Part shown: positions 1 through 64,000 of the stretch, one piece after another
Position numbering within the stretch: position 1 is the stretch's first letter
How the letters are laid out: each line of letters begins with the position of its first letter
NCBI RefSeq assembly: GCF_004116465.1
Contig: NZ_PDJV01000009.1
Coordinates: 1 to 64,000, forward strand
Length of the DNA: 64,000 bases
Source of the DNA: Arcobacter sp. F2176
GTDB taxonomy: Bacteria > Campylobacterota > Campylobacteria > Campylobacterales > Arcobacteraceae
Reading direction: 5' to 3'
Notes under the pieces: model-generated
The model's input: only the letters and a program-made list of their open reading frames with translations
Told to the model about the DNA's origin: nothing
Database searches by the model: none
Translations under genes and position numbers: made by a program

Positions 1-118
1 GTTGGTGATTATTGAGAAGTGGAAATACCCGGCTCCATTCCGAACCCGGAAGTCAAGCACTTCATCGCTGATAATACTGCAGGGTCCCCTTGTGGAAACG
101 TAAGTCGTCGCCAACTCT
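1..118 (+). rRNA. rrf: 5S ribosomal RNA
   Basis: The 5' end (GTTGGTGA) pairs with the 3' end (CGCCAAC), and the interior carries the typical 5S core: CCATTCCGAACCCGGAAG in loop B/helix III and a GATAATACTGCAGGG segment. Length is about 118 nt, close to the usual bacterial 115-120. It sits at the window edge, so one or a few 5' bases could be missing. It is the last gene of an rRNA operon whose 16S and 23S would lie upstream, outside the window. Confidence 0.93.
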
Positions 119-131
119 TGAGTTTTTATTT

Positions 132-181
132 AAGCTTAGTTCTATTTAGACATCGTCTTTTTAGCACTGAGCTTTTTTTTT
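132..181 (+). terminator. rRNA operon terminator
   Basis: AAGCTTAGT (132-140) pairs with ACTGAGCTT (166-174, one G-U pair). A small apical stem AGAC/GTCT (148-151/155-158) lies inside, and a T-run follows at 174-181. It lies 14 nt after the 5S gene, as expected for the end of an rrn operon. Confidence 0.8.
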
Positions 182-430
182 GCACCTTTTTTTACTGTTA
201 TTTATTTCTTCTAACAGGATTTTTTGATATTATTTTCTATTACTTTTATCAGAATTTATTTCTTTTATTCTATTCTCTCCTCTTATGCTTTTTTCTTTAT
301 ATCGTAGTTTGATATTAAATTATTCTATCTTTCTTATTTAGAAGCTCTTATATTTGTTTATAACACTATATTAAGTTGATTTATTTTCTTTCTTGTTATA
401 CAATTAGGATATTTATATAAAGGATACAAA
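182..430. other. AT-rich spacer, no gene seen
   Basis: Low-complexity T-rich sequence between the rRNA terminator and the small ORF at 431. An open frame that starts inside the 5S gene and runs to about 312 is Phe/Leu/Tyr-rich and is an artefact of the T-rich sequence. I see no RNA or coding signal. Confidence 0.6.
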
Positions 431-529
431 ATGTATTTAGATAAAATTGGGATTCTTGTAGGAATTGGGTTAATAATATTTATGGCATTAAGTTTTGTTG
501 TAAAGTATTTTATACGAAATAAAGAGTAG
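431..529 (+). CDS. Small single-pass membrane protein (32 aa)
   Basis: A 32-residue ORF (starts MYLDKIGILVGIG, ends KYFIRNKE). It has one hydrophobic helix over roughly residues 6-25 and a basic C-terminus, the usual form of a one-helix inner-membrane micro-protein. An AAAGGAT sequence lies 5-11 nt upstream of the ATG. The stop codon falls in the stem of a bidirectional terminator whose other arm holds the hisIE stop codon, which suggests a real transcription unit ends here. I do not recognise the family and assign no function. It could be chance, since short hydrophobic ORFs arise easily in T-rich DNA. Confidence 0.5.
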   Translation: MYLDKIGILVGIGLIIFMALSFVVKYFIRNKE

Positions 530-540
530 AGACTACTCTT
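522..540. terminator. Bidirectional terminator holding two stop codons
   Basis: AAGAGTAG (522-529) pairs with CTACTCTT (533-540) around a 3-nt loop. The TAG of the small plus-strand ORF and the TAG of minus-strand hisIE lie symmetrically in the two arms. T-rich sequence follows on the plus side. Confidence 0.65.
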
Positions 541-1216
541 CTTTTCTTGAATTTTTTTCGTCAATTCCTGACATTCCAAATCTTCTTGCTAATTCTTGTT
601 TAATTCTATCAGGAGATATGTTTTTGCTTGCTAATGCAACCATTGTATGGTAAACTAAGTCTGCTGCTTCATAAATCATTTCTTCACTGTTATCATCTTT
701 AACTGCAAAAGTAAATTCACCTGCTTCTTCAACAATTTTTTTAAGCATAGAGTTTTCTTTGCCATTTAATAGTTTAGATGTATAAGATTTTTTAGGGTCA
801 TCATTTTTTCTATCTTGTATAACATGAAATAAATTATCTAAAATAGAGTATTTATTAGTTGTATTAACTTCTATATCGCTAATAATTTCATTTGTTTCTA
901 AATTTGTAAAGAAGCATGATTTTCTACCTGTATGGCAAGCTACACCTTCTTGTATAACTTTTATCAATATTGTATCATTATCACAATCAAGCATTATTTC
1001 TACCATTTTTTGTGTATGACCAGACTCTTCACCTTTTTTCCAAATTCTTTGTTTACTTCTTGAAAAGTAGTGCGCATATCTAGTTGTAAGAGTTAGAGAT
1101 AAAGCCTCTTTATCCATATAAGCTAACATCAAAACTTCATTTGTTATTGAATCTTGTGTAATAACAGGAATTAAACCATCCATCTTTTCCCATGCAATAT
1201 TTTCTATATTATTCAT
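533..1216 (-). CDS. hisIE: Bifunctional phosphoribosyl-AMP cyclohydrolase / phosphoribosyl-ATP pyrophosphatase
   Basis: Catalyses histidine biosynthesis steps 2 and 3: hydrolysis of PR-ATP to PR-AMP, then opening of the adenine ring. The N-terminal HisI domain (about residues 1-110) shows LMLAYMDKEAL, WKKGEESGH and the metal-binding Cys region DCDNDT plus CHTGRKSCFF. The C-terminal HisE domain (about 125-215) has the helical all-alpha NTP pyrophosphatase pattern KIVEEAGEF and EAADLVYH. At 227 aa it matches fused HisIE proteins. AAGGTAAG lies 6 nt before the ATG. Its start is 9 nt from the end of the upstream secreted-protein gene, so the two may be co-transcribed. It is cytoplasmic. Confidence 0.95.
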   Translation of the reverse strand: MNNIENIAWEKMDGLIPVITQDSITNEVLMLAYMDKEALSLTLTTRYAHYFSRSKQRIWKKGEESGHTQKMVEIMLDCDNDTILIKVIQEGVACHTGRKSCFFTNLETNEIISDIEVNTTNKYSILDNLFHVIQDRKNDDPKKSYTSKLLNGKENSMLKKIVEEAGEFTFAVKDDNSEEMIYEAADLVYHTMVALASKNISPDRIKQELARRFGMSGIDEKNSRKEE

Positions 1217-1225
1217 ATTCTTACC

Positions 1226-1531
1226 TTAAAAATTTTTGCCTAAATTAATTTTTACACCATCAATAGATCTTTCTTCTGTATTTACATCAACATTGCCATC
1301 TATTTTTATTTTATCTTTATTTTTAGGAGTTAAATCAACTTTTTTATTTATTGGTTTAGTCAATAAATCCTCTTTTTTTTGATAATCTTTTTTAGTTTTT
1401 AGTTTTGGCTCTTTACTTGGATTTACTAATTTAAGATTATTTAAATCAATATTATTTTTTGGATCTTTTGCTTCTAATAAAACTATAGAATTTAACAGAA
1501 TAAAGATTGATATAAATATTTTATATAACAT
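1226..1531 (-). CDS. Small secreted or periplasmic protein of unknown function
   Basis: 101 aa. Residues 1-21 form a signal peptide (MLYKIFISIFILLNSIVLLEA) with likely cleavage after LEA. The mature part is very rich in Lys, Asp and Asn, with no Cys and no recognisable domain, and may be largely disordered. It lies between the SPFH gene (upstream, separated by a hairpin) and hisIE (9 nt downstream). No clear Shine-Dalgarno is visible before the ATG. I do not recognise the family and infer export only from the leader. Confidence 0.65.
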   Translation of the reverse strand: MLYKIFISIFILLNSIVLLEAKDPKNNIDLNNLKLVNPSKEPKLKTKKDYQKKEDLLTKPINKKVDLTPKNKDKIKIDGNVDVNTEERSIDGVKINLGKNF

Positions 1532-1542
1532 GTGTATTTAAA

Positions 1543-1570
1543 TATAAAGAGTAGAAATCTACTCTTTATA
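1543..1570 (-). terminator. Hairpin after the SPFH gene
   Basis: A perfect 13-bp inverted repeat (1543-1555 with 1558-1570; core AAAGAGTAGA/TCTACTCTTT) lies 3 nt after the SPFH stop codon. On the minus strand TTTAAAT follows. The next gene's ATG is 12 nt beyond, so it may partly separate the two genes. Confidence 0.6.
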
Positions 1571-1573
1571 AAA

Positions 1574-2650
1574 TTACTTGTTTATTGCAGAATTAATAGC
1601 TCTATCTTTAGTATCTACCCAAATATTTGGAGTAGAACCACCAGGAGTTAAGAAAATCTTAGCGTCTTTATTTTCTCTAAGCGCGTCATTAAATTTCCCT
1701 TGAACTTGAATTTGTTGCATTTTAAGTAGATTTGAAGTTAAAGACTCAGCGATAGCTTTATTTGCTGCTGCTTGTGCTTTAGCTTCAATAGTTACAGCGT
1801 CTGCTCTACCTTTTGCTTCAATTCTATTCGCTTCTGCATCTCCAGTTGCTTTTGCTGCTCTTTTCTCAGCTTCTTGTTTAGTTCTTTGAACTTCATATTT
1901 AACTCTTTCAGATTCTTGATTTGCAATTTGAACTCTTTCAATTTGTTCTTTAATCTTAGGAGGAAGACCAATTTCTCTTAATTGAACTGATAAAAGTGAA
2001 ACAGGTTTACCTTCAAGTTTCTCAATATTCGCTCTAATACCATCTTCGATTTTAACAGCTATTTCATTTCTTTTCGTTGGTAATTCTTCAGCTGTATATG
2101 TTCCAACAACATTTCTAACTATATCTCTAACAACTGGGTTGATAATTTTTTCTTCCCAAGAAAGACCCCAGTTAGCAATTGTAGTTGGAGCCCCATCAGC
2201 AGTAAGTCTATACTGAACAGTTAGTTCAATAGACACAGGTAATCCTCTTGCATCAAGAATATTAATTGCAGGATTTAGTTTAATACCTGAATCATAACCA
2301 CCCATTTGCTCAACACTACTATAGTTAATAAGCCTAACTTTTGTGTCTATTACAATTACTTTTTGGATAACAGGAATATAAAGATGAAAACCTGGATTTA
2401 AAGGCATACTTTCATATTTACCAGCAGTTACTTTAATACCTACTTGTCCTGATTCAATAATTATAAAGGGTCTAAATACAAATAACATAATTACTACAAT
2501 TATAATTGCATAAATGAAACCTGCTTTTTTCCCAAAGTTTTTAAAGAATTCAGGTGGCTCAAAAGGAGGTTGATAACCTCCCCCATTAGAGCCCCCACCG
2601 CTGTTTTTGTTTTGTTGTCTATTTTTAAAATAATCATTATCTATTGGCAT
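1574..2650 (-). CDS. SPFH/prohibitin-family membrane protein (HflK/HflC-like)
   Basis: 358 aa. Order: a Gly/Asn/Pro-rich cytoplasmic N-terminus (residues 1-40), one transmembrane helix (about 45-63, FIYAIIIVVIMLFVF), an SPFH/band-7 domain (about 65-250) and a charged, Ala/Glu-rich coiled coil (about 245-310, ending near AEAKAQAAANKAIAE). Such proteins form large ring assemblies in the inner membrane that organise lipid domains and restrain the FtsH protease. The Gly-rich N-terminus recalls HflK, but only one such gene is present rather than an hflK-hflC pair. The protein resembles the prohibitin homologues common in Campylobacterota; the exact role is inferred. Confidence 0.88.
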   Translation of the reverse strand: MPIDNDYFKNRQQNKNSGGGSNGGGYQPPFEPPEFFKNFGKKAGFIYAIIIVVIMLFVFRPFIIIESGQVGIKVTAGKYESMPLNPGFHLYIPVIQKVIVIDTKVRLINYSSVEQMGGYDSGIKLNPAINILDARGLPVSIELTVQYRLTADGAPTTIANWGLSWEEKIINPVVRDIVRNVVGTYTAEELPTKRNEIAVKIEDGIRANIEKLEGKPVSLLSVQLREIGLPPKIKEQIERVQIANQESERVKYEVQRTKQEAEKRAAKATGDAEANRIEAKGRADAVTIEAKAQAAANKAIAESLTSNLLKMQQIQVQGKFNDALRENKDAKIFLTPGGSTPNIWVDTKDRAINSAINK

Positions 2651-2700
2651 TAATATCCTTAAATATTTTTAAATTTCTTTGCTCCATTTTATGAAACACA

Positions 2701-2762
2701 AAAGATAAAACTACTATGTTTTATCTTTTGTATTTCAACTAAGTAGAAAATTCTACTTAGTT
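2701..2762 (-). terminator. Two tandem hairpins after ilvE
   Basis: The first is a perfect 12-bp inverted repeat (2737-2748/2751-2762) containing the ilvE stop codon. The second is AAAGATAAAAC/GTTTTATCTTT (2701-2711/2718-2728), followed on the minus strand by TTGTGTTTC. Together they probably end ilvE transcription before the SPFH gene. Confidence 0.65.
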
Positions 2763-3677
2763 AATATATGTTAAATATTTAGCATACTTTTCATTTTTAC
2801 CTTGAACAATATCAAAATATCCACTTTGAAGTTTTTCTGTTATAGGACCTCTCTCTCCAGCTCCTATAATTCTTGCATCAACTTCTCTAATTGGTGTTAC
2901 TTCCACAGCCGTTCCTGTGAAAAATGCTTCATCTGCAATATAGATCTCTTCTCTTGTAATTCTTCTTCTTTCTACTTTATAACCTAAATCTTGTGCTAGG
3001 TCAATAACAGTAGCTTGTGTAATAGATTCTAAAGAAGTGTCATTTGGAGGAGTAATAATTACACCATCTCTTACAATAAAGAAACAAGCCCCAGATGCCT
3101 CAGCAATATAACCTTGGTCATCTCTTAAAAGTGCTTCATCATATCCAGCTTCAACTGCTTCATATTTTGCCATTTGAGAGTTTAGATAATTAGCAACTGC
3201 TTTTGCTTTTCCCATACCTGAAGTATTTGGAGTTCTTGTCATTGATGTTATTTTAACTCTAACACCTTTTTTAAGACCTTCTTCTCCTAAATATGCACCC
3301 CATTCCCAAGCAGAAATAGATACATTTACCGGAGCTTCTTTATGGTAAAGTCCCATAACTCCATATCCTAAATAAACCAAAGGTCTAATATATGCACCTT
3401 CTTTTAATTCATTTTTTTGTAATAATTCAACTTGTGCTTTGTTTAACTCCTCTTCACTAAATGGCACATCCATTAATGTCATTTTTGAAGAGTTCAATAA
3501 TCTTTTTGTGTGTTCTTTTAATTTGAAAATAGCACATCTTCCATCAACAGTTTTATATGCCTTTGTACCTTCAATTGCACCATTTCCATAGTGTAAAGTG
3601 TGGCTTAATACATGAACTTTTGCATCATGCCAATCAACAAACTTACCATCCATCCAGATGTATTTTGCTTCTGTCAT
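2757..3677 (-). CDS. ilvE: Branched-chain amino acid aminotransferase
   Basis: Reversibly transfers the amino group between glutamate and the 2-oxo acids of Leu, Ile and Val, using PLP (class IV fold). Family features include WMDGKFVDW at the N-terminus, HTLHYGNGAIEGTKAY, the PLP-lysine region GMGKAKAVANYLNSQ, EASGACFF and GTAVEVTPI. The frame stays open to 3719, but I place the start at 3677: AGGA lies 8-11 nt upstream, and family members begin close to this point (MTEAKYIWMDG). That gives 306 aa, the usual length. It appears monocistronic, ended by two hairpins. Cytoplasmic. Confidence 0.94.
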   Translation of the reverse strand: MTEAKYIWMDGKFVDWHDAKVHVLSHTLHYGNGAIEGTKAYKTVDGRCAIFKLKEHTKRLLNSSKMTLMDVPFSEEELNKAQVELLQKNELKEGAYIRPLVYLGYGVMGLYHKEAPVNVSISAWEWGAYLGEEGLKKGVRVKITSMTRTPNTSGMGKAKAVANYLNSQMAKYEAVEAGYDEALLRDDQGYIAEASGACFFIVRDGVIITPPNDTSLESITQATVIDLAQDLGYKVERRRITREEIYIADEAFFTGTAVEVTPIREVDARIIGAGERGPITEKLQSGYFDIVQGKNEKYAKYLTYIN

Positions 3678-3821
3678 CTGATTTTTCCTATTATAAATTT
3701 TGATAAATAGTCTATCCAAGTTTTGATTAAATAAAAGTGAATAAAAAATTTAAATATATAAATAATTAAGCTATAAGTAATTGAACAAAACTTTAATGGA
3801 GAATTAATATAAAGTAAATAT

Positions 3822-3840
3822 AATTATGAAAATCATTATC
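3822..3840 (+). promoter_or_regulatory. Fur box
   Basis: AATTATGAAAATCATTATC matches the 19-bp Fur consensus GATAATGATAATCATTATC at 16 of 19 positions. It lies just upstream of the ribosome binding site of the DUF4198 gene and overlaps an upstream in-frame ATG (3826), which argues against that ATG as the start. It implies iron-repressed expression. Confidence 0.75.
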
Positions 3841-3852
3841 ATAAGGATATTT

Positions 3853-4617
3853 ATGAAGATTAAATTAATATTATTAAGTTGTAATATATGGATAGTTATG
3901 AATTTAGGAGCTCATGAATTTTGGGTAGATGCTAAGAAAAAAAATATTATAGAGCCTAAAATAGGATATGGAGAAATTTATCCTCATCCTGAAAAGATTA
4001 AAGAAAATAGATTAGACCTTTTTGAACCTTTGAAATTATTAGGTAATGATACCAATCTTACATTAACAAAAAATTCAAAAGTAAATTATATATATGACCT
4101 AAATAAAAAATTAAAAAATGGTTCTTATATTTTATCAGGTACTTACAAACCCACATACTGGACTAAAGACGAAGAAGGTAAATGGTTTAAAGGTAAAGCT
4201 AAAAATCAGATAGATACAAAAGCTGTATTTTGTCAACAATCTCATATGGAAGCAAAAAACATTTTTTCAATAGGTAATATAGATAGTGAAATTATTTATA
4301 AGCCAATTGGACATACACTTGAGATTGTCCCTCTGTCAAATCCCAAAGATTTCAAAAGTTTAAAGCCATTTAAAGTAAAGGTATTTTTTAATAATAAGCC
4401 TTTGTCAAATACTGTAGTAAAAGCTACACTTGAAGGATACTTAGAAGACAAGTATGCGTATTATGGTGAAACTAATGAGAAGGGAATTACAGAAATTTTA
4501 CCACTAAGAGGTGGAAAATGGTTAGTAAAAGTTGTTTTGGAAAAAGAATTAAAAGATAAAAACATATGCGACAAAGTGACCAATGTTGCAACTTTGTCTT
4601 TTGAAATTGAAGAATAA
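3853..4617 (+). CDS. DUF4198-type exported protein, iron-regulated
   Basis: 254 aa from the chosen ATG. AAGGAT at 3843-3848 is well placed for it, while the earlier in-frame ATG at 3826 lies inside the Fur box. A signal peptide (MKIKLILLSCNIWIVMNLGA) is followed directly by HEFWVDA, the hallmark start of DUF4198 proteins, whose mature N-terminal His suggests metal binding. The rest is beta-rich, with a carboxypeptidase-regulatory-like C-terminal domain (GETNEKGITEILPLRGGKW). Family members are periplasmic and often lie next to TonB-dependent metal uptake genes, as here with the FecI/FecR/receptor block. A role in iron or siderophore import is inferred from the Fur box and context. Confidence 0.85.
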   Translation: MKIKLILLSCNIWIVMNLGAHEFWVDAKKKNIIEPKIGYGEIYPHPEKIKENRLDLFEPLKLLGNDTNLTLTKNSKVNYIYDLNKKLKNGSYILSGTYKPTYWTKDEEGKWFKGKAKNQIDTKAVFCQQSHMEAKNIFSIGNIDSEIIYKPIGHTLEIVPLSNPKDFKSLKPFKVKVFFNNKPLSNTVVKATLEGYLEDKYAYYGETNEKGITEILPLRGGKWLVKVVLEKELKDKNICDKVTNVATLSFEIEE

Positions 4618-4650
4618 AATACTTTTTTTAATAGAAAAGTATTTTATCTT
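4616..4650 (+). terminator. Terminator after the DUF4198 gene
   Basis: AAAATACTTTT (4616-4626) pairs with AAAAGTATTTT (4635-4645), and ATCTTTTTC follows. The first arm begins inside the stop codon. It separates the Fur-box gene from the sigma factor gene. Confidence 0.7.
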
Positions 4651-4673
4651 TTTCTATTATGGAAATTCATCTA

Positions 4674-5144
4674 ATGCTAGAATATTATAAAGAAATCTCA
4701 CATTATATTAAAAAACTAATCAAAGACGAAGACTTGACAAAAGACTTGACTCAAGAAACTTATGTAAAAGCAATAGAAATTGATAAAAAAACAAAAAAAA
4801 CAATACAAAAAGCTTACCTATATAAAATTGCATACAATCTTGTAGTTGATAAAATTAGAAGAAATGAAAAAATAGTTTTTACAGAATATGAAGAAGAAAA
4901 ACATGGTAATTCAGAGATAAAAAGCGCAGATGAAATAATTACTCATGAAAGCAGAGAAGAAAAATTAAAAAAATCTCTTGAAACTCTTTCCAAAAGAAAT
5001 CGACAAGCTTTTGTACTATTTGTTTACAAAGGATATAGTAGAAAAGAAATTTCAGAAATAATGGGAATAAGTACAAATGCAGTGGAGAAAAATATTACAA
5101 GATCTATGTTAAAAATCAAATCAGACATGATGAAAGATGATTAA
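4674..5144 (+). CDS. ECF (FecI-type) RNA polymerase sigma factor
   Basis: 156 aa. Region 2 (about residues 1-65: EDLTKDLTQETYVKAI, then KAYLYKIAYNLVVDKIRR) binds core polymerase and the -10 element. Region 4 (about 95-150: LSKRNRQAFVLFVYKGYSRKEISEIMG) is the helix-turn-helix for the -35 element. The order sigma, FecR, receptor is the FecIRA surface-signalling layout. I chose ATG 4674 because GGAAA lies about 9 nt upstream; an in-frame ATG at 4659 has no visible ribosome binding site. The gene overlaps fecR by one base (TAATG), indicating coupled translation. No Fur box is visible immediately upstream. Confidence 0.9.
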   Translation: MLEYYKEISHYIKKLIKDEDLTKDLTQETYVKAIEIDKKTKKTIQKAYLYKIAYNLVVDKIRRNEKIVFTEYEEEKHGNSEIKSADEIITHESREEKLKKSLETLSKRNRQAFVLFVYKGYSRKEISEIMGISTNAVEKNITRSMLKIKSDMMKDD

Positions 5145-6112
5145 TGAATTTAAAAGATGAAATAAATAAAAAAGCAATATCATGGTTGATAAAAGATAGA
5201 GAAGGTTTAACACAAAACGAAGAAGCCCAATTTAAAAAATGGATAAAAAATATAAATCATCAAAAAGCTTTTGAACAAAATAAATTATTAATGAATGAGT
5301 ACTTGACTTTAGATAAAAAGTTTATAAATGATATTGAATTTCAAATTGAAAAAGAGACTAAATCAGTATCTTTTTTTAATAAAAGTAAATATCTTGTTGC
5401 TTCAATTATTATGTTATTTTGTATTTCATTTTTATATAACAAGTATGATAATAAAGTATTTTCAAAAGAATATACATCATTAGATAAAAAGATATTAAAA
5501 ATTTCACTTTTAGATAATTCAATAATAGATTTAGACACAAATTCAAATATTCAAATTGAGTATAAAAAAGATAAAAGAAAAATTCGTTTTACAAAAGGGA
5601 AGGCTCTTTTTTCTGTTGCAAAAGATAATAAAAGACCATTTCAAATTAAAACAGAGAATATAATGATTGAAGTTTTGGGAACAAAGTTTGAAGTTATAAA
5701 TTTATCTGGAATTACTACTGTTAATGTGGTAGAAGGTAGTGTTAAGATAAGTTATCTTTCTAATAATAAGAAAGAAGATAAAAAAGATCTGATAGTGTTA
5801 AAAAAAGCAGATCACTATAAAATAGATAAACAGGGAAGAATTATAGAATTTGGAAAAATTAAAATAAATGATATTGCAAGCTGGAAAAATGATTTAATAT
5901 ACTTTAAAAATGATACTTTAGAAAAAGCATTTTTGGTTTTTGAAAAATATACAAATAAAAAGATTATTTTTGATACATATTCTTTGTCTCAATTGAAAAT
6001 AACTGGAAAATTTAAAAGTAATCAATTCGATGATTTTTTAGAAGCAGTTAAAGTTCTTTATCCTATTTCTGTTGTAAAAAAAGAAAATATAATAAAACTT
6101 GTAAATAAATAG
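5144..6112 (+). CDS. FecR-family sigma regulator (anti-sigma factor)
   Basis: 322 aa. Order: N-terminal cytoplasmic DUF4880-like segment (about 1-50, AISWLIKDREGLT and FKKWI), one transmembrane helix (about 84-102, YLVASIIMLFCISFLY), periplasmic FecR domain (about 115-205, with LLDNSIIDLDTNSNI, FTKGKALFSV and IEVLGTKFEV) and a C-terminal STN-like module (about 260-318). In known systems FecR receives the signal from the substrate-loaded receptor in the periplasm and releases or activates the sigma factor. It starts on the last base of the sigma gene; the receptor begins 87 nt downstream. Confidence 0.9.
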   Translation: MNLKDEINKKAISWLIKDREGLTQNEEAQFKKWIKNINHQKAFEQNKLLMNEYLTLDKKFINDIEFQIEKETKSVSFFNKSKYLVASIIMLFCISFLYNKYDNKVFSKEYTSLDKKILKISLLDNSIIDLDTNSNIQIEYKKDKRKIRFTKGKALFSVAKDNKRPFQIKTENIMIEVLGTKFEVINLSGITTVNVVEGSVKISYLSNNKKEDKKDLIVLKKADHYKIDKQGRIIEFGKIKINDIASWKNDLIYFKNDTLEKAFLVFEKYTNKKIIFDTYSLSQLKITGKFKSNQFDDFLEAVKVLYPISVVKKENIIKLVNK

Positions 6113-6125
6113 CAAAAAGGTGTCC
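6101..6125 (+). promoter_or_regulatory. Candidate FecI-type promoter of the receptor gene
   Basis: GTAAAT (6101-6106), 14 nt, then TGTCC (6121-6125). This resembles the GAAAAT-N15-TGTCC type recognised by iron-starvation sigma factors of the FpvI/FecI group. It overlaps the end of fecR and would give a leader of about 70 nt before the receptor ATG. An ordinary TATAAT box is also present at 6150-6155, so both promoters may exist. Confidence 0.35.
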
Positions 6126-6157
6126 GATTTTTTAAATTCATTCGTTATATATAATAG

Positions 6158-6172
6158 AGATAATCGTTCTCA
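6158..6172 (+). promoter_or_regulatory. Fur-box-like operator before the receptor gene
   Basis: AGATAATCGTTCTCA matches the 7-1-7 Fur motif TGATAATNATTATCA at 12 of 14 defined positions. CAAAATCATTAT follows and could extend it. It directly follows a TATAAT box (6150-6155) and lies 28 nt before the ATG, a usual repressor position. Confidence 0.6.
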
Positions 6173-6199
6173 AAATCATTATATAAAAAGGAAACAAGA

Positions 6200-8548
6200 A
6201 TGAAACTATTGAAAACTTCTTTAGTTGCCCCAAGTTTAGCTTTATTATTAAGTGTTAATCTTTTTGCTCAAGAGTCATACACTATAAAAAATAAAACATT
6301 AAAAGAGGCATTGGAAATTATATCAAAAAAATCCAATGTATCATATATCGCAAAAGATAAACTTTTGGAATCAAAAAAAACTTATAATATTGAAAATGTT
6401 GAAGGTTTAGACAATGCTTTAAATAAGTTATTAGAAGGTACCAACTTAGAAGCAGTTATTAACAATAATACAATTATTATAAAAAAAAATGAAATATCAT
6501 TTGATAAAAAAAATACAGAAAATTTAGGTGATGTCTCTATAACAGAAAGATTACATCAAAAAATGAATAATAAAAATTTTTCATTGGAGGCACAGTTAGG
6601 ATTGTTTGGAGATTCCAATATCAAAGATGTTCCTATGTCCGTAGTAACATTTACGAAAGATAGTATTAAAAATAATCAAGCAAGGCAGCTGAGTGATTTA
6701 ATTACTCAGGATTCTTCTGTAAGAAGTTCTGGAGCTTATGGTGATAATGCAGAATCTTTTTACTTAAGAGGGGTACCAATGGGTGATTGGAATCAAGGTG
6801 AATTTGCTTTTGATGGTGTGTATGGTGTTGCTCCAAATTATAAAGTACCAACAGATCTTTTTGATGCAGTAACAGTTATAAAAGGACCAGCTTCAGTTTT
6901 ATTTGGAATGTCTCCAAAAGGAAATACAGGAGGTGCAATAAATTTGGTTCCTAAACGAGCATATGAAGATTTAAATGAAATTGAATTACGTTATGCAAAT
7001 GATTCACAACTAGGAATTGCAACTGATATTGCTCGAAGATTTGGTAAGGATAATGAATTTGGAGTTAGAGTTAATTTAGCTTATGATAATGGAACAACTG
7101 CGATTGATAACTTAGAAAGAGAAACTTTAAACGGAGCTATTAGCCTTGATTATATTGGAAATAATTATACTACAAGCCTAGATTATATTTCTACTTCTGA
7201 AAATATCGATGCACCATTTAGAAGATTGTATATCTCTGATGGAGTAGATTTAGCACCTGCACCTGAGAATAATTTTAATCTAGCACAAGATTGGGAATAC
7301 TCAAATTCTAAAGAAAAGTTAGCCTTGTATAAATACGATTATTTCTTTGAAGATGATAGTCAGCTAGGTTTTTATATTGGAGGTGGAAAATCTAAGGTTG
7401 ATAGACTATTTCAAAAAGGTGCAGTTCTTCAAAATGATAAGGGAGATGTTCTTACTCGATTTAGTGGTGGAAAATTTGATGTTTCAAGATTGACTTATGG
7501 AATAAAAGGAAATACTTCTTTTAAAACAGGTGTTGTAAAGCATACTTTAAATTTGGATAGTTCAAATTATAGAGGGAAAGTTAAAACGAGAGTAAAAACT
7601 GATGCTATAAATTATGCTAGTAATATTTACAATCCTGCAAAGATATCTAAAGTTGATATTTCTTTGCCTGATGCAACTAGAACAGATACGATTTTAAAAT
7701 CATTTGCATTATCAGATACTCTTTCTAATCTAGATGAAGATATTTTATTTACTTTTGGAGGAAGATATCAAAATGTTGAATTGATAAATTATAATACTTC
7801 GGGAAATGAGATAAGTAATTATGATAATTCAAGAATTTCTCCCTTTTTTGGGATTGTTTATAAACCAATTGATAGTTTGAGCCTTTATGCAAATTATACA
7901 GAAGGTTTAAGTGCGGGACAAAATGCTCCCTCTGGTAGTGCAAATGAAGGTGAAGCATTAAAACCATACAAAACAACACAAGTAGAGTTTGGTGCAAAAT
8001 ACAGTTTAAACAATATAGATTATGCAATAGCACTTTTTGAAATGCAAAGAAATAAAGGTGAAGCAGGAAGGGATAATTTTTACAAAAGTACAATGAAACT
8101 TCTATCAAAAGGAGTTGAGCTTTCTGCTTTTGGTGAAATAACAAAAGGTGTAAGATTTTCTTCTGCTTTAACATATATGAAAACAGAAATTAAAAATACA
8201 GAAATCACTACTTATGCTACTACTAAAGTTGGTGGTTCTCCGAACTTATTGGGAAATATTGGATTAGATTTTGATATTCCATTTATTAATGGCTTGTCTT
8301 TTGGAAATTATTTAATTTATAGTGATGAGCAATACATAAGAGATGGTTCAAATATTAAATTGCCATCTTGGACAAGATGGGATGCAGGGCTAAAGTATAA
8401 AACTAAATATAATGGAAATGATTTAGTTTTAATGTTTAATATTGATAATGTAACAAATAAAGCATATTATGAAGGTGCTTCTCAATGGGGACATATCTCT
8501 CCTGGTGAACCAAGAATATTCTCCTTAAGCTTAAATTATAAATTTTAA
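6200..8548 (+). CDS. TonB-dependent siderophore receptor with N-terminal signalling domain
   Basis: 782 aa outer-membrane receptor. Signal peptide about 1-23 (ending NLFAQ). STN signalling domain about 25-100 (YTIKNKTLKEALEIISKKS), which contacts FecR in the periplasm. A possible TonB box near 108-115 (GDVSIT). Plug domain about 135-250 (LSDLITQD, FYLRGVPMGD, VIKGPASVLFG, GGAINLVPKR). A 22-strand-type beta barrel follows, ending YKF with the terminal Phe needed for outer-membrane insertion. AAGGAAAC precedes the ATG. Together with the sigma and FecR genes this is a transducing receptor of the FecA/FpvA type. The siderophore cannot be told from sequence. A strong hairpin follows. Confidence 0.95.
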   Translation: MKLLKTSLVAPSLALLLSVNLFAQESYTIKNKTLKEALEIISKKSNVSYIAKDKLLESKKTYNIENVEGLDNALNKLLEGTNLEAVINNNTIIIKKNEISFDKKNTENLGDVSITERLHQKMNNKNFSLEAQLGLFGDSNIKDVPMSVVTFTKDSIKNNQARQLSDLITQDSSVRSSGAYGDNAESFYLRGVPMGDWNQGEFAFDGVYGVAPNYKVPTDLFDAVTVIKGPASVLFGMSPKGNTGGAINLVPKRAYEDLNEIELRYANDSQLGIATDIARRFGKDNEFGVRVNLAYDNGTTAIDNLERETLNGAISLDYIGNNYTTSLDYISTSENIDAPFRRLYISDGVDLAPAPENNFNLAQDWEYSNSKEKLALYKYDYFFEDDSQLGFYIGGGKSKVDRLFQKGAVLQNDKGDVLTRFSGGKFDVSRLTYGIKGNTSFKTGVVKHTLNLDSSNYRGKVKTRVKTDAINYASNIYNPAKISKVDISLPDATRTDTILKSFALSDTLSNLDEDILFTFGGRYQNVELINYNTSGNEISNYDNSRISPFFGIVYKPIDSLSLYANYTEGLSAGQNAPSGSANEGEALKPYKTTQVEFGAKYSLNNIDYAIALFEMQRNKGEAGRDNFYKSTMKLLSKGVELSAFGEITKGVRFSSALTYMKTEIKNTEITTYATTKVGGSPNLLGNIGLDFDIPFINGLSFGNYLIYSDEQYIRDGSNIKLPSWTRWDAGLKYKTKYNGNDLVLMFNIDNVTNKAYYEGASQWGHISPGEPRIFSLSLNYKF

Positions 8549-8549
8549 A

Positions 8550-8578
8550 AATCACAAAACCATTTTGGTTTTGTGATT
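8550..8578 (+). terminator. Terminator after the receptor gene
   Basis: A 13-bp perfect stem: AATCACAAAACCA (8550-8562) with TGGTTTTGTGATT (8566-8578), loop TTT. It starts 2 nt after the stop codon. The sequence after it is only moderately T-rich. Confidence 0.8.
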
Positions 8579-8730
8579 CATCTCTCTATTTATTTCAAAT
8601 TTGAAGAACTTTCCTATGTAATAAATTAAATCTCACATTTATAAAAAATAATTATTGAAGACTGAATTTTATATTGATATAATTTTAATACAAAATATAA
8701 TATAAGTATTTAATTAAAAATGGGGCAGAT

Positions 8731-9333
8731 ATGAATCAACAAGAGTTATGGAATAAGAAATTTTCAAGGGATGGGTATTTATATGGAACTAATCCAAATC
8801 AATTTATTAAAAATAGTTATGTTAACTTCAAAAAAGATCAAACAGTCTTGTGCTTAGGAGAAGGAGAAGGTAGAAATGCAATTTTTCTGGCAAAAGAAGG
8901 TTTTGATGTTGAGGCAATAGATGCTTCAGATATCGGTTTAAATAAACTTTTTGAACAAAGCAAAATAGAAAATGTAGAGATAAAAACTGCTTGCATGGAT
9001 ATAAATGATTGGCAAGTGTCTAAAAAATATGGGGCTATACTATTTTCTTTTTTACATTTAAAAATAGATGAACTAAAAACTTTGATTAAGAAAATAGAAA
9101 CATCTTTAGAAAAAGATGGTTTTTTTGTATGTGAGGTTTTTTCAAAAAATCAAATTGAAAATAATAGCGGTGGACCAAAAGATTTAGAGTTACTTTATAG
9201 TATGCATGATTTTAAAGAGAACATAAAAGAATTAAAGATTCATAAATTAGAAGAAGTAATTACAAATTTAGAAGAAGGAACTGGTCACCAAGGTGAAGCT
9301 AGCGTGATAAGATTAATAGCACAAAAGTCCTAA
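8731..9333 (+). CDS. Class I SAM-dependent methyltransferase (TehB-like)
   Basis: 200 aa. A Rossmann-type methyltransferase with motif I VLCLGEGEGRNAIFLA (about 39-54), an acidic residue ending beta-2 (DVEAIDAS, about 59-66) and a motif IV region at GAILFSFLHL. The N-terminus ELWNKKFSRDGYLYGTNPNQF is typical of the tellurite-resistance TehB/SAM group often annotated near thiol methyltransferases. The substrate is unknown. It stands alone between the receptor terminator and metH, with TATAAT-like sequence upstream. GGGGCAG before the ATG may serve as the ribosome binding site. Confidence 0.85.
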   Translation: MNQQELWNKKFSRDGYLYGTNPNQFIKNSYVNFKKDQTVLCLGEGEGRNAIFLAKEGFDVEAIDASDIGLNKLFEQSKIENVEIKTACMDINDWQVSKKYGAILFSFLHLKIDELKTLIKKIETSLEKDGFFVCEVFSKNQIENNSGGPKDLELLYSMHDFKENIKELKIHKLEEVITNLEEGTGHQGEASVIRLIAQKS

Positions 9334-9413
9334 ATTTAACAGGGATTTAACAATTTTTTTAGTAGAGTAAAAACTTAAAAATGAATAGAAACTAATAAGA
9401 GATATCAAAAAAA

Positions 9414-12400
9414 ATGAAAAATAAAATAAATGAAATAATAAAAAATAAAGTATTGATTATTGATGGGGCCATGGGTACTCAACTTCAAGGTTCTGATATA
9501 AAAGCTGAAGCTTGGAAGTATGAAAATCAAGATTTAGAAGGTTGTAATGAACTTCTAAATGAAACAGCACCCGAAGTTTTAAAAGCAATTCATGATGCTT
9601 ATGCAAAAGCAGGGGCAAACTTAATATCAACAAATACATTTGGAACAATGCCTTGGGTACTAGATGAGTATGGAATTTCTTCTAAAGCTTATGAATTATC
9701 AAAATTAGGTGCCCAACTTGTAAAAAATTCTTGTATTAAGTATGAAACAGAAGATGAGCCTAGATTCTGTTTAGGTTCTATTGGGCCTGGAACTAAGCTT
9801 CCCTCATTGGGGCATATAAGATATGATGAGATGTATGAAGGGTATAAAGAAGTAGCAAATGGTCTGGCTGATGGTGGGTGTGATATATACTTACTTGAAA
9901 CTTGTCAAGATCCACTTCAAATAAAAGCAGCACTTCATGCCTTAACAGATACTCATCCAGAAATTCCTGTGATGGTATCTGTAACTATTGAGTTATCAGG
10001 AACTATGTTAATAGGAACTGATGCTATGACAATAGCTGCTATTTTGAATCCTTTTAATATTTTATCTTTGGGATTTAACTGTGGAACAGGACCAAAACAA
10101 GTTCACAAACATGTAAAAACATTAAGTGAAGTTTGTAAATTCCCAATTTCTGTTCATGCAAATGCAGGACTTCCTCAAAATAAAGGTGGAGTTTCATTTT
10201 ATCCAATGGGACCAGATGAGTTCACTGAACTACAAAATAGTTTTTTAGAAGTAAATGGAGTCTCATTTTTAGGTGGTTGTTGTGGAACAACTCCTGAACA
10301 TATAGAAGCCTTGGCTAATAAAGTCAGAGGCATAAAACCAAAAGCACCAAGTGGATTTTTGAAAGCTTCTTTAGCATCACTGTTTAATACAGTTCCATTA
10401 AAACAAGATCCAGCTCCTTTATTAATAGGGGAGCGAAGTAATGCAACTGGTTCAAAAGCTTTTAGGGATTTATTAAAAGATAATAACTACGAAGGAACAC
10501 TTTCTGTTGGACAACAACAAGTGCGAGCAGGTGCACATATTATTGATGTAAGTGTTGGATTTGCTGGACGAGATGAAACAGGAGATATGGATAAAGTGGT
10601 TGAACTTTATTCTCAAAAAGTTTCACTTCCTTTGATGCCAGATTCTACACAAATAAAAGCCTTAGAAGCAGCACTTAAACAAATAGGTGGAAGATGTATC
10701 ATCAACTCTGTAAATCTTGAAGATGGAGAAGAGAAGTTTGATGCAGTTTGTAAGTTAGCCAAAAAATTTGGTGCAGCACTTGTTTGTTTAGTTATTGATG
10801 AAGTTGGAATGGCTAAAACAAAAGAAGACAAAATCAGAATTGCGCAGAGAATTTATGATTTATGTGTAAATAGACATGGCTTTAATCCTGAAGATTTAGT
10901 ATTTGATATGCTTACATTTACTATTGGTTCGGGAGATGATGAGTATAGAACAGCTGGAATTGAAACTATGGAAGCAATTAGAGAATTTCAAATACTTCAT
11001 CCAGAAGTTGGAACCACTTTAGGTCTTTCAAATATCTCTTTTGGGCTTGATATAAAAGCTAGGGTTTATCTAAACTCTATCTATCTAGACCATTGTGTAA
11101 AAGCAGGGCTTACAAGTGCTATTGTAAATGTTAAACATATTTTGCCACTAAATAAAATCACAGAAGAAGATAGACTAGCTTGTGATAATTTGATTTTTAA
11201 TAATCAAGAAAATGGTGACCCTTTATTTAAATTTATTGATCACTTTTCAAATGTAGAAGCCCAAGAAGATCAAAGTGATGAAGAATATTTAAAAATGGAA
11301 CCAATAGATAAAGTTAAAAAACTTTTATTAGATGGTGACAAAGATAGACTTCTTCCTTTGGTTGATGAATTAAGACACACTATAAAACCAGAAATGATAG
11401 TAAATGAGTGGCTAATTGATGGAATGAAAATCATTGGAGAACTTTTTGGTTCTGGTCAAATGCAATTGCCATTTGTACTTCAAAGTGCAGAGACTATGAA
11501 AGCAACAGTAGATGCTCTTAATCCATATTTACCAAAAGAAGAGAAAGCTAGTGAAACGGTTCTTGTAATTGGAACAGTAAAAGGCGATGTTCATGATGTA
11601 GGTAAAAATTTAGTAGATATTATTTTAAGTAATAATGGATTTAAAGTAATAAATATAGGAATAAAAGCTGATATCAATGAATTTATAATAGCTGTTCAAA
11701 AGCATAAAGCACAAGCTATTGGAATGAGTGGATTACTTGTAAAATCAACTGCTGTAATGAAAGAAAATCTAGAAGAGCTTAAAAGACAAGGTATAGATAT
11801 ACCTGTACTTTTAGGTGGAGCAGCACTTACTAAATCTTTTGTAAATGAGTATTGTAGACCTTTATATGATGGACCGATTTTTTATTGTAGGGATGCTTTT
11901 GATGGTGTTGTTTCTATGCAAAGAATAGAATCAGGTGATTCATTTAATACAAAACTTGCAGCTGATTTGATAAAAGATGAAGATGATATTAAAAAAGAGA
12001 AAAAAGAGGTAATAATTCCTCCTTATGAAGAGATAGAATTACCTCCCAAAGCTGAATTTACCTTCCCTCCACTTTGGGGAAGGGTTACTCAAAGTCCTGC
12101 AATGTTAAATAAAGATTTGATTTTTTCTTGGATAAATCATAGAGTTTTATTTAGACAAAGATGGGGATATAAAAAAGGTGCTATGAAAGCAGATGAATTT
12201 TTAGCCCATGAAGAGAATGTAGTAAAGCCCTTATATGAAAAATACAAAGAAGAGTTTTTTGAAAAAGATATCTTTGACCCAATAGCTATTTATGGTTATT
12301 ATCCTTGTATTTCACATGATAATAAGCTTTATATTTTTGGAAATGAGTACGCTTTTAATAGTCTAAAAGAAGCACAAAATGTGCCACCACTTGAAAAAGC

Positions 12401-12887
12401 TATAAAAGTCTTTGAATTTCCAAGACAAACAAAAGCACCACATAGATGTATAGCTGATTTTTTTGCGAATGATAGATTAGATGTAGTTGCTTTTACACTT
12501 GCTAGTTCAGGATTAAAAATAACTTCGTATGAAAGTGAACTTTATCAAAATAGTGAGTTCTCAAAATATCATCAAGTCCATGGATTAGGAGTTGAACTTG
12601 CAGAAGCATTAGCTGAGGTAATTCATAAGCAAGTAAGACTTGACCTTGATATAGTACCAAAAGAGGGGCATACTTTGAATGATGTTCAAATGAAACAATA
12701 TGTAGGATGTAGATATTCTCCTGGATATGCAGCTTGTCCTGATTTAGAACAAAGTAGGGATATCTTTGATTTACTAAAACCAGAAGAGTTTGGAATAACA
12801 CTAAGTGAAACTTTCCAAATAGACCCAGAGCAAAGTACCTGCGCCATAGTAGTGCCGCACAACAAAGCCAACTATTATAACATTTAG
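9414..12887 (+). CDS. metH: Cobalamin-dependent methionine synthase
   Basis: 1157 aa. Transfers methyl from 5-methyltetrahydrofolate through cob(I)alamin to homocysteine, the last step of methionine synthesis. Domains: homocysteine binding (about 1-315) with zinc Cys at GFNCG (near 221) and GGCCGTTP (near 287); pterin binding (about 330-610, IGERSNATGSKAF); B12 cap (about 625-715); B12 binding (about 715-850) with the axial-His motif DVHDVGKN; and reactivation domain (about 870-1157, RYSPGYAACPD). Length is near that of the E. coli enzyme. No cobalamin riboswitch is evident in the 80 nt upstream. Cytoplasmic. Confidence 0.97.
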   Translation: MKNKINEIIKNKVLIIDGAMGTQLQGSDIKAEAWKYENQDLEGCNELLNETAPEVLKAIHDAYAKAGANLISTNTFGTMPWVLDEYGISSKAYELSKLGAQLVKNSCIKYETEDEPRFCLGSIGPGTKLPSLGHIRYDEMYEGYKEVANGLADGGCDIYLLETCQDPLQIKAALHALTDTHPEIPVMVSVTIELSGTMLIGTDAMTIAAILNPFNILSLGFNCGTGPKQVHKHVKTLSEVCKFPISVHANAGLPQNKGGVSFYPMGPDEFTELQNSFLEVNGVSFLGGCCGTTPEHIEALANKVRGIKPKAPSGFLKASLASLFNTVPLKQDPAPLLIGERSNATGSKAFRDLLKDNNYEGTLSVGQQQVRAGAHIIDVSVGFAGRDETGDMDKVVELYSQKVSLPLMPDSTQIKALEAALKQIGGRCIINSVNLEDGEEKFDAVCKLAKKFGAALVCLVIDEVGMAKTKEDKIRIAQRIYDLCVNRHGFNPEDLVFDMLTFTIGSGDDEYRTAGIETMEAIREFQILHPEVGTTLGLSNISFGLDIKARVYLNSIYLDHCVKAGLTSAIVNVKHILPLNKITEEDRLACDNLIFNNQENGDPLFKFIDHFSNVEAQEDQSDEEYLKMEPIDKVKKLLLDGDKDRLLPLVDELRHTIKPEMIVNEWLIDGMKIIGELFGSGQMQLPFVLQSAETMKATVDALNPYLPKEEKASETVLVIGTVKGDVHDVGKNLVDIILSNNGFKVINIGIKADINEFIIAVQKHKAQAIGMSGLLVKSTAVMKENLEELKRQGIDIPVLLGGAALTKSFVNEYCRPLYDGPIFYCRDAFDGVVSMQRIESGDSFNTKLAADLIKDEDDIKKEKKEVIIPPYEEIELPPKAEFTFPPLWGRVTQSPAMLNKDLIFSWINHRVLFRQRWGYKKGAMKADEFLAHEENVVKPLYEKYKEEFFEKDIFDPIAIYGYYPCISHDNKLYIFGNEYAFNSLKEAQNVPPLEKAIKVFEFPRQTKAPHRCIADFFANDRLDVVAFTLASSGLKITSYESELYQNSEFSKYHQVHGLGVELAEALAEVIHKQVRLDLDIVPKEGHTLNDVQMKQYVGCRYSPGYAACPDLEQSRDIFDLLKPEEFGITLSETFQIDPEQSTCAIVVPHNKANYYNI

Positions 12888-12933
12888 AAAGAAATAGCCA
12901 CTTTTTACACGTAAAGTTTTCCCCTATTTCTTT

Positions 12934-13007
12934 CTGCGTTGAAATTGTAAATTTATAAACTCACTTACTTATAGTAAGCTCCTTCATAAATTTACAACTT
13001 CGCCTTG
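12934..13007 (-). repeat. Dispersed nested palindromic repeat, copy 1
   Basis: Read on the minus strand: AAGGCGAAG, an outer stem TTGTAAATTTAT/ATAAATTTACAA (12986-12997/12945-12956), GGAGC, a small inner hairpin CTTAC/GTAAG (12974-12978/12964-12968), GTGA, and CAACGCAG at the end. The same order of motifs recurs at 28500-28568 and 30156-30230. Here it follows metH and may act as its terminator, together with the GAAAGAAATAG/CTATTTCTTTC inverted repeat that overlaps its start. Confidence 0.7.
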
Positions 13008-13098
13008 AATTAAACCAAAATTGACTATTTTAATCTTTAATTAAATAGGTCTCTTTTCGTTTTTTACGAAATTAAAATTAAATCAATATCGAGAATAT

Positions 13099-13950
13099 AT
13101 GAACAACAATAAAAAAGGTATTATAATTACCGCTTTGGGCGTTTTACTAATGAGTTTTGAATCTTTATTTATAAAACTAACTAGTATTTCACCTTTTACA
13201 TTTTCTTTTTATCTTGGAATATTTATGTTTATTTCAATGCTTTTATTACTAATAATAAAGCAAAGAGATATCATAAGAGAGGTCACCAAGACATCTTTTT
13301 ATATCTTTCTTTTATGTGGGATATTAATGGGGAGTGCAAATATTTTCTTTATTTGGGCAATAAAGAGTACAACTGCTGCAAATGTAGTTCTTATCATAGG
13401 AACAGGGGCTTTATTTACATCTTTTTTTGCGTATTTATTTTATAAAGAAAAAATAAGAATAAATGTTCTTATTGCATCTTTCTTTTTATTTATTGGCCTT
13501 TTTATTATCTTTAATGATAAGGTCGGTGCGGGTAATTTAAAAGGTAACCTTTTAGCTATTTTATGTACAATGACATTCTCTTTATCTTTTGTTTTAATGT
13601 CAAAATATACTAGAATAAATCGTGTAGCACTAACTGCAATCACAGGAATATCATTGGCCATAATAGCTTATTTTGCAAGTGACACAATTAGTATTGACTT
13701 TTATAATTTATTTGTAGTAGGCGTAATGGGATTAATTATAACTCCATTTTCAAGGGTTTTAATATTTAGTGGAACAAAATTTATAAATGCAAGTGAAGTA
13801 AGTCTTTTAATGATTATTGAAACAGTTATGGGACCTATTTGGGTGTGGATGGTTTTAAATGAAGTACCAAGTTCTTATACTTTTATTGGTGGAGCAATTA
13901 TACTTCTTACCCTAATAGTAAACTCAATCTATTTTATAAGAAAAAATTAA
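13099..13950 (+). CDS. EamA/DMT-family membrane transporter
   Basis: 283 aa with ten predicted transmembrane segments in two five-helix EamA repeats (about 5-135 and 145-280). Typical pieces are GVLLMSFESLFIKL at the start and the second-repeat end FIGGAIILLTLIVNSIYF. This superfamily exports metabolites, nucleotide sugars or amino acids; no substrate can be read from the sequence. It is flanked upstream by repeat copy 1 and downstream (62 nt) by a small protein gene on the same strand. Inner membrane. Confidence 0.88.
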   Translation: MNNNKKGIIITALGVLLMSFESLFIKLTSISPFTFSFYLGIFMFISMLLLLIIKQRDIIREVTKTSFYIFLLCGILMGSANIFFIWAIKSTTAANVVLIIGTGALFTSFFAYLFYKEKIRINVLIASFFLFIGLFIIFNDKVGAGNLKGNLLAILCTMTFSLSFVLMSKYTRINRVALTAITGISLAIIAYFASDTISIDFYNLFVVGVMGLIITPFSRVLIFSGTKFINASEVSLLMIIETVMGPIWVWMVLNEVPSSYTFIGGAIILLTLIVNSIYFIRKN

Positions 13951-14011
13951 CTTGATATAGTTTTGTTAATTTTTATAGGTTAAAATATAAAAAATAAATA
14001 GGAAACTAAAA

Positions 14012-14320
14012 GTGTTAACAAAAATAAAAGAAAAAACTACAGGTTTAGTAGATATAACAAAAGAGCAATTTGATAAATCTTTTGATTTTGCAAAAATACA
14101 AAGTGACAAAGTAAAAAATAAAATAGATTTAAAAATACAAGAGAAAGCACTTTTAAACTTAAAAGCTGAACTAGCTATGAGACATAAAACCTTTGAGGAT
14201 TATACCGATGAAGAGTTAGAGATAATGCTTTCAAATGAGAAAAGAAAAGTTGTAGATGATTTAAAAACAAAAACCTTGGTTGGCGCCTTAGCTATTTTAG
14301 GTTTAGACTTTTTGGTATAA
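14012..14320 (+). CDS. Small helical protein with hydrophobic C-terminus, unknown function
   Basis: 102 aa, GTG start with AGGAAA 6-11 nt upstream. Residues 1-85 are charged and mostly helical (many Lys/Glu/Asp, DYTDEELEIMLSNEKRKV). The last 15 residues (TLVGALAILGLDFLV) are hydrophobic and could be a membrane tail. It lies 3 nt upstream of a membrane protein gene, so the two probably form an operon and may act together. Family not recognised. Confidence 0.7.
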   Translation: MLTKIKEKTTGLVDITKEQFDKSFDFAKIQSDKVKNKIDLKIQEKALLNLKAELAMRHKTFEDYTDEELEIMLSNEKRKVVDDLKTKTLVGALAILGLDFLV

Positions 14321-14323
14321 GAT

Positions 14324-14725
14324 ATGTTTAGACAAGTTAAATCAGCCATTTTTTGGACGCTACTTTATAAGTTTAGAAGAAGATTTACTATTGTTGTTGT
14401 ATTACTCTCTATAGTTTTATTGTCACAATGGATTTATACAGATATAGTTGAGTATCTACAACTAACTAATCAATTACAATATCTTTCTTTTTTACTACCT
14501 ATTAAATGGGCAATTATTTTATTTAATATTGCCTTTTCTGCCTATTTGATTATTACAATTTTTAAACCTCAAAAAGAAGATAAAAAAAAGGCTGAAAAAA
14601 TCATAAAGGAACAAAGTAAAAAAAACAATGACAAAGAGATAAAAGAAAATGATTTAAGCCCAAAAGAAAAAGAGTTTTTAACAAAAAAACTAAGAAATAA
14701 ATCTGAAATATTAATGGATAGATAA
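14324..14725 (+). CDS. Two-helix membrane protein with charged tail, unknown function
   Basis: 133 aa. Two hydrophobic segments (about 22-42, FTIVVVLLSIVLLSQWIY, and 57-80, LLPIKWAIILFNIAFSAYLI) are followed by a highly charged Lys/Glu tail (about 84-130) that is probably cytoplasmic. It starts 3 nt after the preceding gene and its 3' end overlaps the convergent YjdF-like gene by 15 nt. Family not recognised. Confidence 0.7.
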   Translation: MFRQVKSAIFWTLLYKFRRRFTIVVVLLSIVLLSQWIYTDIVEYLQLTNQLQYLSFLLPIKWAIILFNIAFSAYLIITIFKPQKEDKKKAEKIIKEQSKKNNDKEIKENDLSPKEKEFLTKKLRNKSEILMDR

Positions 14726-15316
14726 TTTTAATCTATCCAACTGTTTATCATGATATTTACTAAGTAAAACTAAGGCTAGAATACTTCCTAAAAGAGCAAA
14801 GCCCATATCACTTTGAGTATCCCAAATGTATCCTTGTGTTCCTAAAAATGCGGTGGCATCTTCTCCACTAAATATTGCTACGAACCACTCTATTAGTTCA
14901 TAAAATGCTGAAAATGCTAGACAAAAGCAGATTATGAAGAAGTTTCTCCATTTTGGAAAAGTAATTATATTTTTTCTTATAAGTATTTCCCTTGCAATTA
15001 TTGCGGGAATAAAACCTTGGGCAAAATGTCCTACTTTGTCATAGTTATTTCTACTTTGATTTAGGACTTCTTTAATAGTATCAAATAAAGGAACTTCTGC
15101 ATAAGTATAGTGACCACCTACCATTAAAATAATACAATGAATAAGAATAAGAGTATAAGTAAGGGATATCAATTTAAAAGATTTGTATGTATAGGCAAGT
15201 ATTATAAATCCAATAATAGCTGGAAAGACCTCTAAAAACCAAGTAAATTGGTCTTTGGGATTAATTCCTGACCAAATTAAAATAGTAATAAAAATAATAA
15301 GCCATAAATATTTCAT
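14711..15316 (-). CDS. YjdF/DUF2238-family membrane protein
   Basis: 201 aa with about six transmembrane helices. Family features include YDKVGHFAQGFIPAIIAREIL and FYELIEWFVAIFSGEDATAFLGTQG, followed by DTQSDMGFALLG, which gives a line of conserved acidic and His residues within the membrane (DxxGHF, ELxEW, DTQxD). The biochemical role of this family is unknown. It is convergent with the preceding gene, sharing a 15-nt overlap in which a hairpin is embedded. Confidence 0.85.
   Translation of the reverse strand: MKYLWLIIFITILIWSGINPKDQFTWFLEVFPAIIGFIILAYTYKSFKLISLTYTLILIHCIILMVGGHYTYAEVPLFDTIKEVLNQSRNNYDKVGHFAQGFIPAIIAREILIRKNIITFPKWRNFFIICFCLAFSAFYELIEWFVAIFSGEDATAFLGTQGYIWDTQSDMGFALLGSILALVLLSKYHDKQLDRLKLSIH
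14715..14739. terminator. Bidirectional hairpin in convergent gene ends
   Basis: TGGATAGAT (14715-14723) pairs with ATCTATCCA (14731-14739), loop AATTTTA. It lies across the 3' overlap of two convergent genes and could stop transcription from both sides. There is no long T-run. Confidence 0.45.
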
Positions 15317-15369
15317 AAAATATTATATCAAATTAATATATCTATTTATGCTTTTGTATATAATTACAT

Positions 15370-16179
15370 ATGAAAAAAATATTTACAAAAACATTTAAAA
15401 ATAAAAATCTTCCTTTTTTAGAACTGCGATACTCTAATTCAAATACTCACTATAAAAAGCATTTTCATGATAGCTTTTCTTTGGGGGTAAATAAAAAAGG
15501 AGAAAGTCTATATACAAATAGTGATAAATCATATAAGTTAACTAAAAACAAATTAAGCATAATGAATCCACATGAAGTACACTCTTGTAATGCAAGTAGT
15601 GAAGTTCTAAATGAATATTATATGATGCACTTGGACATTTCTTGGTGTAGAGATATTCAGAAACTTATTGATGAAAAGATTACAAGTTATATAAATGTAC
15701 CAACACATATATTAGAAGATGAATCTTTTTACAATGAATATCTATTTTTATGTAGATATTTATTTGAAGAACACTCAATTGTGGATAAAGAAGATGCGTT
15801 GATAAACTTTTTTATAAAGTTTTTTTCACTTTTTTTAGAAGAGAGTCAAACTCCATTAATTGATAAGAAGTTTGAATTGATTATTAAGTATATGAATGAT
15901 AAATATAAAGAAAATATTAGTTTAGATGATTTAGCTAAATATTTTGAATTAAATCCTTTTTATATTATTAGACTATTTAAGTCTAATATGAATCTTACAC
16001 CAAGAGCATATTTAATAAATGTTAAAATAAATAAATCAAAACAATTCCTTCAAGATGGTTATTCAATTGTTGATACTGCTTTAGAGTGTGGATTTTTTGA
16101 TCAAAGCCATTTTCATAAAAACTTCGTAAAAATAGTTGCAACTACTCCAAACGATTATAAACTCAATTTTGTACAATAA
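15370..16179 (+). CDS. AraC-family transcriptional regulator
   Basis: 269 aa. An N-terminal cupin-like sensor (about 20-100) contains HYKKHFHDSFSLGV and the signature NPHEVHSC. The C-terminal domain (about 170-268) has two helix-turn-helix motifs (ISLDDLAKYFELNPFYIIRLFKSNMNL and the signature with TALECGFFDQSHFHKNF). It is followed 51 nt downstream by a LysE-type exporter gene on the same strand, a common pairing in which such regulators activate amino-acid efflux. The inducer is unknown. Confidence 0.92.
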   Translation: MKKIFTKTFKNKNLPFLELRYSNSNTHYKKHFHDSFSLGVNKKGESLYTNSDKSYKLTKNKLSIMNPHEVHSCNASSEVLNEYYMMHLDISWCRDIQKLIDEKITSYINVPTHILEDESFYNEYLFLCRYLFEEHSIVDKEDALINFFIKFFSLFLEESQTPLIDKKFELIIKYMNDKYKENISLDDLAKYFELNPFYIIRLFKSNMNLTPRAYLINVKINKSKQFLQDGYSIVDTALECGFFDQSHFHKNFVKIVATTPNDYKLNFVQ

Positions 16180-16230
16180 GTTATTTTAAAAAAGATATAT
16201 ACTTTTTCTAAATTTAATTTAGGAAAATAT

Positions 16231-16827
16231 ATGAGTTTTACAATTTTTTTGACAATGTTCTCTTTTTCATTAGTGATGTCAATTTCTCCTGGTCCTGTAA
16301 ATATGATGATTATAACTTCAAGTATAAATAATGGATTTGCAAGAACTTTTAGTTTTATCTCAGGGGCAACTATTGGTTTTATTCTTTTGTTATTATGTAT
16401 TGGGTTTGGATTATCAAAGATAATAAATACATATCCAGATATTTTATTGTATATAAAGGTTTTTGGATTTTCATTTATTATATATTTGGGGCTTAAGATT
16501 TTGAGTTCAAAAGCAAGTTTAACAATAAACAAAGAGGAGAAGATAAATCTAAAATTTTACGAAGGCTTTTTACTCCAATGGTTAAATCCAAAAGCATGGA
16601 TAGCTTGTATCTCTGTTGTTTCTATGTATTCGTCATCTGAATTATTTACTTTTTTTGTCATAATTTATTTTATTGTTTGCTACTTATCTTTGTCTTTTTG
16701 GGGAGTTTTAGGAAGTAAAGTCACTAGATTTTTTAATACAGATTTTAAATTAAGATTATTAAATATTATTATGGGACTTACTCTTATACTTTGTACTATC
16801 TCAATGATTTTTGTAAATATTTTTTGA
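16231..16827 (+). CDS. LysE/RhtB-family amino acid exporter
   Basis: 198 aa with six predicted transmembrane helices. The N-terminal family signature SISPGPVNMMIITSSINNG is clear, and QWLNPKAWIACISVVS matches the second conserved stretch. These proteins export amino acids such as lysine, threonine or homoserine, driven by the proton gradient. The AraC regulator directly upstream probably controls it. AGGAAA lies before the ATG. Substrate unknown. Confidence 0.9.
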   Translation: MSFTIFLTMFSFSLVMSISPGPVNMMIITSSINNGFARTFSFISGATIGFILLLLCIGFGLSKIINTYPDILLYIKVFGFSFIIYLGLKILSSKASLTINKEEKINLKFYEGFLLQWLNPKAWIACISVVSMYSSSELFTFFVIIYFIVCYLSLSFWGVLGSKVTRFFNTDFKLRLLNIIMGLTLILCTISMIFVNIF

Positions 16828-16905
16828 TAATGAAGAAATTTAAATTGGTATTAGTAAAATTTGGGTAAAATCAGCACAATATATAAATAAAAAATAGGAA
16901 AGAAC

Positions 16906-17385
16906 TTGTTAGATAAAATTTTAAATTTTTGTTTTAGTGTATCTAAACAACCGGTTTTATTAAAAGATTTATTAGTAGCAAATGTTCAACATAATGAGAA
17001 AATGCATGTGGATGCTGCAAAATTAGGATTTAGACTTAGTATAGGAAAAGCATATATTGTATATATTATGATTGTTTGTATTCCTGTGATACCTTTATCT
17101 TTATTAGCACATGCTATTTTTGCAAAAATTGATGCTCATGCTTCTATTGTAGTTTCTATTATTTTTACTGCAATAATTTTTATTTGGTTCAATTTCTTTA
17201 GAATTTGGATAAAAGACAAAATGGCAAATAGAGTTATAAGAAAAGCTTGGATGATTCATTTCCCTTATTTTCCCTATGATGAATACAGATATAAAATAGA
17301 AGAGATTTTTCACAAAGCTATGAAAAATGAAATACCAAGAAAAGACTTGGAAAGATATATACTAGATAGTTTAGTTCAAAACTAA
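16906..17385 (+). CDS. Membrane protein of unknown function
   Basis: 159 aa with a TTG start supported by AGGAA 5-9 nt upstream. Two hydrophobic helices (about 50-70, VYIMIVCIPVIPLSLL, and 80-100, SIVVSIIFTAIIFIWFNF) separate a His-containing N-terminus from a basic C-terminal half (YFPYDEYRYKIEEIFHKAMK). I do not recognise the family. It ends 5 nt before the convergent mnmD gene. Confidence 0.7.
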   Translation: MLDKILNFCFSVSKQPVLLKDLLVANVQHNEKMHVDAAKLGFRLSIGKAYIVYIMIVCIPVIPLSLLAHAIFAKIDAHASIVVSIIFTAIIFIWFNFFRIWIKDKMANRVIRKAWMIHFPYFPYDEYRYKIEEIFHKAMKNEIPRKDLERYILDSLVQN

Positions 17386-17390
17386 ATTGT

Positions 17391-18122
17391 CTAATCATAA
17401 AAGGCTTTAGCCTCTTTATTTCTACTTTTTTTTAATTCCATATCAATATATTTTGCTTCTATATCTTTTTTACTTTTTAATGCAATTGTCTGTTTTCTCT
17501 TTCCACTTGGATTTATTTCATATATAAAAAATCCTGCTTCATACATAGACAATCTTACATTTGTAGAAATAGAATATGTCGTCATAATTGCATCATTTTT
17601 ACAAAGATTGGAAATATCTTGAAAATACTCTACACTCCATAACTCTTTATTTACTTCACTTGAAAAAGCATCTTGATATACAATGTCTATATTATTTAGA
17701 GTTTTGATATATTTTCTTGCATCCCCAATAAAAATTTTTATTTTTATTTTTTCATCTTCATATGAAAAATTTTTTGCAATAGAATCAATGATATGTTTTA
17801 TATTTTCAAATTCTTTTGGAAAAGTAAATCTATGTAAACTTCTTACTAACTCTTCATCTAATTCAGGTGAATAAATTTCTAGATTTATATCTAAGTTATG
17901 TTCTAAAATATAATAAATAGTAGAAAAAGTGTTATATCCAATGCCAAAACAAATATCTAAAATCTTTAGTTTTTTTAAATCTTTTTTTAATGCAAGAGCT
18001 GGACTAACATGCTTGTTTAAAGACTCTTTTATGGCTCCAGTTTTAAGGTCATGAAAATGTTGATTGTATTTAGTAGAAAATAGGGTGTTAGAACCATCTA
18101 TTGTTTGAATTTCTTTATTCAT
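17391..18122 (-). CDS. mnmD: tRNA 5-methylaminomethyl-2-thiouridine methyltransferase (MnmC-N/DUF752 type)
   Basis: 243 aa. Matches the methyltransferase half of MnmC: SAM motif KILDICFGIGYNTF (about 53-66), the family motif YQDAFSSEVNKELWS (about 151-165, equivalent to the DxFxPxxxPxxW segment) and TTYSISTNVRLSMYEAGF. It lacks the FAD-dependent oxidase half, so it is a standalone enzyme methylating the wobble-uridine side chain made by the MnmE/MnmG pathway. Specificity is inferred from the family. It lies 41 nt downstream of luxS, with a hairpin between. Confidence 0.85.
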   Translation of the reverse strand: MNKEIQTIDGSNTLFSTKYNQHFHDLKTGAIKESLNKHVSPALALKKDLKKLKILDICFGIGYNTFSTIYYILEHNLDINLEIYSPELDEELVRSLHRFTFPKEFENIKHIIDSIAKNFSYEDEKIKIKIFIGDARKYIKTLNNIDIVYQDAFSSEVNKELWSVEYFQDISNLCKNDAIMTTYSISTNVRLSMYEAGFFIYEINPSGKRKQTIALKSKKDIEAKYIDMELKKSRNKEAKAFYD

Positions 18123-18128
18123 ATAAGT

Positions 18129-18154
18129 TTTAAGAGATATCTCTATCTCTTAAA
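18129..18154. terminator. Hairpin between luxS and mnmD
   Basis: TTTAAGAGATA (18129-18139) pairs with TATCTCTTAAA (18144-18154), loop TCTC, directly after luxS. T-rich sequence follows only on the plus side, so on the minus strand it may be an RNA-stabilising hairpin or weak attenuator. Confidence 0.4.
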
Positions 18155-18163
18155 TTTTCTTTC

Positions 18164-18679
18164 TTAGTTTCCTAAAGATGATAATTTATCATCAGATAAA
18201 TAAAGCTCTTCATTTGACATTACGCCAATTTTGTGAGATAAAATATCACGTGCTATATCTTTTGCTTCTTCAAGTGAGTGCATATTACATGTACCACATT
18301 GGTAAATATTCAATTCTGGGATATCCTCTTGTTTTGCAACCTTTAAAACATCTTCCATAGCAGCTTTCCACGCAGCAGCTACAACTTCTTCTTTGGGACT
18401 TCCAAGTAAACTCATGTAAAAACCAGTTCTACAACCCATTGGTGAAACATCAATGATTTCAACAGTAGGAGAATTTAAATGTTCTCTAATAAAACCAGCA
18501 AAAAGGTGTTCTAATGTATGAATACCTTTTTCACTCATCATATCTTTATTTGGTACATAAAATCTTAAATCAAATACTGTAATAATATCACCCGATGGTG
18601 ACTTCATTGTTTTTGCAACTCTAACTGCAGGTGCTGGCATAATTGTATGATCAACTTTAAAACTATCTAATAATGGCAT
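18164..18679 (-). CDS. luxS: S-ribosylhomocysteine lyase (AI-2 synthase)
   Basis: 171 aa. Cleaves S-ribosylhomocysteine to homocysteine and DPD, the precursor of autoinducer-2, and closes the activated methyl cycle. It shows the metal-binding [15 protein letters not shown] (HxxEH, about 50-64), the catalytic Cys in [12 protein letters not shown] (about 81-92) and the third metal ligand in [13 protein letters not shown] (about 127-139). Length is standard. The product homocysteine is the substrate of MetH, also in this window. Cytoplasmic, homodimeric in known cases. Confidence 0.96.
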
Positions 18680-18751
18680 ATAATATCCTTCTATTTTGTT
18701 ATAAAAGGGATTTTAACTTAAAGTTAATAAATTGATGATTATATATTATAA

Positions 18752-19102
18752 TTAATAAAGATTTTCTCTAACCATTTTTTTAAATGCTTTCATATGAACT
18801 TTGAGCATATTTGGTATGATATCTTCTTTACAAGCATGAACTATATTTGCAAATTCTGGTTTAGAATAAATTGTTGCTCTATCTCGTGCAAGAAGTATAA
18901 GTTTATTCATATCATCATCTAAAGTAATATCTTCTCTATCTGCTATGGCATCATATACATAAAAAAACATTCTTCTCTCTTCATTTGACATTTGACAAGA
19001 ATCATCAAGCATCTTAAGTGCTAATTTTCCCGCATACTCTATTTCAATAGGTGTAAAGTTATATGTATATGACCAATCATAAGCTTTTTTAAGTATGTCC
19101 AT
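18752..19102 (-). CDS. Conserved-looking helical protein, unknown function
   Basis: 116 aa, mostly alpha-helical, no signal peptide or membrane helix. Notable residues include CQMSNEERRMFFYVYDAIADRE and one Cys/His pair in NIVHACKED. It lies 14 nt downstream of the hemerythrin gene on the same strand, so they are likely one operon, which may hint at oxygen or iron sensing. GGAGAT precedes the ATG. Family not recognised. Confidence 0.72.
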   Translation of the reverse strand: MDILKKAYDWSYTYNFTPIEIEYAGKLALKMLDDSCQMSNEERRMFFYVYDAIADREDITLDDDMNKLILLARDRATIYSKPEFANIVHACKEDIIPNMLKVHMKAFKKMVRENLY

Positions 19103-19116
19103 TATATCTCCTTTGA

Positions 19117-19518
19117 TTAGTGCTCAAATTTATTTAAGTGGTAAACTAAATCACTATCCATATTTGCTAAATGAAGATCAAACCATTGGGGTAATTTTTC
19201 TATAAAGTATGATTTCAACATCTTTTTACCAAATATTGAGTGGGAGTTTTTTATAAAATATTCCATCTCTGCTAAGGCTTTGTAGTGTTCATCTTTATGC
19301 TCTTTTATAGTTGGATAATTGTATTTTTCCATAAGAACTTCTTCTTCATGAAAATGATTTTCGCTATGAACTAGTAATTCTTTTGATATTTGTATTATGC
19401 TTTCCAAAGAATTTATATCGGCACTTGCATATATATCAAGAAACTCTTTATGTAATGTATCTATTTTTTTATGATTAAGCATATGTATACTTTGATTAAA
19501 TTCTTTGATTGTATTCAT
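19117..19518 (-). CDS. Bacteriohemerythrin
   Basis: 133 aa, a single four-helix hemerythrin domain. Di-iron ligand pattern: HKKIDTLHKEF (first His, about 16-26), HSENHFHEEEVLMEKY (about 51-66, with the HxxxE pair), HKDEH (about 73-77) and the C-terminal HLANMD (about 116-121). Such proteins bind O2 reversibly and serve in oxygen storage or sensing, common in microaerobic Campylobacterota. Short and standalone, so a binding rather than a signalling protein. Cytoplasmic. Confidence 0.9.
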   Translation of the reverse strand: MNTIKEFNQSIHMLNHKKIDTLHKEFLDIYASADINSLESIIQISKELLVHSENHFHEEEVLMEKYNYPTIKEHKDEHYKALAEMEYFIKNSHSIFGKKMLKSYFIEKLPQWFDLHLANMDSDLVYHLNKFEH

Positions 19519-19591
19519 GTACTGCTATATGCAAGTTCCATTCCAAGTTTTTTATAAGTGATATTTTGATAAAAAGTTCTAAAGGATAAAA

Positions 19592-20284
19592 ATGAGATTT
19601 GATAAACTTTATAAGGGTAAGTTAGTAAAAAGATATAAAAGATTTTTGGCTGATATTATTTTAGACAATGGGGAAGAGATAACAGCTCATGTGCCAAATA
19701 GTGGTGCGATGACTTCTTGTATAGAAGAGAGTTGCCCTGTGTGGGTGACTTTTCACGATAATCCAAAAAGAAAATTAAAGTATACCTTGGAACTAACAAA
19801 GATGCAAGATATTTTGATTTGCACAAATACAGGTGTTGCAAATAAGATTGCCATAGAAGCTATAGAAAATGGGACTATCAAAGAGTTACAAGGATATAGT
19901 TCTCTTACTCCTGAGCAAAAATATGGAATAAATTCTAGAATAGATATTTTATTAGAAAATGAAAATGAAAAATGTTATGTGGAAGTAAAGAGTGTAAGTT
20001 TAAGGATTAATGATTCTTTAGCTTTCCCAGATGCGGTAACAACAAGAGGGAAAAAACATTTAGATGAATTGGTTTCTATGGTAAAAGAAGGACATAGGGC
20101 TATAATGTTATATGTGATTCAAAGAACTGATAAATTGCCATTTACAATTGCAAAAGAGATTGACCCAAAATATAATGAAGCTCTAAAAGAGGCTATGAAT
20201 AGTGGTGTTGAGGTTTTAGTTTACCAATCAAACATTACACTTGAAGAGATAAATTTAAAAAAGAAATCAAGTCTTCAAATTTAA
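19592..20284 (+). CDS. sfsA: SfsA-family DNA/RNA nuclease
   Basis: 230 aa, the usual SfsA length. An N-terminal OB-like region contains YKGKLVKRYKRFLADIILDNGEEITAHVPNSGAM, and the C-terminal half has a restriction-endonuclease-like core with CYVEVKSVSL, FPDAVTTRGKKHLDEL and AIMLYVIQR. First named as a sugar fermentation stimulation protein, members were later described as nucleic acid-binding or nuclease enzymes. The E-V-K of CYVEVKS fits a PD-(D/E)XK active site. Single gene, convergent with the next. Confidence 0.9.
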   Translation: MRFDKLYKGKLVKRYKRFLADIILDNGEEITAHVPNSGAMTSCIEESCPVWVTFHDNPKRKLKYTLELTKMQDILICTNTGVANKIAIEAIENGTIKELQGYSSLTPEQKYGINSRIDILLENENEKCYVEVKSVSLRINDSLAFPDAVTTRGKKHLDELVSMVKEGHRAIMLYVIQRTDKLPFTIAKEIDPKYNEALKEAMNSGVEVLVYQSNITLEEINLKKKSSLQI

Positions 20285-20291
20285 GAAATAT

Positions 20292-21356
20292 TTATTCTAA
20301 TTTTTTTGCAAAGATATTAGCTAAATTCATCACTAAAAAAAGTCTAACTATATGATGAATAGCGATATATGGAACATTTGCTCCCACAATAATGGCTATC
20401 AGGTTTATATCTGCTTGCCCACCAGGAGCAAATGCTAATAAAATAGACATAATTGGGAAGTCAAAAAAATAACTAACTGTTAAAGTAAAAGCTGTTGTGA
20501 TACAAGCTAGGATAATAAAATGTCCAAAGGTAGAAAGTAAAGTTTTAATAACTTCATCTAATTTTATACCTTTAAAGGTAAAGCCAATGATTGTTCCAAA
20601 AATTACTTGTACAAATTTAAGTAATTCATCTGGTGGTCTTGAATCAACAAAACCAATACTAAATGCAAAAATGCTTAGAAACATTGGTCCCATTAAGAAA
20701 GCAGCAAAAAGATTTAGTTTTTTTCCCACAATTGCACCAATTGTTCCTATACAGACAAGATAAAAAAGCTGTTTTAAATCAATTTGGCTTAATGTTTCGG
20801 TAATTACTTGGTTACCACTTACATCAACATGAAAGATATAATGAACAATAAAAGGCAAACTTAGAATTATAAATAAAAGTCTAGAAGATTGTACAAGAGT
20901 TATTTTTCTTGTATCAGCTTTTATTTGTTCTCCTAAAATCACAAGTTCTATTAAACCCCCTGGAATAGAGCAAAAGAAAGCTGTCTTTTTCTCAAAATTT
21001 AATATTTTATAATAATAAAACATCCCCAATAAAATTGTAATAATCGTAAAAGGTATAACAAGTAGTAAAGAGAAAAAATAAACATTTAAGTAGTTTAAAA
21101 TCTCAGGACTAAAAGCACTCCCAATGGTTACCCCTATTATGACTCTTGCTGGGCTAGAAAATATTTTTGGACTTTTTAGTGGAAGCGTATCATATCTTAC
21201 TGCAAAAGAAGTTGCACAAATAGCACCTAAAAGCCAAGGAATGGGTAAATTTAAATATATGAAAATGATAGAACCTAATGCTCCAATGCCAAGTGTTAAT
21301 ACTATTTTTAATAAGTCATTAATTGCATTTGTAAAGGAGGTTTTATCTATATTCAT
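20292..21356 (-). CDS. AbrB-duplication-family membrane protein
   Basis: 354 aa with about ten hydrophobic helices and two copies of the family domain. Repeat features include LPIPWLLGAICATSF in the first half and GANVPYIAIHHIVRLFLV near the C-terminus, plus FFCSIPGGLIELVILGEQ and LAFAPGGQADINLIAI, the twin GG loops typical of this family. It is annotated in many genomes as AbrB or ammonia monooxygenase-like but is a membrane protein of unsettled, probably transport, function. Its start overlaps the end of the carbonic anhydrase gene by 14 nt, so the two are coupled. Confidence 0.85.
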   Translation of the reverse strand: MNIDKTSFTNAINDLLKIVLTLGIGALGSIIFIYLNLPIPWLLGAICATSFAVRYDTLPLKSPKIFSSPARVIIGVTIGSAFSPEILNYLNVYFFSLLLVIPFTIITILLGMFYYYKILNFEKKTAFFCSIPGGLIELVILGEQIKADTRKITLVQSSRLLFIILSLPFIVHYIFHVDVSGNQVITETLSQIDLKQLFYLVCIGTIGAIVGKKLNLFAAFLMGPMFLSIFAFSIGFVDSRPPDELLKFVQVIFGTIIGFTFKGIKLDEVIKTLLSTFGHFIILACITTAFTLTVSYFFDFPIMSILLAFAPGGQADINLIAIIVGANVPYIAIHHIVRLFLVMNLANIFAKKLE

Positions 21357-21990
21357 TTATATCCTTATATTCATTATTAATCTGATCATAAAACTCTATT
21401 GAGCCATCAATTAAATTATAATACCAACCATGAATAGTTATCTCTTTGGTAAGAACTTTTCTTTTTATTGCTGGATAGGTTAGTAGATTTTCTAATTGGC
21501 ATATTATAGAGTTTTTTTCTGTTGCTTTATATAAATCTTCCTTGTTTTTATATAGATGATTATTTTCTAAGGTCATACCCTTTGCTTTTTTACCCAATTC
21601 TAACCATTTTCTTATATTTATATACTCATTTGTATTTGGGATATCTTCATATAAACTTTGGCATGCTCCACAATATGAATGTCCACAAACTATTATATTT
21701 GAGACTTTTAATACTGAAACTGCATATTCTATCGCAGAAGCATTACCATGGAAGTCGCCATCTGCACTATATGGAGGTACAAAATTGCCTATATTTCTAA
21801 GGGTAAATAAGTCGCCTGGTTTATTTCCTATCATAAAATCAGTTGTTATTCTACTATCACAACAACTTATAAATAAAATTTTAGGTTTTTGACCATTTGT
21901 GATTAGCTCTTGTAGGTCATCTTTAAACTCTTCAAAATGATATTTACGAAATAGCTTATTACCTCGTATTAAATTTTTTATTGGATTCAT
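21343..21990 (-). CDS. Beta-class carbonic anhydrase
   Basis: 215 aa. Interconverts CO2 and bicarbonate. Zinc-site residues are visible: Cys with the Asp-Arg dyad in ISCCDSRITTDF (about 41-52) and His/Cys in VCGHSYCGACQS (about 100-111). Length and layout fit the beta class. It lies 42 nt downstream of the tct histidine kinase gene and overlaps the next gene by 14 nt. Supply of bicarbonate under low CO2 is the known role in Campylobacterota. No signal peptide, so cytoplasmic. Confidence 0.94.
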   Translation of the reverse strand: MNPIKNLIRGNKLFRKYHFEEFKDDLQELITNGQKPKILFISCCDSRITTDFMIGNKPGDLFTLRNIGNFVPPYSADGDFHGNASAIEYAVSVLKVSNIIVCGHSYCGACQSLYEDIPNTNEYINIRKWLELGKKAKGMTLENNHLYKNKEDLYKATEKNSIICQLENLLTYPAIKRKVLTKEITIHGWYYNLIDGSIEFYDQINNEYKDINEYR

Positions 21991-22032
21991 AAAATATGGT
22001 ATCTATAAAAAATGTAATTAAAATCAAATTAT

Positions 22033-24204
22033 TTATATCTCTATTGAGAATACAGCTCCATTAGTAGAATTTTTTACTCTAATTGTTCCGTTCATTTTTT
22101 CTTCAATAATCATTTTTGTCATATATAGTCCAATACCTGTACCATAATCATATTTTGTAGTGAAGTAAGGATCAAAAATCTTATTTATAATAGTATCATC
22201 GATTCCTCCTGCATTATCTTCAATGTGTAAACATAACTTTTCATTTTTTTGTGCATAAATTTTTATTTGTGGATTTTGGATATTCTTTTCTAATAAAATA
22301 TCTTTTGCATTTGATATGATATTCATAATTGCTTGAGAATATTCATTTTTATACCCATTGATTTTATAATCTCTTTCAATATTTATAATAAGTTCTATAT
22401 GGTGAAAAGTTAGAGTGGATTTTACTATTTTTAGTGCATTGTCTATTGCTTCATTTAAATAAAAGAGTTCTTTTTTTGAATTAGGATTAAAAAAGTTTCT
22501 AAAGTCATCTATTGTTTTTGACATATATTCAAGTAAATCATTTGCTTCATCAACTCTATTTTGAAGATACTTTTTATCTAATTCTTTATAATCATAAGCA
22601 GATTCAATATCAAAAAATAAACCTGAGACTTGAGATAAAGGTTGTCTCCATTGGTGGGCAATATTGCCTATCATTTCACCCATTGCTGCCATTTTTGATT
22701 TTTGGATTAATATATTTTGTTGTTTTACTTTCTCTTCTTTTAGAATTGTTCTCTCTGTAATATCCCTCAATGAAGCAAAAAGTAAATTTTGATTTTCATA
22801 TGAATAAATAATTGCATTTAGTTCTACCGTTCTTGTTTGTTTATCTTTTGTAAATAATTTTACTGTTTTAACTAAAGATTTTGATTGTTTGATTTCTTCT
22901 AAACTCAATTGATCAAATAAATTAAAAAAGTCTTTATATAATATTTCACTTAACTCATAACCTATAGTTTTAAGGGCAGTATTATTTAGACTTAGAATAC
23001 GAGTACTATTATTGATTATTTCAGAGATTATAAAACCATCATTGCTATAGTTGAAAAGTAGGGCATATTTCTCTTCATTTTGTTTAACTCTGCTTCTGTA
23101 CTGATTAAATAGTTCTTCTATTTTTCTTGTAAAAAGTAAGGAAAAAAAGAAAAAGACTATGGTCATAACTATAATGATGATGATTAATTTTAGAATATTT
23201 CTGTAAAGGTTATCTAAAGATATTTTAGTCTCTTTTTTTACTATTTGATTGATATTTGATAGGTTTACTCCCACCGCTATAAAATATCTATACTCTTTGA
23301 TATATGTAGCATAAAACAACTTTTGATTATAATCATAATAAGTTGCTTCGTTTGCCTCATAATTTGTGTTTATAAGAAGTTTTTTTACTGCTTCAAGTTC
23401 TTTGTCTGAAGTTATGATATTTTTTTGTATTAGAAGTTTACTTTTGTTCATAATATTATTTAAACTATTTAGTTTATAAATAAAAATAAACTCATCATTA
23501 TTAAAACCTTGTAAAGTGATTTTTTTTAGAAGTTTATTTGTTAATTCCGCATGATTACTCTCTAAATTACTAGCAGAACCAATTATTAAATCTAACTCTT
23601 TTAGATGTCTTGAATAAGTGATTCTTTTATTTGGTCTGTACCAATTATAGTCCAAGAAGTTTTGAGTATTAGGATTTGCATTTATCATTTTGTTTATAAA
23701 TTTGACCCCATCCAAATCTTCAAAATCGAGGAAGTTTATTCTTTCATTTTTAGGATAATCAGTATTTAAAAGTAGGGTTCCCTTTGTATTTAAAACAAAG
23801 TAATTAATATCATTTTTTTCTTGGGCAATCTCTCTTAATGATTTTGATATTAGATCTATTTGGTCTTCTTTTGAGAGGTTTTTTGAAGATTTATATAAAG
23901 AATATGCTAAATTATATGCGATGATTGATTGATTTTTTATTCTTTGTTTTTTGCTATTTAGTATTGAAAGAGATTCAAAGTCTATGTCATTTTTAAGATT
24001 TTGAACTGATGTTTTAATATAAAACATCTCTCTTTCGATTAATGTATTTTTGAAACTTTTTATATGAGTTCTAAAATTGCTATATTCGGTTTTTATTAGA
24101 ACTATACCAATTATAGTTGCGACAATTAATATAATAATTGTAGAACTGAGTAAAGTAGTCTTTTTTATTCCTTGTTCTACTGTTTGATTATAGTTATTTT
24201 TCAA
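22033..24204 (-). CDS. Cache/PAS sensor histidine kinase of the tct locus
   Basis: 723 aa. Order: first transmembrane helix (about 15-37), a large periplasmic region with a Cache-type sensor (about 45-330, YFVLNTKGTLLLNTDYP and FYATYIKEYRYFIAVGVNL), second transmembrane helix (about 340-362), PAS domain (about 378-490, DGFIISEI to SLRDITERT), then the kinase core with H-box GEMIGNIAHQWRQPLS (about 512-527), N-box IMNIISNAKDIL, and ATP-lid motifs DNAGGI and GTGIGLYMTKMI. All key residues are present. The regulator gene overlaps its start by 11 nt and the transporter genes precede it, so it most likely senses a carboxylate in the periplasm. Confidence 0.93.
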   Translation of the reverse strand: MKNNYNQTVEQGIKKTTLLSSTIIILIVATIIGIVLIKTEYSNFRTHIKSFKNTLIEREMFYIKTSVQNLKNDIDFESLSILNSKKQRIKNQSIIAYNLAYSLYKSSKNLSKEDQIDLISKSLREIAQEKNDINYFVLNTKGTLLLNTDYPKNERINFLDFEDLDGVKFINKMINANPNTQNFLDYNWYRPNKRITYSRHLKELDLIIGSASNLESNHAELTNKLLKKITLQGFNNDEFIFIYKLNSLNNIMNKSKLLIQKNIITSDKELEAVKKLLINTNYEANEATYYDYNQKLFYATYIKEYRYFIAVGVNLSNINQIVKKETKISLDNLYRNILKLIIIIIVMTIVFFFFSLLFTRKIEELFNQYRSRVKQNEEKYALLFNYSNDGFIISEIINNSTRILSLNNTALKTIGYELSEILYKDFFNLFDQLSLEEIKQSKSLVKTVKLFTKDKQTRTVELNAIIYSYENQNLLFASLRDITERTILKEEKVKQQNILIQKSKMAAMGEMIGNIAHQWRQPLSQVSGLFFDIESAYDYKELDKKYLQNRVDEANDLLEYMSKTIDDFRNFFNPNSKKELFYLNEAIDNALKIVKSTLTFHHIELIINIERDYKINGYKNEYSQAIMNIISNAKDILLEKNIQNPQIKIYAQKNEKLCLHIEDNAGGIDDTIINKIFDPYFTTKYDYGTGIGLYMTKMIIEEKMNGTIRVKNSTNGAVFSIEI

Positions 24205-24874
24205 GATTTAGTTTGTACCCCATATTTGAAATATTTTTAATACAATTAAATGGAATCTTTTTTCGTAAAAAACCAAGAGAGGTTCTTAAAGAATTTAAAC
24301 TCATATATTCTCCATCCCAAACATGTTGTTCTATCTCTTCATAAGATACCACTCTATTTTTATTTAATACTAAAAGTTTCAAAAACAATAACTCTTTTTT
24401 TGTGAGATTGATTACTTGGCCTTTATTATAAAATAAAGAAGTATTGTTGTCAAAATAAAATTCATCACCCAAAGTGATTTTGAAATCTTTCTCTTTTTCT
24501 AATGCTTCTACTGCTTTTGAAAGAGCAGGTAGGAGGTTTCTACTTGTAAGGGGTTTGATAATATATTTTTCTAGGTTTAACTCAATTGCATCCATCAAAT
24601 AACTTTTTTCACTAAATGCTGTTGAGATTATGATTTTTGTAGTTGTGTCTTTTTGTCTTATTTTTTTTGCTAAAGATATGCCATCGAGCTTTGGCATCTT
24701 TATATCTGTTAGAATAATATCAGGATGATATTTTTTATAAAACTCATATCCCTCTTCTCCATCTTTTGCTTCATATAGTTCATTAAACATACGATTTAAA
24801 AATCGGGAATTGATAGTTCTTACGCCTTCGTCATCTTCAATATATAAAATAGTATATTTTTTAAAATCATCCAT
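24194..24874 (-). CDS. OmpR-family response regulator of the tct locus
   Basis: 226 aa. Receiver domain (about 1-120) with acidic pocket EDDEG, phospho-acceptor Asp in IILTDIKMP (near 55) and the Lys in KYIIKPLTS. The C-terminal winged helix (about 130-225) has LTKKELLFLKLLVLNKNRVVS and LRTSLGFLRKKI. It overlaps the kinase gene (11 nt) and lies 30 nt after tctA, so it belongs to the tct operon. By analogy with TctD it would control transporter expression. That target is inferred. Confidence 0.92.
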   Translation of the reverse strand: MDDFKKYTILYIEDDEGVRTINSRFLNRMFNELYEAKDGEEGYEFYKKYHPDIILTDIKMPKLDGISLAKKIRQKDTTTKIIISTAFSEKSYLMDAIELNLEKYIIKPLTSRNLLPALSKAVEALEKEKDFKITLGDEFYFDNNTSLFYNKGQVINLTKKELLFLKLLVLNKNRVVSYEEIEQHVWDGEYMSLNSLRTSLGFLRKKIPFNCIKNISNMGYKLNLEK

Positions 24875-24893
24875 TACTACCTCTTTTTAAAGC

Positions 24894-24917
24894 AAAAGAG
24901 AAAATTAATTCTCTTTT
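24894..24917 (-). terminator. Hairpin between tctA and the regulator gene
   Basis: AAAAGAGAA (24894-24902) pairs with TTCTCTTTT (24909-24917), with the tctA stop codon in the loop. On the minus strand the second arm ends in TTTT followed by GCTTT. Likely an attenuator that lowers regulator/kinase expression relative to the transporter. Confidence 0.5.
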
Positions 24918-26422
24918 TTCTTTCTAATTTTAGCTGAAAATTCCCCAAATAAAGGAACTAGTAATAAAATTATCGTGATGATTAGTATTGATAGGGTAAT
25001 AGGTCTTTCCCATAAAAATGATAAAGAACCATCACTAATAGTTAATGCTCTTCTTAAATTGTTTTCCATCATTCCACCTAAAATAAAACCCAAAATCATA
25101 GGTGCCATTGGAAAGTCAACGATTCTTAAAAACAGAGCAACAACTGCAAAAACTGTCATCATATAAATATCAAAGTTATTAAAGGTAACCAAATAAACCC
25201 CAACAAGTGAGAAGAATATAATCAATGGCAACAATAACTGCTTAGGCAATGTTAAAAGTTTCGCAATATATGGAATCAAAGGTAAATTTAAAACTAAGAG
25301 TACTATATTACCAATATACATAGAAATAATAACTGACCAAAATAATTCTGGATTATCCACATACATAGTAGGTCCTGGTTGAATTCCATAAGAAATTAAA
25401 GCCCCTAAAATAATAGCAGTAGTTCCACTTCCTGGAATACCTAAAGTAAGTAAAGGTACAAAAGAACCAGAACAAGCTGCATTGTTAGCACTTTCAGGAG
25501 CTGCAAGTCCTTTGATACTTCCTTTTCCAAAATTTAGTTTTTCTTTTACACTTGCAATTGATCTCTCCATCCCATAAGCTAAAAATGAAGCAATTGTTGC
25601 ACCTGCTCCTGGAAGAACTCCAACAAAAAATCCAAGTACAGAAGACCTACCAATAGTTGGAATCATCTCTTTTACTTCTTCTCGTGTAAGTTTTAGACTT
25701 CCAATATCTTTTTTAAGCTCTTCTTCTTCCTCTTTTGTAGTTTGGTGACTTTCTAAAACATTCATTAACGCTTCAGATAAAGCAAAGGCTGCCATTGCTA
25801 AAAGTAAAAATGAAATACCATCAATCAAATCTAATCTTCCAAAAGTAAATCTAGCAATACCAGAATCAGAATCACTTCCAACAGTTGCTAACATAAGACC
25901 AAAGATAGTCATAATAGCAGCTTTTAAGAATTTACCTTTTCCAGCAAAGGCTGCAACTGCTGTAAGACCTAAAACCATCAAAGCAAAATAATCAGATGAT
26001 TGGAAACTCAAACTTACAGATGCTAAAGCAGGTGCTGCAAAAAGTAAGAATATAGCTGCAATAGTTCCCCCTGAAAATGAAGAATAAGCAGCGATTGCTA
26101 AGGCTTTCCCTGCGTGTCCATTTTTTGCCATTGGGTAACCATCAAATGATGAAGCAACCGTTCCTGCAACTCCTGGAGCATTAATCAAAATAGATGAAGT
26201 AGAACCTCCAAATATAGCACCATAATAAACTCCCGCAATCAAAATAAGTCCAGAAGATGGTTCCATCCCATAAGTAATAGGAATCATCAAGGCAATTGCA
26301 GATATTGGACCTAGTCCTGGAAGCATACCAATGAATGTACCAGCAAAACATCCAATTGCTACCATTAGGATATTATATGCGCTAAGAGCCGTTCCTGCTC
26401 CTTGTAATATACCATCTAACAT
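24905..26422 (-). CDS. tctA: Tripartite tricarboxylate transporter large permease
   Basis: 505 aa with about twelve transmembrane segments. Family signatures: GTFIGMLPGLGPISAIALMIP (about 30-50), YYGAIFGGSTSSILINAPG (about 67-85) and the second conserved loop GVLPGAGATIASFLAYGMERS (about 268-288). It imports carboxylates with the binding protein TctC and small subunit TctB, driven by an ion gradient. Its ATG overlaps the tctB stop by one base (TAATG-type junction). The substrate could be citrate or another di- or tricarboxylate or related acid; sequence alone does not decide. Inner membrane. Confidence 0.95.
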   Translation of the reverse strand: MLDGILQGAGTALSAYNILMVAIGCFAGTFIGMLPGLGPISAIALMIPITYGMEPSSGLILIAGVYYGAIFGGSTSSILINAPGVAGTVASSFDGYPMAKNGHAGKALAIAAYSSFSGGTIAAIFLLFAAPALASVSLSFQSSDYFALMVLGLTAVAAFAGKGKFLKAAIMTIFGLMLATVGSDSDSGIARFTFGRLDLIDGISFLLLAMAAFALSEALMNVLESHQTTKEEEEELKKDIGSLKLTREEVKEMIPTIGRSSVLGFFVGVLPGAGATIASFLAYGMERSIASVKEKLNFGKGSIKGLAAPESANNAACSGSFVPLLTLGIPGSGTTAIILGALISYGIQPGPTMYVDNPELFWSVIISMYIGNIVLLVLNLPLIPYIAKLLTLPKQLLLPLIIFFSLVGVYLVTFNNFDIYMMTVFAVVALFLRIVDFPMAPMILGFILGGMMENNLRRALTISDGSLSFLWERPITLSILIITIILLLVPLFGEFSAKIRKKKEN

Positions 26423-26904
26423 TAGTTAACTCCTAATAAATTATTGATAAACTCACCTGCATCTATATATACCCCTAAAACATTGTTTAGCAATACATAA
26501 AATCCTACAGATACCCCAACTGAAATCAAAAATATTCTTTTTATATTTCTCTCTTTTAAGATAAAAAATCCTATTGCTAAAAATATCATTGTAGAAAAGA
26601 TAAAGCCTAAAGGTCTTATTGTAAAACCATAAAAAATCATTAGCAAAATAAAAAGTGTAGTAGTCTTTAAATCTAAACTTCTCAAATAAGTTAATGATAG
26701 GTTTTCTTCATTTTTTTCTAATAGTGATAAAACCAATAAAATTATTGATACGATAATTCCTGTTAACCCAATATAAAAAGGAAATGTAGAAGCAGTCATA
26801 ACTTCAAACTGAGCCATTGGCATCTTTTTTATACTAAATACAGAATAAAAGTAGAAACTTGAAAAAGCTAAAAAAAATATTGAGCCTATTGTATTTTTTG
26901 TCAT
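26422..26904 (-). CDS. tctB: Tripartite tricarboxylate transporter small permease
   Basis: 160 aa with four hydrophobic helices. TctB pattern: IGSIFFLAFSSFYFYSVFSI at the start and GFIFSTMIFLAIGFFILKER in the second half. The frame opens at 26931, but I start at 26904 because AAGGAC lies 5-10 nt upstream, and the upstream Met would place the start in the hairpin after tctC. It shares one base with tctA. Small membrane subunit of the TctABC transporter. Confidence 0.92.
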   Translation of the reverse strand: MTKNTIGSIFFLAFSSFYFYSVFSIKKMPMAQFEVMTASTFPFYIGLTGIIVSIILLVLSLLEKNEENLSLTYLRSLDLKTTTLFILLMIFYGFTIRPLGFIFSTMIFLAIGFFILKERNIKRIFLISVGVSVGFYVLLNNVLGVYIDAGEFINNLLGVN

Positions 26905-26920
26905 TTGTTGTCCTTTATAT

Positions 26921-26942
26921 AAATAGAGCAAAAGCTCTATTT
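26921..26942 (-). terminator. Intercistronic hairpin between tctC and tctB
   Basis: AAATAGAGC (26921-26929) pairs with GCTCTATTT (26934-26942), loop AAAA, 3 nt after the tctC stop. There is no long U-run after it. It probably lowers tctBA relative to tctC or stabilises the tctC message, as is usual for solute-binding protein genes. Confidence 0.55.
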
Positions 26943-26945
26943 ATC

Positions 26946-27917
26946 CTATAGAAATCCCATTTCTTTCATCAAAGATGAGATTGTTTTTTCTTGATTTTCT
27001 AGGAATGTTTTAAATTGAGTTGTTGGTTTATATAAATTTGCCCAACCATTTCTTGATCTAACTGTTTCCCATTCTTTTGTTTTGTACATATCCCCAAGAA
27101 CTTTTGCAAAAGCATCGATTTTTTCTTGTGGTAAGTTTGGTGCTCCAAAAAATCCTCTCCAGTTTGCAAAGTATGCATCAACACCCATGCTTTTGAAGCT
27201 AGGAATTCCATCAATTGATTCATCAGAAGTAACACCTATGATTCTTAACTCACCTTTTTTATGTTTTTCTAAAACTTCTCCAAGTCCTGTTGATAAAATA
27301 TCAACTTCACCTGTTAATAATCCTGCAAGTGCTTTTCCTCCTGCATCATAAGGAACATATCTTACATTTGTTGGGTTTCCACTTGCTGCTTTAAAGATTT
27401 GTGCAGCTACAAGGTGATCCATACTTCCTCTTGAACTTCCACCTGCGATTTTTAGTTTTCTAGGGTTTTTATCAAAAGCAGCTTTTACATCAGCCCAAGT
27501 TTTATATTTAGAGTCAGTTCTTACAACTAAAGCTCCATAATCAGCAACAACAGCTGAGATTAGAGATAAGTCTCTAAATGATTGAGGAAATACACCTTGT
27601 AATGATCTAATTACGATTGGAGTTGAATTTACCATTAATGTATCTTGTTGTTTGTCAGCAGTTTCTATTAAGTAAGCGATAGCTTTTCCACCACCACCTC
27701 CTGACATATTTTCAAAAGAAGTTTCGTCAACTAAACCAGAATTCTTAAGAGCTTCCCCAACTCCTCTAGCAGTCCCATCCCAACCACCACCGGCACCACC
27801 AGGGATTAGGAAATGGATTTTTTCAACTTCTGAAGCAACAGAAGTCATAGCTAATCCAGCAACTAAGCAACTAGCCAATGCAACATTTTTGCAAATTTTT
27901 GAGATTTGTAATTTCAT
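26946..27917 (-). CDS. tctC: Tripartite tricarboxylate transporter substrate-binding protein
   Basis: 323 aa from the chosen start. Signal peptide about 1-28 (basic start MKLQISKICK, hydrophobic core, cleavage near SVASE). The mature periplasmic protein shows the TctC/Bug pattern: IHFLIPGGAGGGWDGTARGVGEAL, then GGGGKAIAYL, KLKIAGGSSRGSMDHLVAAQIF and VPYDAGGKALAGLLTGEVDI. The open frame extends to 28073, but 27917 is preferred: AAGGACG lies 7 nt upstream and only this start gives an exported protein. First gene of tctCBA-RR-HK. Two candidate small-RNA units lie upstream. Confidence 0.95.
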   Translation of the reverse strand: MKLQISKICKNVALASCLVAGLAMTSVASEVEKIHFLIPGGAGGGWDGTARGVGEALKNSGLVDETSFENMSGGGGGKAIAYLIETADKQQDTLMVNSTPIVIRSLQGVFPQSFRDLSLISAVVADYGALVVRTDSKYKTWADVKAAFDKNPRKLKIAGGSSRGSMDHLVAAQIFKAASGNPTNVRYVPYDAGGKALAGLLTGEVDILSTGLGEVLEKHKKGELRIIGVTSDESIDGIPSFKSMGVDAYFANWRGFFGAPNLPQEKIDAFAKVLGDMYKTKEWETVRSRNGWANLYKPTTQFKTFLENQEKTISSLMKEMGFL

Positions 27918-28031
27918 TTTTCGTCCTTTGTTTGTTTCTATCCAAATATTAAATGAAAAAAATGTAAGAAAAATAAAATAAATATTTATTTTGGAAATTT
28001 TGTAAAAGACAAAAGTAGGGGAATTTTTAGG

Positions 28032-28102
28032 AAAAAAAAAGAGGCTTCGTGGACCTCTTTTTTTGGAGAACAAATGAAAAAAGACGTTCGCATTCGTCTT
28101 AT
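28032..28102 (-). ncRNA. Candidate small RNA A (tandem copy, tctC-proximal)
   Basis: On the minus strand a TATAAT box (28114-28109) is followed about 7 nt later by a predicted start near 28102. Then come a 6-bp hairpin AAGACG/CGTCTT with an 8-nt loop, a single-stranded linker CATTTGTTCTCC, a second hairpin AAAGAGG/CCTCTTT (28054-28060/28038-28044) and a run of six or more U. The predicted length is about 70 nt. A near-identical unit lies about 210 nt upstream. It does not look protein-coding: the two copies differ by a 4-nt indel. It could instead be an attenuated tctC leader. Confidence 0.55.
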
Positions 28103-28108
28103 GAAATA

Positions 28109-28167
28109 ATTATAACGGTTGATGATAAATGGATAAACAATCAAAGGTTAACAAAAAGATAACTTGA
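28109..28167 (-). promoter_or_regulatory. Promoter and upstream control region of small RNA A
   Basis: 59 nt including the -10 box TATAAT (28114-28109). It aligns without gaps to 28317-28375, with 47 of 59 identities. Conserved blocks, read on the minus strand, are AGTTATCT-like, TTAAC, TTGATT and TTTATCCATT. Such conservation upstream of a -10 box suggests regulator binding, perhaps by the adjacent tct response regulator. Confidence 0.5.
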
Positions 28168-28243
28168 CTAAAAGTTTATAAATTTGTAAAAAAATGTAAT
28201 AGTAAAGTTTGAAAATAGATTTTGAGTTTGTATATTTTTGGGC

Positions 28244-28310
28244 AAAAAAAAAGAGGGTTCGCGACCTCTTTCTTTAGGAGAACAAATGAAGACGTTCGTA
28301 TTCGTCTTAT
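28244..28310 (-). ncRNA. Candidate small RNA B (tandem copy)
   Basis: Same architecture as copy A: TATAAT (28322-28317, with an upstream TG at extended -10 position), predicted start near 28310, hairpin AAGACG/CGTCTT, linker CATTTGTTCTCCT, hairpin AAAGAGG/CCTCTTT (28265-28271/28250-28256) and a U-run from nine consecutive A on the plus strand (28244-28252). About 67 nt. The unit stands free of any neighbouring gene, with its own promoter and terminator, which supports a real small RNA more strongly than copy A. Confidence 0.6.
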
Positions 28311-28316
28311 AAGATA

Positions 28317-28375
28317 ATTATAACAGCTGATAATGAATGGATAAATAATCAATAGTTAATGGATAGATAACCTGA
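28317..28375 (-). promoter_or_regulatory. Promoter and upstream control region of small RNA B
   Basis: Counterpart of 28109-28167. The -10 box TATAAT is at 28322-28317 with TGT before it. Conserved upstream blocks TTTATCCATT and TTGATT lie at the same distances as in copy A. No -35 consensus is evident, as is usual for sigma-70 promoters in this phylum. Confidence 0.5.
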
Positions 28376-28393
28376 TGGGGAAATTTCTCTTGA

Positions 28394-28499
28394 AGACCTA
28401 AAGGTCTCCGCTTTCTTACTTTTTGGTCTCGAAAAAGTAAGCAAAAAAGACTGCCGAATTGATGAAGGCAGAGCTACCTAAGATTTCAGTCTTTTTTTT
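28394..28499 (+). other. Cluster of nested hairpins ending in a T-run
   Basis: Three inverted repeats in a row: AGACCT/AGGTCT (28394-28399/28402-28407), CTTACTTTTT/AAAAAGTAAG (28415-28424/28432-28441) and AAAAAAGACTG/CAGTCTTTTTT (28443-28453/28487-28497), the last enclosing TGCC/GGCA (28452-28455/28467-28470). Eight T follow on the plus strand. No ORF of note. It may be a terminator complex, a small RNA or a mobile-element remnant; it abuts repeat copy 3. Confidence 0.45.
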
Positions 28500-28568
28500 C
28501 TGCGTTGTGGAACTCGTCAATAAAGTGCATTTAGCACTTTATCTCCTCAAACAGTCCTCACTGTTCCC
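28500..28568 (-). repeat. Dispersed nested palindromic repeat, copy 3
   Basis: Minus strand: GGAAC, then GAGGAG, a strong inner hairpin ATAAAGTGC/GCACTTTAT (28534-28542/28520-28528 in plus coordinates), TGACGAG, GTTCC and finally CAACGCAG. The outer stem is GGAAC/GTTCC (28509-28513/28563-28567). It shares the order and the GGAG, TGA and CAACGCAG boxes of copies 1 and 2 but has different stem sequences. It lies about 100 nt before the KAP NTPase gene. Confidence 0.55.
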
Positions 28569-28663
28569 CGAAAAAAAAGCCTAAACTCTTAGCTTCATCA
28601 AAGGCAGGATTTAGTGCCATACGGTTAAAATAGTGACTATAAATAAAAAGTTAAAGAGTTGTT

Positions 28664-30124
28664 ATGCATAAAAATATATGGGATAATGATAAATTAAATA
28701 GAAAGAGTGAATCAGAATACTTGATTAAGTATTTGACAAATGTTTATAAAGCAAATAAAGAATCATCATTTGTTTTAAATATAAATTCTGAATGGGGTTT
28801 TGGTAAGACTTATTTCTTGAAAAATTTAAAATTAGAACTTGAAAATGCAGATCATAAAGTAATGTATTTTGATGCATGGCAAAATGATTATACTAAAGAG
28901 CCTCTACTCGCATTTATTGCAGAGATAAATGAGAGCTTTAAATCATTTTTTACTGCAAAACAAACTAAATCAAAAAAGTTTCTTACTGATTTGTTTAAAA
29001 GTTCATTACCAATATTAGTTGCAGCTCTTAGTAAAAAGCTTACAGGTTATTCATTAGAAGATTTAAAAGAACAACTTGAATTGGATGAGAATGAAGGCAG
29101 TGAAAATTCTGCTGATGAAATTGATGATGACAAGGATTCAATTAAAACTTCTATTTCTACTTTAATGTCAAAAGCAACTGAAATCGCATTAGAAGAACAT
29201 ATGACTGCTAAAAAAAGTATTTTAGAGTTTAAAGAAAATATGAGAAAACTCATTTCTTATATTGATTCTTTATCAAATATTGAACTACCTATATATATTT
29301 TAATTGATGAATTAGATAGATGCAGACCAAATTATGCAATAGAATTACTTGAAAGTATTAAACACTTGTTTGATATACAAGGCTTAGTTTTTATTATTGC
29401 AACTGATTCAAAACAGTTATCACATTCTATAAATGCAGTTTATGGGAGTAAATTTAAATCAGAACAGTATTTAAAAAGATTTTTTGATAGAGAGTATACT
29501 TTAGATGAACCTTATGTTTATGATTATATTTTATTTTTATTAGAAAAATATAATATGTTAAAAGATGATAATTTTTATGTTGCACTGGATGAATATGCGT
29601 ATAATGATGTAAATAAAAATGCTAAGATTATTGAGTTATATGCTAAATTTTTTAAATTAAGTCTTCGAGATATTGAACAGTGTATCATTGTATTGAATGC
29701 TATTACTTTTACTTGGGATACAGAAAATAAAATTCATTTAGGATATATGATTTTTTTGATTATGTTAAAACAAAAGAATTCAACTATATTTGAATCTTAC
29801 ATAATTTATGATAAAAAATCATCTTTGGGAAATAAATTTAGTGAATGGTTTAAAGAAGATGAATTAAATAGGAAAATTAAAATTAGAGTAGATGATGGCA
29901 ATAATGAATCTACTTTAGAGGCTCTATTAGGAGAATACTCAAATTTTGAATTTTTAACATTTGCTAAATCTAACCAACTATCTGGAAAAGAAAACAATTT
30001 TAATTATTTGAATATTAGAAAAGAAGTTCCTATATATACAAGTTTTTATAATGATAATAAGATAATTTTTAAAGAGTTTAAAGATTATTACAAATATGTT
30101 TTAAGAGGTTTTAGAATTAATTAA
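28664..30124 (+). CDS. KAP-family P-loop NTPase
   Basis: 486 aa. Walker A at about 41-50 (NSEWGFGKTY) and Walker B at about 207-217 (IYILIDELDRC), followed by the KAP-typical RPNYAIELLESIKHLFDI and VFIIATDSKQLSHSI. An acidic low-complexity insert (about 140-160, ENEGSENSADEIDDDKD) separates two helical parts. No clear membrane helix is seen, although many KAP proteins have them in this insert; LPILVAALSKKL is only weakly hydrophobic. KAP NTPases are patchily distributed and linked to membrane-associated processes, and some to phage defence or exclusion. The gene is solitary, faces away from both neighbouring operons and is bracketed by two palindromic repeats, so it is probably an acquired gene. 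Function unknown. Confidence 0.88.
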   Translation: MHKNIWDNDKLNRKSESEYLIKYLTNVYKANKESSFVLNINSEWGFGKTYFLKNLKLELENADHKVMYFDAWQNDYTKEPLLAFIAEINESFKSFFTAKQTKSKKFLTDLFKSSLPILVAALSKKLTGYSLEDLKEQLELDENEGSENSADEIDDDKDSIKTSISTLMSKATEIALEEHMTAKKSILEFKENMRKLISYIDSLSNIELPIYILIDELDRCRPNYAIELLESIKHLFDIQGLVFIIATDSKQLSHSINAVYGSKFKSEQYLKRFFDREYTLDEPYVYDYILFLLEKYNMLKDDNFYVALDEYAYNDVNKNAKIIELYAKFFKLSLRDIEQCIIVLNAITFTWDTENKIHLGYMIFLIMLKQKNSTIFESYIIYDKKSSLGNKFSEWFKEDELNRKIKIRVDDGNNESTLEALLGEYSNFEFLTFAKSNQLSGKENNFNYLNIRKEVPIYTSFYNDNKIIFKEFKDYYKYVLRGFRIN

Positions 30125-30155
30125 ATTATAGAAAAGCTAAAGTTTTGTTTTTAGG

Positions 30156-30230
30156 CAAGGCGAAGAGGGATTTTAAATTCAAGGAGCATAGTAAACTATG
30201 TGACTGATTTAAAATCGCTATTCAACGCAG
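30156..30230 (+). repeat. Dispersed nested palindromic repeat, copy 2
   Basis: CAAGGCGAAG, outer stem GATTTTAAAT/ATTTAAAATC (30169-30178/30207-30216), AAGGAGC, inner hairpin CATAGT/ACTATG (30187-30192/30195-30200), GTGACTGA and TTCAACGCAG. The boxes match copy 1 base for base in AAGGCGAAG, AAGGAGC and TTCAACGCAG while the stems differ. It lies 32 nt after the KAP gene and may end its transcription. Confidence 0.7.
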
Positions 30231-30259
30231 TATAAAAGCAAAAAATTTGCTTTTATACT
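30229..30259 (-). terminator. Terminator after porB
   Basis: A perfect 14-bp stem (30229-30242 with 30246-30259, AGTATAAAAGCAAA and its complement), loop of three bases. The porB stop codon lies in the first arm as read on the minus strand. It overlaps the end of repeat copy 2. Confidence 0.65.
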
Positions 30260-31209
30260 CGTGCTTCTTCTCTTTTTTGTAGATACTCCCATTTGGCATC
30301 TACTCTTTTTTGCCATTCTTCTATGATATGCTCATTTTCTGGTTTAAACAGATGTTTAAATCTTGGTTGGAAACCTAAATAATCTCTTACTGGCACTATG
30401 TTTTTTGGTCTGTATGTTATATTTAGCTCTGTTCCATCTATGATTTCATATAGTGGGAAAACTAGTGAATCAACTGCTAAGTCTGAGGCTTCTATTGTCT
30501 CATGTGGTTGAAATTTCCACTCTGTTGTACAGGCACTCATTGCATTTATAAATACAGGTCCTTTTGTATCAAATCCTGTTTGGATTTTTTTAATCATATC
30601 TTTCCATTTATTTGGTGCAACTTGTGCCACATATGGTGAACCGTGTGCGGCCATGATTGCTAGCATATCTTTTTTATTTCTTTTTTCACCATAAGAAGTA
30701 CTTCCTGCTGGTGCTGTTGTTGTAGATGAACCAATAGGAGTAGAAGATGATCTTTGACCTCCTGTGTTTGCATAAACTTCATTGTCTAAACAAACATACA
30801 TAAAGTCATGTCCTCTTTCAAAACATCCTGAAATCCATTGGAAACCAATATCATAAGTTGCTCCATCTCCACCAAATGTTACAAATTTTGGTTCAGGAGT
30901 TGATGGATCGATTCTTCCTTTTTTTCTTAGAACTTTATTCATAGTCTCAGCACCTGCGATTGCAGTTGAGGCATTTTCAAATCCTATATGAATCCAAGAA
31001 CAGTCCCATGAAGTATGTGGATAGATAGCTGTACAAACTTCTAAACATCCAGTTGCTGCTGATACTACTAAGTTATCATTTGTAGCATTTAGTACTTCTC
31101 TTACAATAATTGAGTGTGCACAACCTGGACATAAAACATGAGAACCCTCAAATCTTTCAGCCGCAGTTGAAAATGTTTTTAAGTTTTTGATTACTTTTTG
31201 ATTACTCAT
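30253..31209 (-). CDS. porB: Pyruvate:ferredoxin oxidoreductase, beta subunit
   Basis: 318 aa. The beta subunit binds thiamine pyrophosphate: FGGDGATYDIGFQWISGCFERGH (GDG to about 30 residues later, near 102-130) and LDNEVYANTGGQRSSSTP. It also has Cys residues for a proximal cluster (HVLCPGCAHS about 20-29; AATGCLEVC). With PorCDA it oxidatively decarboxylates pyruvate to acetyl-CoA and CO2, passing electrons to ferredoxin or flavodoxin. Last gene of porCDAB, 9 nt after porA. Oxygen-sensitive enzyme typical of microaerobes. Confidence 0.95.
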   Translation of the reverse strand: MSNQKVIKNLKTFSTAAERFEGSHVLCPGCAHSIIVREVLNATNDNLVVSAATGCLEVCTAIYPHTSWDCSWIHIGFENASTAIAGAETMNKVLRKKGRIDPSTPEPKFVTFGGDGATYDIGFQWISGCFERGHDFMYVCLDNEVYANTGGQRSSSTPIGSSTTTAPAGSTSYGEKRNKKDMLAIMAAHGSPYVAQVAPNKWKDMIKKIQTGFDTKGPVFINAMSACTTEWKFQPHETIEASDLAVDSLVFPLYEIIDGTELNITYRPKNIVPVRDYLGFQPRFKHLFKPENEHIIEEWQKRVDAKWEYLQKREEARV

Positions 31210-31218
31210 ATTTTCTCC

Positions 31219-32448
31219 TTAGTGTTCATAAAAACTTAACTCAGGACCTCTTACACCGTGTAGTGTTTGAATTTTCCCATTAAGTTTTCCATTTTTTGCT
31301 TCTTCATTTAAAGAAACAAAAATCTCTTTTAATTCATTTACAATAATATCTCTTCCACCTAAACCATATACTAAGTTTTTCAGAATTGGTCTAGCTTGGG
31401 TATTAAATAAGGCTCCCGCAACTTCATTGTATAAAGTTCCAACCGTTCCACCAGGTGCACTTCTATCCATACATGCTATAGCTTTTACATTTTGTAATTT
31501 TGAAGCCAATTGTGTAAGAGGAAATGGTCTAAAAAGTCTTGGTGCTAAAACACCAGCTTTTATTCCTGTTTCCTCTCTTATGGCATCAACTGCTATCATT
31601 GCTGTTTCATAAGTAGTTCCTAAACATACAATTACAACATCTGCATCTTCTACTTTATATGATTCTACAAGATTATATTTTCTTCCACTAATTTTTTCAA
31701 ACTCTTCAAAAACTTCTTCCACAACAAAAAGTGAACTCATTAGGGCTGCATGTTGTTTAGCTTTATGTTCAAAGTGCCAGTCATGTTCTGTTTGAACTCC
31801 ATGAGTAACTGGATTTGTAAAATCCAACATTGCATTTACTTGCAAATAATCACCTACAAAATCATAAGCCACTTTATCAGATAGTGGTCTTACTGTTTGA
31901 GCTGTATGAGAAGTCAAAAATCCATCTTGATTAGAGATAACGGGAAGCCTTACATCTTTGTGTTCACCTATTTTAAAAGCACATAAAGTTAAATCATAAG
32001 CTTCTTGAGCATTAAATGAGTCAAGTTGAATCCATCCTGCATCTCTTGTAAGATACATATCTGAATGGTCACCATTTACATTTAAAGGTGCTGCTAGTGC
32101 TCTATTTACTAAACATAAAACAACAGGGATTCTCATACCTGAACATTGATATAAAACTTCTACCATCAAAGCACAACCTTGTGATGAAGTAGCAGTTGCT
32201 ACTCTTCCACCAGCAGCTCCTGCACCAACACAGCCAGACATTGCTGCATGTTCTGATTCCACCATAATAATTTCGCCATCTACATATCCATTTGCATGAA
32301 AAGAAGCATAAGTTTCAACCGTATTTGTTGAAGGTGTGATAGGATAAGCAGCAACTACATCAACAGCTGCTTGTCTAAATGCTTGTGCATTACAGGTATT
32401 TCCATCCCAAACTTCTACTTTATTTAGTTCCATTTCTTTGCTATTCAT
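31219..32448 (-). CDS. porA: Pyruvate:ferredoxin oxidoreductase, alpha subunit
   Basis: 409 aa. Alpha subunit with the pyrimidine-binding and transketolase-like domains: GNTCNAQAFRQAAVDVVAAYPITPST (about 15-40), VESEHAAMSGCVGAGAAGGR (about 63-82), DGFLTSHT and CMDRSAPGG. The beginning of the frame contains MNSKEMELNKVEVWDGN, and an inner ATG a few codons on could be used instead. It overlaps porD by one base. Part of the four-gene por operon. Confidence 0.95.
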   Translation of the reverse strand: MNSKEMELNKVEVWDGNTCNAQAFRQAAVDVVAAYPITPSTNTVETYASFHANGYVDGEIIMVESEHAAMSGCVGAGAAGGRVATATSSQGCALMVEVLYQCSGMRIPVVLCLVNRALAAPLNVNGDHSDMYLTRDAGWIQLDSFNAQEAYDLTLCAFKIGEHKDVRLPVISNQDGFLTSHTAQTVRPLSDKVAYDFVGDYLQVNAMLDFTNPVTHGVQTEHDWHFEHKAKQHAALMSSLFVVEEVFEEFEKISGRKYNLVESYKVEDADVVIVCLGTTYETAMIAVDAIREETGIKAGVLAPRLFRPFPLTQLASKLQNVKAIACMDRSAPGGTVGTLYNEVAGALFNTQARPILKNLVYGLGGRDIIVNELKEIFVSLNEEAKNGKLNGKIQTLHGVRGPELSFYEH

Positions 32449-32861
32449 TATTTCTCACCTTTTTCTTTTTTAAGAGGCCACTTTGTAAGTGCTAATTCAT
32501 TTTTTTCTGTTTCATTAAACATCATCAATGATTTTGGATTGGTAGGACATACTTCAACACAGATTCCACAACCTTTACAGTGATCATAATCTATACCTTG
32601 TATCTCTTTATTTCTTGAGATTACCGCACTATCTGGACAATAGATCCAACAGTTTTGGCAGTCAATACACAATTCAGTATTCCATACTGGCTTCATTACT
32701 CGCCAATCCCCAACATAAAGGTTCTTAGAGTTTGTTTCTGCATATGCTCTATCTTCTGGATTTGTTTGGGCTAGAACAGATTCAACTGCTTGATTAAATG
32801 AAAAAAGTGCCGCCCCAGGTACTAATTCATCCCATCCCATATCTTTTATTGATTTACTCAT
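32448..32861 (-). CDS. porD: Pyruvate:ferredoxin oxidoreductase, delta (ferredoxin-like) subunit
   Basis: 137 aa with two 4Fe-4S binding motifs: CIDCQNCWIYCPDSA (about 65-79) and CKGCGICVEVCPTNP (about 93-107), each CxxCxxCxxxCP. It relays electrons from the TPP site to the external ferredoxin or flavodoxin. The N-terminal 55 residues (DMGWDELVPGAALF) are the usual extension in Campylobacterota PorD. It overlaps porA by one base and lies 10 nt after porC. Confidence 0.95.
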   Translation of the reverse strand: MSKSIKDMGWDELVPGAALFSFNQAVESVLAQTNPEDRAYAETNSKNLYVGDWRVMKPVWNTELCIDCQNCWIYCPDSAVISRNKEIQGIDYDHCKGCGICVEVCPTNPKSLMMFNETEKNELALTKWPLKKEKGEK

Positions 32862-32871
32862 GATTTACTCC

Positions 32872-33435
32872 TTAGTGTACTTCATTATATGCTCTCTCAA
32901 TAGCAATCATATTTGCATCGATTATCTTTTGAGGAAGTTTTTTAAGTACTGATTTCATCGCATTTTGGAAATAATCCAATTCAAACATACCACTTACTTT
33001 CATAAACGCCCCTAGCATTGGTGTATTTGGAATAGGTCTTCCTATCGTCTCTTGAGAAATTTGCAAACAGTCTAAAATGAATGTTCGATCTTCTCTACCA
33101 TGTAAAGCTGGAATAGCTTCTATTAACTCTTCTTTACTAAGATGTGTTGTGATTATGTATTTAGTATCTTTTGTTTCATTAGCTGTAAAGTCATCTGTAA
33201 ACGCTAATGCTGGGTCTAATATAAATACAAAGTTTGGTTCCATGAATTTCTCATGATTTATGATTTGCTTGTCATCTATTCTGTTATAAGCAGTCATCGA
33301 AGCACCTCTTTTTGCAGATCCATAAAATGCAAAAGCTTGAACTTCTTTCCCCGTTTCTGCTACAACTGAACCTAGACCTTTTGCTCCAGTAACTGCCCCT
33401 TGTCCTGCTCTACTGTGCCATCTAATTTCTAACAT
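32872..33435 (-). CDS. porC: Pyruvate:ferredoxin oxidoreductase, gamma subunit
   Basis: 187 aa, gamma subunit with the CoA-interacting fold: EIRWHSRAGQGAVTGAKGLGSVVAETGKEVQAF at the N-terminus, KRGASMTAYNRID and the C-terminal NTPMLGAFMKVSGMF. First gene of porCDAB. TAGGAGC precedes the ATG by 6 nt. A 500-base non-coding region lies upstream and must hold the operon promoter. Confidence 0.95.
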   Translation of the reverse strand: MLEIRWHSRAGQGAVTGAKGLGSVVAETGKEVQAFAFYGSAKRGASMTAYNRIDDKQIINHEKFMEPNFVFILDPALAFTDDFTANETKDTKYIITTHLSKEELIEAIPALHGREDRTFILDCLQISQETIGRPIPNTPMLGAFMKVSGMFELDYFQNAMKSVLKKLPQKIIDANMIAIERAYNEVH

Positions 33436-33935
33436 TATTAGCTCCTATAATATTAACTATAAGTATATTTTATGACTAAAATTTTCGTAAAGTCACAAAA
33501 ACTATAAGTATTCTATCCCTATAAATCTTCAGTGAATTTTAAATCAATATATGTAATATTATATTATAAGTAAAAGTAAAGAATATCTAGCTTTTTACTT
33601 ACATTTTTGTTGAAAATAAATAGAGCAAATGACCATTAAGTCATACATAAGCTTATATTTATATTCATTAAGTGAATATATTTATTGATATAGTTCTATA
33701 TAATCCCTATAAATGGCGATTAAAGCTAGTAAGAAGTATAAAAAATAGAAAATTTTACTTTTAGTCTTAAATTTTGCTTAAAATTAGTAAAATTTCAGCA
33801 AAATCTATTTTTACTTTTCAAAAAAGAGAAAAATATAGTTTTTTTCAAGGAGCCATTTTAAAAAAAATAGCCAAAATATTAAAAGTGAGTAGAATTTAAT
33901 TAAATAAAAAACTAATAATTCAAGTTAAATCATAA
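33436..33935. promoter_or_regulatory. 500-base AT-rich upstream region of porCDAB with palindromes
   Basis: No coding frame of note. It holds two operator-like inverted repeats: ATGAC-N6-GTCAT (33629-33644) and TATATTCA-N5-TGAATATA (33660-33680). Close to porC, AGTATA on the plus strand (33462-33467) reads TATACT on the minus strand and is a possible -10 box with a 27-nt leader. The far half (33740-33900) is A/T runs only. The neighbouring HAD gene ends at 33936, so the whole region belongs to por control. Confidence 0.45.
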
Positions 33936-34592
33936 CTAAGATTTTAGAGTATATTTTTGGATTAGTTCCACTGCTTCAAAAGAATTTGCAGTAATGTGAT
34001 TAGTAAGTTCAATTAGATCCTCTTCTTTTCCATATCCACACAATACTCCAACACAATTTATCTCAGCTCCATTTGCAGAAATCAAATCCAAATGGGTATC
34101 TCCTACCATCCAAACATTTGAGCCTTTTTTTATGTTCATTTGGTTTAGTGTTTTTAAAATAGGTTCTGGATGAGGTTTTGGATTTTCCACATGTTCTCTT
34201 CCCGTGATTACTTCAAAATATTTTAGAATATCAAAGTGTTCTAATAATGGAATAGTGTAAGCTCCTGTTTTAGTTGTAACTACTGATAATCTTGCAAATT
34301 TACTTGCTAATTCTAAAGCTTCCTTTGCATTTTCAAGTAACAGAGTCTTTTTAGTTGATATAACTTTATACCTCTCTTTATACGCAGCAACATAGTCCCA
34401 AGCTAACTCTTTTTCAATACCTAATTCCATATACATTATCTCTAAAGGATATCCAATGAGTGATTTGATATCTTCATCAATTCCTGTAAATTCATAATTC
34501 ATAGTTTTAAATGAGTGATGAAATGTAGATACAATAGCATCTGTTGAATCAATTAATGTTCCGTCTAAATCAAATAATATTACATTTTCCAA
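33936..34592 (-). CDS. HAD-family phosphatase (phosphoglycolate phosphatase-like)
   Basis: 218 aa. HAD motif I FDLDGTLIDSTDA (about 7-19) with both catalytic Asp, motif II SVVTTKTG (about 109-116), motif III Lys in ENPKPHPEP (about 136-144) and motif IV MVGDTHLDLISA (about 161-172). The C1 cap is helical, as in Gph/PpaX. It probably hydrolyses phosphoglycolate or a similar small phosphate ester; exact substrate not known. It lies 12 nt downstream of the solute-binding protein gene and shares its operon. Confidence 0.9.
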   Translation of the reverse strand: MENVILFDLDGTLIDSTDAIVSTFHHSFKTMNYEFTGIDEDIKSLIGYPLEIMYMELGIEKELAWDYVAAYKERYKVISTKKTLLLENAKEALELASKFARLSVVTTKTGAYTIPLLEHFDILKYFEVITGREHVENPKPHPEPILKTLNQMNIKKGSNVWMVGDTHLDLISANGAEINCVGVLCGYGKEEDLIELTNHITANSFEAVELIQKYTLKS

Positions 34593-34604
34593 TATTTTTT
34601 CCTT

Positions 34605-36125
34605 TTAATTATCTTCTTTTATCCAATCTTTTTGATTATGAGTTATTCCTATAAAAGATGGTTCTATATTTTTTATTTTTTTGTTTACTACTGTTATTGA
34701 GTTTGGAATGTATAAAAACAGATATGGTGTATCATGAGCGATTGTGCGAAATATCTTTTTATATATTTTACTTAACTCTTTTTTATCAATGGTAGTTGAA
34801 CCTTTGACAATAAGGTCATCAACTTCTTTATTTGAATAACCAACTAAGTTAAATCTACCTTTTTTCATAGAATCACTATGCCATAAAGGATAAGCATCTG
34901 GCATAAGAGCTAGCTTCCAACCCAATACAATAGCTTCAAAATTTCTAGGGTGAACAACTGTATTTAAAAAAGCTTGCCATTCCATGACTCTTATTTTCAT
35001 CTTAACACCAATCTTTGCTAATTGGTATTGAATGATTTGAGTGGTATTTATTCTGGTGTCATTTCCTGTATTTGTAATCACTTCAAAACTCAAGGGATGA
35101 TTTTCATCATAACCTGCAAGTTTTAATAATCGTTTTGCTTCAACAATATTTTGTTTTATAGGTTTAACTGTATTATCATAAGCAAATGTTCCTGGCAAGA
35201 AAGGACCATTACAAACTTGTCCATGTCCAAAAAATAAAATATCTATTATCTCTTTTCTATCTATGGCTAAGGATAAAGCTCTTCTAACATTTATATCTTT
35301 AAATTTCTTTTTCTTTAAATTAAAGCCCAAGTAGTCAAAAGCAAAAGCTGGTTTTTCTATGATTTGATAATTTATTTTAAATTCCTTATCTATTTGTCTA
35401 TCTATTTGTAAGGGAGTCAAGCTTCCAAGATCAAGTTTGTTTTGTTTTAAATATAAAAATGAAGTACTAGGATCTGGTAGGAATTTAAAATTTAATTCAT
35501 TAATTTTAGGTTTTCCTTCAAAATATTTATCAAAGGCATAAAGTCTTATATCACTTCCTAATTTAAAGCTATCAAGTCTATATGAGCCTGTTCCTATTGG
35601 ATGTTTATTAAATGAACTACTCATTAGGTCTTTTTCATCTTTTAAAATATGTTTTGGTATTACTCCAAACATCCAAATTCCTAAAGCTTTGAAGTAGGGC
35701 TTTTTATAAACAACTTCTACTGTGTAATCATCTATTTTAGATAGGCTTTTTACTTCTTTAAAGTTTGATTTGATTGTAGTAAAAACTTTTGGGTCATTGA
35801 TTTTCTCATAGGTAAAGATTACATCATCAGCTGTGAATTTTTCCCCATCATGCCAGAGTACATTTTTTTTAAGTTTTATTACTAAGTGAGTATTATCAAT
35901 AAATTCATATGAAGAGGCTAGGTCAGGGATTATATTTCCATTCTTGTCATATTTAAATAAGCCATTAAATAACCAATCAGCGATTTCACTACTTGCAGTA
36001 TCATTAGCTAAAATAGGGTTTAATCTAATAGGTGAACTACTTATTGATAAGTTTAAGGTACTCGCACTTAAATAAGTGAATAAGCAATAGTGAATAATGA
36101 ATAATAGAAGGGCTAACTTTTTCAT
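34605..36125 (-). CDS. ABC-transporter peptide-type solute-binding protein (family 5)
   Basis: 506 aa. Signal peptide about 1-21 (MKKLALLLFIIHYCLFTYLSA). The mature protein follows the family 5 fold: LNPILANDTASSEIADWLFNGLFKYD (about 38-63), LASSYEF, LKKNVLWHDGEKFTADDVIFTYEKI (about 90-115), LGFNLKKKKFKDINVRRALSLAIDRKEII and a C-terminal lobe. Such proteins bind oligopeptides, nickel chelates or similar. No permease or ATPase genes are adjacent, so its partners lie elsewhere. It must start transcription in the 35 nt between the rpsI terminator and its ATG. Periplasmic. Confidence 0.9.
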   Translation of the reverse strand: MKKLALLLFIIHYCLFTYLSASTLNLSISSSPIRLNPILANDTASSEIADWLFNGLFKYDKNGNIIPDLASSYEFIDNTHLVIKLKKNVLWHDGEKFTADDVIFTYEKINDPKVFTTIKSNFKEVKSLSKIDDYTVEVVYKKPYFKALGIWMFGVIPKHILKDEKDLMSSSFNKHPIGTGSYRLDSFKLGSDIRLYAFDKYFEGKPKINELNFKFLPDPSTSFLYLKQNKLDLGSLTPLQIDRQIDKEFKINYQIIEKPAFAFDYLGFNLKKKKFKDINVRRALSLAIDRKEIIDILFFGHGQVCNGPFLPGTFAYDNTVKPIKQNIVEAKRLLKLAGYDENHPLSFEVITNTGNDTRINTTQIIQYQLAKIGVKMKIRVMEWQAFLNTVVHPRNFEAIVLGWKLALMPDAYPLWHSDSMKKGRFNLVGYSNKEVDDLIVKGSTTIDKKELSKIYKKIFRTIAHDTPYLFLYIPNSITVVNKKIKNIEPSFIGITHNQKDWIKEDN

Positions 36126-36160
36126 GGTGTATTGTAATATCTTTTTATAAAAAAGTGCAT

Positions 36161-36188
36161 AAAAAAAGGAGCAACTTTCGTCGCTCCT
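36161..36188 (-). terminator. Strong terminator after rpsI
   Basis: Minus strand: GGAGCGAC-GAAA-GTTGCTCC followed by seven U (arms 36180-36187 and 36168-36175; plus-strand A-run 36161-36167). A stable GNRA-type loop and long U-run make this the clearest intrinsic terminator in the window. Confidence 0.93.
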
Positions 36189-36225
36189 TAAGATATAAAG
36201 AAATATAAAATTCCAAAAATTCCAA

Positions 36226-36615
36226 TTATCTTTTTGAGAATTGAGTAGATTTTCTTGCTTTTTTCTTTCCGTATTTTTTTCTCTCTACAGATCTTGCATC
36301 TCTAGTTAGTAATCCATAAGGTTTTAAAACAGCTCTAAATTGTTCATCAAATGCAACTAATGCTCTTGAAATACCATGTTTAGCAGCGTCAGCTTGTGCA
36401 GAATATCCTCCACCAAGAGTTTTAACAACGATATTTACAGAAGATTCTTGTTTAGAAACTTCTAAAGGTCTCATTACTCTTTTTTTGATAGCTTCGTGTC
36501 CACCTAACCATGCGTCTAAAGTTTGACCATTAATAGAAACTTGTCCATTACCAGCTTCTAACCATACTTTTGCGATAGAAGATTTTCTTCTTCCAGTTGC
36601 GTATACTTTTGCCAT
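36226..36615 (-). CDS. rpsI: 30S ribosomal protein S9
   Basis: 129 aa. Starts [20 protein letters not shown], has [19 protein letters not shown] in the middle and ends in the basic tail [16 protein letters not shown] that reaches the P-site tRNA. Length standard. It lies 5 nt downstream of rplM, the classic L13-S9 operon, and is ended by a strong terminator. Confidence 0.98.
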
Positions 36616-36620
36616 TAGTC

Positions 36621-37040
36621 TTATCCTTTAATTTGCGCAGTGTGAGGGTGTTCGCTACCTGCGTATACTTTTAATTTTTTTAACATTGATTTACCAAGTT
36701 TAGTTTTTGGTAACATCCCTCTTGCTGCTAATTTGTATAGCTTTTCAGGATTTTGTTCAAACATATCAGACATTTTGTGAGTTTTTGTACTACCAAAATA
36801 ACCTGAGTGTGTATAGTAATTTTTAGTTTCTAGTTTAGTTCCAGAAAATTTTGCTTTTGTTGCATTTATGATAATTACGTTATCTCCACAGTCTACATGA
36901 GGAGTATAATTAGTTTTATTTTTACCTCTTAAGATTGTAGCAACTTCAGTAATGATTCTACCAAATACTTTATCAGTTGCATCAATAATAACCCAATCTC
37001 TATCAATTTCAGTGGCTTTTGCCATTTGAGTGAATTTCAT
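36621..37040 (-). CDS. rplM: 50S ribosomal protein L13
   Basis: 139 aa. Family features: [101 protein letters not shown] 4-10 nt before the ATG fixes the start. First gene of the rplM-rpsI operon. Confidence 0.98.
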
Positions 37041-37116
37041 CTACGTTCTCCGATTTAATTAATGAGCTGGAATAATAGTGTAGTAATACTTACAAATTGC
37101 TTAAATTAAGTGATTT

Positions 37117-38493
37117 TTAATATTTAATTGTAAATTCAGAACCTTGATTGTAAACTGAGTTGATTTCTAGTTTAAAATCATGTAAAACTAGAATAGAATT
37201 TACTATAAATAATCCAAGTCCTAAAGAGTTATTCCACCCATTTTGTGAGACTCTATAAAACTTATCGGTGATTTTTAATAATTCCATTTCAGATATTCCA
37301 ATACCTAAATCTGTCACTTTTAAATATTTATCAGTAATTTCAATAGTAACAGTATCTTCTGAATATTTTAAAGCATTTTCTACTAAATTTGATATTGCCA
37401 TTGAAAGTAGTGTTTCATCTGCCTCAAGAAGATAGTTATCTCCTTTTATTTCAATAACTCTATTTGGATATTTATCTTTTAAATCAATGCACAAAGTATT
37501 ACAAACATCTTTTAAGTGTATTTTTCTTTTTTCAATATGTTCTTTACCCTCTTCAAGTTTTAAGGCAAGTCTTAATTTATCAATGATTTTAGTCATTTTA
37601 GTAGCATTTGAATCAATTTTAGACAAGAATTTGTCTCTCATTTGTTCTGGTAAATCTTTATCATTTTGTAGTGTTTGAACATAACCTGTAATGATAGCAA
37701 TAGGATTTTTAAACTCATGGGAAATGGCACTTATTATTTCATCTTTTTGTTTATTTGCAAGTCTTAATTTAGCTGTGTGTTTCGCTTTTGTTTTCTCTTT
37801 TTTTTGAAGTCTAAGAGCAACTTTATTTAATAATCTATTTATTGTAAAGAATTCTTTAGTATGAAAAACACTTAGACTTATAGATTCTCTTTTTTTTGTA
37901 AGACTAATTAAAAAGTGAAGAATATTATCTGTCTCTTTTTTTATCTCATTAGAAATATAATATGAAACAACAAAAGCTAAAAGTAGAAAAATAGAAAAAA
38001 TGGCAATAAGTTGAAGACTTAACTTTATAAAATATTCTTTTATAGTACTAATATCACTAGACATTCTTATGTAATAATTTTTTCCATTGATTTTAACTTC
38101 TTTTGCAATATAAAGTAAATCTCTATTTAAAGTATTTGAATACCTTGAAATCTCACCATAATCATTGATTTTAGCATCAATCACTTCTTCCCTATCTAGG
38201 TGATTTTCCATAAGAGTTTTATCTTTATCCGTTTCAGCGACTACTTTTCCTTCTGCATTGATAATTGTTACCCTAAGATTAGTAGCTTTTTTTATCTCTT
38301 GTACTTTTTTATCAATATTATTTAGATTTGGAATTGCGATTGAAAGGGTATTGATATTTGATAGTATACTTTTTTCAATTTGTTCTAAATATATAGCTTT
38401 TGACCAAAAATAAATTACTATTGAAATTAGTATAAGTATTGATAAAAAGATAAGTATAAAACTTCTAAGGAAAAATTGGTGAATTTTTAACAA
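37117..38493 (-). CDS. Sensor histidine kinase (PhoR-like role inferred)
   Basis: 458 aa. Two transmembrane helices (about 12-33 and 158-180) flank a periplasmic sensor of about 125 residues. HisKA motif ISHEFKNPIAIITGY (about 253-267), N-box NLVENALKYS, and ATP-site motifs DLGIGI and NSLGLGLFIVNS. Its start overlaps the regulator gene by 7 nt. The operon phoU-psiE-RR-HK suggests phosphate sensing, similar to PhosS or PhoR, but the sensor domain itself does not show that. Confidence 0.92.
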   Translation of the reverse strand: MLKIHQFFLRSFILIFLSILILISIVIYFWSKAIYLEQIEKSILSNINTLSIAIPNLNNIDKKVQEIKKATNLRVTIINAEGKVVAETDKDKTLMENHLDREEVIDAKINDYGEISRYSNTLNRDLLYIAKEVKINGKNYYIRMSSDISTIKEYFIKLSLQLIAIFSIFLLLAFVVSYYISNEIKKETDNILHFLISLTKKRESISLSVFHTKEFFTINRLLNKVALRLQKKEKTKAKHTAKLRLANKQKDEIISAISHEFKNPIAIITGYVQTLQNDKDLPEQMRDKFLSKIDSNATKMTKIIDKLRLALKLEEGKEHIEKRKIHLKDVCNTLCIDLKDKYPNRVIEIKGDNYLLEADETLLSMAISNLVENALKYSEDTVTIEITDKYLKVTDLGIGISEMELLKITDKFYRVSQNGWNNSLGLGLFIVNSILVLHDFKLEINSVYNQGSEFTIKY

Positions 38494-39161
38494 AACATAT
38501 ATCCTTCACCACGGACAGATTTTATATATTTTTTATCGCCACTTGGGTCAATCTTACTTTTTAATCTTTTTACTGCCACATTTACAGTTTTTAGTTTTTT
38601 TTCTAAAGAATCTTCCCACACTGTATCTAAAAGATATTCTCTACTTAAAAGAATATCTTTATTTTTGAAAAATTCTAAAAATAAATCATGTTCTAATGTT
38701 GTTAAATCAATTTTCAAGTCATCTATATAAAAGCTTTTACTAGATTTTTTATAAGTAATATCTTTTATTTTTTCTATTTCAATATCTTTTTTTGTTCTTT
38801 TTATTACAGCTTTTACTCTGGCTATAAGCTCTTTTAAATTAAATGGTTTGGTTATATAATCATCAGCATGTTTATCAAAACCTTCTAAAATATCTTCATC
38901 TTGATCTTTTGCACTAACATAAATTACTGGTATATTGTAACCTTTGTTTTTTATGTCATTTATAAAAGAAGTTCCCTCTACTCCTGGTAAATTTCTATCC
39001 ATAAGTATTAAATCAATCTCTTCTTCATTTAAAACTTCATATACTTTTTCTGATGCATTTAAGAAACCAATTGTCTCAAAGCCCTCTTTTTGTAAGGTAT
39101 ATTCTAATAGTTCTAAAATATCAACTTCATCTTCTATGATTAAAAGAGTACTACTATTCAT
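38487..39161 (-). CDS. OmpR/PhoB-family response regulator
   Basis: 224 aa from the chosen start. Receiver (about 1-115) with LLIIEDEVD, phospho-acceptor Asp in LILMDRNLPG (near 53) and KPF at about 101; winged-helix DNA-binding domain (about 130-222, LTTLEHDLFLEFFKNKDILLS and NVAVKRLKSKI). I start at 39161, where the ATG overlaps the psiE stop region by 8 nt with GTGAG upstream. An in-frame ATG 24 nt earlier exists but lies deeper in psiE. It is the likely PhoB/PhosR equivalent by operon context. Confidence 0.92.
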   Translation of the reverse strand: MNSSTLLIIEDEVDILELLEYTLQKEGFETIGFLNASEKVYEVLNEEEIDLILMDRNLPGVEGTSFINDIKNKGYNIPVIYVSAKDQDEDILEGFDKHADDYITKPFNLKELIARVKAVIKRTKKDIEIEKIKDITYKKSSKSFYIDDLKIDLTTLEHDLFLEFFKNKDILLSREYLLDTVWEDSLEKKLKTVNVAVKRLKSKIDPSGDKKYIKSVRGEGYMFC

Positions 39162-39549
39162 CTGTTTTCTCACTTTTTTCATCAATTTTATGTATTCCTG
39201 GAGAGTATTTTATTGACATTATCCTAAAAATAAAAAATACAAAGATGACAATTAGTAAAAAAATTATATCAACATAATCCTTTTTTGTGTGAGAAGCTTG
39301 AATAATTACATCTCTAATAAGGAAAATGATGAATAAATCAATAACAAATCGGAGTCTTAATTTCTCTTTTTTTATAAAATCAGAAATCATTTTAACAACT
39401 TCCATTATAACAATAAATTCAAGCATATAGATAATTGCTTTGGAAAATTCTAATCCGGATATAATAATAGCAATGAATAAAATCATTGCTATTAAAACTT
39501 CATAATTACTTGCGAAATATTTGTTTATTTTAGCTAGAGCTTTTTTCAT
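39154..39549 (-). CDS. psiE: PsiE-family phosphate-starvation-inducible membrane protein
   Basis: 131 aa with four hydrophobic helices (about 17-35, 38-55, 66-84 and 93-112). The family pattern is LEFIVIMEVVKMISDFIKKEKLRLRFVIDLFIIFLIRDVIIQ. PsiE proteins are induced on phosphate starvation in E. coli; the biochemical role is unknown. It lies 22 nt after phoU and overlaps the regulator gene, fixing it in the phosphate operon. Inner membrane. Confidence 0.85.
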   Translation of the reverse strand: MKKALAKINKYFASNYEVLIAMILFIAIIISGLEFSKAIIYMLEFIVIMEVVKMISDFIKKEKLRLRFVIDLFIIFLIRDVIIQASHTKKDYVDIIFLLIVIFVFFIFRIMSIKYSPGIHKIDEKSEKTDE

Positions 39550-39571
39550 AAGTTAGACTATAGTACAACTA

Positions 39572-40243
39572 CTATTTTCTTTCTATCTCTCCACCTTTTT
39601 CAGCAAAAAGTAATAAGTGTGCAATCGAAACTGATCTATCAGAAATCTTTTCTAACTTTCTCAATGAAGTTAGAATATCAAAATACTCTTTTGATAAGTC
39701 TAAATTTTTAGCAATTAATTTTAATATATTTTTTTCTATCATTGAGTATAAATCATCAGTCTTACTCTCTTCTACTACAACTCTTTGATACTTCTCTTCA
39801 ATATGATTTGTAGTAGACTCTTTAATAATCGATATTGATGTTTGAAGAGAAAGTAGGGTTGATTTTAATAAAGGAACTGCATATTCTAAAATTGTTTTGG
39901 TATTTAAATCTTCACTAAATGAAGTTCTAAATATTTTAATAAAACCTTTTGTGTTTCCCCCAGCTCTTACTAATTCATTTGTAATTTTAAAATAAGATAC
40001 TAACTCTCTTAAATCTCTTGCTTCTGGTTGATATAAAGCAAGGGCTGTCACAATTGAATTATCTATATTATTTGAACTAATTGTAAGTTTTTTTAATGAT
40101 AACTCTGCATCTTTTAAAGCCTTAAAATCTTCATCTTTTAGAGCCTTTAAAGCTGCATTTAATGATTCAATTACCACATTACCTATTTCTAGCAATTCAT
40201 TTTGAATTTGCTCTCTTTTTGTCTCATAAACTTTTAACATCAT
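39572..40243 (-). CDS. phoU: PhoU-family phosphate signalling protein
   Basis: 223 aa, two PhoU repeats of three helices each (about 8-105 and 118-215), with the metal-binding-type patterns DAELSLKKLTISSNNID and LTSLRKLEKISDRSVSIAHLLLF. PhoU dampens the histidine kinase when phosphate is plentiful, through the Pst transporter. GGAAGGC lies 5 nt before the ATG. First gene of phoU-psiE-RR-HK; a candidate Pho box and -10 are directly upstream. No pst genes are in the window. Confidence 0.9.
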   Translation of the reverse strand: MMLKVYETKREQIQNELLEIGNVVIESLNAALKALKDEDFKALKDAELSLKKLTISSNNIDNSIVTALALYQPEARDLRELVSYFKITNELVRAGGNTKGFIKIFRTSFSEDLNTKTILEYAVPLLKSTLLSLQTSISIIKESTTNHIEEKYQRVVVEESKTDDLYSMIEKNILKLIAKNLDLSKEYFDILTSLRKLEKISDRSVSIAHLLLFAEKGGEIERK

Positions 40244-40283
40244 TTAAGCCTTCCCATTGTGTATAACATCTATTTTGTTGAAC

Positions 40284-40316
40284 ATTATAGTTTATAAAAA
40301 TTACAAGATGATTACA
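40284..40316 (-). promoter_or_regulatory. Candidate Pho box and promoter of the phoU operon
   Basis: On the minus strand, TGTAATC-N4-TGTAATT (40316-40299), then 9 nt, then TATAAT (40289-40284). The 7-4-7 direct repeat has the 11-bp period of a Pho box. In E. coli the box also ends about ten bases before the -10 element. The motif differs from the E. coli CTGTCAT. The same arrangement is found at 42192-42224. Confidence 0.6.
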
Positions 40317-40318
40317 TC

Positions 40319-42049
40319 TTAAAATGAAGCACTTATTGGTCTGTCTAGATTCTTTGAGTATTTTTTCATTACATTTAAAGTGTAATCAAAATTTGCTTTT
40401 TTTGAATTACATGAAATCTCAATAATAGCACAAGAACAAGATAAAAGTTCAAATATTCTGTCTTCTCCAAATCTATCTTTTCCTTTTATATGACCATTTA
40501 TTTTGTCTATTTCACTATATAAGTTTTTCACAGACCATCTAAATTCATCTAAAACCTCTTTAGTTGTAAGATAAACCTCTTCAATATCATTATTTTTTAT
40601 ACCTATAAAAAAGTCATCTCCACCAATATGTGCTATAAATGTATCACTTGGATATTTTTTTTGTAAAAGTTCTGCAAATAATAGGATTGCTCTATCACCT
40701 TGTCTAAATCCATAAGTATCATTAAAAGGTTTAAAATTATCAAAATCAAAATATAAAATGTGTGAACTGTAATTATTCTTATTTTCTAAACTATCGTAAA
40801 TAAATCTTTCAATTTGTTTATTTCCTGGTAGCCTTGTTAGTGGATTTTGGTTTTCTGCAATTTCTAAAGTTCTTTTATGTGAAAGTTGTAATAGAGACCT
40901 TAAATCAATAAAACCATGATATTTATTTGCTTTTGTAATAAATATCCCCGATGAATTTGGGTCTTGATTAAAGATTTGTAAGGCTTTATCAATTCCCCAT
41001 GAGGCTTCTATTGAGATAACTGGTTTAACATATTTACTTATTTTTGAACTGTATGATTTATTTTGTGCTAAGGCTAATCCATATTGTGAGTATGAGATTT
41101 GTTTAATATCAACTTCATAAATAACACCAATAAAGTTATCATAATCATCTACTATTGGAACAAAACTACTGTGTGTATAATCTTTAAAATATAAAAATAA
41201 AGAGTGTAAAGATGAATTAATATTAAGAGGAACTATATTTTGTATAAATTCTTGCTCTATTGGAGCATTGTCATCTGCTCTTTTTTCATTTAATAGATAT
41301 TTAACTATATCTTTGTATATAGGCTTTATTTCATCAATTTGTATAGTTGGCTTTTGTACTAAAAATCCTTGAATAAAATCTGCACCAATATTTTTACAAG
41401 TATAAAACTCTTTTAATGTTTCAACTCCTTCTGCTACAACTTTCATACCCATAATATGTGCCATATTTATAATAGAAGAACAAAATAATCTTTTTTTAGC
41501 ATCACTATTTATATTTTCTATGAAAAATCTATCTATTTTTATTATATCTGCTTGCGAAAAGTATAATAATTTTAAACCTGAAACCCCAACTCCAAAGTCA
41601 TCAATTGCAATAGTATAATTACTACTATTGTAATTATGTATCATTTCAATTAAGTCAGTTTGATCTTCTATTGTACCTCGTTCACTTAGTTCAAAGCAGA
41701 TTATACTTTTAGGCAAGTTATATTTTTTTAAGATTTTTTTTGTATTACCTTTTGTATAGTTCTTTGCATGAATAGTTCTATTATCAAGGTTATAAAAAAG
41801 TTGTAAATTTTCAATGTTTATTTTAGAGAACTTTTCAATTGCTTTTTCTCTTAAGAGTAAGTCAAACTCATACAAGTAGTTTTCTTCATGTGCTAAATCA
41901 AAAATTTCATAAATATAGTTTATATTAGGTATCTTTTCTACATTTCTAAGCAAAGCTTCAACTGCAAAAATTTTACCAGAATGAGCATGTATAATAGGCT
42001 GAAAAGCATAATCGAGTTTTTCAACAATTGAATTCCATTTTATTTTCAT
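40319..42049 (-). CDS. EAL-CBS-GGDEF protein (cyclic di-GMP turnover)
   Basis: 576 aa. Order: EAL domain (about 10-245) with the intact motif EAL at 31-33, ELSERG, AIDDFGVG, DIIKID and VAEGVET; two CBS motifs (about 265-385); and a GGDEF domain (about 405-570) whose signature reads GGDDF (about 478-482), with Asp for the usual Glu. EAL domains hydrolyse c-di-GMP and GGDEF domains make it. The EAL residues look functional, while the GGDDF change may weaken synthesis, so net phosphodiesterase activity is likely. No membrane helix. A Pho-box-like site lies upstream and the phosphate operon follows. Confidence 0.92.
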   Translation of the reverse strand: MKIKWNSIVEKLDYAFQPIIHAHSGKIFAVEALLRNVEKIPNINYIYEIFDLAHEENYLYEFDLLLREKAIEKFSKINIENLQLFYNLDNRTIHAKNYTKGNTKKILKKYNLPKSIICFELSERGTIEDQTDLIEMIHNYNSSNYTIAIDDFGVGVSGLKLLYFSQADIIKIDRFFIENINSDAKKRLFCSSIINMAHIMGMKVVAEGVETLKEFYTCKNIGADFIQGFLVQKPTIQIDEIKPIYKDIVKYLLNEKRADDNAPIEQEFIQNIVPLNINSSLHSLFLYFKDYTHSSFVPIVDDYDNFIGVIYEVDIKQISYSQYGLALAQNKSYSSKISKYVKPVISIEASWGIDKALQIFNQDPNSSGIFITKANKYHGFIDLRSLLQLSHKRTLEIAENQNPLTRLPGNKQIERFIYDSLENKNNYSSHILYFDFDNFKPFNDTYGFRQGDRAILLFAELLQKKYPSDTFIAHIGGDDFFIGIKNNDIEEVYLTTKEVLDEFRWSVKNLYSEIDKINGHIKGKDRFGEDRIFELLSCSCAIIEISCNSKKANFDYTLNVMKKYSKNLDRPISASF

Positions 42050-42191
42050 ATTTTAATCCTATTTATAGCCTTTTCTCTAATCGTTCGCGTAAAAAAGATA
42101 AAGGGCTATAACTAAAATCAAAAAAAGTTATAACTCTCTTTTTAATTTGTAAATTTTGAAATATTTTTATTAATGTGTTTTAACAGATGAA

Positions 42192-42224
42192 AGTGTATTT
42201 TAAAATGATTACATTTTGATTACG
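42192..42224 (-). promoter_or_regulatory. Candidate Pho box and promoter of the EAL-CBS-GGDEF gene
   Basis: Minus strand: CGTAATC-N4-TGTAATC (42224-42207), 9 nt, then TACACT (42197-42192) as a possible -10 box. Motif, period and spacing equal those at the phoU operon. It would give a leader of about 135 nt before the ATG at 42049. Confidence 0.5.
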
Positions 42225-42253
42225 AAAGTAGATAAAAAAGTGAAACTAATGGA

Positions 42254-43321
42254 TTATAATCCATTAGCCTCAATTGCTCTTGATTGTGCATCTGTGATTA
42301 ATGGGTCTATGATTTCATCAAATACTCCATCATTCATAACTGCTTCAAGTCTGTATAATGTTAGGTTAATTCTATGGTCACTTATTCGGCCTTGTGGGTA
42401 ATTATAAGTTCTAATTCTACCACTTCTATCACCAGTTCCAACTTGTTCTTTTCTGCTGGCACCTTCTGAGTCCATTTTTTCTTGCATTTGAATGTCATAA
42501 AGTCTAGCTTTTAGAACTTTCATTGCTTTATCTTTATTTTTATGTTGAGATTTTTGGTCTTGGTTGGTTACCACAAGTCCTGAAGGAATATGTGTAATTC
42601 TAACCGCAGAGTCTGTTGTATTTACAGATTGTCCACCATTTCCACTAGCTCTCATAACATCAATTTTTAAATCACCTGGATCGATTTCAACTTCTACATC
42701 GTCAACTTCTGGCATAACTGCTACAGTAATTGCTGAAGTATGAACTCTTCCTTGAGATTCTGTTGCGGGAACTCTTTGAACTCTATGTGTTCCACTCTCA
42801 TATTTTAGTCTTGAATAAACCTGTTCACCTTTAAATAAAGCTACGATTTCTTTGTATCCACCTGCTTCATTTTCACTTTGGTTCATTATCTCAACTTTCC
42901 ACCCTTTTAGTTCCGCATATCTTAAGTATGCTCTAAATAGGTTTCCTACAAATATTCCTGCTTCGTCCCCACCTGCACCAGCTCTTAGTTCTATAAAAAT
43001 ATTTTTATTATCATTAGGATCTTTAGGAATCATAAGAACTTTTATTTCTTCTTCAATAGAGGGTTTTCTAACCTCTAAATCTCTAAGTTCCTCTTTTGCT
43101 AATTCTCCTAATTCTGGATCATCAAATAACAATCTGTTATCTTGAATATCATTTAATACACTTATATATTCTTTAGCTTTATTTACAATTGGTTCAATTG
43201 CCGACTGTTCTTTTGAAAGTGCAGTCATCCTTTTTATGTCTGAAGAGATATCTGGAGAAGCTAATAGTCCATTAATCTCCTCATATCTATCAATAAATAG
43301 TTGTAATTTATCTTGTAACAT
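42254..43321 (-). CDS. prfA: Peptide chain release factor 1
   Basis: 355 aa. Reads UAG and UAA and releases the peptide. The catalytic GGQ lies in [21 protein letters not shown] (near 229). The anticodon-like PxT motif appears as [14 protein letters not shown], with PAT as in RF1. [13 protein letters not shown] starts domain 2. Length standard. No strong Shine-Dalgarno is seen before the ATG. It lies 66 nt downstream of rpsT, so possibly in one operon with it. Confidence 0.97.
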
Positions 43322-43387
43322 ATTTTATAGTATGTATAAGCAAATAAATAAAATTAACTACCATATTTTTATGATAGTAAAATTTTA

Positions 43388-43648
43388 TTAAAGTGCGTTA
43401 ACTTTAACTTGTAGTCTACTAACTTTTCTAGCAGCAGTTCCTTTTTTAAGGATACCTTTTGCAATACAATGGTGCATGTATTTATTAGCAGTTTTCATAG
43501 CAACAGTTGCTTTTTCTTTGTCATTAGCCTCAACTGCAGATAATACATCTTTAGTTATGTTTTTAATTCTTGTTTTATAAAATCTGTTTCTCTCAGTTTT
43601 TACTAACGTTTGTTTAGCTCTTTTAGCCGAAGATTTGTGGTTTGCCAT
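43388..43648 (-). CDS. rpsT: 30S ribosomal protein S20
   Basis: 86 aa, helical and basic: MANHKSSAKRAKQTLVKTERNRFYKTRIKN, then AMKTANKYMHHCIAKGILKKGTAARKVSRL. Standard length. AGAGG lies before the ATG. A perfect GGCTAG/CTAGCC palindrome is 27-42 nt upstream. Divergent from glmM. Confidence 0.97.
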   Translation of the reverse strand: MANHKSSAKRAKQTLVKTERNRFYKTRIKNITKDVLSAVEANDKEKATVAMKTANKYMHHCIAKGILKKGTAARKVSRLQVKVNAL

Positions 43649-43674
43649 TTTTAACCTCTTTATAATTTTTTTAA

Positions 43675-43690
43675 GGCTAGAATACTAGCC
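43675..43690. promoter_or_regulatory. Palindrome between rpsT and glmM
   Basis: GGCTAG-AATA-CTAGCC, a perfect 6-bp inverted repeat in the 90-nt divergent region. On the minus strand it would lie in the rpsT leader, so it could be an S20 autoregulatory hairpin or a DNA operator shared by both genes. Confidence 0.4.
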
Positions 43691-43738
43691 AAATAACTTT
43701 AAAGTAAGTTTAAATTAAGTTTAATTTTAGGATTTTTC

Positions 43739-45073
43739 ATGAAACTATTTGGTACTGATGGTGTAAGAGGACAAGCGGGGTCATTTTTAGATGCAATGAC
43801 TGTAATGAAACTAGCAATGGCTGCTGGAATATTTTTTAGAAAGAATTCATATACAAACAAAATTTTAGTAGGAAAAGATACTAGAAGAAGTGGATATATG
43901 ATTGAAAATGCACTTGTATCTGGACTGACGGCCGTAGGATATGATGTTATACAAATAGGACCAATGCCAACTCCTGCTATTGCATTCTTAACAGAATCAA
44001 TGAGATGTGATGCTGGAATTATGATATCTGCTTCACATAATCCTTTTGAAGATAATGGAATCAAGTTTTTTGATCATAATGGAAATAAGCTAGGACTTGA
44101 TTGTGAAAAAGCAATAGAAGAATTATTTTTTGATGAAGAATCGATAATTCAAGCTCAAAAAACAGGAAAAGAAATAGGAGCATCAAAAAGAATTGATGAT
44201 GTTATTGGAAGATATATTGTATCAATTAAAAGTTCATTTCCAAAAGATTTAACATTGAGTGGACTTAGAATTGTTCTTGACTGTGCAAATGGAGCAGCGT
44301 ATAAAGTTGCACCAACTATTCTTGAAGAACTAGGTGCTGAAGTCTTTACAATAAATGCAAAACCAAATGGATTTAATATCAATGAATTAAGCGGTGCGAT
44401 GTATCCTGAAAATGTTTCAAAAGTTGTAAAGGAAGTAAGAGCTGATATTGGATTAGCTTTAGATGGTGATGCTGATAGACTGGTTATAATAGATGAAAAT
44501 GGTGATACTGTTGATGGGGATAAACTATTAGGTGCCTTATGCGTCTATCTAAGCAACAAGGGACTTTTAAAAGGTGAAGCTTGTGTTGCTACAGTTATGA
44601 GTAATAAAGCCTTAGAGGACTACCTAGACTCTTTTGACTTGAAACTAAATAGAACAGATGTTGGTGATAAAAATGTTTTAGTAAATATGAAAGAAAATCA
44701 CATCAATTTTGGAGGTGAGCAAAGTGGACATGTTATTTTCTCTGATGTTTCAAAAACAGGAGATGGTTTAGCAACTGCACTTCAAGTATTGGCATATGTT
44801 TTAGAAAGTGGGAAAAAAGCTAGTGAAGCTTTAAATAAATTTGAGCTTTATCCACAAGTACTAAAAAATCTAAAAGTAAATGAAAAAATTCCTTTAGATA
44901 AAATTGAAGGTTTAAAAGAACTTCAAGCAGAAATCAAATCTAAAGGTATGAGAGATTTAATTAGATACTCTGGAACTGAAAATAAATTAAGAGTTTTAAT
45001 TGAAGGTAGAGATAAAAAACTAGTAAACGAGTACATGGATAAACTAATAGAGTTTTTAAATAAAAAACTATGA
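43739..45073 (+). CDS. glmM: Phosphoglucosamine mutase
   Basis: 444 aa. Converts glucosamine-6-phosphate to glucosamine-1-phosphate for peptidoglycan and LPS. Active-site phosphoserine loop [17 protein letters not shown] (Ser near 101), metal loop DGDADRLV (about 241-248), sugar loop GGEQSGH (about 325-331) and phosphate loop [12 protein letters not shown] (about 408-419). AGGAT precedes the ATG. Its end overlaps lspA by 4 nt (ATGA). Cytoplasmic. Confidence 0.97.
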
Positions 45074-45531
45074 ATAGAAAGTTAACTGTTTCCCTAATAA
45101 TTTTTATATTATTAGTTTTAATAGATCAAGCTATTAAATATGGTTTTGTGTTTTTAAATTTTGGTTTTGAAAGTGATTGTATTTCCTTAGTTCTTGCATA
45201 CAATTATGGTGTTGCATTTTCTATGTTTGAATTTTTGAGTGAATATTTAAAATTTATACAATTAACACTTATAGCTTCTATATTGATTTATTTATATTTA
45301 AATAAAGAAGTATTTGTGAAATACTATATTCCTGTTTCAATACTACTAGCAGGTGGTTTGTCTAATATTTTAGATAGATTTACTTATGGGGCAGTTGTTG
45401 ATTATGTTTATTGGCATTGTGGTTTTGATTTTGCAATATTTAATTTTGCAGATGTAATTATAGATTTTGCTATTGCAATAATTTTATATATGCAGTATAA
45501 ACAATATAAAGAAGATAAAAAAAGAGCTTAA
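45070..45531 (+). CDS. lspA: Lipoprotein signal peptidase (signal peptidase II)
   Basis: 153 aa with four transmembrane helices. It cleaves prolipoprotein leaders before the lipidated Cys. The two catalytic Asp lie in [18 protein letters not shown] (about 97-114) and FNFADVIID (about 124-132). The N-terminal VLIDQAIKY motif is present. It overlaps glmM by ATGA, so the two are translationally coupled, as in other Campylobacterota. Confidence 0.95.
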
Positions 45532-45609
45532 AAGAGTTTTTGAAAGCTAAACAGATTTTAGCTATAATCGAGCAAATTAAAAAAGATAAGTTTAATAAAG
45601 AGAGAAAAG

Positions 45610-46878
45610 ATGGGTCAAACAATTACAGAAAAAATTTTTAGCGAACATGTAGGACATGAAGTTTACGCAGGTGAGATTGTAAGAAGTCCAATTGATATGG
45701 TTATTGGAAATGACATTACAACTCCTATTTCTATTAGAGCATTTGAAGAGGGTGGTTTTGAAAAATTAGCAAACCCAGATGGTTTTGCAATTGTACTTGA
45801 TCACTTTATTCCTGCAAAAGATATTGCATCGGCAAATCAAGCAAGAATTTCAAGAGATTTCGCAGAAAAACATAATTTAAAACTATTTTTTGATGAAAAA
45901 GATATGGGAATCGAACATGCACTTTTACCTGAAAAAGGATTAGTATTACCAGGTGATGTTATTATTGGTGCTGATTCACATACCTGTACACATGGTGCAT
46001 TAGGTGCATTTTCTACAGGTATGGGAAGTACTGATATTTCTTTTGGAATGATTACTGGTGGAAACTGGTTTAAGGTACCTGAGTCTATTAAAGTAGTATT
46101 CAAAGGGAAACCAGGTCCTTATATTACTGGAAAAGATTTAATCTTAGAGATTATTAGAATACTTGGAGTTGATGGAGCTTTATATAAAGCTTTAGAATTC
46201 ACAGGTGATTCAATTAAATATCTAAGTATGGATGATAGATTCTCTTTATGTAATATGGCTATTGAAGCAGGGGCTAAAAATGGTATTGTTGCATATGATG
46301 AAGTTACAAAAGAATTCTTAGATAGCAGAGACAGTTTAAGAGCTGAACCAAAAATTCATTACTCTGATGAAGATGCAACATACTGTCAAGAGATTGTTAT
46401 AGATGTTGAAGCTTTAAATCCAGTAATTGCATATCCATTTTTACCATCAAATGGACACAGTGTAAATCAAGCTGTTGAAGATAATATTAGAGTTGACCAA
46501 GTATTTATTGGAAGCTGTACAAATGGAAGATTATCTGATTTTAAAGTGGCTGCCCAATTACTTGAAGGTAAAAAGGTTGCAAGACATGTAAGATTAATCT
46601 TAACTCCAGGAACTCAAAAAATATTGAGGGAAGCTACAAAACTTGGATATATTGATACTTTAGTTGATGCAGGGGGAGTTGTTTCAAATCCTACTTGTGG
46701 AGCATGTTTAGGTGGATATATGGGAATCTTAGGTGATGATGAGGTTTGTATTTCTACTACAAATAGAAACTTTGTTGGAAGAATGGGATCTCGAAGTTCA
46801 AAAATATATTTATCAAATACGGCAGTTGCTGCTGCAAGTGCAATAAGTGGTTATATCACTGACCCTAGAAGTTTATAA
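45610..46878 (+). CDS. leuC: 3-isopropylmalate dehydratase large subunit
   Basis: 422 aa of the aconitase-like family. It isomerises 2-isopropylmalate to 3-isopropylmalate in leucine synthesis, with a small subunit (LeuD) not seen here. [4Fe-4S] Cys: IGSCTNGRL (about 298-306) and PTCGACLGG (about 359-367). GADSHTCTHGALGAFSTGMGSTD is the substrate-site stretch. A shorter LeuC/HacA-type protein (about 420 aa) rather than the 465-aa enterobacterial type; homoaconitase activity cannot be excluded. AGAGAGA precedes the ATG. It overlaps mobA by one base. Confidence 0.93.
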   Translation: MGQTITEKIFSEHVGHEVYAGEIVRSPIDMVIGNDITTPISIRAFEEGGFEKLANPDGFAIVLDHFIPAKDIASANQARISRDFAEKHNLKLFFDEKDMGIEHALLPEKGLVLPGDVIIGADSHTCTHGALGAFSTGMGSTDISFGMITGGNWFKVPESIKVVFKGKPGPYITGKDLILEIIRILGVDGALYKALEFTGDSIKYLSMDDRFSLCNMAIEAGAKNGIVAYDEVTKEFLDSRDSLRAEPKIHYSDEDATYCQEIVIDVEALNPVIAYPFLPSNGHSVNQAVEDNIRVDQVFIGSCTNGRLSDFKVAAQLLEGKKVARHVRLILTPGTQKILREATKLGYIDTLVDAGGVVSNPTCGACLGGYMGILGDDEVCISTTNRNFVGRMGSRSSKIYLSNTAVAAASAISGYITDPRSL

Positions 46879-47456
46879 TGAAAACACCACAATTTGATAT
46901 ACCTTGTGTAATCCTTTGTGGTGGGAAAAGTTCACGAATGGGAGAAGACAAAGCTCTTCTTCCTTTTTCTAATTACAACACTCTTGCTCAGTATCAATTT
47001 GATAGATTAAAACCCCATTTTAAAAATATCTACTTATCTTCAAAAACTAATAAATTTGATTTTCTAAAAAGTGATGAAAACATAATATTTGATAATATTT
47101 CAGGTGAAAGTTCACCTTTGATAGCTTTAAAAAGTATCTTAGAAACTATAAAATCTGACAACGTTTTTGTTATAACAGTAGATACTCCCTTTGTAAAAAT
47201 TGAGACAATGGAAAAACTTATAAATGAAAGTTTGAGTAATAGTACAATTGCAATAACATCAAGAGAGCATAATTTATGTGGAGTTTATAAAAAATCTTGC
47301 CTGCCAATAATAAATGAAATGATAAAAGAAAATAATCACAAAATAGGTTTTTTACTGAAAAAAATAGAACTAAAAAAAATCGAGTTTTTTGATGAAAATG
47401 AATTTTTAAATTTAAATAAAAAAGAAGATTACCAAAAAGCACTTTCTCTTATATAA
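46878..47456 (+). CDS. mobA: Molybdenum cofactor guanylyltransferase
   Basis: 192 aa nucleotidyltransferase fold. GTP-binding signature VILCGGKSSRMGEDKALLPF (about 11-30), metal site VITVDTPFV (about 96-104) and TSREHNLCGVYKKSCL. It attaches GMP to molybdopterin to form the bis-MGD cofactor of enzymes such as formate dehydrogenase and nitrate reductase. It starts on the last base of leuC, although the pathways are unrelated. A bidirectional terminator follows. Confidence 0.92.
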   Translation: MKTPQFDIPCVILCGGKSSRMGEDKALLPFSNYNTLAQYQFDRLKPHFKNIYLSSKTNKFDFLKSDENIIFDNISGESSPLIALKSILETIKSDNVFVITVDTPFVKIETMEKLINESLSNSTIAITSREHNLCGVYKKSCLPIINEMIKENNHKIGFLLKKIELKKIEFFDENEFLNLNKKEDYQKALSLI

Positions 47457-47468
47457 AAATTGTACATA

Positions 47469-47504
47469 AAAAAAGGGGTTTGAAATTAATCAAACCCCTT
47501 TTTT
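47469..47504. terminator. Bidirectional terminator between mobA and rplT
   Basis: AAAAAAGGGGTTTG (47469-47482) pairs with CAAACCCCTTTTTT (47491-47504), 8-nt loop. T-runs on both strands make it work for both convergent operons. Confidence 0.92.
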
Positions 47505-47522
47505 ATTTTTGCAAATTTAAAA

Positions 47523-47882
47523 TTATTTTGCTAATGCTGCTTTAGCTGCTGTTGCAACTGTTGTAAATGCTGCTGCATCATTCATTGCCATATCAGCTAA
47601 TATTTTTCTATCTAGTTCAATTCCAGCTAATTTAACACCGTTCATGAATCTTGAATAGTTGATATCATTTAATCTACAAGCTGCATTAATTCTGATAATC
47701 CATAGCTTTCTAATATCTCTTTTTTTCTGTCTTCTATCTCTGTATGCGTATACTAAAGATCTTTCTAATTGTTCTTTTGCTTTTCTAAAGTGTTTGCTTC
47801 TACCTGCGAAGAAACCTCTTGCCGCTTTTAGAACTTTTTTATGTCTTCTTCTTCTAACTATACCAGTTTTAACTCTAGGCAT
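47523..47882 (-). CDS. rplT: 50S ribosomal protein L20
   Basis: 119 aa. [38 protein letters not shown] is the basic N-terminal tail, and the C-terminal part [20 protein letters not shown] with [18 protein letters not shown]-type sequence is the globular rRNA-binding domain. AAAGGAAT precedes the ATG. Last gene of thrS-infC-rpmI-rplT. L20 represses its own operon in several bacteria; the structured leader upstream may be its site. Confidence 0.97.
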
Positions 47883-47919
47883 TTTATTCCTTTCTTAACC
47901 ATATATTTTGTTTAATATT

Positions 47920-47988
47920 GGTGTCGGCTATTGCCGAACTTGTCCACATACTTGTGGAGGGACTTGTAATTAAATTTCTTTAATTACG
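47920..47988 (-). promoter_or_regulatory. Three-hairpin spacer between rpmI and rplT
   Basis: On the minus strand: GTAATTAAA/TTTAATTAC (47987-47979/47974-47966, containing the rpmI stop codon), CCACA/TGTGG (47957-47953/47948-47944) and TCGGC/GCCGA (47937-47933/47928-47924), each with a 4-nt loop. The spacer is about 100 nt, long for this operon. It may be an L20 autoregulatory element or an RNA-processing site. Confidence 0.5.
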
Positions 47989-48181
47989 CTTTACACAACA
48001 TTCTTCTAACTCTTGTAGCATCAGTGCTATCAATAGTTTGAGGTCCTCTTAATGCCACTTTTCTTTTTCTTGACATTTTTGTTAAGATGTGACTTCTAAA
48101 TGCTGAACCACATTTAATTGAACCATTTTTTTTCACTTTAAATCTTTTTAAAGCTCCACTAACTGATTTCATTTTAGGCAT
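47984..48181 (-). CDS. rpmI: 50S ribosomal protein L35
   Basis: 65 aa, basic: [25 protein letters not shown], ending [25 protein letters not shown]. Standard length and position between infC and rplT. AAGGAGAA precedes the ATG. The gap to infC is 142 nt and contains a hairpin. Confidence 0.97.
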
Positions 48182-48285
48182 GGATTTCTCCTTTCTTAAA
48201 TTTGCATTCTTCTTCGATATTAGAAAAAGTTTGTGATTATAGTAAAAATAAGCTTTAGATAAGTTTAAGTTAGTTTGAAGTTTTT

Positions 48286-48312
48286 GTAGAAAGAGGAATT
48301 ATCTCTTTCTAC
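48286..48312 (-). other. Hairpin between infC and rpmI
   Basis: GTAGAAAGAG (48286-48295) pairs with CTCTTTCTAC (48303-48312), 7-nt loop, 12 nt after the infC stop. On the minus strand A residues, not U, follow, so it is not a normal terminator. It may be a processing or control hairpin of rpmI-rplT. Confidence 0.45.
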
Positions 48313-48323
48313 TTAAGTGGAAA

Positions 48324-48851
48324 TTAGTCTTTTTTAGGAAGAACCATCATGTTTACAAATCTTCCTTCAAGTTTTGGTTCAGAATCTCTATCCCCATAAT
48401 CTTCTAGCATAGGCCATACTTTTTCAAGTACTTCTGCTCCAGCTTCAGGATGAGCCATCTCTCTACCTTTTAGAAATACTCTACATTTTACATGAAATCC
48501 TTTTTCAAGGAATTCAATTGCATGTTTAACTTTATAGTTAATATCATTTTCAGCAATTTTAACAGAAAATTTCACTTCTTTTAGAACAATCACTTTTTGA
48601 TTTTTTCTAGCTTCTTTTTTCTTTTTTTCTTGTTGATATTTGAATTTACTATAATCCATTATTTTTGCAACAGGTGGTTTACCTTCTGGTGCAATTAGAA
48701 CTAAATCAAGACCTTGTTCATCCGCAGTTTTTAAAGCATCTGCTGTTGAGATGATACCATAGTTAGTACCATCGTCACCCATACATCTAACTTCCTTAGC
48801 TGTAATGTCGTCATTCATTATAACATCGTCTTTTTTATTTCCTCGACTCAA
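48324..48851 (-). CDS. infC: Translation initiation factor IF-3
   Basis: 175 aa. N-domain (about 10-85) with [24 protein letters not shown] and [23 protein letters not shown], and C-domain (about 90-172) with [47 protein letters not shown]. The start codon is TTG, overlapping the thrS stop (TTGA), with GGAAG about 9 nt upstream. IF-3 discriminates against non-AUG starts, and its own gene often uses a rare start for feedback control (AUU in E. coli). TTG here fits that logic. Confidence 0.96.
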
Positions 48852-50656
48852 ATTTCACTTCCTTTATTAATTTCATTTAACATTTGGATAAATTCATTTT
48901 TACCCATGTTTGATTGTTCTCTTTTTCTTCTATCTCTTAGTGCTACAGTTTTGTTTTCAACTTCTTCATCTCCAATTACTACAATCATTGGAACTCTTTG
49001 TTTTTCTGCCATTCTGATTCTTTTGTTTAAACTTTCATTCATACTGAAAATTTTAGAATCGATGCTATTTTGTAAAAGCTCTTTTTGTAGCTCTTTTGCA
49101 TACTCATTATGAGTATCCGCAATTGGTACAAAAATAACTTGTGTAGGAGCAATAACAAATGGAAACTCACCTGCACAGTGTTCTGTTAATATACCAATAA
49201 ATCTTTCAAAAGAACCTAAAATGGCTCTATGAATCATAACTGGTTGTTCTTTCTCACCTTTTTCATTGATAAATTCAGCATTGAATCTTGAAGGTAAGTT
49301 CATATCAACTTGAACAGTTCCACATTGCCATTTTCTTCCAATAGCATCTAGAATTTTAATATCAATTTTAGGACCATAAAATGCTCCACCACCTTCATCA
49401 ATACCATATGTGATATTGTTTTCATCAAGTGCATCCATGATACCTTTTGTAGTTTTTTCCCAAAAAATATCATCACCGATTGCTTTTTCCGGTTTTGTAG
49501 AAACTTCGATTTCATATTTAAAATCAAATAGTTTAAGTAATGCATCAACGAATTCTAAAACTTCAAAGATTACTGATTTTATTTGATCTTGTGTACAAAA
49601 TATATGTGAATCATCTTGAGTAAATTCTCTAACTCTAAATAATCCATGCATTGCACCACTCATCTCATGTCTATGAACAACCCCATACTCAAAAAGTTTT
49701 TTTGGTAGGTCTTTATATGATACCAAATTATTTTTGAATATTTGAATATGTCCAACACAGTTCATTGGTTTGATACCATATTCTTGTTCATCAATAGTAG
49801 TAAAATACATATTCTCTTTGTAGTTTGCATAGTGACCTGATATTTTCCACATCTCAGATTTTAAGATTTCTGGACCACGAACTGGTTCATATCCTCTTAT
49901 TCTGTGAGCTTTGTATAAGATATGCTCTAATTTTGATCTAAGTCTTGCCCCATTTGGTAGCCACATAGGAAGACCTGCTCCTACTTCATCACTAAATGTG
50001 AAAAGTTCAAGTTCTGTTCCTAGTTTTCTATGATCTCTTTTTTTAGCTTCTTCTAACATTTTCACATAATCAAAAAGTTCTTGTTTATCAAAAAATGCAA
50101 TACCATAAATTCTAGTAATCATCTCATTTTTTTCATCACCACCAAGATAAGCACCAGCTACTCTTGTTAGTTTAAAACTTCTTATCATTCTAGTATTTGG
50201 TAAATGTGGACCTCTACATAAATCCTCAAAATCACCTTGTTTGTACATCGTCAGAGTCTCATCTGTAATTCTTGATAATACAGCTTGTTTTAGTTCATCA
50301 CTATTAAATTTTTGTGAAATCTCTTCTCTTGATGCTTCGTATCTTTCAATAGGTAGTTTAGCATTTGCTAACTCTTTCATTTTCTTTTCAATTTTAGGTA
50401 AGTCTTCATCTGATATTTTTGATTCAACTTTAAAATCATAGTAAAAACCTTCACTTACAACAGGTCCTACAAAAAATTTAGCTTCTGGATATAACTCTTT
50501 GATAGCTTGTGCCATAAGATGGGCACATGAGTGTCTTAAAATCTCTAAAGATTCTTTAGAGTTATCGGCTTTTATTACCTCTCCTTGAATATTCAAAGCT
50601 TCCGCAGTTTGAAGGTCATAAATTTGACCATCATTTAATACGCCAATCGGTTCCAA
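48848..50656 (-). CDS. thrS: Threonine-tRNA ligase
   Basis: 602 aa class II synthetase. Short TGS-like start ([22 protein letters not shown]), editing domain (about 60-195) with [11 protein letters not shown], the family HxxxH, and CRGPHLPNT; catalytic core with motif 1 region [21 protein letters not shown], motif 2 [28 protein letters not shown], Cys in MNCVGH and motif 3 [11 protein letters not shown]; anticodon domain at the C-terminus. The start is TTG with AGGAAA 5-10 nt upstream. It overlaps infC by 4 nt. First gene of the operon. Confidence 0.97.
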
Positions 50657-50765
50657 TAATTTCCTTTTTCATTAAGTTTTTTATAAAATTTATATATTTT
50701 AACTTAATTAGACTTAAAAAACTTTAGAGTTGTGCTTATTTAGAATACTTTAGATAAAATTGTGT

Positions 50766-51278
50766 ATGATTATTAACTTATCTAAAATAAAAACAGAAGC
50801 ACTCTTACTCTTATGTAAGGACATTATAACATCTTATGAAAATATTGAAGATGAAAAATTTGAAATTGATGATGAAATAAATATTTATATAAAAGATACT
50901 TCTAAAGATATTTTAAAAGAGTTAAAAAGAGTTACAAAAGAAAATGACTATTATTTAAATAATAAAAATTCATATACAATTTCTGCCATATTGCAAGCTT
51001 ATAATTTTTTAAATTTAGAGTTATCAAAGGAGTTAAAAGAAGGTGTATCTTTCAATCCCTCTATGCTTTATATATCGCTTTTATCGATGTGGTTTAAGGA
51101 GCTAGGAAAAGAATCAAAATCAAAAGAATATATCTATTTTTTGCTATATCCTTATTCTATAACTTATGATAAATTATTATTAAATATAAAAGATGAGAAA
51201 TTTAAAGTTTTAAATATAAAAATGATAGATATAGCAGAACGAGTAATTTTAAAATATAACAAATACACACTAAAATAA
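50766..51278 (+). CDS. Hypothetical helical protein
   Basis: 170 aa from ATG 50766 (an in-frame TTG two codons upstream is also possible; no clear ribosome binding site for either). Rich in Lys, Glu, Ile and Leu, probably all-helical. Features: TEALLLLCKDIITSYENIEDEKFEIDDE, NPSMLYISLLSMWFKELGKESKSKEYIYFLLYP. No signal peptide or membrane helix. It lies 11 nt upstream of the NFACT gene on the same strand, so it may act with ribosome quality control, but that is only context. Family not recognised. Confidence 0.75.
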   Translation: MIINLSKIKTEALLLLCKDIITSYENIEDEKFEIDDEINIYIKDTSKDILKELKRVTKENDYYLNNKNSYTISAILQAYNFLNLELSKELKEGVSFNPSMLYISLLSMWFKELGKESKSKEYIYFLLYPYSITYDKLLLNIKDEKFKVLNIKMIDIAERVILKYNKYTLK

Positions 51279-51289
51279 ATTGGAACCAA

Positions 51290-52618
51290 ATGAAATATTA
51301 TGCTATAAAAAATATTGTTGAATATTTAAATGCAAATTGTAAAATAATAAGACAAATAAGAAGAGTAGAAAACAACACTATTTTTATTGAGTTTAATGAC
51401 AGAAATGTAATATATTTTGATATGGCAAAAAGCAATAGCTTAATATATAAAAAAGATGAAAAGATTTCATCACAAAAAGATTTTATCGCACCTTTTGATA
51501 CTATTTTACAAAAAAGATTTAATAACTCAAGAATAAAAAATATCACAATGCACAATGATGATAAGATTATTCGAATCTATGTAAATTCAAAATCTTCATA
51601 TAAAGAATTAACTACAGTTTTACAGTTTGAATTTACAGGGAAACATACAAATATCATCATTTTGGATGAAAATGAAATAATCCTAGAAGCCCTAAGACAT
51701 ATAGATGAGTTTAGCTCTTCTAGGATTGTAAAAGTTGGTGAAAAATTAGATGAAATACCAAAACAAACTTTTATACCTAAAATGGAAGAGATAAAAGATA
51801 CAGAAGAGTTCTTACTTAATAATTATTTTGAAAAAGAACAGAGTTCTTTAACCAGTTTAAAAAAACAAAAAATATCACAAATAGAGAAAAACCGTACTAA
51901 ATTATTAAAAGTGTTAAAAACTTTGCCACAAAAAGATGAATTAGAAAAAGAATCACAACTTTTATACGAAAAAGCAAATTTGATTTTGAGTAATTTACAC
52001 CTAATAAAACCATATGAAAAAAGTGCAAAACTAAATAATTATGATGGAAGTGTTGTAGAAATTGATTTAAGTGAGTGTAGTAATCCTTCTATTTATGCAA
52101 ATAGCCTTTTTAAAAAAGCAAAAAAACTAAAACAAAAAAGTTTGCATATTTCTATAGAAAAAGAGAATTTAGGAAAAAAATCTGAGTTTTTAAATAGAAT
52201 GATTTCAAATATAAAACTTTGTAAGTCTATTGATGAAGTAGAATTTTTACTTCCAAAAAAACAAAGAAATCAAACAAAAACAAAAAAGCAAGAGCCATTT
52301 GAGAGTTTTTTCTTCGATGGATACAGAATACTTCTAGGAACGGATGAGCGTTCAAATATATTTTTACTTCAGAATTCAAAAGCAAGTGACTTTTGGTTTC
52401 ATATGCAAAGTACAAACTCTTCACATGTAATAGTACAAAATACGAAAAAGACACTACCCATAGATGTTATATATAAAGCAGCAGAATTATGTGTAAAATT
52501 TTCAACAGATTTTAGTGGGAAATATTTAGTTGATTTTACTCAAAGAAGAAATGTAAAAGTTCAAAATGGGGCAAATGTTTTATATAATCCCTATGATACA
52601 ATCGATGTACATATTTAA
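51290..52618 (+). CDS. NFACT-family protein (RqcH/FbpA-like)
   Basis: 442 aa. N-terminal NFACT-N domain (about 1-170; EFNDRNVIYFDMAKSN and VLQFEFTGKHTNIIILDENE), a central charged coiled coil (about 175-290) and a C-terminal NFACT-R RNA-binding domain (about 325-440) with DFWFHMQSTNSSHVIVQN and VKVQNGANVLYNP. RqcH binds stalled 50S-peptidyl-tRNA complexes and adds C-terminal Ala tails. Shorter than the Bacillus protein (about 570 aa), so domain losses are possible and the activity is inferred. Older names call it fibronectin-binding. Confidence 0.88.
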   Translation: MKYYAIKNIVEYLNANCKIIRQIRRVENNTIFIEFNDRNVIYFDMAKSNSLIYKKDEKISSQKDFIAPFDTILQKRFNNSRIKNITMHNDDKIIRIYVNSKSSYKELTTVLQFEFTGKHTNIIILDENEIILEALRHIDEFSSSRIVKVGEKLDEIPKQTFIPKMEEIKDTEEFLLNNYFEKEQSSLTSLKKQKISQIEKNRTKLLKVLKTLPQKDELEKESQLLYEKANLILSNLHLIKPYEKSAKLNNYDGSVVEIDLSECSNPSIYANSLFKKAKKLKQKSLHISIEKENLGKKSEFLNRMISNIKLCKSIDEVEFLLPKKQRNQTKTKKQEPFESFFFDGYRILLGTDERSNIFLLQNSKASDFWFHMQSTNSSHVIVQNTKKTLPIDVIYKAAELCVKFSTDFSGKYLVDFTQRRNVKVQNGANVLYNPYDTIDVHI

Positions 52619-52708
52619 ATAAAATAGACTCAAAATAAGCCTTAAAAAGTTTATTTACAAAATAGAAAGAAAACTTAAGATAAAATATGAAAAAATCAAA
52701 GGTTTTCA

Positions 52709-53467
52709 ATGTATGAGTTAATTTCTTCAAGTTCAACGAGAATAAAAACAGCACTTGTTTTATTTGCCGTATTTATTCTAGTAAGTTATATAAATACTAT
52801 GTTTGTAACTTGGCTTTTTCTTGGTGCTTTTATGATCGTGGGTATTGATGAAGCGATGAATCTTTTCAAAGTAAAAGATTCAACAGTCTTTCAATATGCC
52901 GCTATTACTTGGATTATCGCTTATTTTTATCCTTATCCTGAAATATTAGTTTTAATAGCTTTAGTAATTTTTGCTTCTAATTTAGCTTATAAAAGAGATA
53001 TGGATAAAAAAGTATTTCTTCCTTTCTTATATCCACTTATCTCATTTCTAACACTTTTAACTTTATATAATGAGTATGGAATAGGAGTTCTTTGGTGGAT
53101 GTTATTTGTGGTAGCTTCTGCTGATGTTGGAGCTTATTATGTAGGTCGTGCTTTTGGGAAAACAAAATTTTGTGAAACAAGTCCAAATAAGACTCTAGAG
53201 GGTGTAGCTGGAGGTATCATTTTAGCAGCTATTTTAGGTCCAATATTTGCAATTGATGGAATAACTTATATGGGGACTTTAGTTATTTCTATAGTAGTTG
53301 CTATTTCATCTATTTTTGGTGACTTATTTGAAAGTTATCTAAAAAGAGAAGCAGAAGTTAAAGATAGTGGGAGTATTTTACCAGGTCATGGTGGAGTATT
53401 AGATAGAACAGATGGTTTCTTATTTGCTTCTGTTGTGATGTTAGTTTTATTAAGAGCTATACTTTGA
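52709..53467 (+). CDS. cdsA: Phosphatidate cytidylyltransferase
   Basis: 252 aa with about seven transmembrane helices. Makes CDP-diacylglycerol from phosphatidate and CTP. The C-terminal signature is complete: GDLFESYLKREAEVKDSG followed by LPGHGGVLDRTDG (about 205-237). AAAGG precedes the ATG. Its stop overlaps the TTG start of dxr, as cdsA-dxr pairs do in many bacteria. Inner membrane. Confidence 0.95.
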   Translation: MYELISSSSTRIKTALVLFAVFILVSYINTMFVTWLFLGAFMIVGIDEAMNLFKVKDSTVFQYAAITWIIAYFYPYPEILVLIALVIFASNLAYKRDMDKKVFLPFLYPLISFLTLLTLYNEYGIGVLWWMLFVVASADVGAYYVGRAFGKTKFCETSPNKTLEGVAGGIILAAILGPIFAIDGITYMGTLVISIVVAISSIFGDLFESYLKREAEVKDSGSILPGHGGVLDRTDGFLFASVVMLVLLRAIL

Positions 53468-54531
53468 TAATATTAGGTAGTACTGGTTCTATTGGAGTTA
53501 ATACTCTACATATCGCACAAAAATTTAACCTAAATATCGATGTTTTAGTTGCAGGGAAAAATATAGATTTACTTAATGCTCAAATAAAACAGTTCAATCC
53601 TAAAACCGTAGTAATCGCTTCTAAAGATGATATTTCAAAAGTAAATCATACAAATGTATCTTATGGGGAAGAAGCAATTCTAAATGCAATTGAACAATCA
53701 GATGCTAAGACAGTTGTAAATTCACTTGTAGGATTTTTGGGATTAAAACCTACACTTAAAGCAATCAAATGTGGTAAAAAAGTAGCTTTGGCAAATAAAG
53801 AATCACTAGTAGTAGCTGGTGCTTTTATAGACCAAAATAATCTTATACCAATAGATAGTGAACACTTTGGATTATGGTATTTACTTCAAGATAAAAAAAT
53901 AGACTCTATGATAATAACTGCTAGTGGTGGATCATTTAGAGATTATCCATTAGAGAAGTTAAAAAATGTATCTATAAAAGAGGCTTTAAATCATCCAAAT
54001 TGGTCAATGGGGAATAAAATCACAATAGATAGTGCAACCATGACAAATAAGGTTTTTGAACTACTTGAAGCAAAATGGCTTTTCGATACAACAAAACTAG
54101 ATGCAATAATAGAGACAAAATCATTAATTCATGCACTTATTAATTTTGCTGATGGAAGTACAACAGCTCACATAGCAAATGCAAATATGCAACTTCCTAT
54201 CTCATATGCTGTTTTAGGAAAAGTTGATGAAAATATACTTAAACATATAGATTTAGTAGAAGTTGGAACTTTAGAATTTAAAAAAATAGAAGAGCAAAGA
54301 TACCCAATCTGGGGTATAAAAGATGAAATTCTAAAAAATCCCAATTTAGGTGTAGTAATAAATGCTGCAAATGAAGTTGCAGTTTCAAAATTCTTAAATG
54401 AAAAAATAGGATTTTTAGATATCTCAAAAATTACCCTTGATGCAATAAACCATTTTCACAATGTAAATCCAAGTTCATTAGAAGAAATCTTTGCTTGGGA
54501 TAAAGAAGTTAGGGCTTATTGTGAGTCTTGA
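53464..54531 (+). CDS. dxr: 1-deoxy-D-xylulose 5-phosphate reductoisomerase
   Basis: 355 aa. Second step of the MEP isoprenoid pathway. NADPH motif LGSTGSIGVNTL (about 4-15), LANKESLVVAG (about 119-129), metal/substrate residues in IPIDSEHFGLW and TASGGSFRD, and MGNKITIDSATMTNKVFELLEAKWLF. It begins with TTG directly at ILGSTGSIG, so the N-terminus is very short, as in relatives. It overlaps cdsA by 4 nt. Its end overlaps the next gene by about 11 nt. Confidence 0.96.
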   Translation: MIILGSTGSIGVNTLHIAQKFNLNIDVLVAGKNIDLLNAQIKQFNPKTVVIASKDDISKVNHTNVSYGEEAILNAIEQSDAKTVVNSLVGFLGLKPTLKAIKCGKKVALANKESLVVAGAFIDQNNLIPIDSEHFGLWYLLQDKKIDSMIITASGGSFRDYPLEKLKNVSIKEALNHPNWSMGNKITIDSATMTNKVFELLEAKWLFDTTKLDAIIETKSLIHALINFADGSTTAHIANANMQLPISYAVLGKVDENILKHIDLVEVGTLEFKKIEEQRYPIWGIKDEILKNPNLGVVINAANEVAVSKFLNEKIGFLDISKITLDAINHFHNVNPSSLEEIFAWDKEVRAYCES

Positions 54532-54805
54532 TTTAATGATTCCTTTTGGAATACTTTTAGTTTTAGTTGTGTATTTAATCTTTACAAGAACAAAGTTTGA
54601 AAAAGAGACAATTAAAGATTATGAAGCAAAGTTTGAAAACTGGAAAGTCCATGCAAAATCAGAAGAAAAAGAAGTTCAAGAGTCAAAAAAAGAGTTAGTT
54701 GGACTTGTGTTTAAAAAAAATGGTAAAATAGACATAGAACTTTTTGATGAACTTACAAATGATAGAATTCAAAAAGGAAAATTTAACTCAAAGATAAGAG
54801 AATGA
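54521..54805 (+). CDS. Small single-pass membrane protein, unknown function
   Basis: 94 aa from GTG 54521 (an ATG at 54536 is the alternative). One N-terminal transmembrane helix (about 6-24, MIPFGILLVLVVYLIFT) is followed by a charged, probably cytoplasmic coiled segment (KFEKETIKDYEAKFENWK) and a compact tail (LVGLVFKKNGKIDIELFDEL). The frame opens earlier, inside dxr. It overlaps the next gene by 4 nt (ATGA). Family not recognised; position in the cdsA-cutA operon suggests an envelope role. Confidence 0.7.
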   Translation: MSLDLMIPFGILLVLVVYLIFTRTKFEKETIKDYEAKFENWKVHAKSEEKEVQESKKELVGLVFKKNGKIDIELFDELTNDRIQKGKFNSKIRE

Positions 54806-55230
54806 AATATTTACTACTCATAATATCGTTAATAGCAGTTTTAAATGCAGCCTCTTTACATAGAGACAATGATAGAAATATCGTAATAGATGATGCAAAT
54901 AAATTAGTTTGGATGGATAGTGAACAAAATGTTACAAATTATCTAACTCATCCAGATGCCCAAGATTATTGTGATAAGTTATCTTATGCAGGCTTTGATG
55001 ATTGGCGTTTGCCAGATATTGAAGAGTTTGCTCTAATAGTTGATAAAAAAAATACCAAAAAAAATATAAATAGAGCTTTTAAATATAGTCTAAGTGACGG
55101 TTATTGGGCAAGTACAGCTCACTGGAGAACTTTGTGGTTTTATGCTGATTATATGTATTTTGTAAGTGGAACAGCATATTATGATAGTAGACACAAACTA
55201 AAATTAGTTAGATGTGTAAGAAGTAAATAA
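54802..55230 (+). CDS. Exported DUF1566-domain protein
   Basis: 142 aa. Signal peptide about 1-17 (MKYLLLIISLIAVLNAA). The mature part fits DUF1566: RNIVIDDANKLVWMDSEQ, AQDYCDKLSYAGFDDWRLPDIEEFALIVD (about 50-78), GYWASTAHW and LKLVRCVRS. This is the C-lectin-like fold seen in many secreted bacterial proteins; function unknown. Two Cys (near 53 and 139) may form a disulphide. It overlaps the preceding gene by ATGA and lies 12 nt before the hydrolase gene. Confidence 0.85.
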   Translation: MKYLLLIISLIAVLNAASLHRDNDRNIVIDDANKLVWMDSEQNVTNYLTHPDAQDYCDKLSYAGFDDWRLPDIEEFALIVDKKNTKKNINRAFKYSLSDGYWASTAHWRTLWFYADYMYFVSGTAYYDSRHKLKLVRCVRSK

Positions 55231-55242
55231 AAAAGGTAAAAA

Positions 55243-55800
55243 GTGAATAAAAGAGTTTTGATATTACATGGTTTGGGAGGAAGTGATTTCCCCCATTGGC
55301 AAGCACATTTAGCAAGTGACTTGATAAAAGATAATTATATTGTATCTTTTCCTGCTTTTCCAAGTAGAGATAACCCTGATTTAAGTGAGTGGAAAGAGTT
55401 TTTAAAAAAAGAGATTAAACATTTCAAGCCTGATATTGTAGTTTGTCACTCTTTGGCAAATGTACTTTGGTTTCATACTTGTAGTGAACTTGACATAAGT
55501 CTTGATAAACTTATGTTAGTAGCCCCTGTTAGTAGAAATAGAATCGTAAAAGAAGCACAAAGTTTTTATCCATATCCTATTGTAAAAGATTTAAAAGCAA
55601 AAGAGATAATAATGGCAGCTTCAACAAATGATCCATATATGGAAATAGAAGAAGCAATAAAATTACAAACAGAGTTAAATGTTGGTATGAAAATAATGGA
55701 AAATGCAGGACATATAAATGCAGCTTCTGGATTTGGAAAACTTGACTGTGCACTAGATTGGATAAAAAGAGAAGAGACTGGTGAGGAAAATGCTAAATGA
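55243..55800 (+). CDS. RBBP9/YdeN-type alpha/beta hydrolase
   Basis: 185 aa, GTG start with AAAAAGG upstream. Family pattern: [19 protein letters not shown] (about 5-23), nucleophile Ser in [13 protein letters not shown] (near 69), Asp in AASTNDPYM (near 129) and His in [14 protein letters not shown] (near 158), giving a complete Ser-Asp-His triad. RBBP9-like hydrolases are serine hydrolases of unclear substrate. The 3' end overlaps tsaD by ATGA. Cytoplasmic. Confidence 0.88.
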
Positions 55801-56786
55801 TTCTTAGTATCGAATCTTCTTGTGATGATAGCTCTATAGCTATAACTGAAATAGATACAAATAGACTTGTTTATCACAAAAAAATATCCCAAGAACTTCA
55901 ACATAGTGTTTATGGTGGAGTTGTACCTGAACTTGCTGCAAGACTTCATGTGGAAGCTTTACCCAAAATACTTGAAGAGTGCAAAGAATATTTCCCAAAA
56001 CTAAAAGCAATCGCAGTTACAAATGCCCCAGGACTATCTGTTACACTTATGGAAGGTGTAACTATGGCAAAGGCTTTGGCTATCTCTTTAAATCTTCCTT
56101 TAATAGCTGTAAATCATCTAAAAGGACATATTTATTCACTTTTTATTGAAAAAGATTCAATTTTGCCTTTAACTGTGCTTTTAGTTTCTGGTGGACATAC
56201 GCAAATTATAGAAGTGAACTCTTTAGTTGATATGAAAATCTTAGCTAGTACTATGGATGATAGTTTTGGTGAGAGTTTTGATAAAGTTGCCAAGATGTTA
56301 GACTTAGGTTATCCAGGTGGTCCTGTTATTCAAGAACTCTCTTTTAATGGAGATGCTCAAAAGTTTGATTTTCCCGTACCTCTTAGACAAAGTCCTAAAA
56401 TAGAGTTTTCATATTCAGGTTTAAAAAATGCAGTTAGAGTTGAGATAGAAAAACAAGGAACTTTAAGTGATGAGATAAAAGCAGATATTTGTGCTTCATT
56501 TCAAAAAACAGCAGTTGAGCATATCATGCAAAAATTAAAAAAACTTTTCAAACAAAATGCTCCTAAAAACTTTGCAATAGTAGGAGGGGCAAGTGCAAAC
56601 ACTTGCTTAAGAGGTGAGGTTGAAAATCTTTGTGGGAAATATGGAACAGCTTTGATGTTAAGTGAACTTAAATATTGTAGTGACAATGCAGCTATGATAG
56701 GAAGAGTCGCAGTTGAGCAATATAAAGTAGGCGATTTTATATCTATAGATGAACTTGATGTTCAAACAAGAGTAAAGGTATTTTAA
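55797..56786 (+). CDS. tsaD: tRNA N6-threonylcarbamoyladenosine transferase subunit
   Basis: 329 aa, ASKHA-fold. Transfers threonylcarbamoyl to A37 of ANN-decoding tRNAs, with TsaB and Tsa[14 protein letters not shown] (about 4-16), metal His pair in [12 protein letters not shown] (about 104-115), [31 protein letters not shown] and the C-terminal [19 protein letters not shown] precedes the ATG, which overlaps the hydrolase gene. It shares one base with the SUI1 gene. Confidence 0.97.
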
Positions 56787-57112
56787 TGATATTTGAAATG
56801 GGTGCAAAATTAGGTGGCGATAGTTTTGATACAAAAAAAGAAGATAAGAAAAAAAAGCCATCAAATAAAATAGAGCCAAAAAATTCTCATCAATTGGTAT
56901 TTACCTATGAAAAAAGAAAAGGTAAACCAGTTACTTTAGTGGGAAGATTTTGTATAAGCGAAGATGAAAAAAAAGAGGTACTAAAACTTCTAAAGAAAAA
57001 GCTTGCATGCGGTGGAGCTATAAAAGAAGAGTGGATAGAGTTACAAGGTGATGTAAAACAAAAAATAATAGAAATCTTATCAAAAGATGGATGGAAATTT
57101 AAAAACAAATAA
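56786..57112 (+). CDS. SUI1/YciH-family translation factor-like protein
   Basis: 108 aa. An N-terminal charged, Lys-rich part (about 1-35) and a C-terminal SUI1 domain (about 38-106): QLVFTYEKRKGKPVTLVGRF, LKKKLACGGAIKEEWIELQG and KIIEILSKDGWKFK. It is homologous to eukaryotic eIF1. Bacterial YciH affects initiation fidelity in vitro but is non-essential. The start on the last base of tsaD shows coupling; an ATG four codons on is possible. Cytoplasmic. Confidence 0.88.
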   Translation: MIFEMGAKLGGDSFDTKKEDKKKKPSNKIEPKNSHQLVFTYEKRKGKPVTLVGRFCISEDEKKEVLKLLKKKLACGGAIKEEWIELQGDVKQKIIEILSKDGWKFKNK

Positions 57113-57123
57113 AGAAGTATGCC

Positions 57124-58509
57124 ATGAAAAAAGTATTTGATGAAGTTGGAACTTTAGATAAAAGATGTTACGAAGAGTTTGGTTTAACAGAAGATATACT
57201 AATGGAACATGCTGCATCTAGCATGGCAAGATTTTGTGAAGAGAAGTTTGAAGATGAAAGTACTATTCTTGTTGTCTGTGGTCCTGGAAATAATGGAGCT
57301 GATGGGATAGCCTTAGCTAGACTTTTATATAAAAAATTTGATGTAAAGCTTTATCTTCCTTTTGGTGCAAAATCTCAAATGGCACAATTACAAGAAAAAA
57401 GAGCAAAACTTTTAGGAATAGAAGAGATAGATTTTGTGTGTAGTTGTGATGTTGTGATTGATTGTCTGTTTGGAAGTGGTTTAAATAAAGATTTAGATGA
57501 GAATTCAATTGAACTTTTAAAAAGAGTAAATTACCTAGACGCTTATAAAATAGCTTGTGATATTCCAAGTGGAATAAACAGTTTGGGACAAATAAATAGT
57601 GTGGCTTTTAAAGCTGATACAACTATTACTATGGGTGCTTACAAAAAGTCTTTATTTTCTGATATATCTAAAAACTATGTGGGCGAAATTATTGTCGCTA
57701 ATTTAGGAGTTCAAAGGGAAGTTTATGAGGCTAGTTCTAATACCTTTTTATTAGAAAAGTCTGATATGAAACTTCCATTTAGAAAAGATAAAAACTCACA
57801 TAAGGGAACCTTTGGTCATGTGGGTATTATCATGGGTGAAAAATGTGGGGCAGGAAGAATTGCTTGTGATGCTGCTTTTAAATTTGGTGCTGGTTTAGTA
57901 ACTGCTGTTTGTCACAAGGAGTTAACTTTACCTTATCATATTATGCAAAGTCATTTTATACCTGAAAATTGTACAGCCTTAGCCATTGGAATGGGATTAG
58001 GAAAGTATGAAAATGCAGAGATAGAAGATATTTTGACTTTAAAAATTCCAAAAGTTGTAGATGCTGATTTATTTTATGAAGAGTTATTAGTGGAGAATTT
58101 AAATAAAGAACTTGTTTTAACTCCACATCCAAAAGAGTTTTGCTCTCTTTTGAAGCTTTGTAATATCGCTGATATTAGTGTAAATACTTTACAAAAGGAT
58201 AGATTCAAATATATAGAGTTGTTTACAAAAAAATATCCAAATGTTACTTTACTTTTAAAAGGTGCAAATACGATTATCGCAAAAGCTGAAAAAAGATATA
58301 TAAATAATCATGGCACACCAAATTTAAGCAAAGGTGGAAGTGGAGATGCTTTATCTGGACTTATAGTTTCACTTTTAGCACAAGGTTATAACTCTTTAGA
58401 TGCAACAATAACTGCATCCTTGGCACATAGTTTTGCAGCAAGTAATTTTGCTAAAAACTCTTATGCCTTAACTCCACAAGATATTATCGATGAGGTTACA
58501 AAATTATGA
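57124..58509 (+). CDS. nnr: Bifunctional NAD(P)HX epimerase/dehydratase
   Basis: 461 aa. Repairs hydrated NAD(P)H. The N-terminal epimerase domain (YjeF-N, about 1-205) has VVCGPGNNGADGIALARLL (about 42-60) and CDIPSGINS. The C-terminal ADP/ATP-dependent dehydratase (ribokinase-like, about 215-455) has HKGTFGHVGII, LTPHPKEF, LLKGANTII and GGSGDALSGLI (the anion-hole region). Both domains are fused, as in E. coli. It overlaps cutA by 4 nt. Confidence 0.95.
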   Translation: MKKVFDEVGTLDKRCYEEFGLTEDILMEHAASSMARFCEEKFEDESTILVVCGPGNNGADGIALARLLYKKFDVKLYLPFGAKSQMAQLQEKRAKLLGIEEIDFVCSCDVVIDCLFGSGLNKDLDENSIELLKRVNYLDAYKIACDIPSGINSLGQINSVAFKADTTITMGAYKKSLFSDISKNYVGEIIVANLGVQREVYEASSNTFLLEKSDMKLPFRKDKNSHKGTFGHVGIIMGEKCGAGRIACDAAFKFGAGLVTAVCHKELTLPYHIMQSHFIPENCTALAIGMGLGKYENAEIEDILTLKIPKVVDADLFYEELLVENLNKELVLTPHPKEFCSLLKLCNIADISVNTLQKDRFKYIELFTKKYPNVTLLLKGANTIIAKAEKRYINNHGTPNLSKGGSGDALSGLIVSLLAQGYNSLDATITASLAHSFAASNFAKNSYALTPQDIIDEVTKL

Positions 58510-58817
58510 AAATATGTATTATTCAAACAACATGTAAAGATATCCAAGAAGCTAAAACTATAGCAAAAATTTTACTTGACAAAAAACTTGCAGCTTGTAT
58601 ACAAATAAGCAGTATTGAGTCTTTATATATTTGGAAAGATGAACTTTGTGAGGATAAAGAGAAGCTTCTTTCAATCAAAACTAAAAAGAAAAACTTTAAA
58701 AAAATCCAAAGGGAAATAAAAGAAAATCATAGCTATGATTTGCCTGAAATTATATCTATTGATATAGAAAATGTTAGTAAAGAATATAAAAATTTTATAG
58801 GTGAAAGCTGTAAATAA
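58506..58817 (+). CDS. cutA: CutA-family divalent cation tolerance protein
   Basis: 103 aa, ferredoxin-like trimeric fold. IIQTTCKDIQEAKTIAKILLDKKLAACIQI at the start, IESLYIWKDELCEDKEKLLSIKT in the middle and HSYDLPEIISIDI at the end, all family hallmarks. Linked to copper tolerance in E. coli, but the role is unsettled. Last gene of the run beginning at cdsA; a 71-nt gap then precedes thiG. Confidence 0.92.
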   Translation: MKICIIQTTCKDIQEAKTIAKILLDKKLAACIQISSIESLYIWKDELCEDKEKLLSIKTKKKNFKKIQREIKENHSYDLPEIISIDIENVSKEYKNFIGESCK

Positions 58818-58888
58818 GAAGTGAACTGCTTCACTTTTTAAAGCTTGGAACCGTAAATTATATTGTAAAACAAAATTGAAGGAAAAAA

Positions 58889-59668
58889 ATGAGTGATATT
58901 TTAAAAATTGGTAATTATGAATTTAATAGTAGATTAATAGTAGGAAGTGGTAAATATAAAGATTTTCAAACTACAAAAGATGCAACACTAGCAAGTGGAA
59001 GTGAACTAATTACTGTGGCTATTAGAAGAGTTAATATTATGAATCCAAATGAAGAGAATTTATTAGATTATTTTAAAGATACAAATGTAAAACTTCTACC
59101 AAATAGTGCAGGGTGTTTCACAGCAGATGAAGCAATCACAACATTTAGACTTATGAGAGAAGCTACTGGAATAGATTTGATTAAACTTGAAGTAATTGGT
59201 GATGCACAAAAAACTCTATATCCAGATGTAATAGAGACAATCAAAGCTTGTGAAATCTTAAAAAAAGAGGGTTTTACAATTATGGCATATACAAATGATG
59301 ACCCAATCATTGCAAAAAGATTAGAAGAAGCAGGGGCTGATGCAATTATGCCATTAGCTGCACCTATAGGAAGCGGTCTAGGGATTCAAAACAGATATAA
59401 CATAGCATTTATCAAAGATGCAGTAAAAGTTCCTGTAATCGTTGATGCAGGTGTTGGTTGCGCAAGTGATGCAGCCATAGCTATGGAACTTGGAGCTGAA
59501 GCTGTTTTAACAAATACTGCAATTGCAGGAGCAAATGATCCAATAGCAATGGCAGAAGCTATGAAGTATGCAGTACTTGCTGGAAGAATGGGTTATAAAG
59601 CGGGAAGAATCCCTAAAAAACCTTATGCAACAGCTAGTTCTCCTATTGATGGATTGATTCAATTTTAA
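58889..59668 (+). CDS. thiG: Thiazole synthase
   Basis: 259 aa TIM barrel. Forms the thiazole phosphate of thiamine from DXP, dehydroglycine and ThiS thiocarboxylate. Features: [19 protein letters not shown] (about 9-27), Schiff-base Lys in LIKLEVIGD (near 98), [13 protein letters not shown] and [31 protein letters not shown]. Its substrate DXP is also the substrate of Dxr encoded upstream. No other thi gene is near. AAGGAAAA precedes the ATG. No TPP riboswitch is visible in the 71 nt upstream. Confidence 0.97.
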
Positions 59669-59671
59669 GCT

Positions 59672-59696
59672 GTAACCTCCTAAAAAAGGAGGTTAC
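59672..59696. terminator. Terminator between thiG and azlD
   Basis: GTAACCTCCT (59672-59681) pairs with AGGAGGTTAC (59687-59696) around a short A-rich loop. The azlD stop codon (minus strand) lies at the inner end of the stem. Serves the convergent genes. Confidence 0.8.
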
Positions 59697-59985
59697 TTCT
59701 ATTTAAATAGATTATAAAAACTCCAATACTCATAGATAAAAAGATATTTTTTGATTTAATCATCACTCCTATTACGAATAAACTAGCAATAATTCCTACA
59801 ATTCCCTCTTTAAGAATAGGTGGAATAATAAGAGCAATAAGCAGTGTTGCAGGAATTGATTCTAAAAGAGAATCTACATATTTAAATTTCTTTAATCTTG
59901 TTGATAATAATAGCCCCGAAACTCTTAGAAAGTAAGTTCCAATAGCCACAGCAAATATAATTAATAGTATATTAGAATCACTCAT
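59680..59985 (-). CDS. azlD: AzlD-family branched-chain amino acid exporter small subunit
   Basis: 101 aa with three to four hydrophobic helices: LLIIFAVAIGTYFLRVSGLLLSTRL at the start and LLESIPATLLIALIIPPIL in the middle, the family core. Works with AzlC to export branched-chain amino acids or related compounds. Its start overlaps the azlC end by 8 nt. Inner membrane. Confidence 0.9.
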   Translation of the reverse strand: MSDSNILLIIFAVAIGTYFLRVSGLLLSTRLKKFKYVDSLLESIPATLLIALIIPPILKEGIVGIIASLFVIGVMIKSKNIFLSMSIGVFIIYLNRSNLLF

Positions 59986-60661
59986 TTTCTACCCTTTTAT
60001 TAATAATCAAAGAGAAGAAAGAACCTAAAATCGCTGATATTAAAATATATATACTATTGTCTAATAATTTTTCAAGTATTATTGCAATAAGTGCTGTGAA
60101 AAAAAAAGTAAAAAGATCCTTTTTTGATTTATACATTGTTGTTAAAATAGCAATAAACATTGCATAAAAAGCAAAATCTAGGCCATAATTTTTTGGGTCA
60201 ATTATTAACTGAGCAAAAAAGTATCCAATAGATGTTCCTAAAATCCATGATAAAAAAATACATAAGCCACCACCTAAAAGAAAATAAACAGTAATATTTT
60301 TATCTTTTATATTTTTCATAGTTATTGCCCATGATTCATCAGTAACAAAATGCATTATTAAAAGTTTTTGTTTAATTGTACTATTTAAAAAGAGCTTGTC
60401 TAAAGTTGTACCTATTAGAAAGTATCTCATATTTATAAGGATTGCTGTTCCTACAATTGTTGTTAAACTCAAATTATTTGAAAGCATGTCTACAATTACA
60501 AACTGAGAAGAGCCTGCAAATATAAAAATATTCATTAACATTAATTGTATATAGTCTATACTTTTTGTATTACAAATAATTCCCAATACAATACCATAAC
60601 TAAATACACTCAAACTAATTGGTAGGTTTGATAAAAATCCATTTTTCATATTATTTTTCAT
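59978..60661 (-). CDS. azlC: AzlC-family branched-chain amino acid exporter large subunit
   Basis: 227 aa with six or more transmembrane helices. Family features: LPISLSVFSYGIVLGIIC, NIFIFAGSSQFVIVDML (about 44-60), NMRYFLIGTTL and MHFVTDESWAI. Forms the exporter with AzlD. An in-frame ATG four codons into the gene is an alternative start; neither has a strong ribosome binding site. It lies 46 nt downstream of an AraC-family regulator on the same strand. Confidence 0.9.
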   Translation of the reverse strand: MKNNMKNGFLSNLPISLSVFSYGIVLGIICNTKSIDYIQLMLMNIFIFAGSSQFVIVDMLSNNLSLTTIVGTAILINMRYFLIGTTLDKLFLNSTIKQKLLIMHFVTDESWAITMKNIKDKNITVYFLLGGGLCIFLSWILGTSIGYFFAQLIIDPKNYGLDFAFYAMFIAILTTMYKSKKDLFTFFFTALIAIILEKLLDNSIYILISAILGSFFSLIINKRVENE

Positions 60662-60707
60662 TTTTGGATTTTATAAAAAAAGAAAAGAAGTGTATAGTAC
60701 AAGGTTG

Positions 60708-61535
60708 CTAAAGAAAAAAGTTTTTATACTCTCCGGGGGTTGTTCCTGTTAGTAGTTTAAACTTTTTATTTAAATGACTTTGGTCTGTAAAGCCACACAA
60801 ATATGCTATTTCACTTATATTAGTATTATTTCTCAAAAACTGTTTTGCCTTTTCAACTCTTCTAATCATCAAATATGTGTGAGGAGAGACAAAGGTGTGT
60901 TTTTTAAAGAGTCTAAGAAAATGGTATTTTGATATATGAAATTCTTTTGCAAAGTCATCTAAAGTAAAGTTTTGATTGTAATTGTCATTTATAAATTCTT
61001 TAGCATACTGTATTAATTTGTAGTTGTTGGGTAATATAATTTCATTTGAAACTTTTGTATTTATTTTCAAAATAGAATTTATTGCATCAATTAGTTCACA
61101 TTCCCAAGATAATTTTGAGAATAAAGAAGAGTTATAATTCATTAGTGGATGTAACTTTTGATAAATGATTTCATTTGAAAACTGAAAATTTTTAAATGAG
61201 AGTAGATTATTATTAAAGTTTTCTTTTAATATATTATTCATTATATCAGTAGATATATATAAAGAATGGTGTTTAAATCCCTCTTTTGATAATATGCCAC
61301 AAGAGTGTACTTCATCTGGGTTTATAGTAATAATAGATGATTTGTCAAACTTGTGGTTAAATCCTCTTAAAAATGCACCCATATTACCTCTTTCTATTAA
61401 GGTAATAGTATATTCTTCATGAATGTGTTTCTCAAAAGAGAAGTTATTATAATCACCTTCATAAAGAAAAATTTCTTTTTCTTTATTTGGCTTTGTATAC
61501 TTTACATTATGCACTAAGTTTGATATATTATCCAT
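60708..61535 (-). CDS. AraC-family transcriptional regulator
   Basis: 275 aa. N-terminal cupin sensor (about 25-110) with FEKHIHEEYTITLIERG and NPDEVHSCG; C-terminal double helix-turn-helix (about 175-274) with FTLDDFAKEFHISKYHFLRLFKKHTFVSPHTYL and ISEIAYLCGFTDQSHLNKKFKLLTGTTPGEY. Directly upstream of azlCD, which it probably activates in response to an amino acid. Distantly similar in layout to the regulator at 15370. Confidence 0.92.
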   Translation of the reverse strand: MDNISNLVHNVKYTKPNKEKEIFLYEGDYNNFSFEKHIHEEYTITLIERGNMGAFLRGFNHKFDKSSIITINPDEVHSCGILSKEGFKHHSLYISTDIMNNILKENFNNNLLSFKNFQFSNEIIYQKLHPLMNYNSSLFSKLSWECELIDAINSILKINTKVSNEIILPNNYKLIQYAKEFINDNYNQNFTLDDFAKEFHISKYHFLRLFKKHTFVSPHTYLMIRRVEKAKQFLRNNTNISEIAYLCGFTDQSHLNKKFKLLTGTTPGEYKNFFL

Positions 61536-61628
61536 GTCATTATTATATCAATTATACTATTTTATGTATTGTATGAGATTGCTAAAATAAAGAATTTTTT
61601 AAAATTTATAGATTTTGGCAAAAAAGAC

Positions 61629-61657
61629 TTGACAAATGTTCAAAAACTTAATATAAT
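61629..61657 (+). promoter_or_regulatory. Consensus sigma-70 promoter of the tRNA cluster
   Basis: TTGACA (61629-61634), exactly 17 nt, then TATAAT (61652-61657). Both hexamers are perfect. Transcription would start near 61664, about 26 nt before tRNA-Pro. Confidence 0.92.
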
Positions 61658-61689
61658 TCCGTCCACTTTTCGAAAGATTAGTATTGTTT

Positions 61690-61767
61690 CGGGGCGTAGC
61701 GCAGTCTGGTTAGCGCACCTGGTTTGGGACCAGGGGGCCGGAGGTTCGAATCCTCTCGCCCCGACCA
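61690..61767 (+). tRNA. tRNA-Pro (anticodon TGG)
   Basis: Acceptor CGGGGCG/CGCCCCG, anticodon arm CCTGG-TTTGGGA-CCAGG, T-loop TTCGAAT, encoded CCA end. First of five tRNA genes. Confidence 0.97.
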
Positions 61768-61778
61768 TTTTTTAAATT

Positions 61779-61856
61779 GGTAGGTATAGCTCAGTTGGTT
61801 AGAGCATCTGGTTGTGGTTCAGAGGGTCGTGGGTTCGAGCCCCATTACTTACCCCA
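61779..61856 (+). tRNA. tRNA-His (anticodon GTG)
   Basis: Acceptor GTAGGTA/TACTTAC with one G-U pair. The extra G-1 (61779) opposite C73 is the tRNA-His identity element. Anticodon loop TTGTGGT. Encoded CCA. Confidence 0.97.
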
Positions 61857-61870
61857 TTTTATTTTTAAGT

Positions 61871-61947
<77 letters not shown>

Positions 61948-62006
61948 CTTTTGATTTTTGTTAAATTAACATAAATCTTTTTTGTCTTATTTAGACGCTT
62001 ATGTGC

Positions 62007-62091
62007 GCGGATGTGGTGAAATTGGTATACACGCCAGACTTAGGATCTGGTGCCGCAAGGTGTGAAGGTTCAAGTCCTTTCATCCGCACCA
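62007..62091 (+). tRNA. tRNA-Leu (anticodon TAG)
   Basis: Acceptor GCGGATG/CATCCGC, anticodon arm CCAGA-CTTAGGA-TCTGG, long variable arm (TGCCGCAAGGTGT), encoded CCA; 85 nt as expected for a class II tRNA. Confidence 0.97.
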
Positions 62092-62188
62092 TCTACTTTA
62101 AAATAAATTCAATATTTATAAGCTCTTTAATTTTTAAATACTCCTTTGGGACTTTAATCTTATTTTACTTTATATAATATTTACTTAG

Positions 62189-62265
<77 letters not shown>

Positions 62266-62334
62266 AAACAATAATACAAAGATTTAATACCCTAATTTAG
62301 ATTTTTAAAATTAAATAAAAAATGAAAGGAATAC

Positions 62335-62475
62335 ATGTCAATAACGAACATAAAATTAACAGATAAAGTTGAAGTTTTTATTAGATTAATACAAAATAAT
62401 GAAAACATAAAAGATGCTTGTAGCAAAGCTGGAATAAAAATATCTACTGCTTCAAAATTAAACCCCTCAAAGTAA
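62335..62475 (+). CDS. Small HTH-like protein (46 aa)
   Basis: 46 aa, starts MSITNIKLTDKVEVFIRLIQ, ends STASKLNPSK. AAAGGAA lies 4-10 nt before the ATG. The stretch ENIKDACSKAGIKISTASKL reads like a helix-turn-helix (helix, AG turn, helix), as in resolvase or small-terminase N-termini. It could be a tiny DNA-binding protein or a remnant of a larger one. Adjacent to the tRNA cluster, a common integration site, but no integrase is seen. Confidence 0.5.
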   Translation: MSITNIKLTDKVEVFIRLIQNNENIKDACSKAGIKISTASKLNPSK

Positions 62476-62514
62476 AAAAATACTAATTCAAATGTAAATT
62501 AATTATGTACATTG

Positions 62515-62539
62515 GTTCAATGATAAATAATCATTAAAC
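62515..62539. terminator. Inverted repeat between convergent ORFs
   Basis: GTT-C-AATGAT / ATCATT-A-AAC with a 5-nt loop (62515-62524/62530-62539, one mismatch). It lies between the ends of two convergent ORFs. There is no T-run, so terminator activity is uncertain. Confidence 0.35.
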
Positions 62540-62565
62540 TAATAGTATTTAATTACTTTGTATAG

Positions 62566-62925
62566 TTATTTAATAAATCTTTTTTCAATCTCATCAAAAC
62601 TTAGTTCTATATTCTCTTCATTTAAAAAGCCATAATAATAAGTATCATTTTTATCACTTACTTCGATTATTAAGATATTTTCATCAGAGTGATTCTCAAC
62701 AAACTTTTCCACTGCTTCTATTGCTGAGTTTTTCCAATATTTTTCTATTTCATCATTATTTCCTGCATCAAAAAATAAACAATCTTCACACATTGAAAAT
62801 AAATAATTTCCTGCACCTTCGTATATTTCAAAAGAGTTATTATCATTATCAAGTTTTTCATTTGTAAAAGGGCAATATAAACTAAATTTTTTGTTTTCAT
62901 TTGATTTTAATACTATTTTATTCAT
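62566..62925 (-). CDS. Hypothetical acidic protein
   Basis: 119 aa, acidic (many Asp/Glu/Asn). Three Cys: LYCPFTNEKLD (near 18) and SMCEDCLFF (about 45-50), a spacing that could bind a metal if the protein dimerises or folds suitably. The C-terminal half is helix plus strand (ILIIEVSDKNDTYYYGFL). AAAGGAT lies before the ATG. No signal peptide. Family not recognised. Confidence 0.75.
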   Translation of the reverse strand: MNKIVLKSNENKKFSLYCPFTNEKLDNDNNSFEIYEGAGNYLFSMCEDCLFFDAGNNDEIEKYWKNSAIEAVEKFVENHSDENILIIEVSDKNDTYYYGFLNEENIELSFDEIEKRFIK

Positions 62926-63178
62926 AAAATATCCTTTATATTTGATTTTTGAATTATACTATTTGATTCTTTTATTTATATCAAATTGACTTGTTTATTA
63001 ATTATACAAGATATATTATCAGAAAATAAAAGAAATTTTGAAATTTACTGTATAGCCTTTATCATGGGTATTAGCTATACAAATAATTTTCTTAACAGAA
63101 CCCCGTCTTATTGTAGCTTAACCTAGTTTTTGTTAGTTTGTTAGGGTAGGTGACAATTATTTTTAAAAGGAGCTAGTT
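62926..63178 (+). promoter_or_regulatory. Upstream region of proV
   Basis: About 250 nt without a gene. It contains a TTGACT box near 62987 with A/T-rich sequence after it and an inverted repeat TGTATAGC/GCTATACA (63049-63056/63074-63081). Long leaders and structured upstream regions are usual for osmoregulated transporters. No known riboswitch recognised. Confidence 0.4.
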
Positions 63179-64000
63179 ATTAGTTTAGAAAAAAAGAAAA
63201 AACTCACGATAAAAAATGTATTCAAGGTTTTTGGAGATAAACCTAAAAAAGCACTAGAAATGCTCAAAAATGGTCTTTCAAAAGAAGAGATTTTTGAAAA
63301 AACAAATATGACTATTGGTGTTCAAGATGCAAGTTTTGAAATCAATGAAGGCGAAATATTTGTAATCATGGGACTATCAGGTTCAGGAAAATCAACACTA
63401 GTAAGACTTTTAAATAGACTTATTGAGCCAACTTCAGGTCAGATATTCATTGATGAAACTGACATAACAAATTTAAATGACAAAGAATTGATTGATATAC
63501 GACGAAATAAAATATCAATGGTATTCCAATCTTTTGCACTAATGCCACATATGAACATTATAGATAATGCGTCATTTGGGCTAGAATTAAGTGGAATTAG
63601 TAAAGAAGATAGATACAAAAAAGCACAAGCAGCATTAGATCAAGTTGGATTATCACATCATGCTTTATCTTATCCTGATGAGTTAAGTGGTGGTATGCAA
63701 CAAAGAGTTGGTTTAGCAAGAGGTTTAGCAAATGATCCAGATATTATGCTAATGGATGAAGCTTTTTCAGCCCTTGACCCACTTATAAGAACTGAGATGC
63801 AAGATGAACTTCTAACGCTACAAAGTGAACACCAAAGAACGATTGTCTTTATTTCCCATGATTTAGATGAAGCAATTAGAATCGGTGATAGAATTGCAAT
63901 CATGCAAAATGGTGAGATATCTCAAGTGGGAACACCTGAAGAGATTATTAATAACCCTGCAAACGATTATGTAAAATCATTCTTTAAAGGCGTTGATGTG
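63179..64000 (+). CDS. proV: Glycine betaine/proline ABC transporter ATP-binding protein (partial, AUU start)
   Basis: 274 codons to the window edge; the 3' end is cut off. Closely follows ProV/Opu[27 protein letters not shown], Walker [11 protein letters not shown]-loop [13 protein letters not shown] signature [13 protein letters not shown], Walker [14 protein letters not shown], switch His in FISHDLDEA and [11 protein letters not shown]. The CBS domains would follow outside. No ATG, GTG or TTG exists between the in-frame stop at 63164 and the conserved N-terminus. AAGGAG (63167-63172) is 6 nt before ATT at 63179, so AUU is the likely start. It energises uptake of compatible solutes under osmotic stress. 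Confidence 0.93.

Follow-up and report, generated by a model that had tools for sequence, protein, structure and literature searches.

The window, as the whole analysed stretch of 64,000 nt is called here, belongs to contig NZ_PDJV01000009.1 of Arcobacter sp. F2176 (genome G000) and carries two tandem small-RNA units on the minus strand at 28032-28375, where an initial annotation had placed them. Each unit shows the architecture proposed in that annotation, i.e., a TATAAT element, a 6-bp hairpin with an 8-nt loop, a CU-rich linker, a second hairpin (GC stem), and a U run (nine T). In unit A, the TATAAT element (28317..28322) puts the probable start near 28310; the predicted RNA of approx. 67 nt (sRNA A, 28244..28310; covariance model score of 78.7 bits, 100% identity to genome G001) consists of hairpin 1 (28289..28308; stem AAGACG/CGUCUU, loop AAUACGAA), the linker UUCAUUUGUUCUCCUAAAG (28272..28290), and a terminator hairpin with its U run (28244..28274), recognised from sequence and fold. 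Unit B repeats this order, with TATAAT at 28109..28114, a predicted start near 28102, and an RNA of approx. 71 nt (sRNA B, 28032..28102; 98.8 bits, 99% identity to G001) that comprises hairpin 1 (28081..28100; loop AAUGCGAA), the linker region UUUUUUCAUUUGUUCUCC (28065..28084), and the terminator hairpin and U run (28032..28064; sequence and fold). The predicted lengths agree with the approx. 70 nt estimated earlier, and the 4-nt indel noted between the copies is located between hairpin 1 and the linker, such that the reading frames of the copies differ. Each unit has its own promoter and intrinsic terminator and no conserved open reading frame, as expected from the sequence of an independent transcription unit. 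No Rfam family reached its gathering score in the region of the pair.

The nearest downstream neighbour is a tctC-like gene (26946..27917, minus strand), which is not among the predicted targets. In each of the three congeneric genomes, the stretch that separates the oxoacid:ferredoxin oxidoreductase operon from the pair is occupied by a different anti-phage candidate, namely a KAP NTPase (PDC-S20; window 28664-30124), a CAP12/PCTIR TIR protein (PDC-S35; L027:5931-6842), and an OLD/AriA-like ATPase (L026:6229-8064), and this position looks like a defence-gene exchange spot. The interval separating unit A from the KAP gene (28385-28640) is a structured, GC-richer block with GACGAGTTCCACAACGCAGAAAAAA at 28494-28518; among the loci examined, the block was found only at G000's own, and its edge CTCTTGAAGACCTAAAGGTCTCCGCTTT is common to G001 and, less exactly, G002.

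RNA structure and conservation in the Arcobacteraceae

A 900-base region around the pair contains three terminator-like sites, two of which are the first hairpins of A and B, compared with 0.4 expected from shuffles, and the full-length folds of the two RNAs have z-scores of -2.3 and -3.1. The description of unit B needs to be corrected in one respect: in its minimum-energy fold, the hairpin loop pairs with the linker and hairpin 1 is absent. Loop-linker pairing thus competes with hairpin 1 in this copy and hides the seed discussed below, which counts against the explanation favoured here. The comparative evidence for hairpin 1 is strong. Across seven distinct sequences, two of which are RNAs of a related type (see below), all 42 of 42 cells are paired, i.e., 100%, with double changes at five of the six pairs, and the covariation score of 0.952 (0.247 in shuffled alignments) was equalled by none of 500 shuffles, as expected for a structure under selection in a trans-acting base-pairing sRNA. 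The loop AAURCGAA occurs in all seven sequences (in G084, it is AAUUACGAA). A loop that remains constant while its stems vary freely is what would be expected if it contacts something; this constancy is partly a product of how the sequences were chosen because the two related-type hairpins were found by means of the loop, which leaves the covariation of the stem unaffected.

DNA and covariance model searches bore out the conservation of stems and linker that had been set as a test. The tandem pair is present in all three genomes of the genus examined (G000, G001, and G002), complete with promoter and terminator, and single copies, also with promoter and terminator, are found in three other Arcobacteraceae genera (G034, G084, and G059). 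Across 399 sampled genomes of the order, searched with strict filters that may pass over divergent members, no match was obtained outside the Arcobacteraceae. A comparison of G000 with G001 gives 99-100% identity for the RNA parts and 93-98% for the promoters, against 75% in the flank upstream of A, 91% in the spacer, and 88% in the gap before tctC. The earlier suggestion that selection acts at the level of RNA is supported: stems covary, RNA parts are better conserved than flanks, and reading frames are not kept. Matches to the pattern TATAAT...AATRCGAAC across the family are mostly chance occurrences inside genes, and only the known loci, a third gene of G002, and locus L116 look real; in a scan of genome contigs, the same holds for only Arcobacter sp. 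BM504 and BM102 among 44 matches. Weak covariance model matches at L072, L073, and L074 were rejected as being of low complexity, coding, or devoid of loop and promoter. The member in G059 (L071/L150, Arcobacter sp. BM102) has an extra 5' hairpin (GAAAAGG...CCUUUUC) in front of the conserved one, and its linker, AUUCAUUCUCCG, is also different; together, these features suggest a changed target.

Promoter repeats shared with the htrA operon

A DNA match to the region upstream of the sRNAs pointed to the htrA (degP) promoters of another genus (L020 and L023). In htrA promoters, four TTAAC-type repeats are spaced by 11 bp and the last repeat starts 15 nt before the -10 element; in the htrA promoters of the genus itself, the first spacing is off by one base. 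The same arrangement is found on the minus strand at both units. Unit A has four TTA(A/T)C-like repeats (28323..28370; repeats at 28370, 28359, 28348, and 28337, i.e., at 11-bp spacing), the last of which begins 15 nt before the -10 element, and unit B has TTATC/TTAAC/TTGTT/TTTAT (28115..28162) with identical spacing and distance. With a matrix trained only on nine htrA promoters, a scan of 952,132 positions of G000 gave the highest score (34.7) to a third sRNA-like gene, followed by unit B (30.4), htrA (29.4), and unit A (18.0), and the next site, an unrelated one, scored 15.5. When the genus was left out of the training, the third gene (36.8) and unit B (27.6) held against a column-permuted maximum of 20.1, whereas unit A (13.5) came near chance. 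The sRNA promoters of G001, G002, G034, G084, and G059 carry the operator in the same register. An htrA-type operator at a fixed distance from the -10 element is therefore a property of the pair, although the element of A is weaker.

In each of the nine genomes examined, the genes of an OmpR-type response regulator (domains Response_reg and Trans_reg_C) and a histidine kinase (HAMP and HisKA) come next after htrA, the exception being the second htrA of G059. The C. jejuni two-component system CprRS affects envelope genes, including htrA, and its response regulator is essential (PMC4518328). To judge from gene order, the htrA-linked regulator is presumably the orthologue of CprR.

The third sRNA-like gene (G000:C9:116291-116460; L011/L028, at L028:4292-4460, and also L009 and L012) is divergent from a flagellin gene and would encode an RNA of approx. 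113 nt with a UUCUCC linker and a terminator; no htrA-type operator in the scanned sequence is stronger than the one in front of it. Its counterpart in G002 has AAUGCGAA as the loop of the first hairpin. The same loop is displayed on a fully different stem by a candidate sRNA of G091 (L116, around position 1500, minus strand) with the linker UUUUCUCCUUG; no htrA-type operator was found at this unit.

Predicted targets and rival explanations

The linker had been described as CU-rich; it is UC-rich indeed, and more than that, it is exactly antisense to a start-codon region: UUCAUUUGUUCUCC is the exact reverse complement of GGAGAACAAAUGAA, i.e., a Shine-Dalgarno sequence with a start codon. In G000, the 14-mer GGAGAACAAATGAA occurs exactly only at the start of a cytochrome c553 gene and in the two sRNA genes, whereas in G034 and G084, it is the major outer-membrane porin (Campylo_MOMP) that has the exact linker site at its start. 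Exact sites also lie at genes of G093, G096, and G022, which are porin-like in G093 and G096. The porin of the genus studied here reads GGAGAUCAAAUGAAAAAAUUCGUA, with one mismatch to the linker, followed collinearly by UUCGUA in codons 4-6, which can pair with UACGAA of the loop. Thus, the linker of sRNA A would serve as the main seed, antisense to the Shine-Dalgarno sequence and AUG, and the loop of hairpin 1 as a second one.

Pairing energies, which leave target accessibility aside, were compared with those of 403 start regions from a 400-kb sample plus the window (approx. 14% of the genome), with start codons picked by a simple rule. The porin MOMP_C6 of G000 gave -26.5 kcal/mol with A and -26.0 kcal/mol with B, values that were reached by none of the 403 background regions and by none of 1000 dinucleotide-shuffled RNAs, complementarity to Shine-Dalgarno regions being partly generic. 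With linker and loop combined, the result was likewise 0/403 in G001 (unit A), G002, G034, and G084; 57/403 background regions were as good in G059, the porin start region of which fits the loop and not the linker, and 14/403 for the G091 unit. MOMP paralogues on contig C8 showed no pairing above background. The motif [AU]UCG[CU]A occurs within the first 30 nt of only 3 of 403 background genes, and the variable R of the loop fits the variable Y of the porin codon in five genera: A in the loop faces UUCGUA in this genus and AUCGUA in G084, and G faces UUCGCA in G034 and G059 and AUCGCA in G091, while the loop of B in G000 and G001 forms a G-U pair at this position. The pair therefore has an unlinked candidate target with complementarity above background, as expected of an sRNA, and this is the start region of a porin mRNA, the kind of site used by MicA and RybB, here by prediction.

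The second candidate is cytochrome c553, and an alternative is that c-type cytochromes (c553 and possibly cytochrome c peroxidase) are the main targets of a respiration or haem-sparing circuit in which the porin is secondary. The longest uninterrupted pairing is that between the linker of B and c553 (18 contiguous pairs without a gap, compared with 17/18 with the porin mRNA); at the c553 start, A, B, and the third RNA (the linker of the latter at -21.8 kcal/mol) each surpass all 403 background genes, and the start region of a cytochrome c peroxidase-like gene is among the best background matches for B and the third RNA. However, the conserved loop does not fit c553, and outside the genus, c553 start regions match their own sRNAs only in the case of the third-type RNA of G091, whereas the porin is matched in g3 and g17. 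Moreover, the promoter is of the envelope-protease type and has no recognisable Fur site. We regard this alternative as unlikely. A role of the pair as sibling sRNAs of central carbon or carboxylate metabolism, comparable to NmsRA/NmsRB (NgncR_162/163) and acting on the tct operon as a target linked in cis, is quite improbable. The NmsR-like tandem arrangement, the high identity of the copies, and the single-stranded UC-rich anti-Shine-Dalgarno linkers (PMC5362039) are compatible with it, as is an oxoacid:ferredoxin oxidoreductase gene nearby in G000, G001, G002, G034, and G084, but the promoter belongs to the htrA set, the best targets are the porin and the cytochrome, and the start region of tctC is ordinary, with 91/403 (unit A) and 127/403 background genes as good. 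Furthermore, only G000 and G001 have tctC downstream of the sRNAs, its place being taken by a ferritin-like gene, a glutathione peroxidase gene, an HD-domain gene, and others in G002, G034, G084, and G059. Because of this changing neighbourhood and the ordinary target scores, the link to carboxylate use and the tricarboxylate transporter drawn by the initial annotation was rejected.

The remaining explanations concern other uses of the same DNA. The units share their strand with tctC and precede its start by 115 nt in G000, with a similar arrangement in G001, which might suggest that they act in cis on the tct operon as a leader or attenuator, or else that they are decayed, functionless repeats. 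Nonetheless, a complete terminator closes each unit, the neighbouring gene differs between species, the stem shows compensatory changes, and the RNA parts are 99-100% conserved, compared with 75-91% for the flank upstream of them, the spacer, and the gap on the downstream side, which makes this explanation scarcely credible. On the plus strand, the reverse complement of each linker is a Shine-Dalgarno sequence with ATG and opens a frame of 8-13 codons, as if a short peptide with a strong ribosome site (AGGAGAACAAATGAA...) were held in check by the minus-strand RNA in the manner of a type I toxin-antitoxin system. The frames are not conserved (MKTFVFVL, MKKDVRIRLMK, MKINVRIRLL, and MKNRRS), and for this reason the peptide was rejected; in addition, it is on the minus strand that all the recognised signals lie, from the matched promoter and TATAAT to the covarying hairpin and the U run. 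Such a system is very improbable, and the plus strand has the look of a ribosome site because the linker is antisense to the porin start.

The proposed circuit and known systems

Within this context, we consider it probable that the units are sibling trans-acting sRNAs of an envelope-stress regulon, driven together with htrA by a shared operator and repressing translation of the major porin, with c553 as a second likely target. Envelope damage would activate the htrA-linked, CprRS-like two-component system, the OmpR-type response regulator of which is predicted to bind the four 11-bp TTAAC-type repeats and to activate, rather than repress, both sRNA promoters and htrA, such that HtrA and with it the three sRNAs would rise. 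The UC-rich single-stranded linker of A and B would then cover the Shine-Dalgarno sequence and AUG of the porin mRNA, while the apical loop AAURCGAA of hairpin 1 would pair with codons 4-6, thus occupying two collinear sites. Ribosome binding would be blocked and porin synthesis would fall, which would relieve the periplasm at a time when HtrA is removing damaged envelope proteins. The mRNA of the periplasmic cytochrome c553 might be silenced in parallel by the linker alone. A more far-reaching proposal, which we consider evenly balanced between right and wrong, is that this family, new in sequence, supplies a CprRS-like envelope stress response of Campylobacterota with its RNA arm and represses the major porin via a bipartite seed, made up of the linker and the hairpin loop, which looks like the porin start in inverted form. 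Read as its reverse complement, sRNA A gives TTTAGGAGAACAAATGAAGACGTTCGTA, i.e., 'MKTFV', where the porin has 'MKKFV'. In the open papers searched, we found no description of an sRNA from the Arcobacteraceae or of this circuit. For this family, three putatively co-regulated RNAs and two targets open to experiment are now available.

The comparison with the Neisseria siblings NmsRA/NmsRB made by the initial annotation stands as regards the tandem layout and the unpaired anti-Shine-Dalgarno linkers, and falls as regards the role in carbon metabolism. Both systems consist of tandem, near-identical sRNAs with UC-rich single-stranded anti-Shine-Dalgarno stretches between stem-loops (PMC5362039). 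However, NmsRs have three stem-loops with a UC-rich SL2 loop, whereas two are predicted for the Arcobacter pair, with loops AAURCGAA and of the CGCGAA type, and NmsRs are under RelA control with TCA/propionate targets, whereas the pair has an htrA-type operator and predicted porin and cytochrome targets. No curated Rfam family was matched by the pair at the gathering score, and Rfam may be without an NmsR model. Within the same phylum, C. jejuni CjNC140 and CjNC110 also have a CU-rich region, and CjNC140 adjoins porA and left PorA levels unchanged (PMC10470494); the Arcobacter family differs in that it was not found outside the Arcobacteraceae in the order sample. C. jejuni CprRS is similar in affecting htrA (PMC4518328), and here, the regulator sits inside the htrA operon. 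No sRNA arm of CprRS was found in the open papers searched; if the proposal is true, the pair would provide a concrete RNA arm for the htrA/CprRS-type response.

Porin-silencing sRNAs are a hallmark of enterobacterial envelope stress responses, in which they depend on sigma-E and Hfq, and the circuit is well known in E. coli. Its representatives MicA and RybB are sigma-E sRNAs of enterobacteria that repress porins (PMC6737893). The Arcobacter units resemble them in their length (approx. 70-80 nt), their own promoter and terminator, their proposed membership in an envelope-stress regulon, and the predicted repression at the porin start region. They differ in having no sequence relation (no Rfam match), in OmpR-type 11-bp repeats instead of sigma-E control, in their occurrence as tandem siblings, and in a seed divided over the linker and the hairpin loop. 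A dependence of the Arcobacteraceae pair on Hfq should not be taken for granted; C. jejuni is without Hfq and ProQ (for the absence of Hfq, see PMC8687705 and PMC10470494). If the circuit is as proposed, it would allow a compact test of the way in which long, bipartite pairing could operate in the absence of Hfq, and an unrelated RNA family under a two-component system in Campylobacterota would represent a convergent solution to the silencing of porins that MicA and RybB accomplish in enterobacteria.
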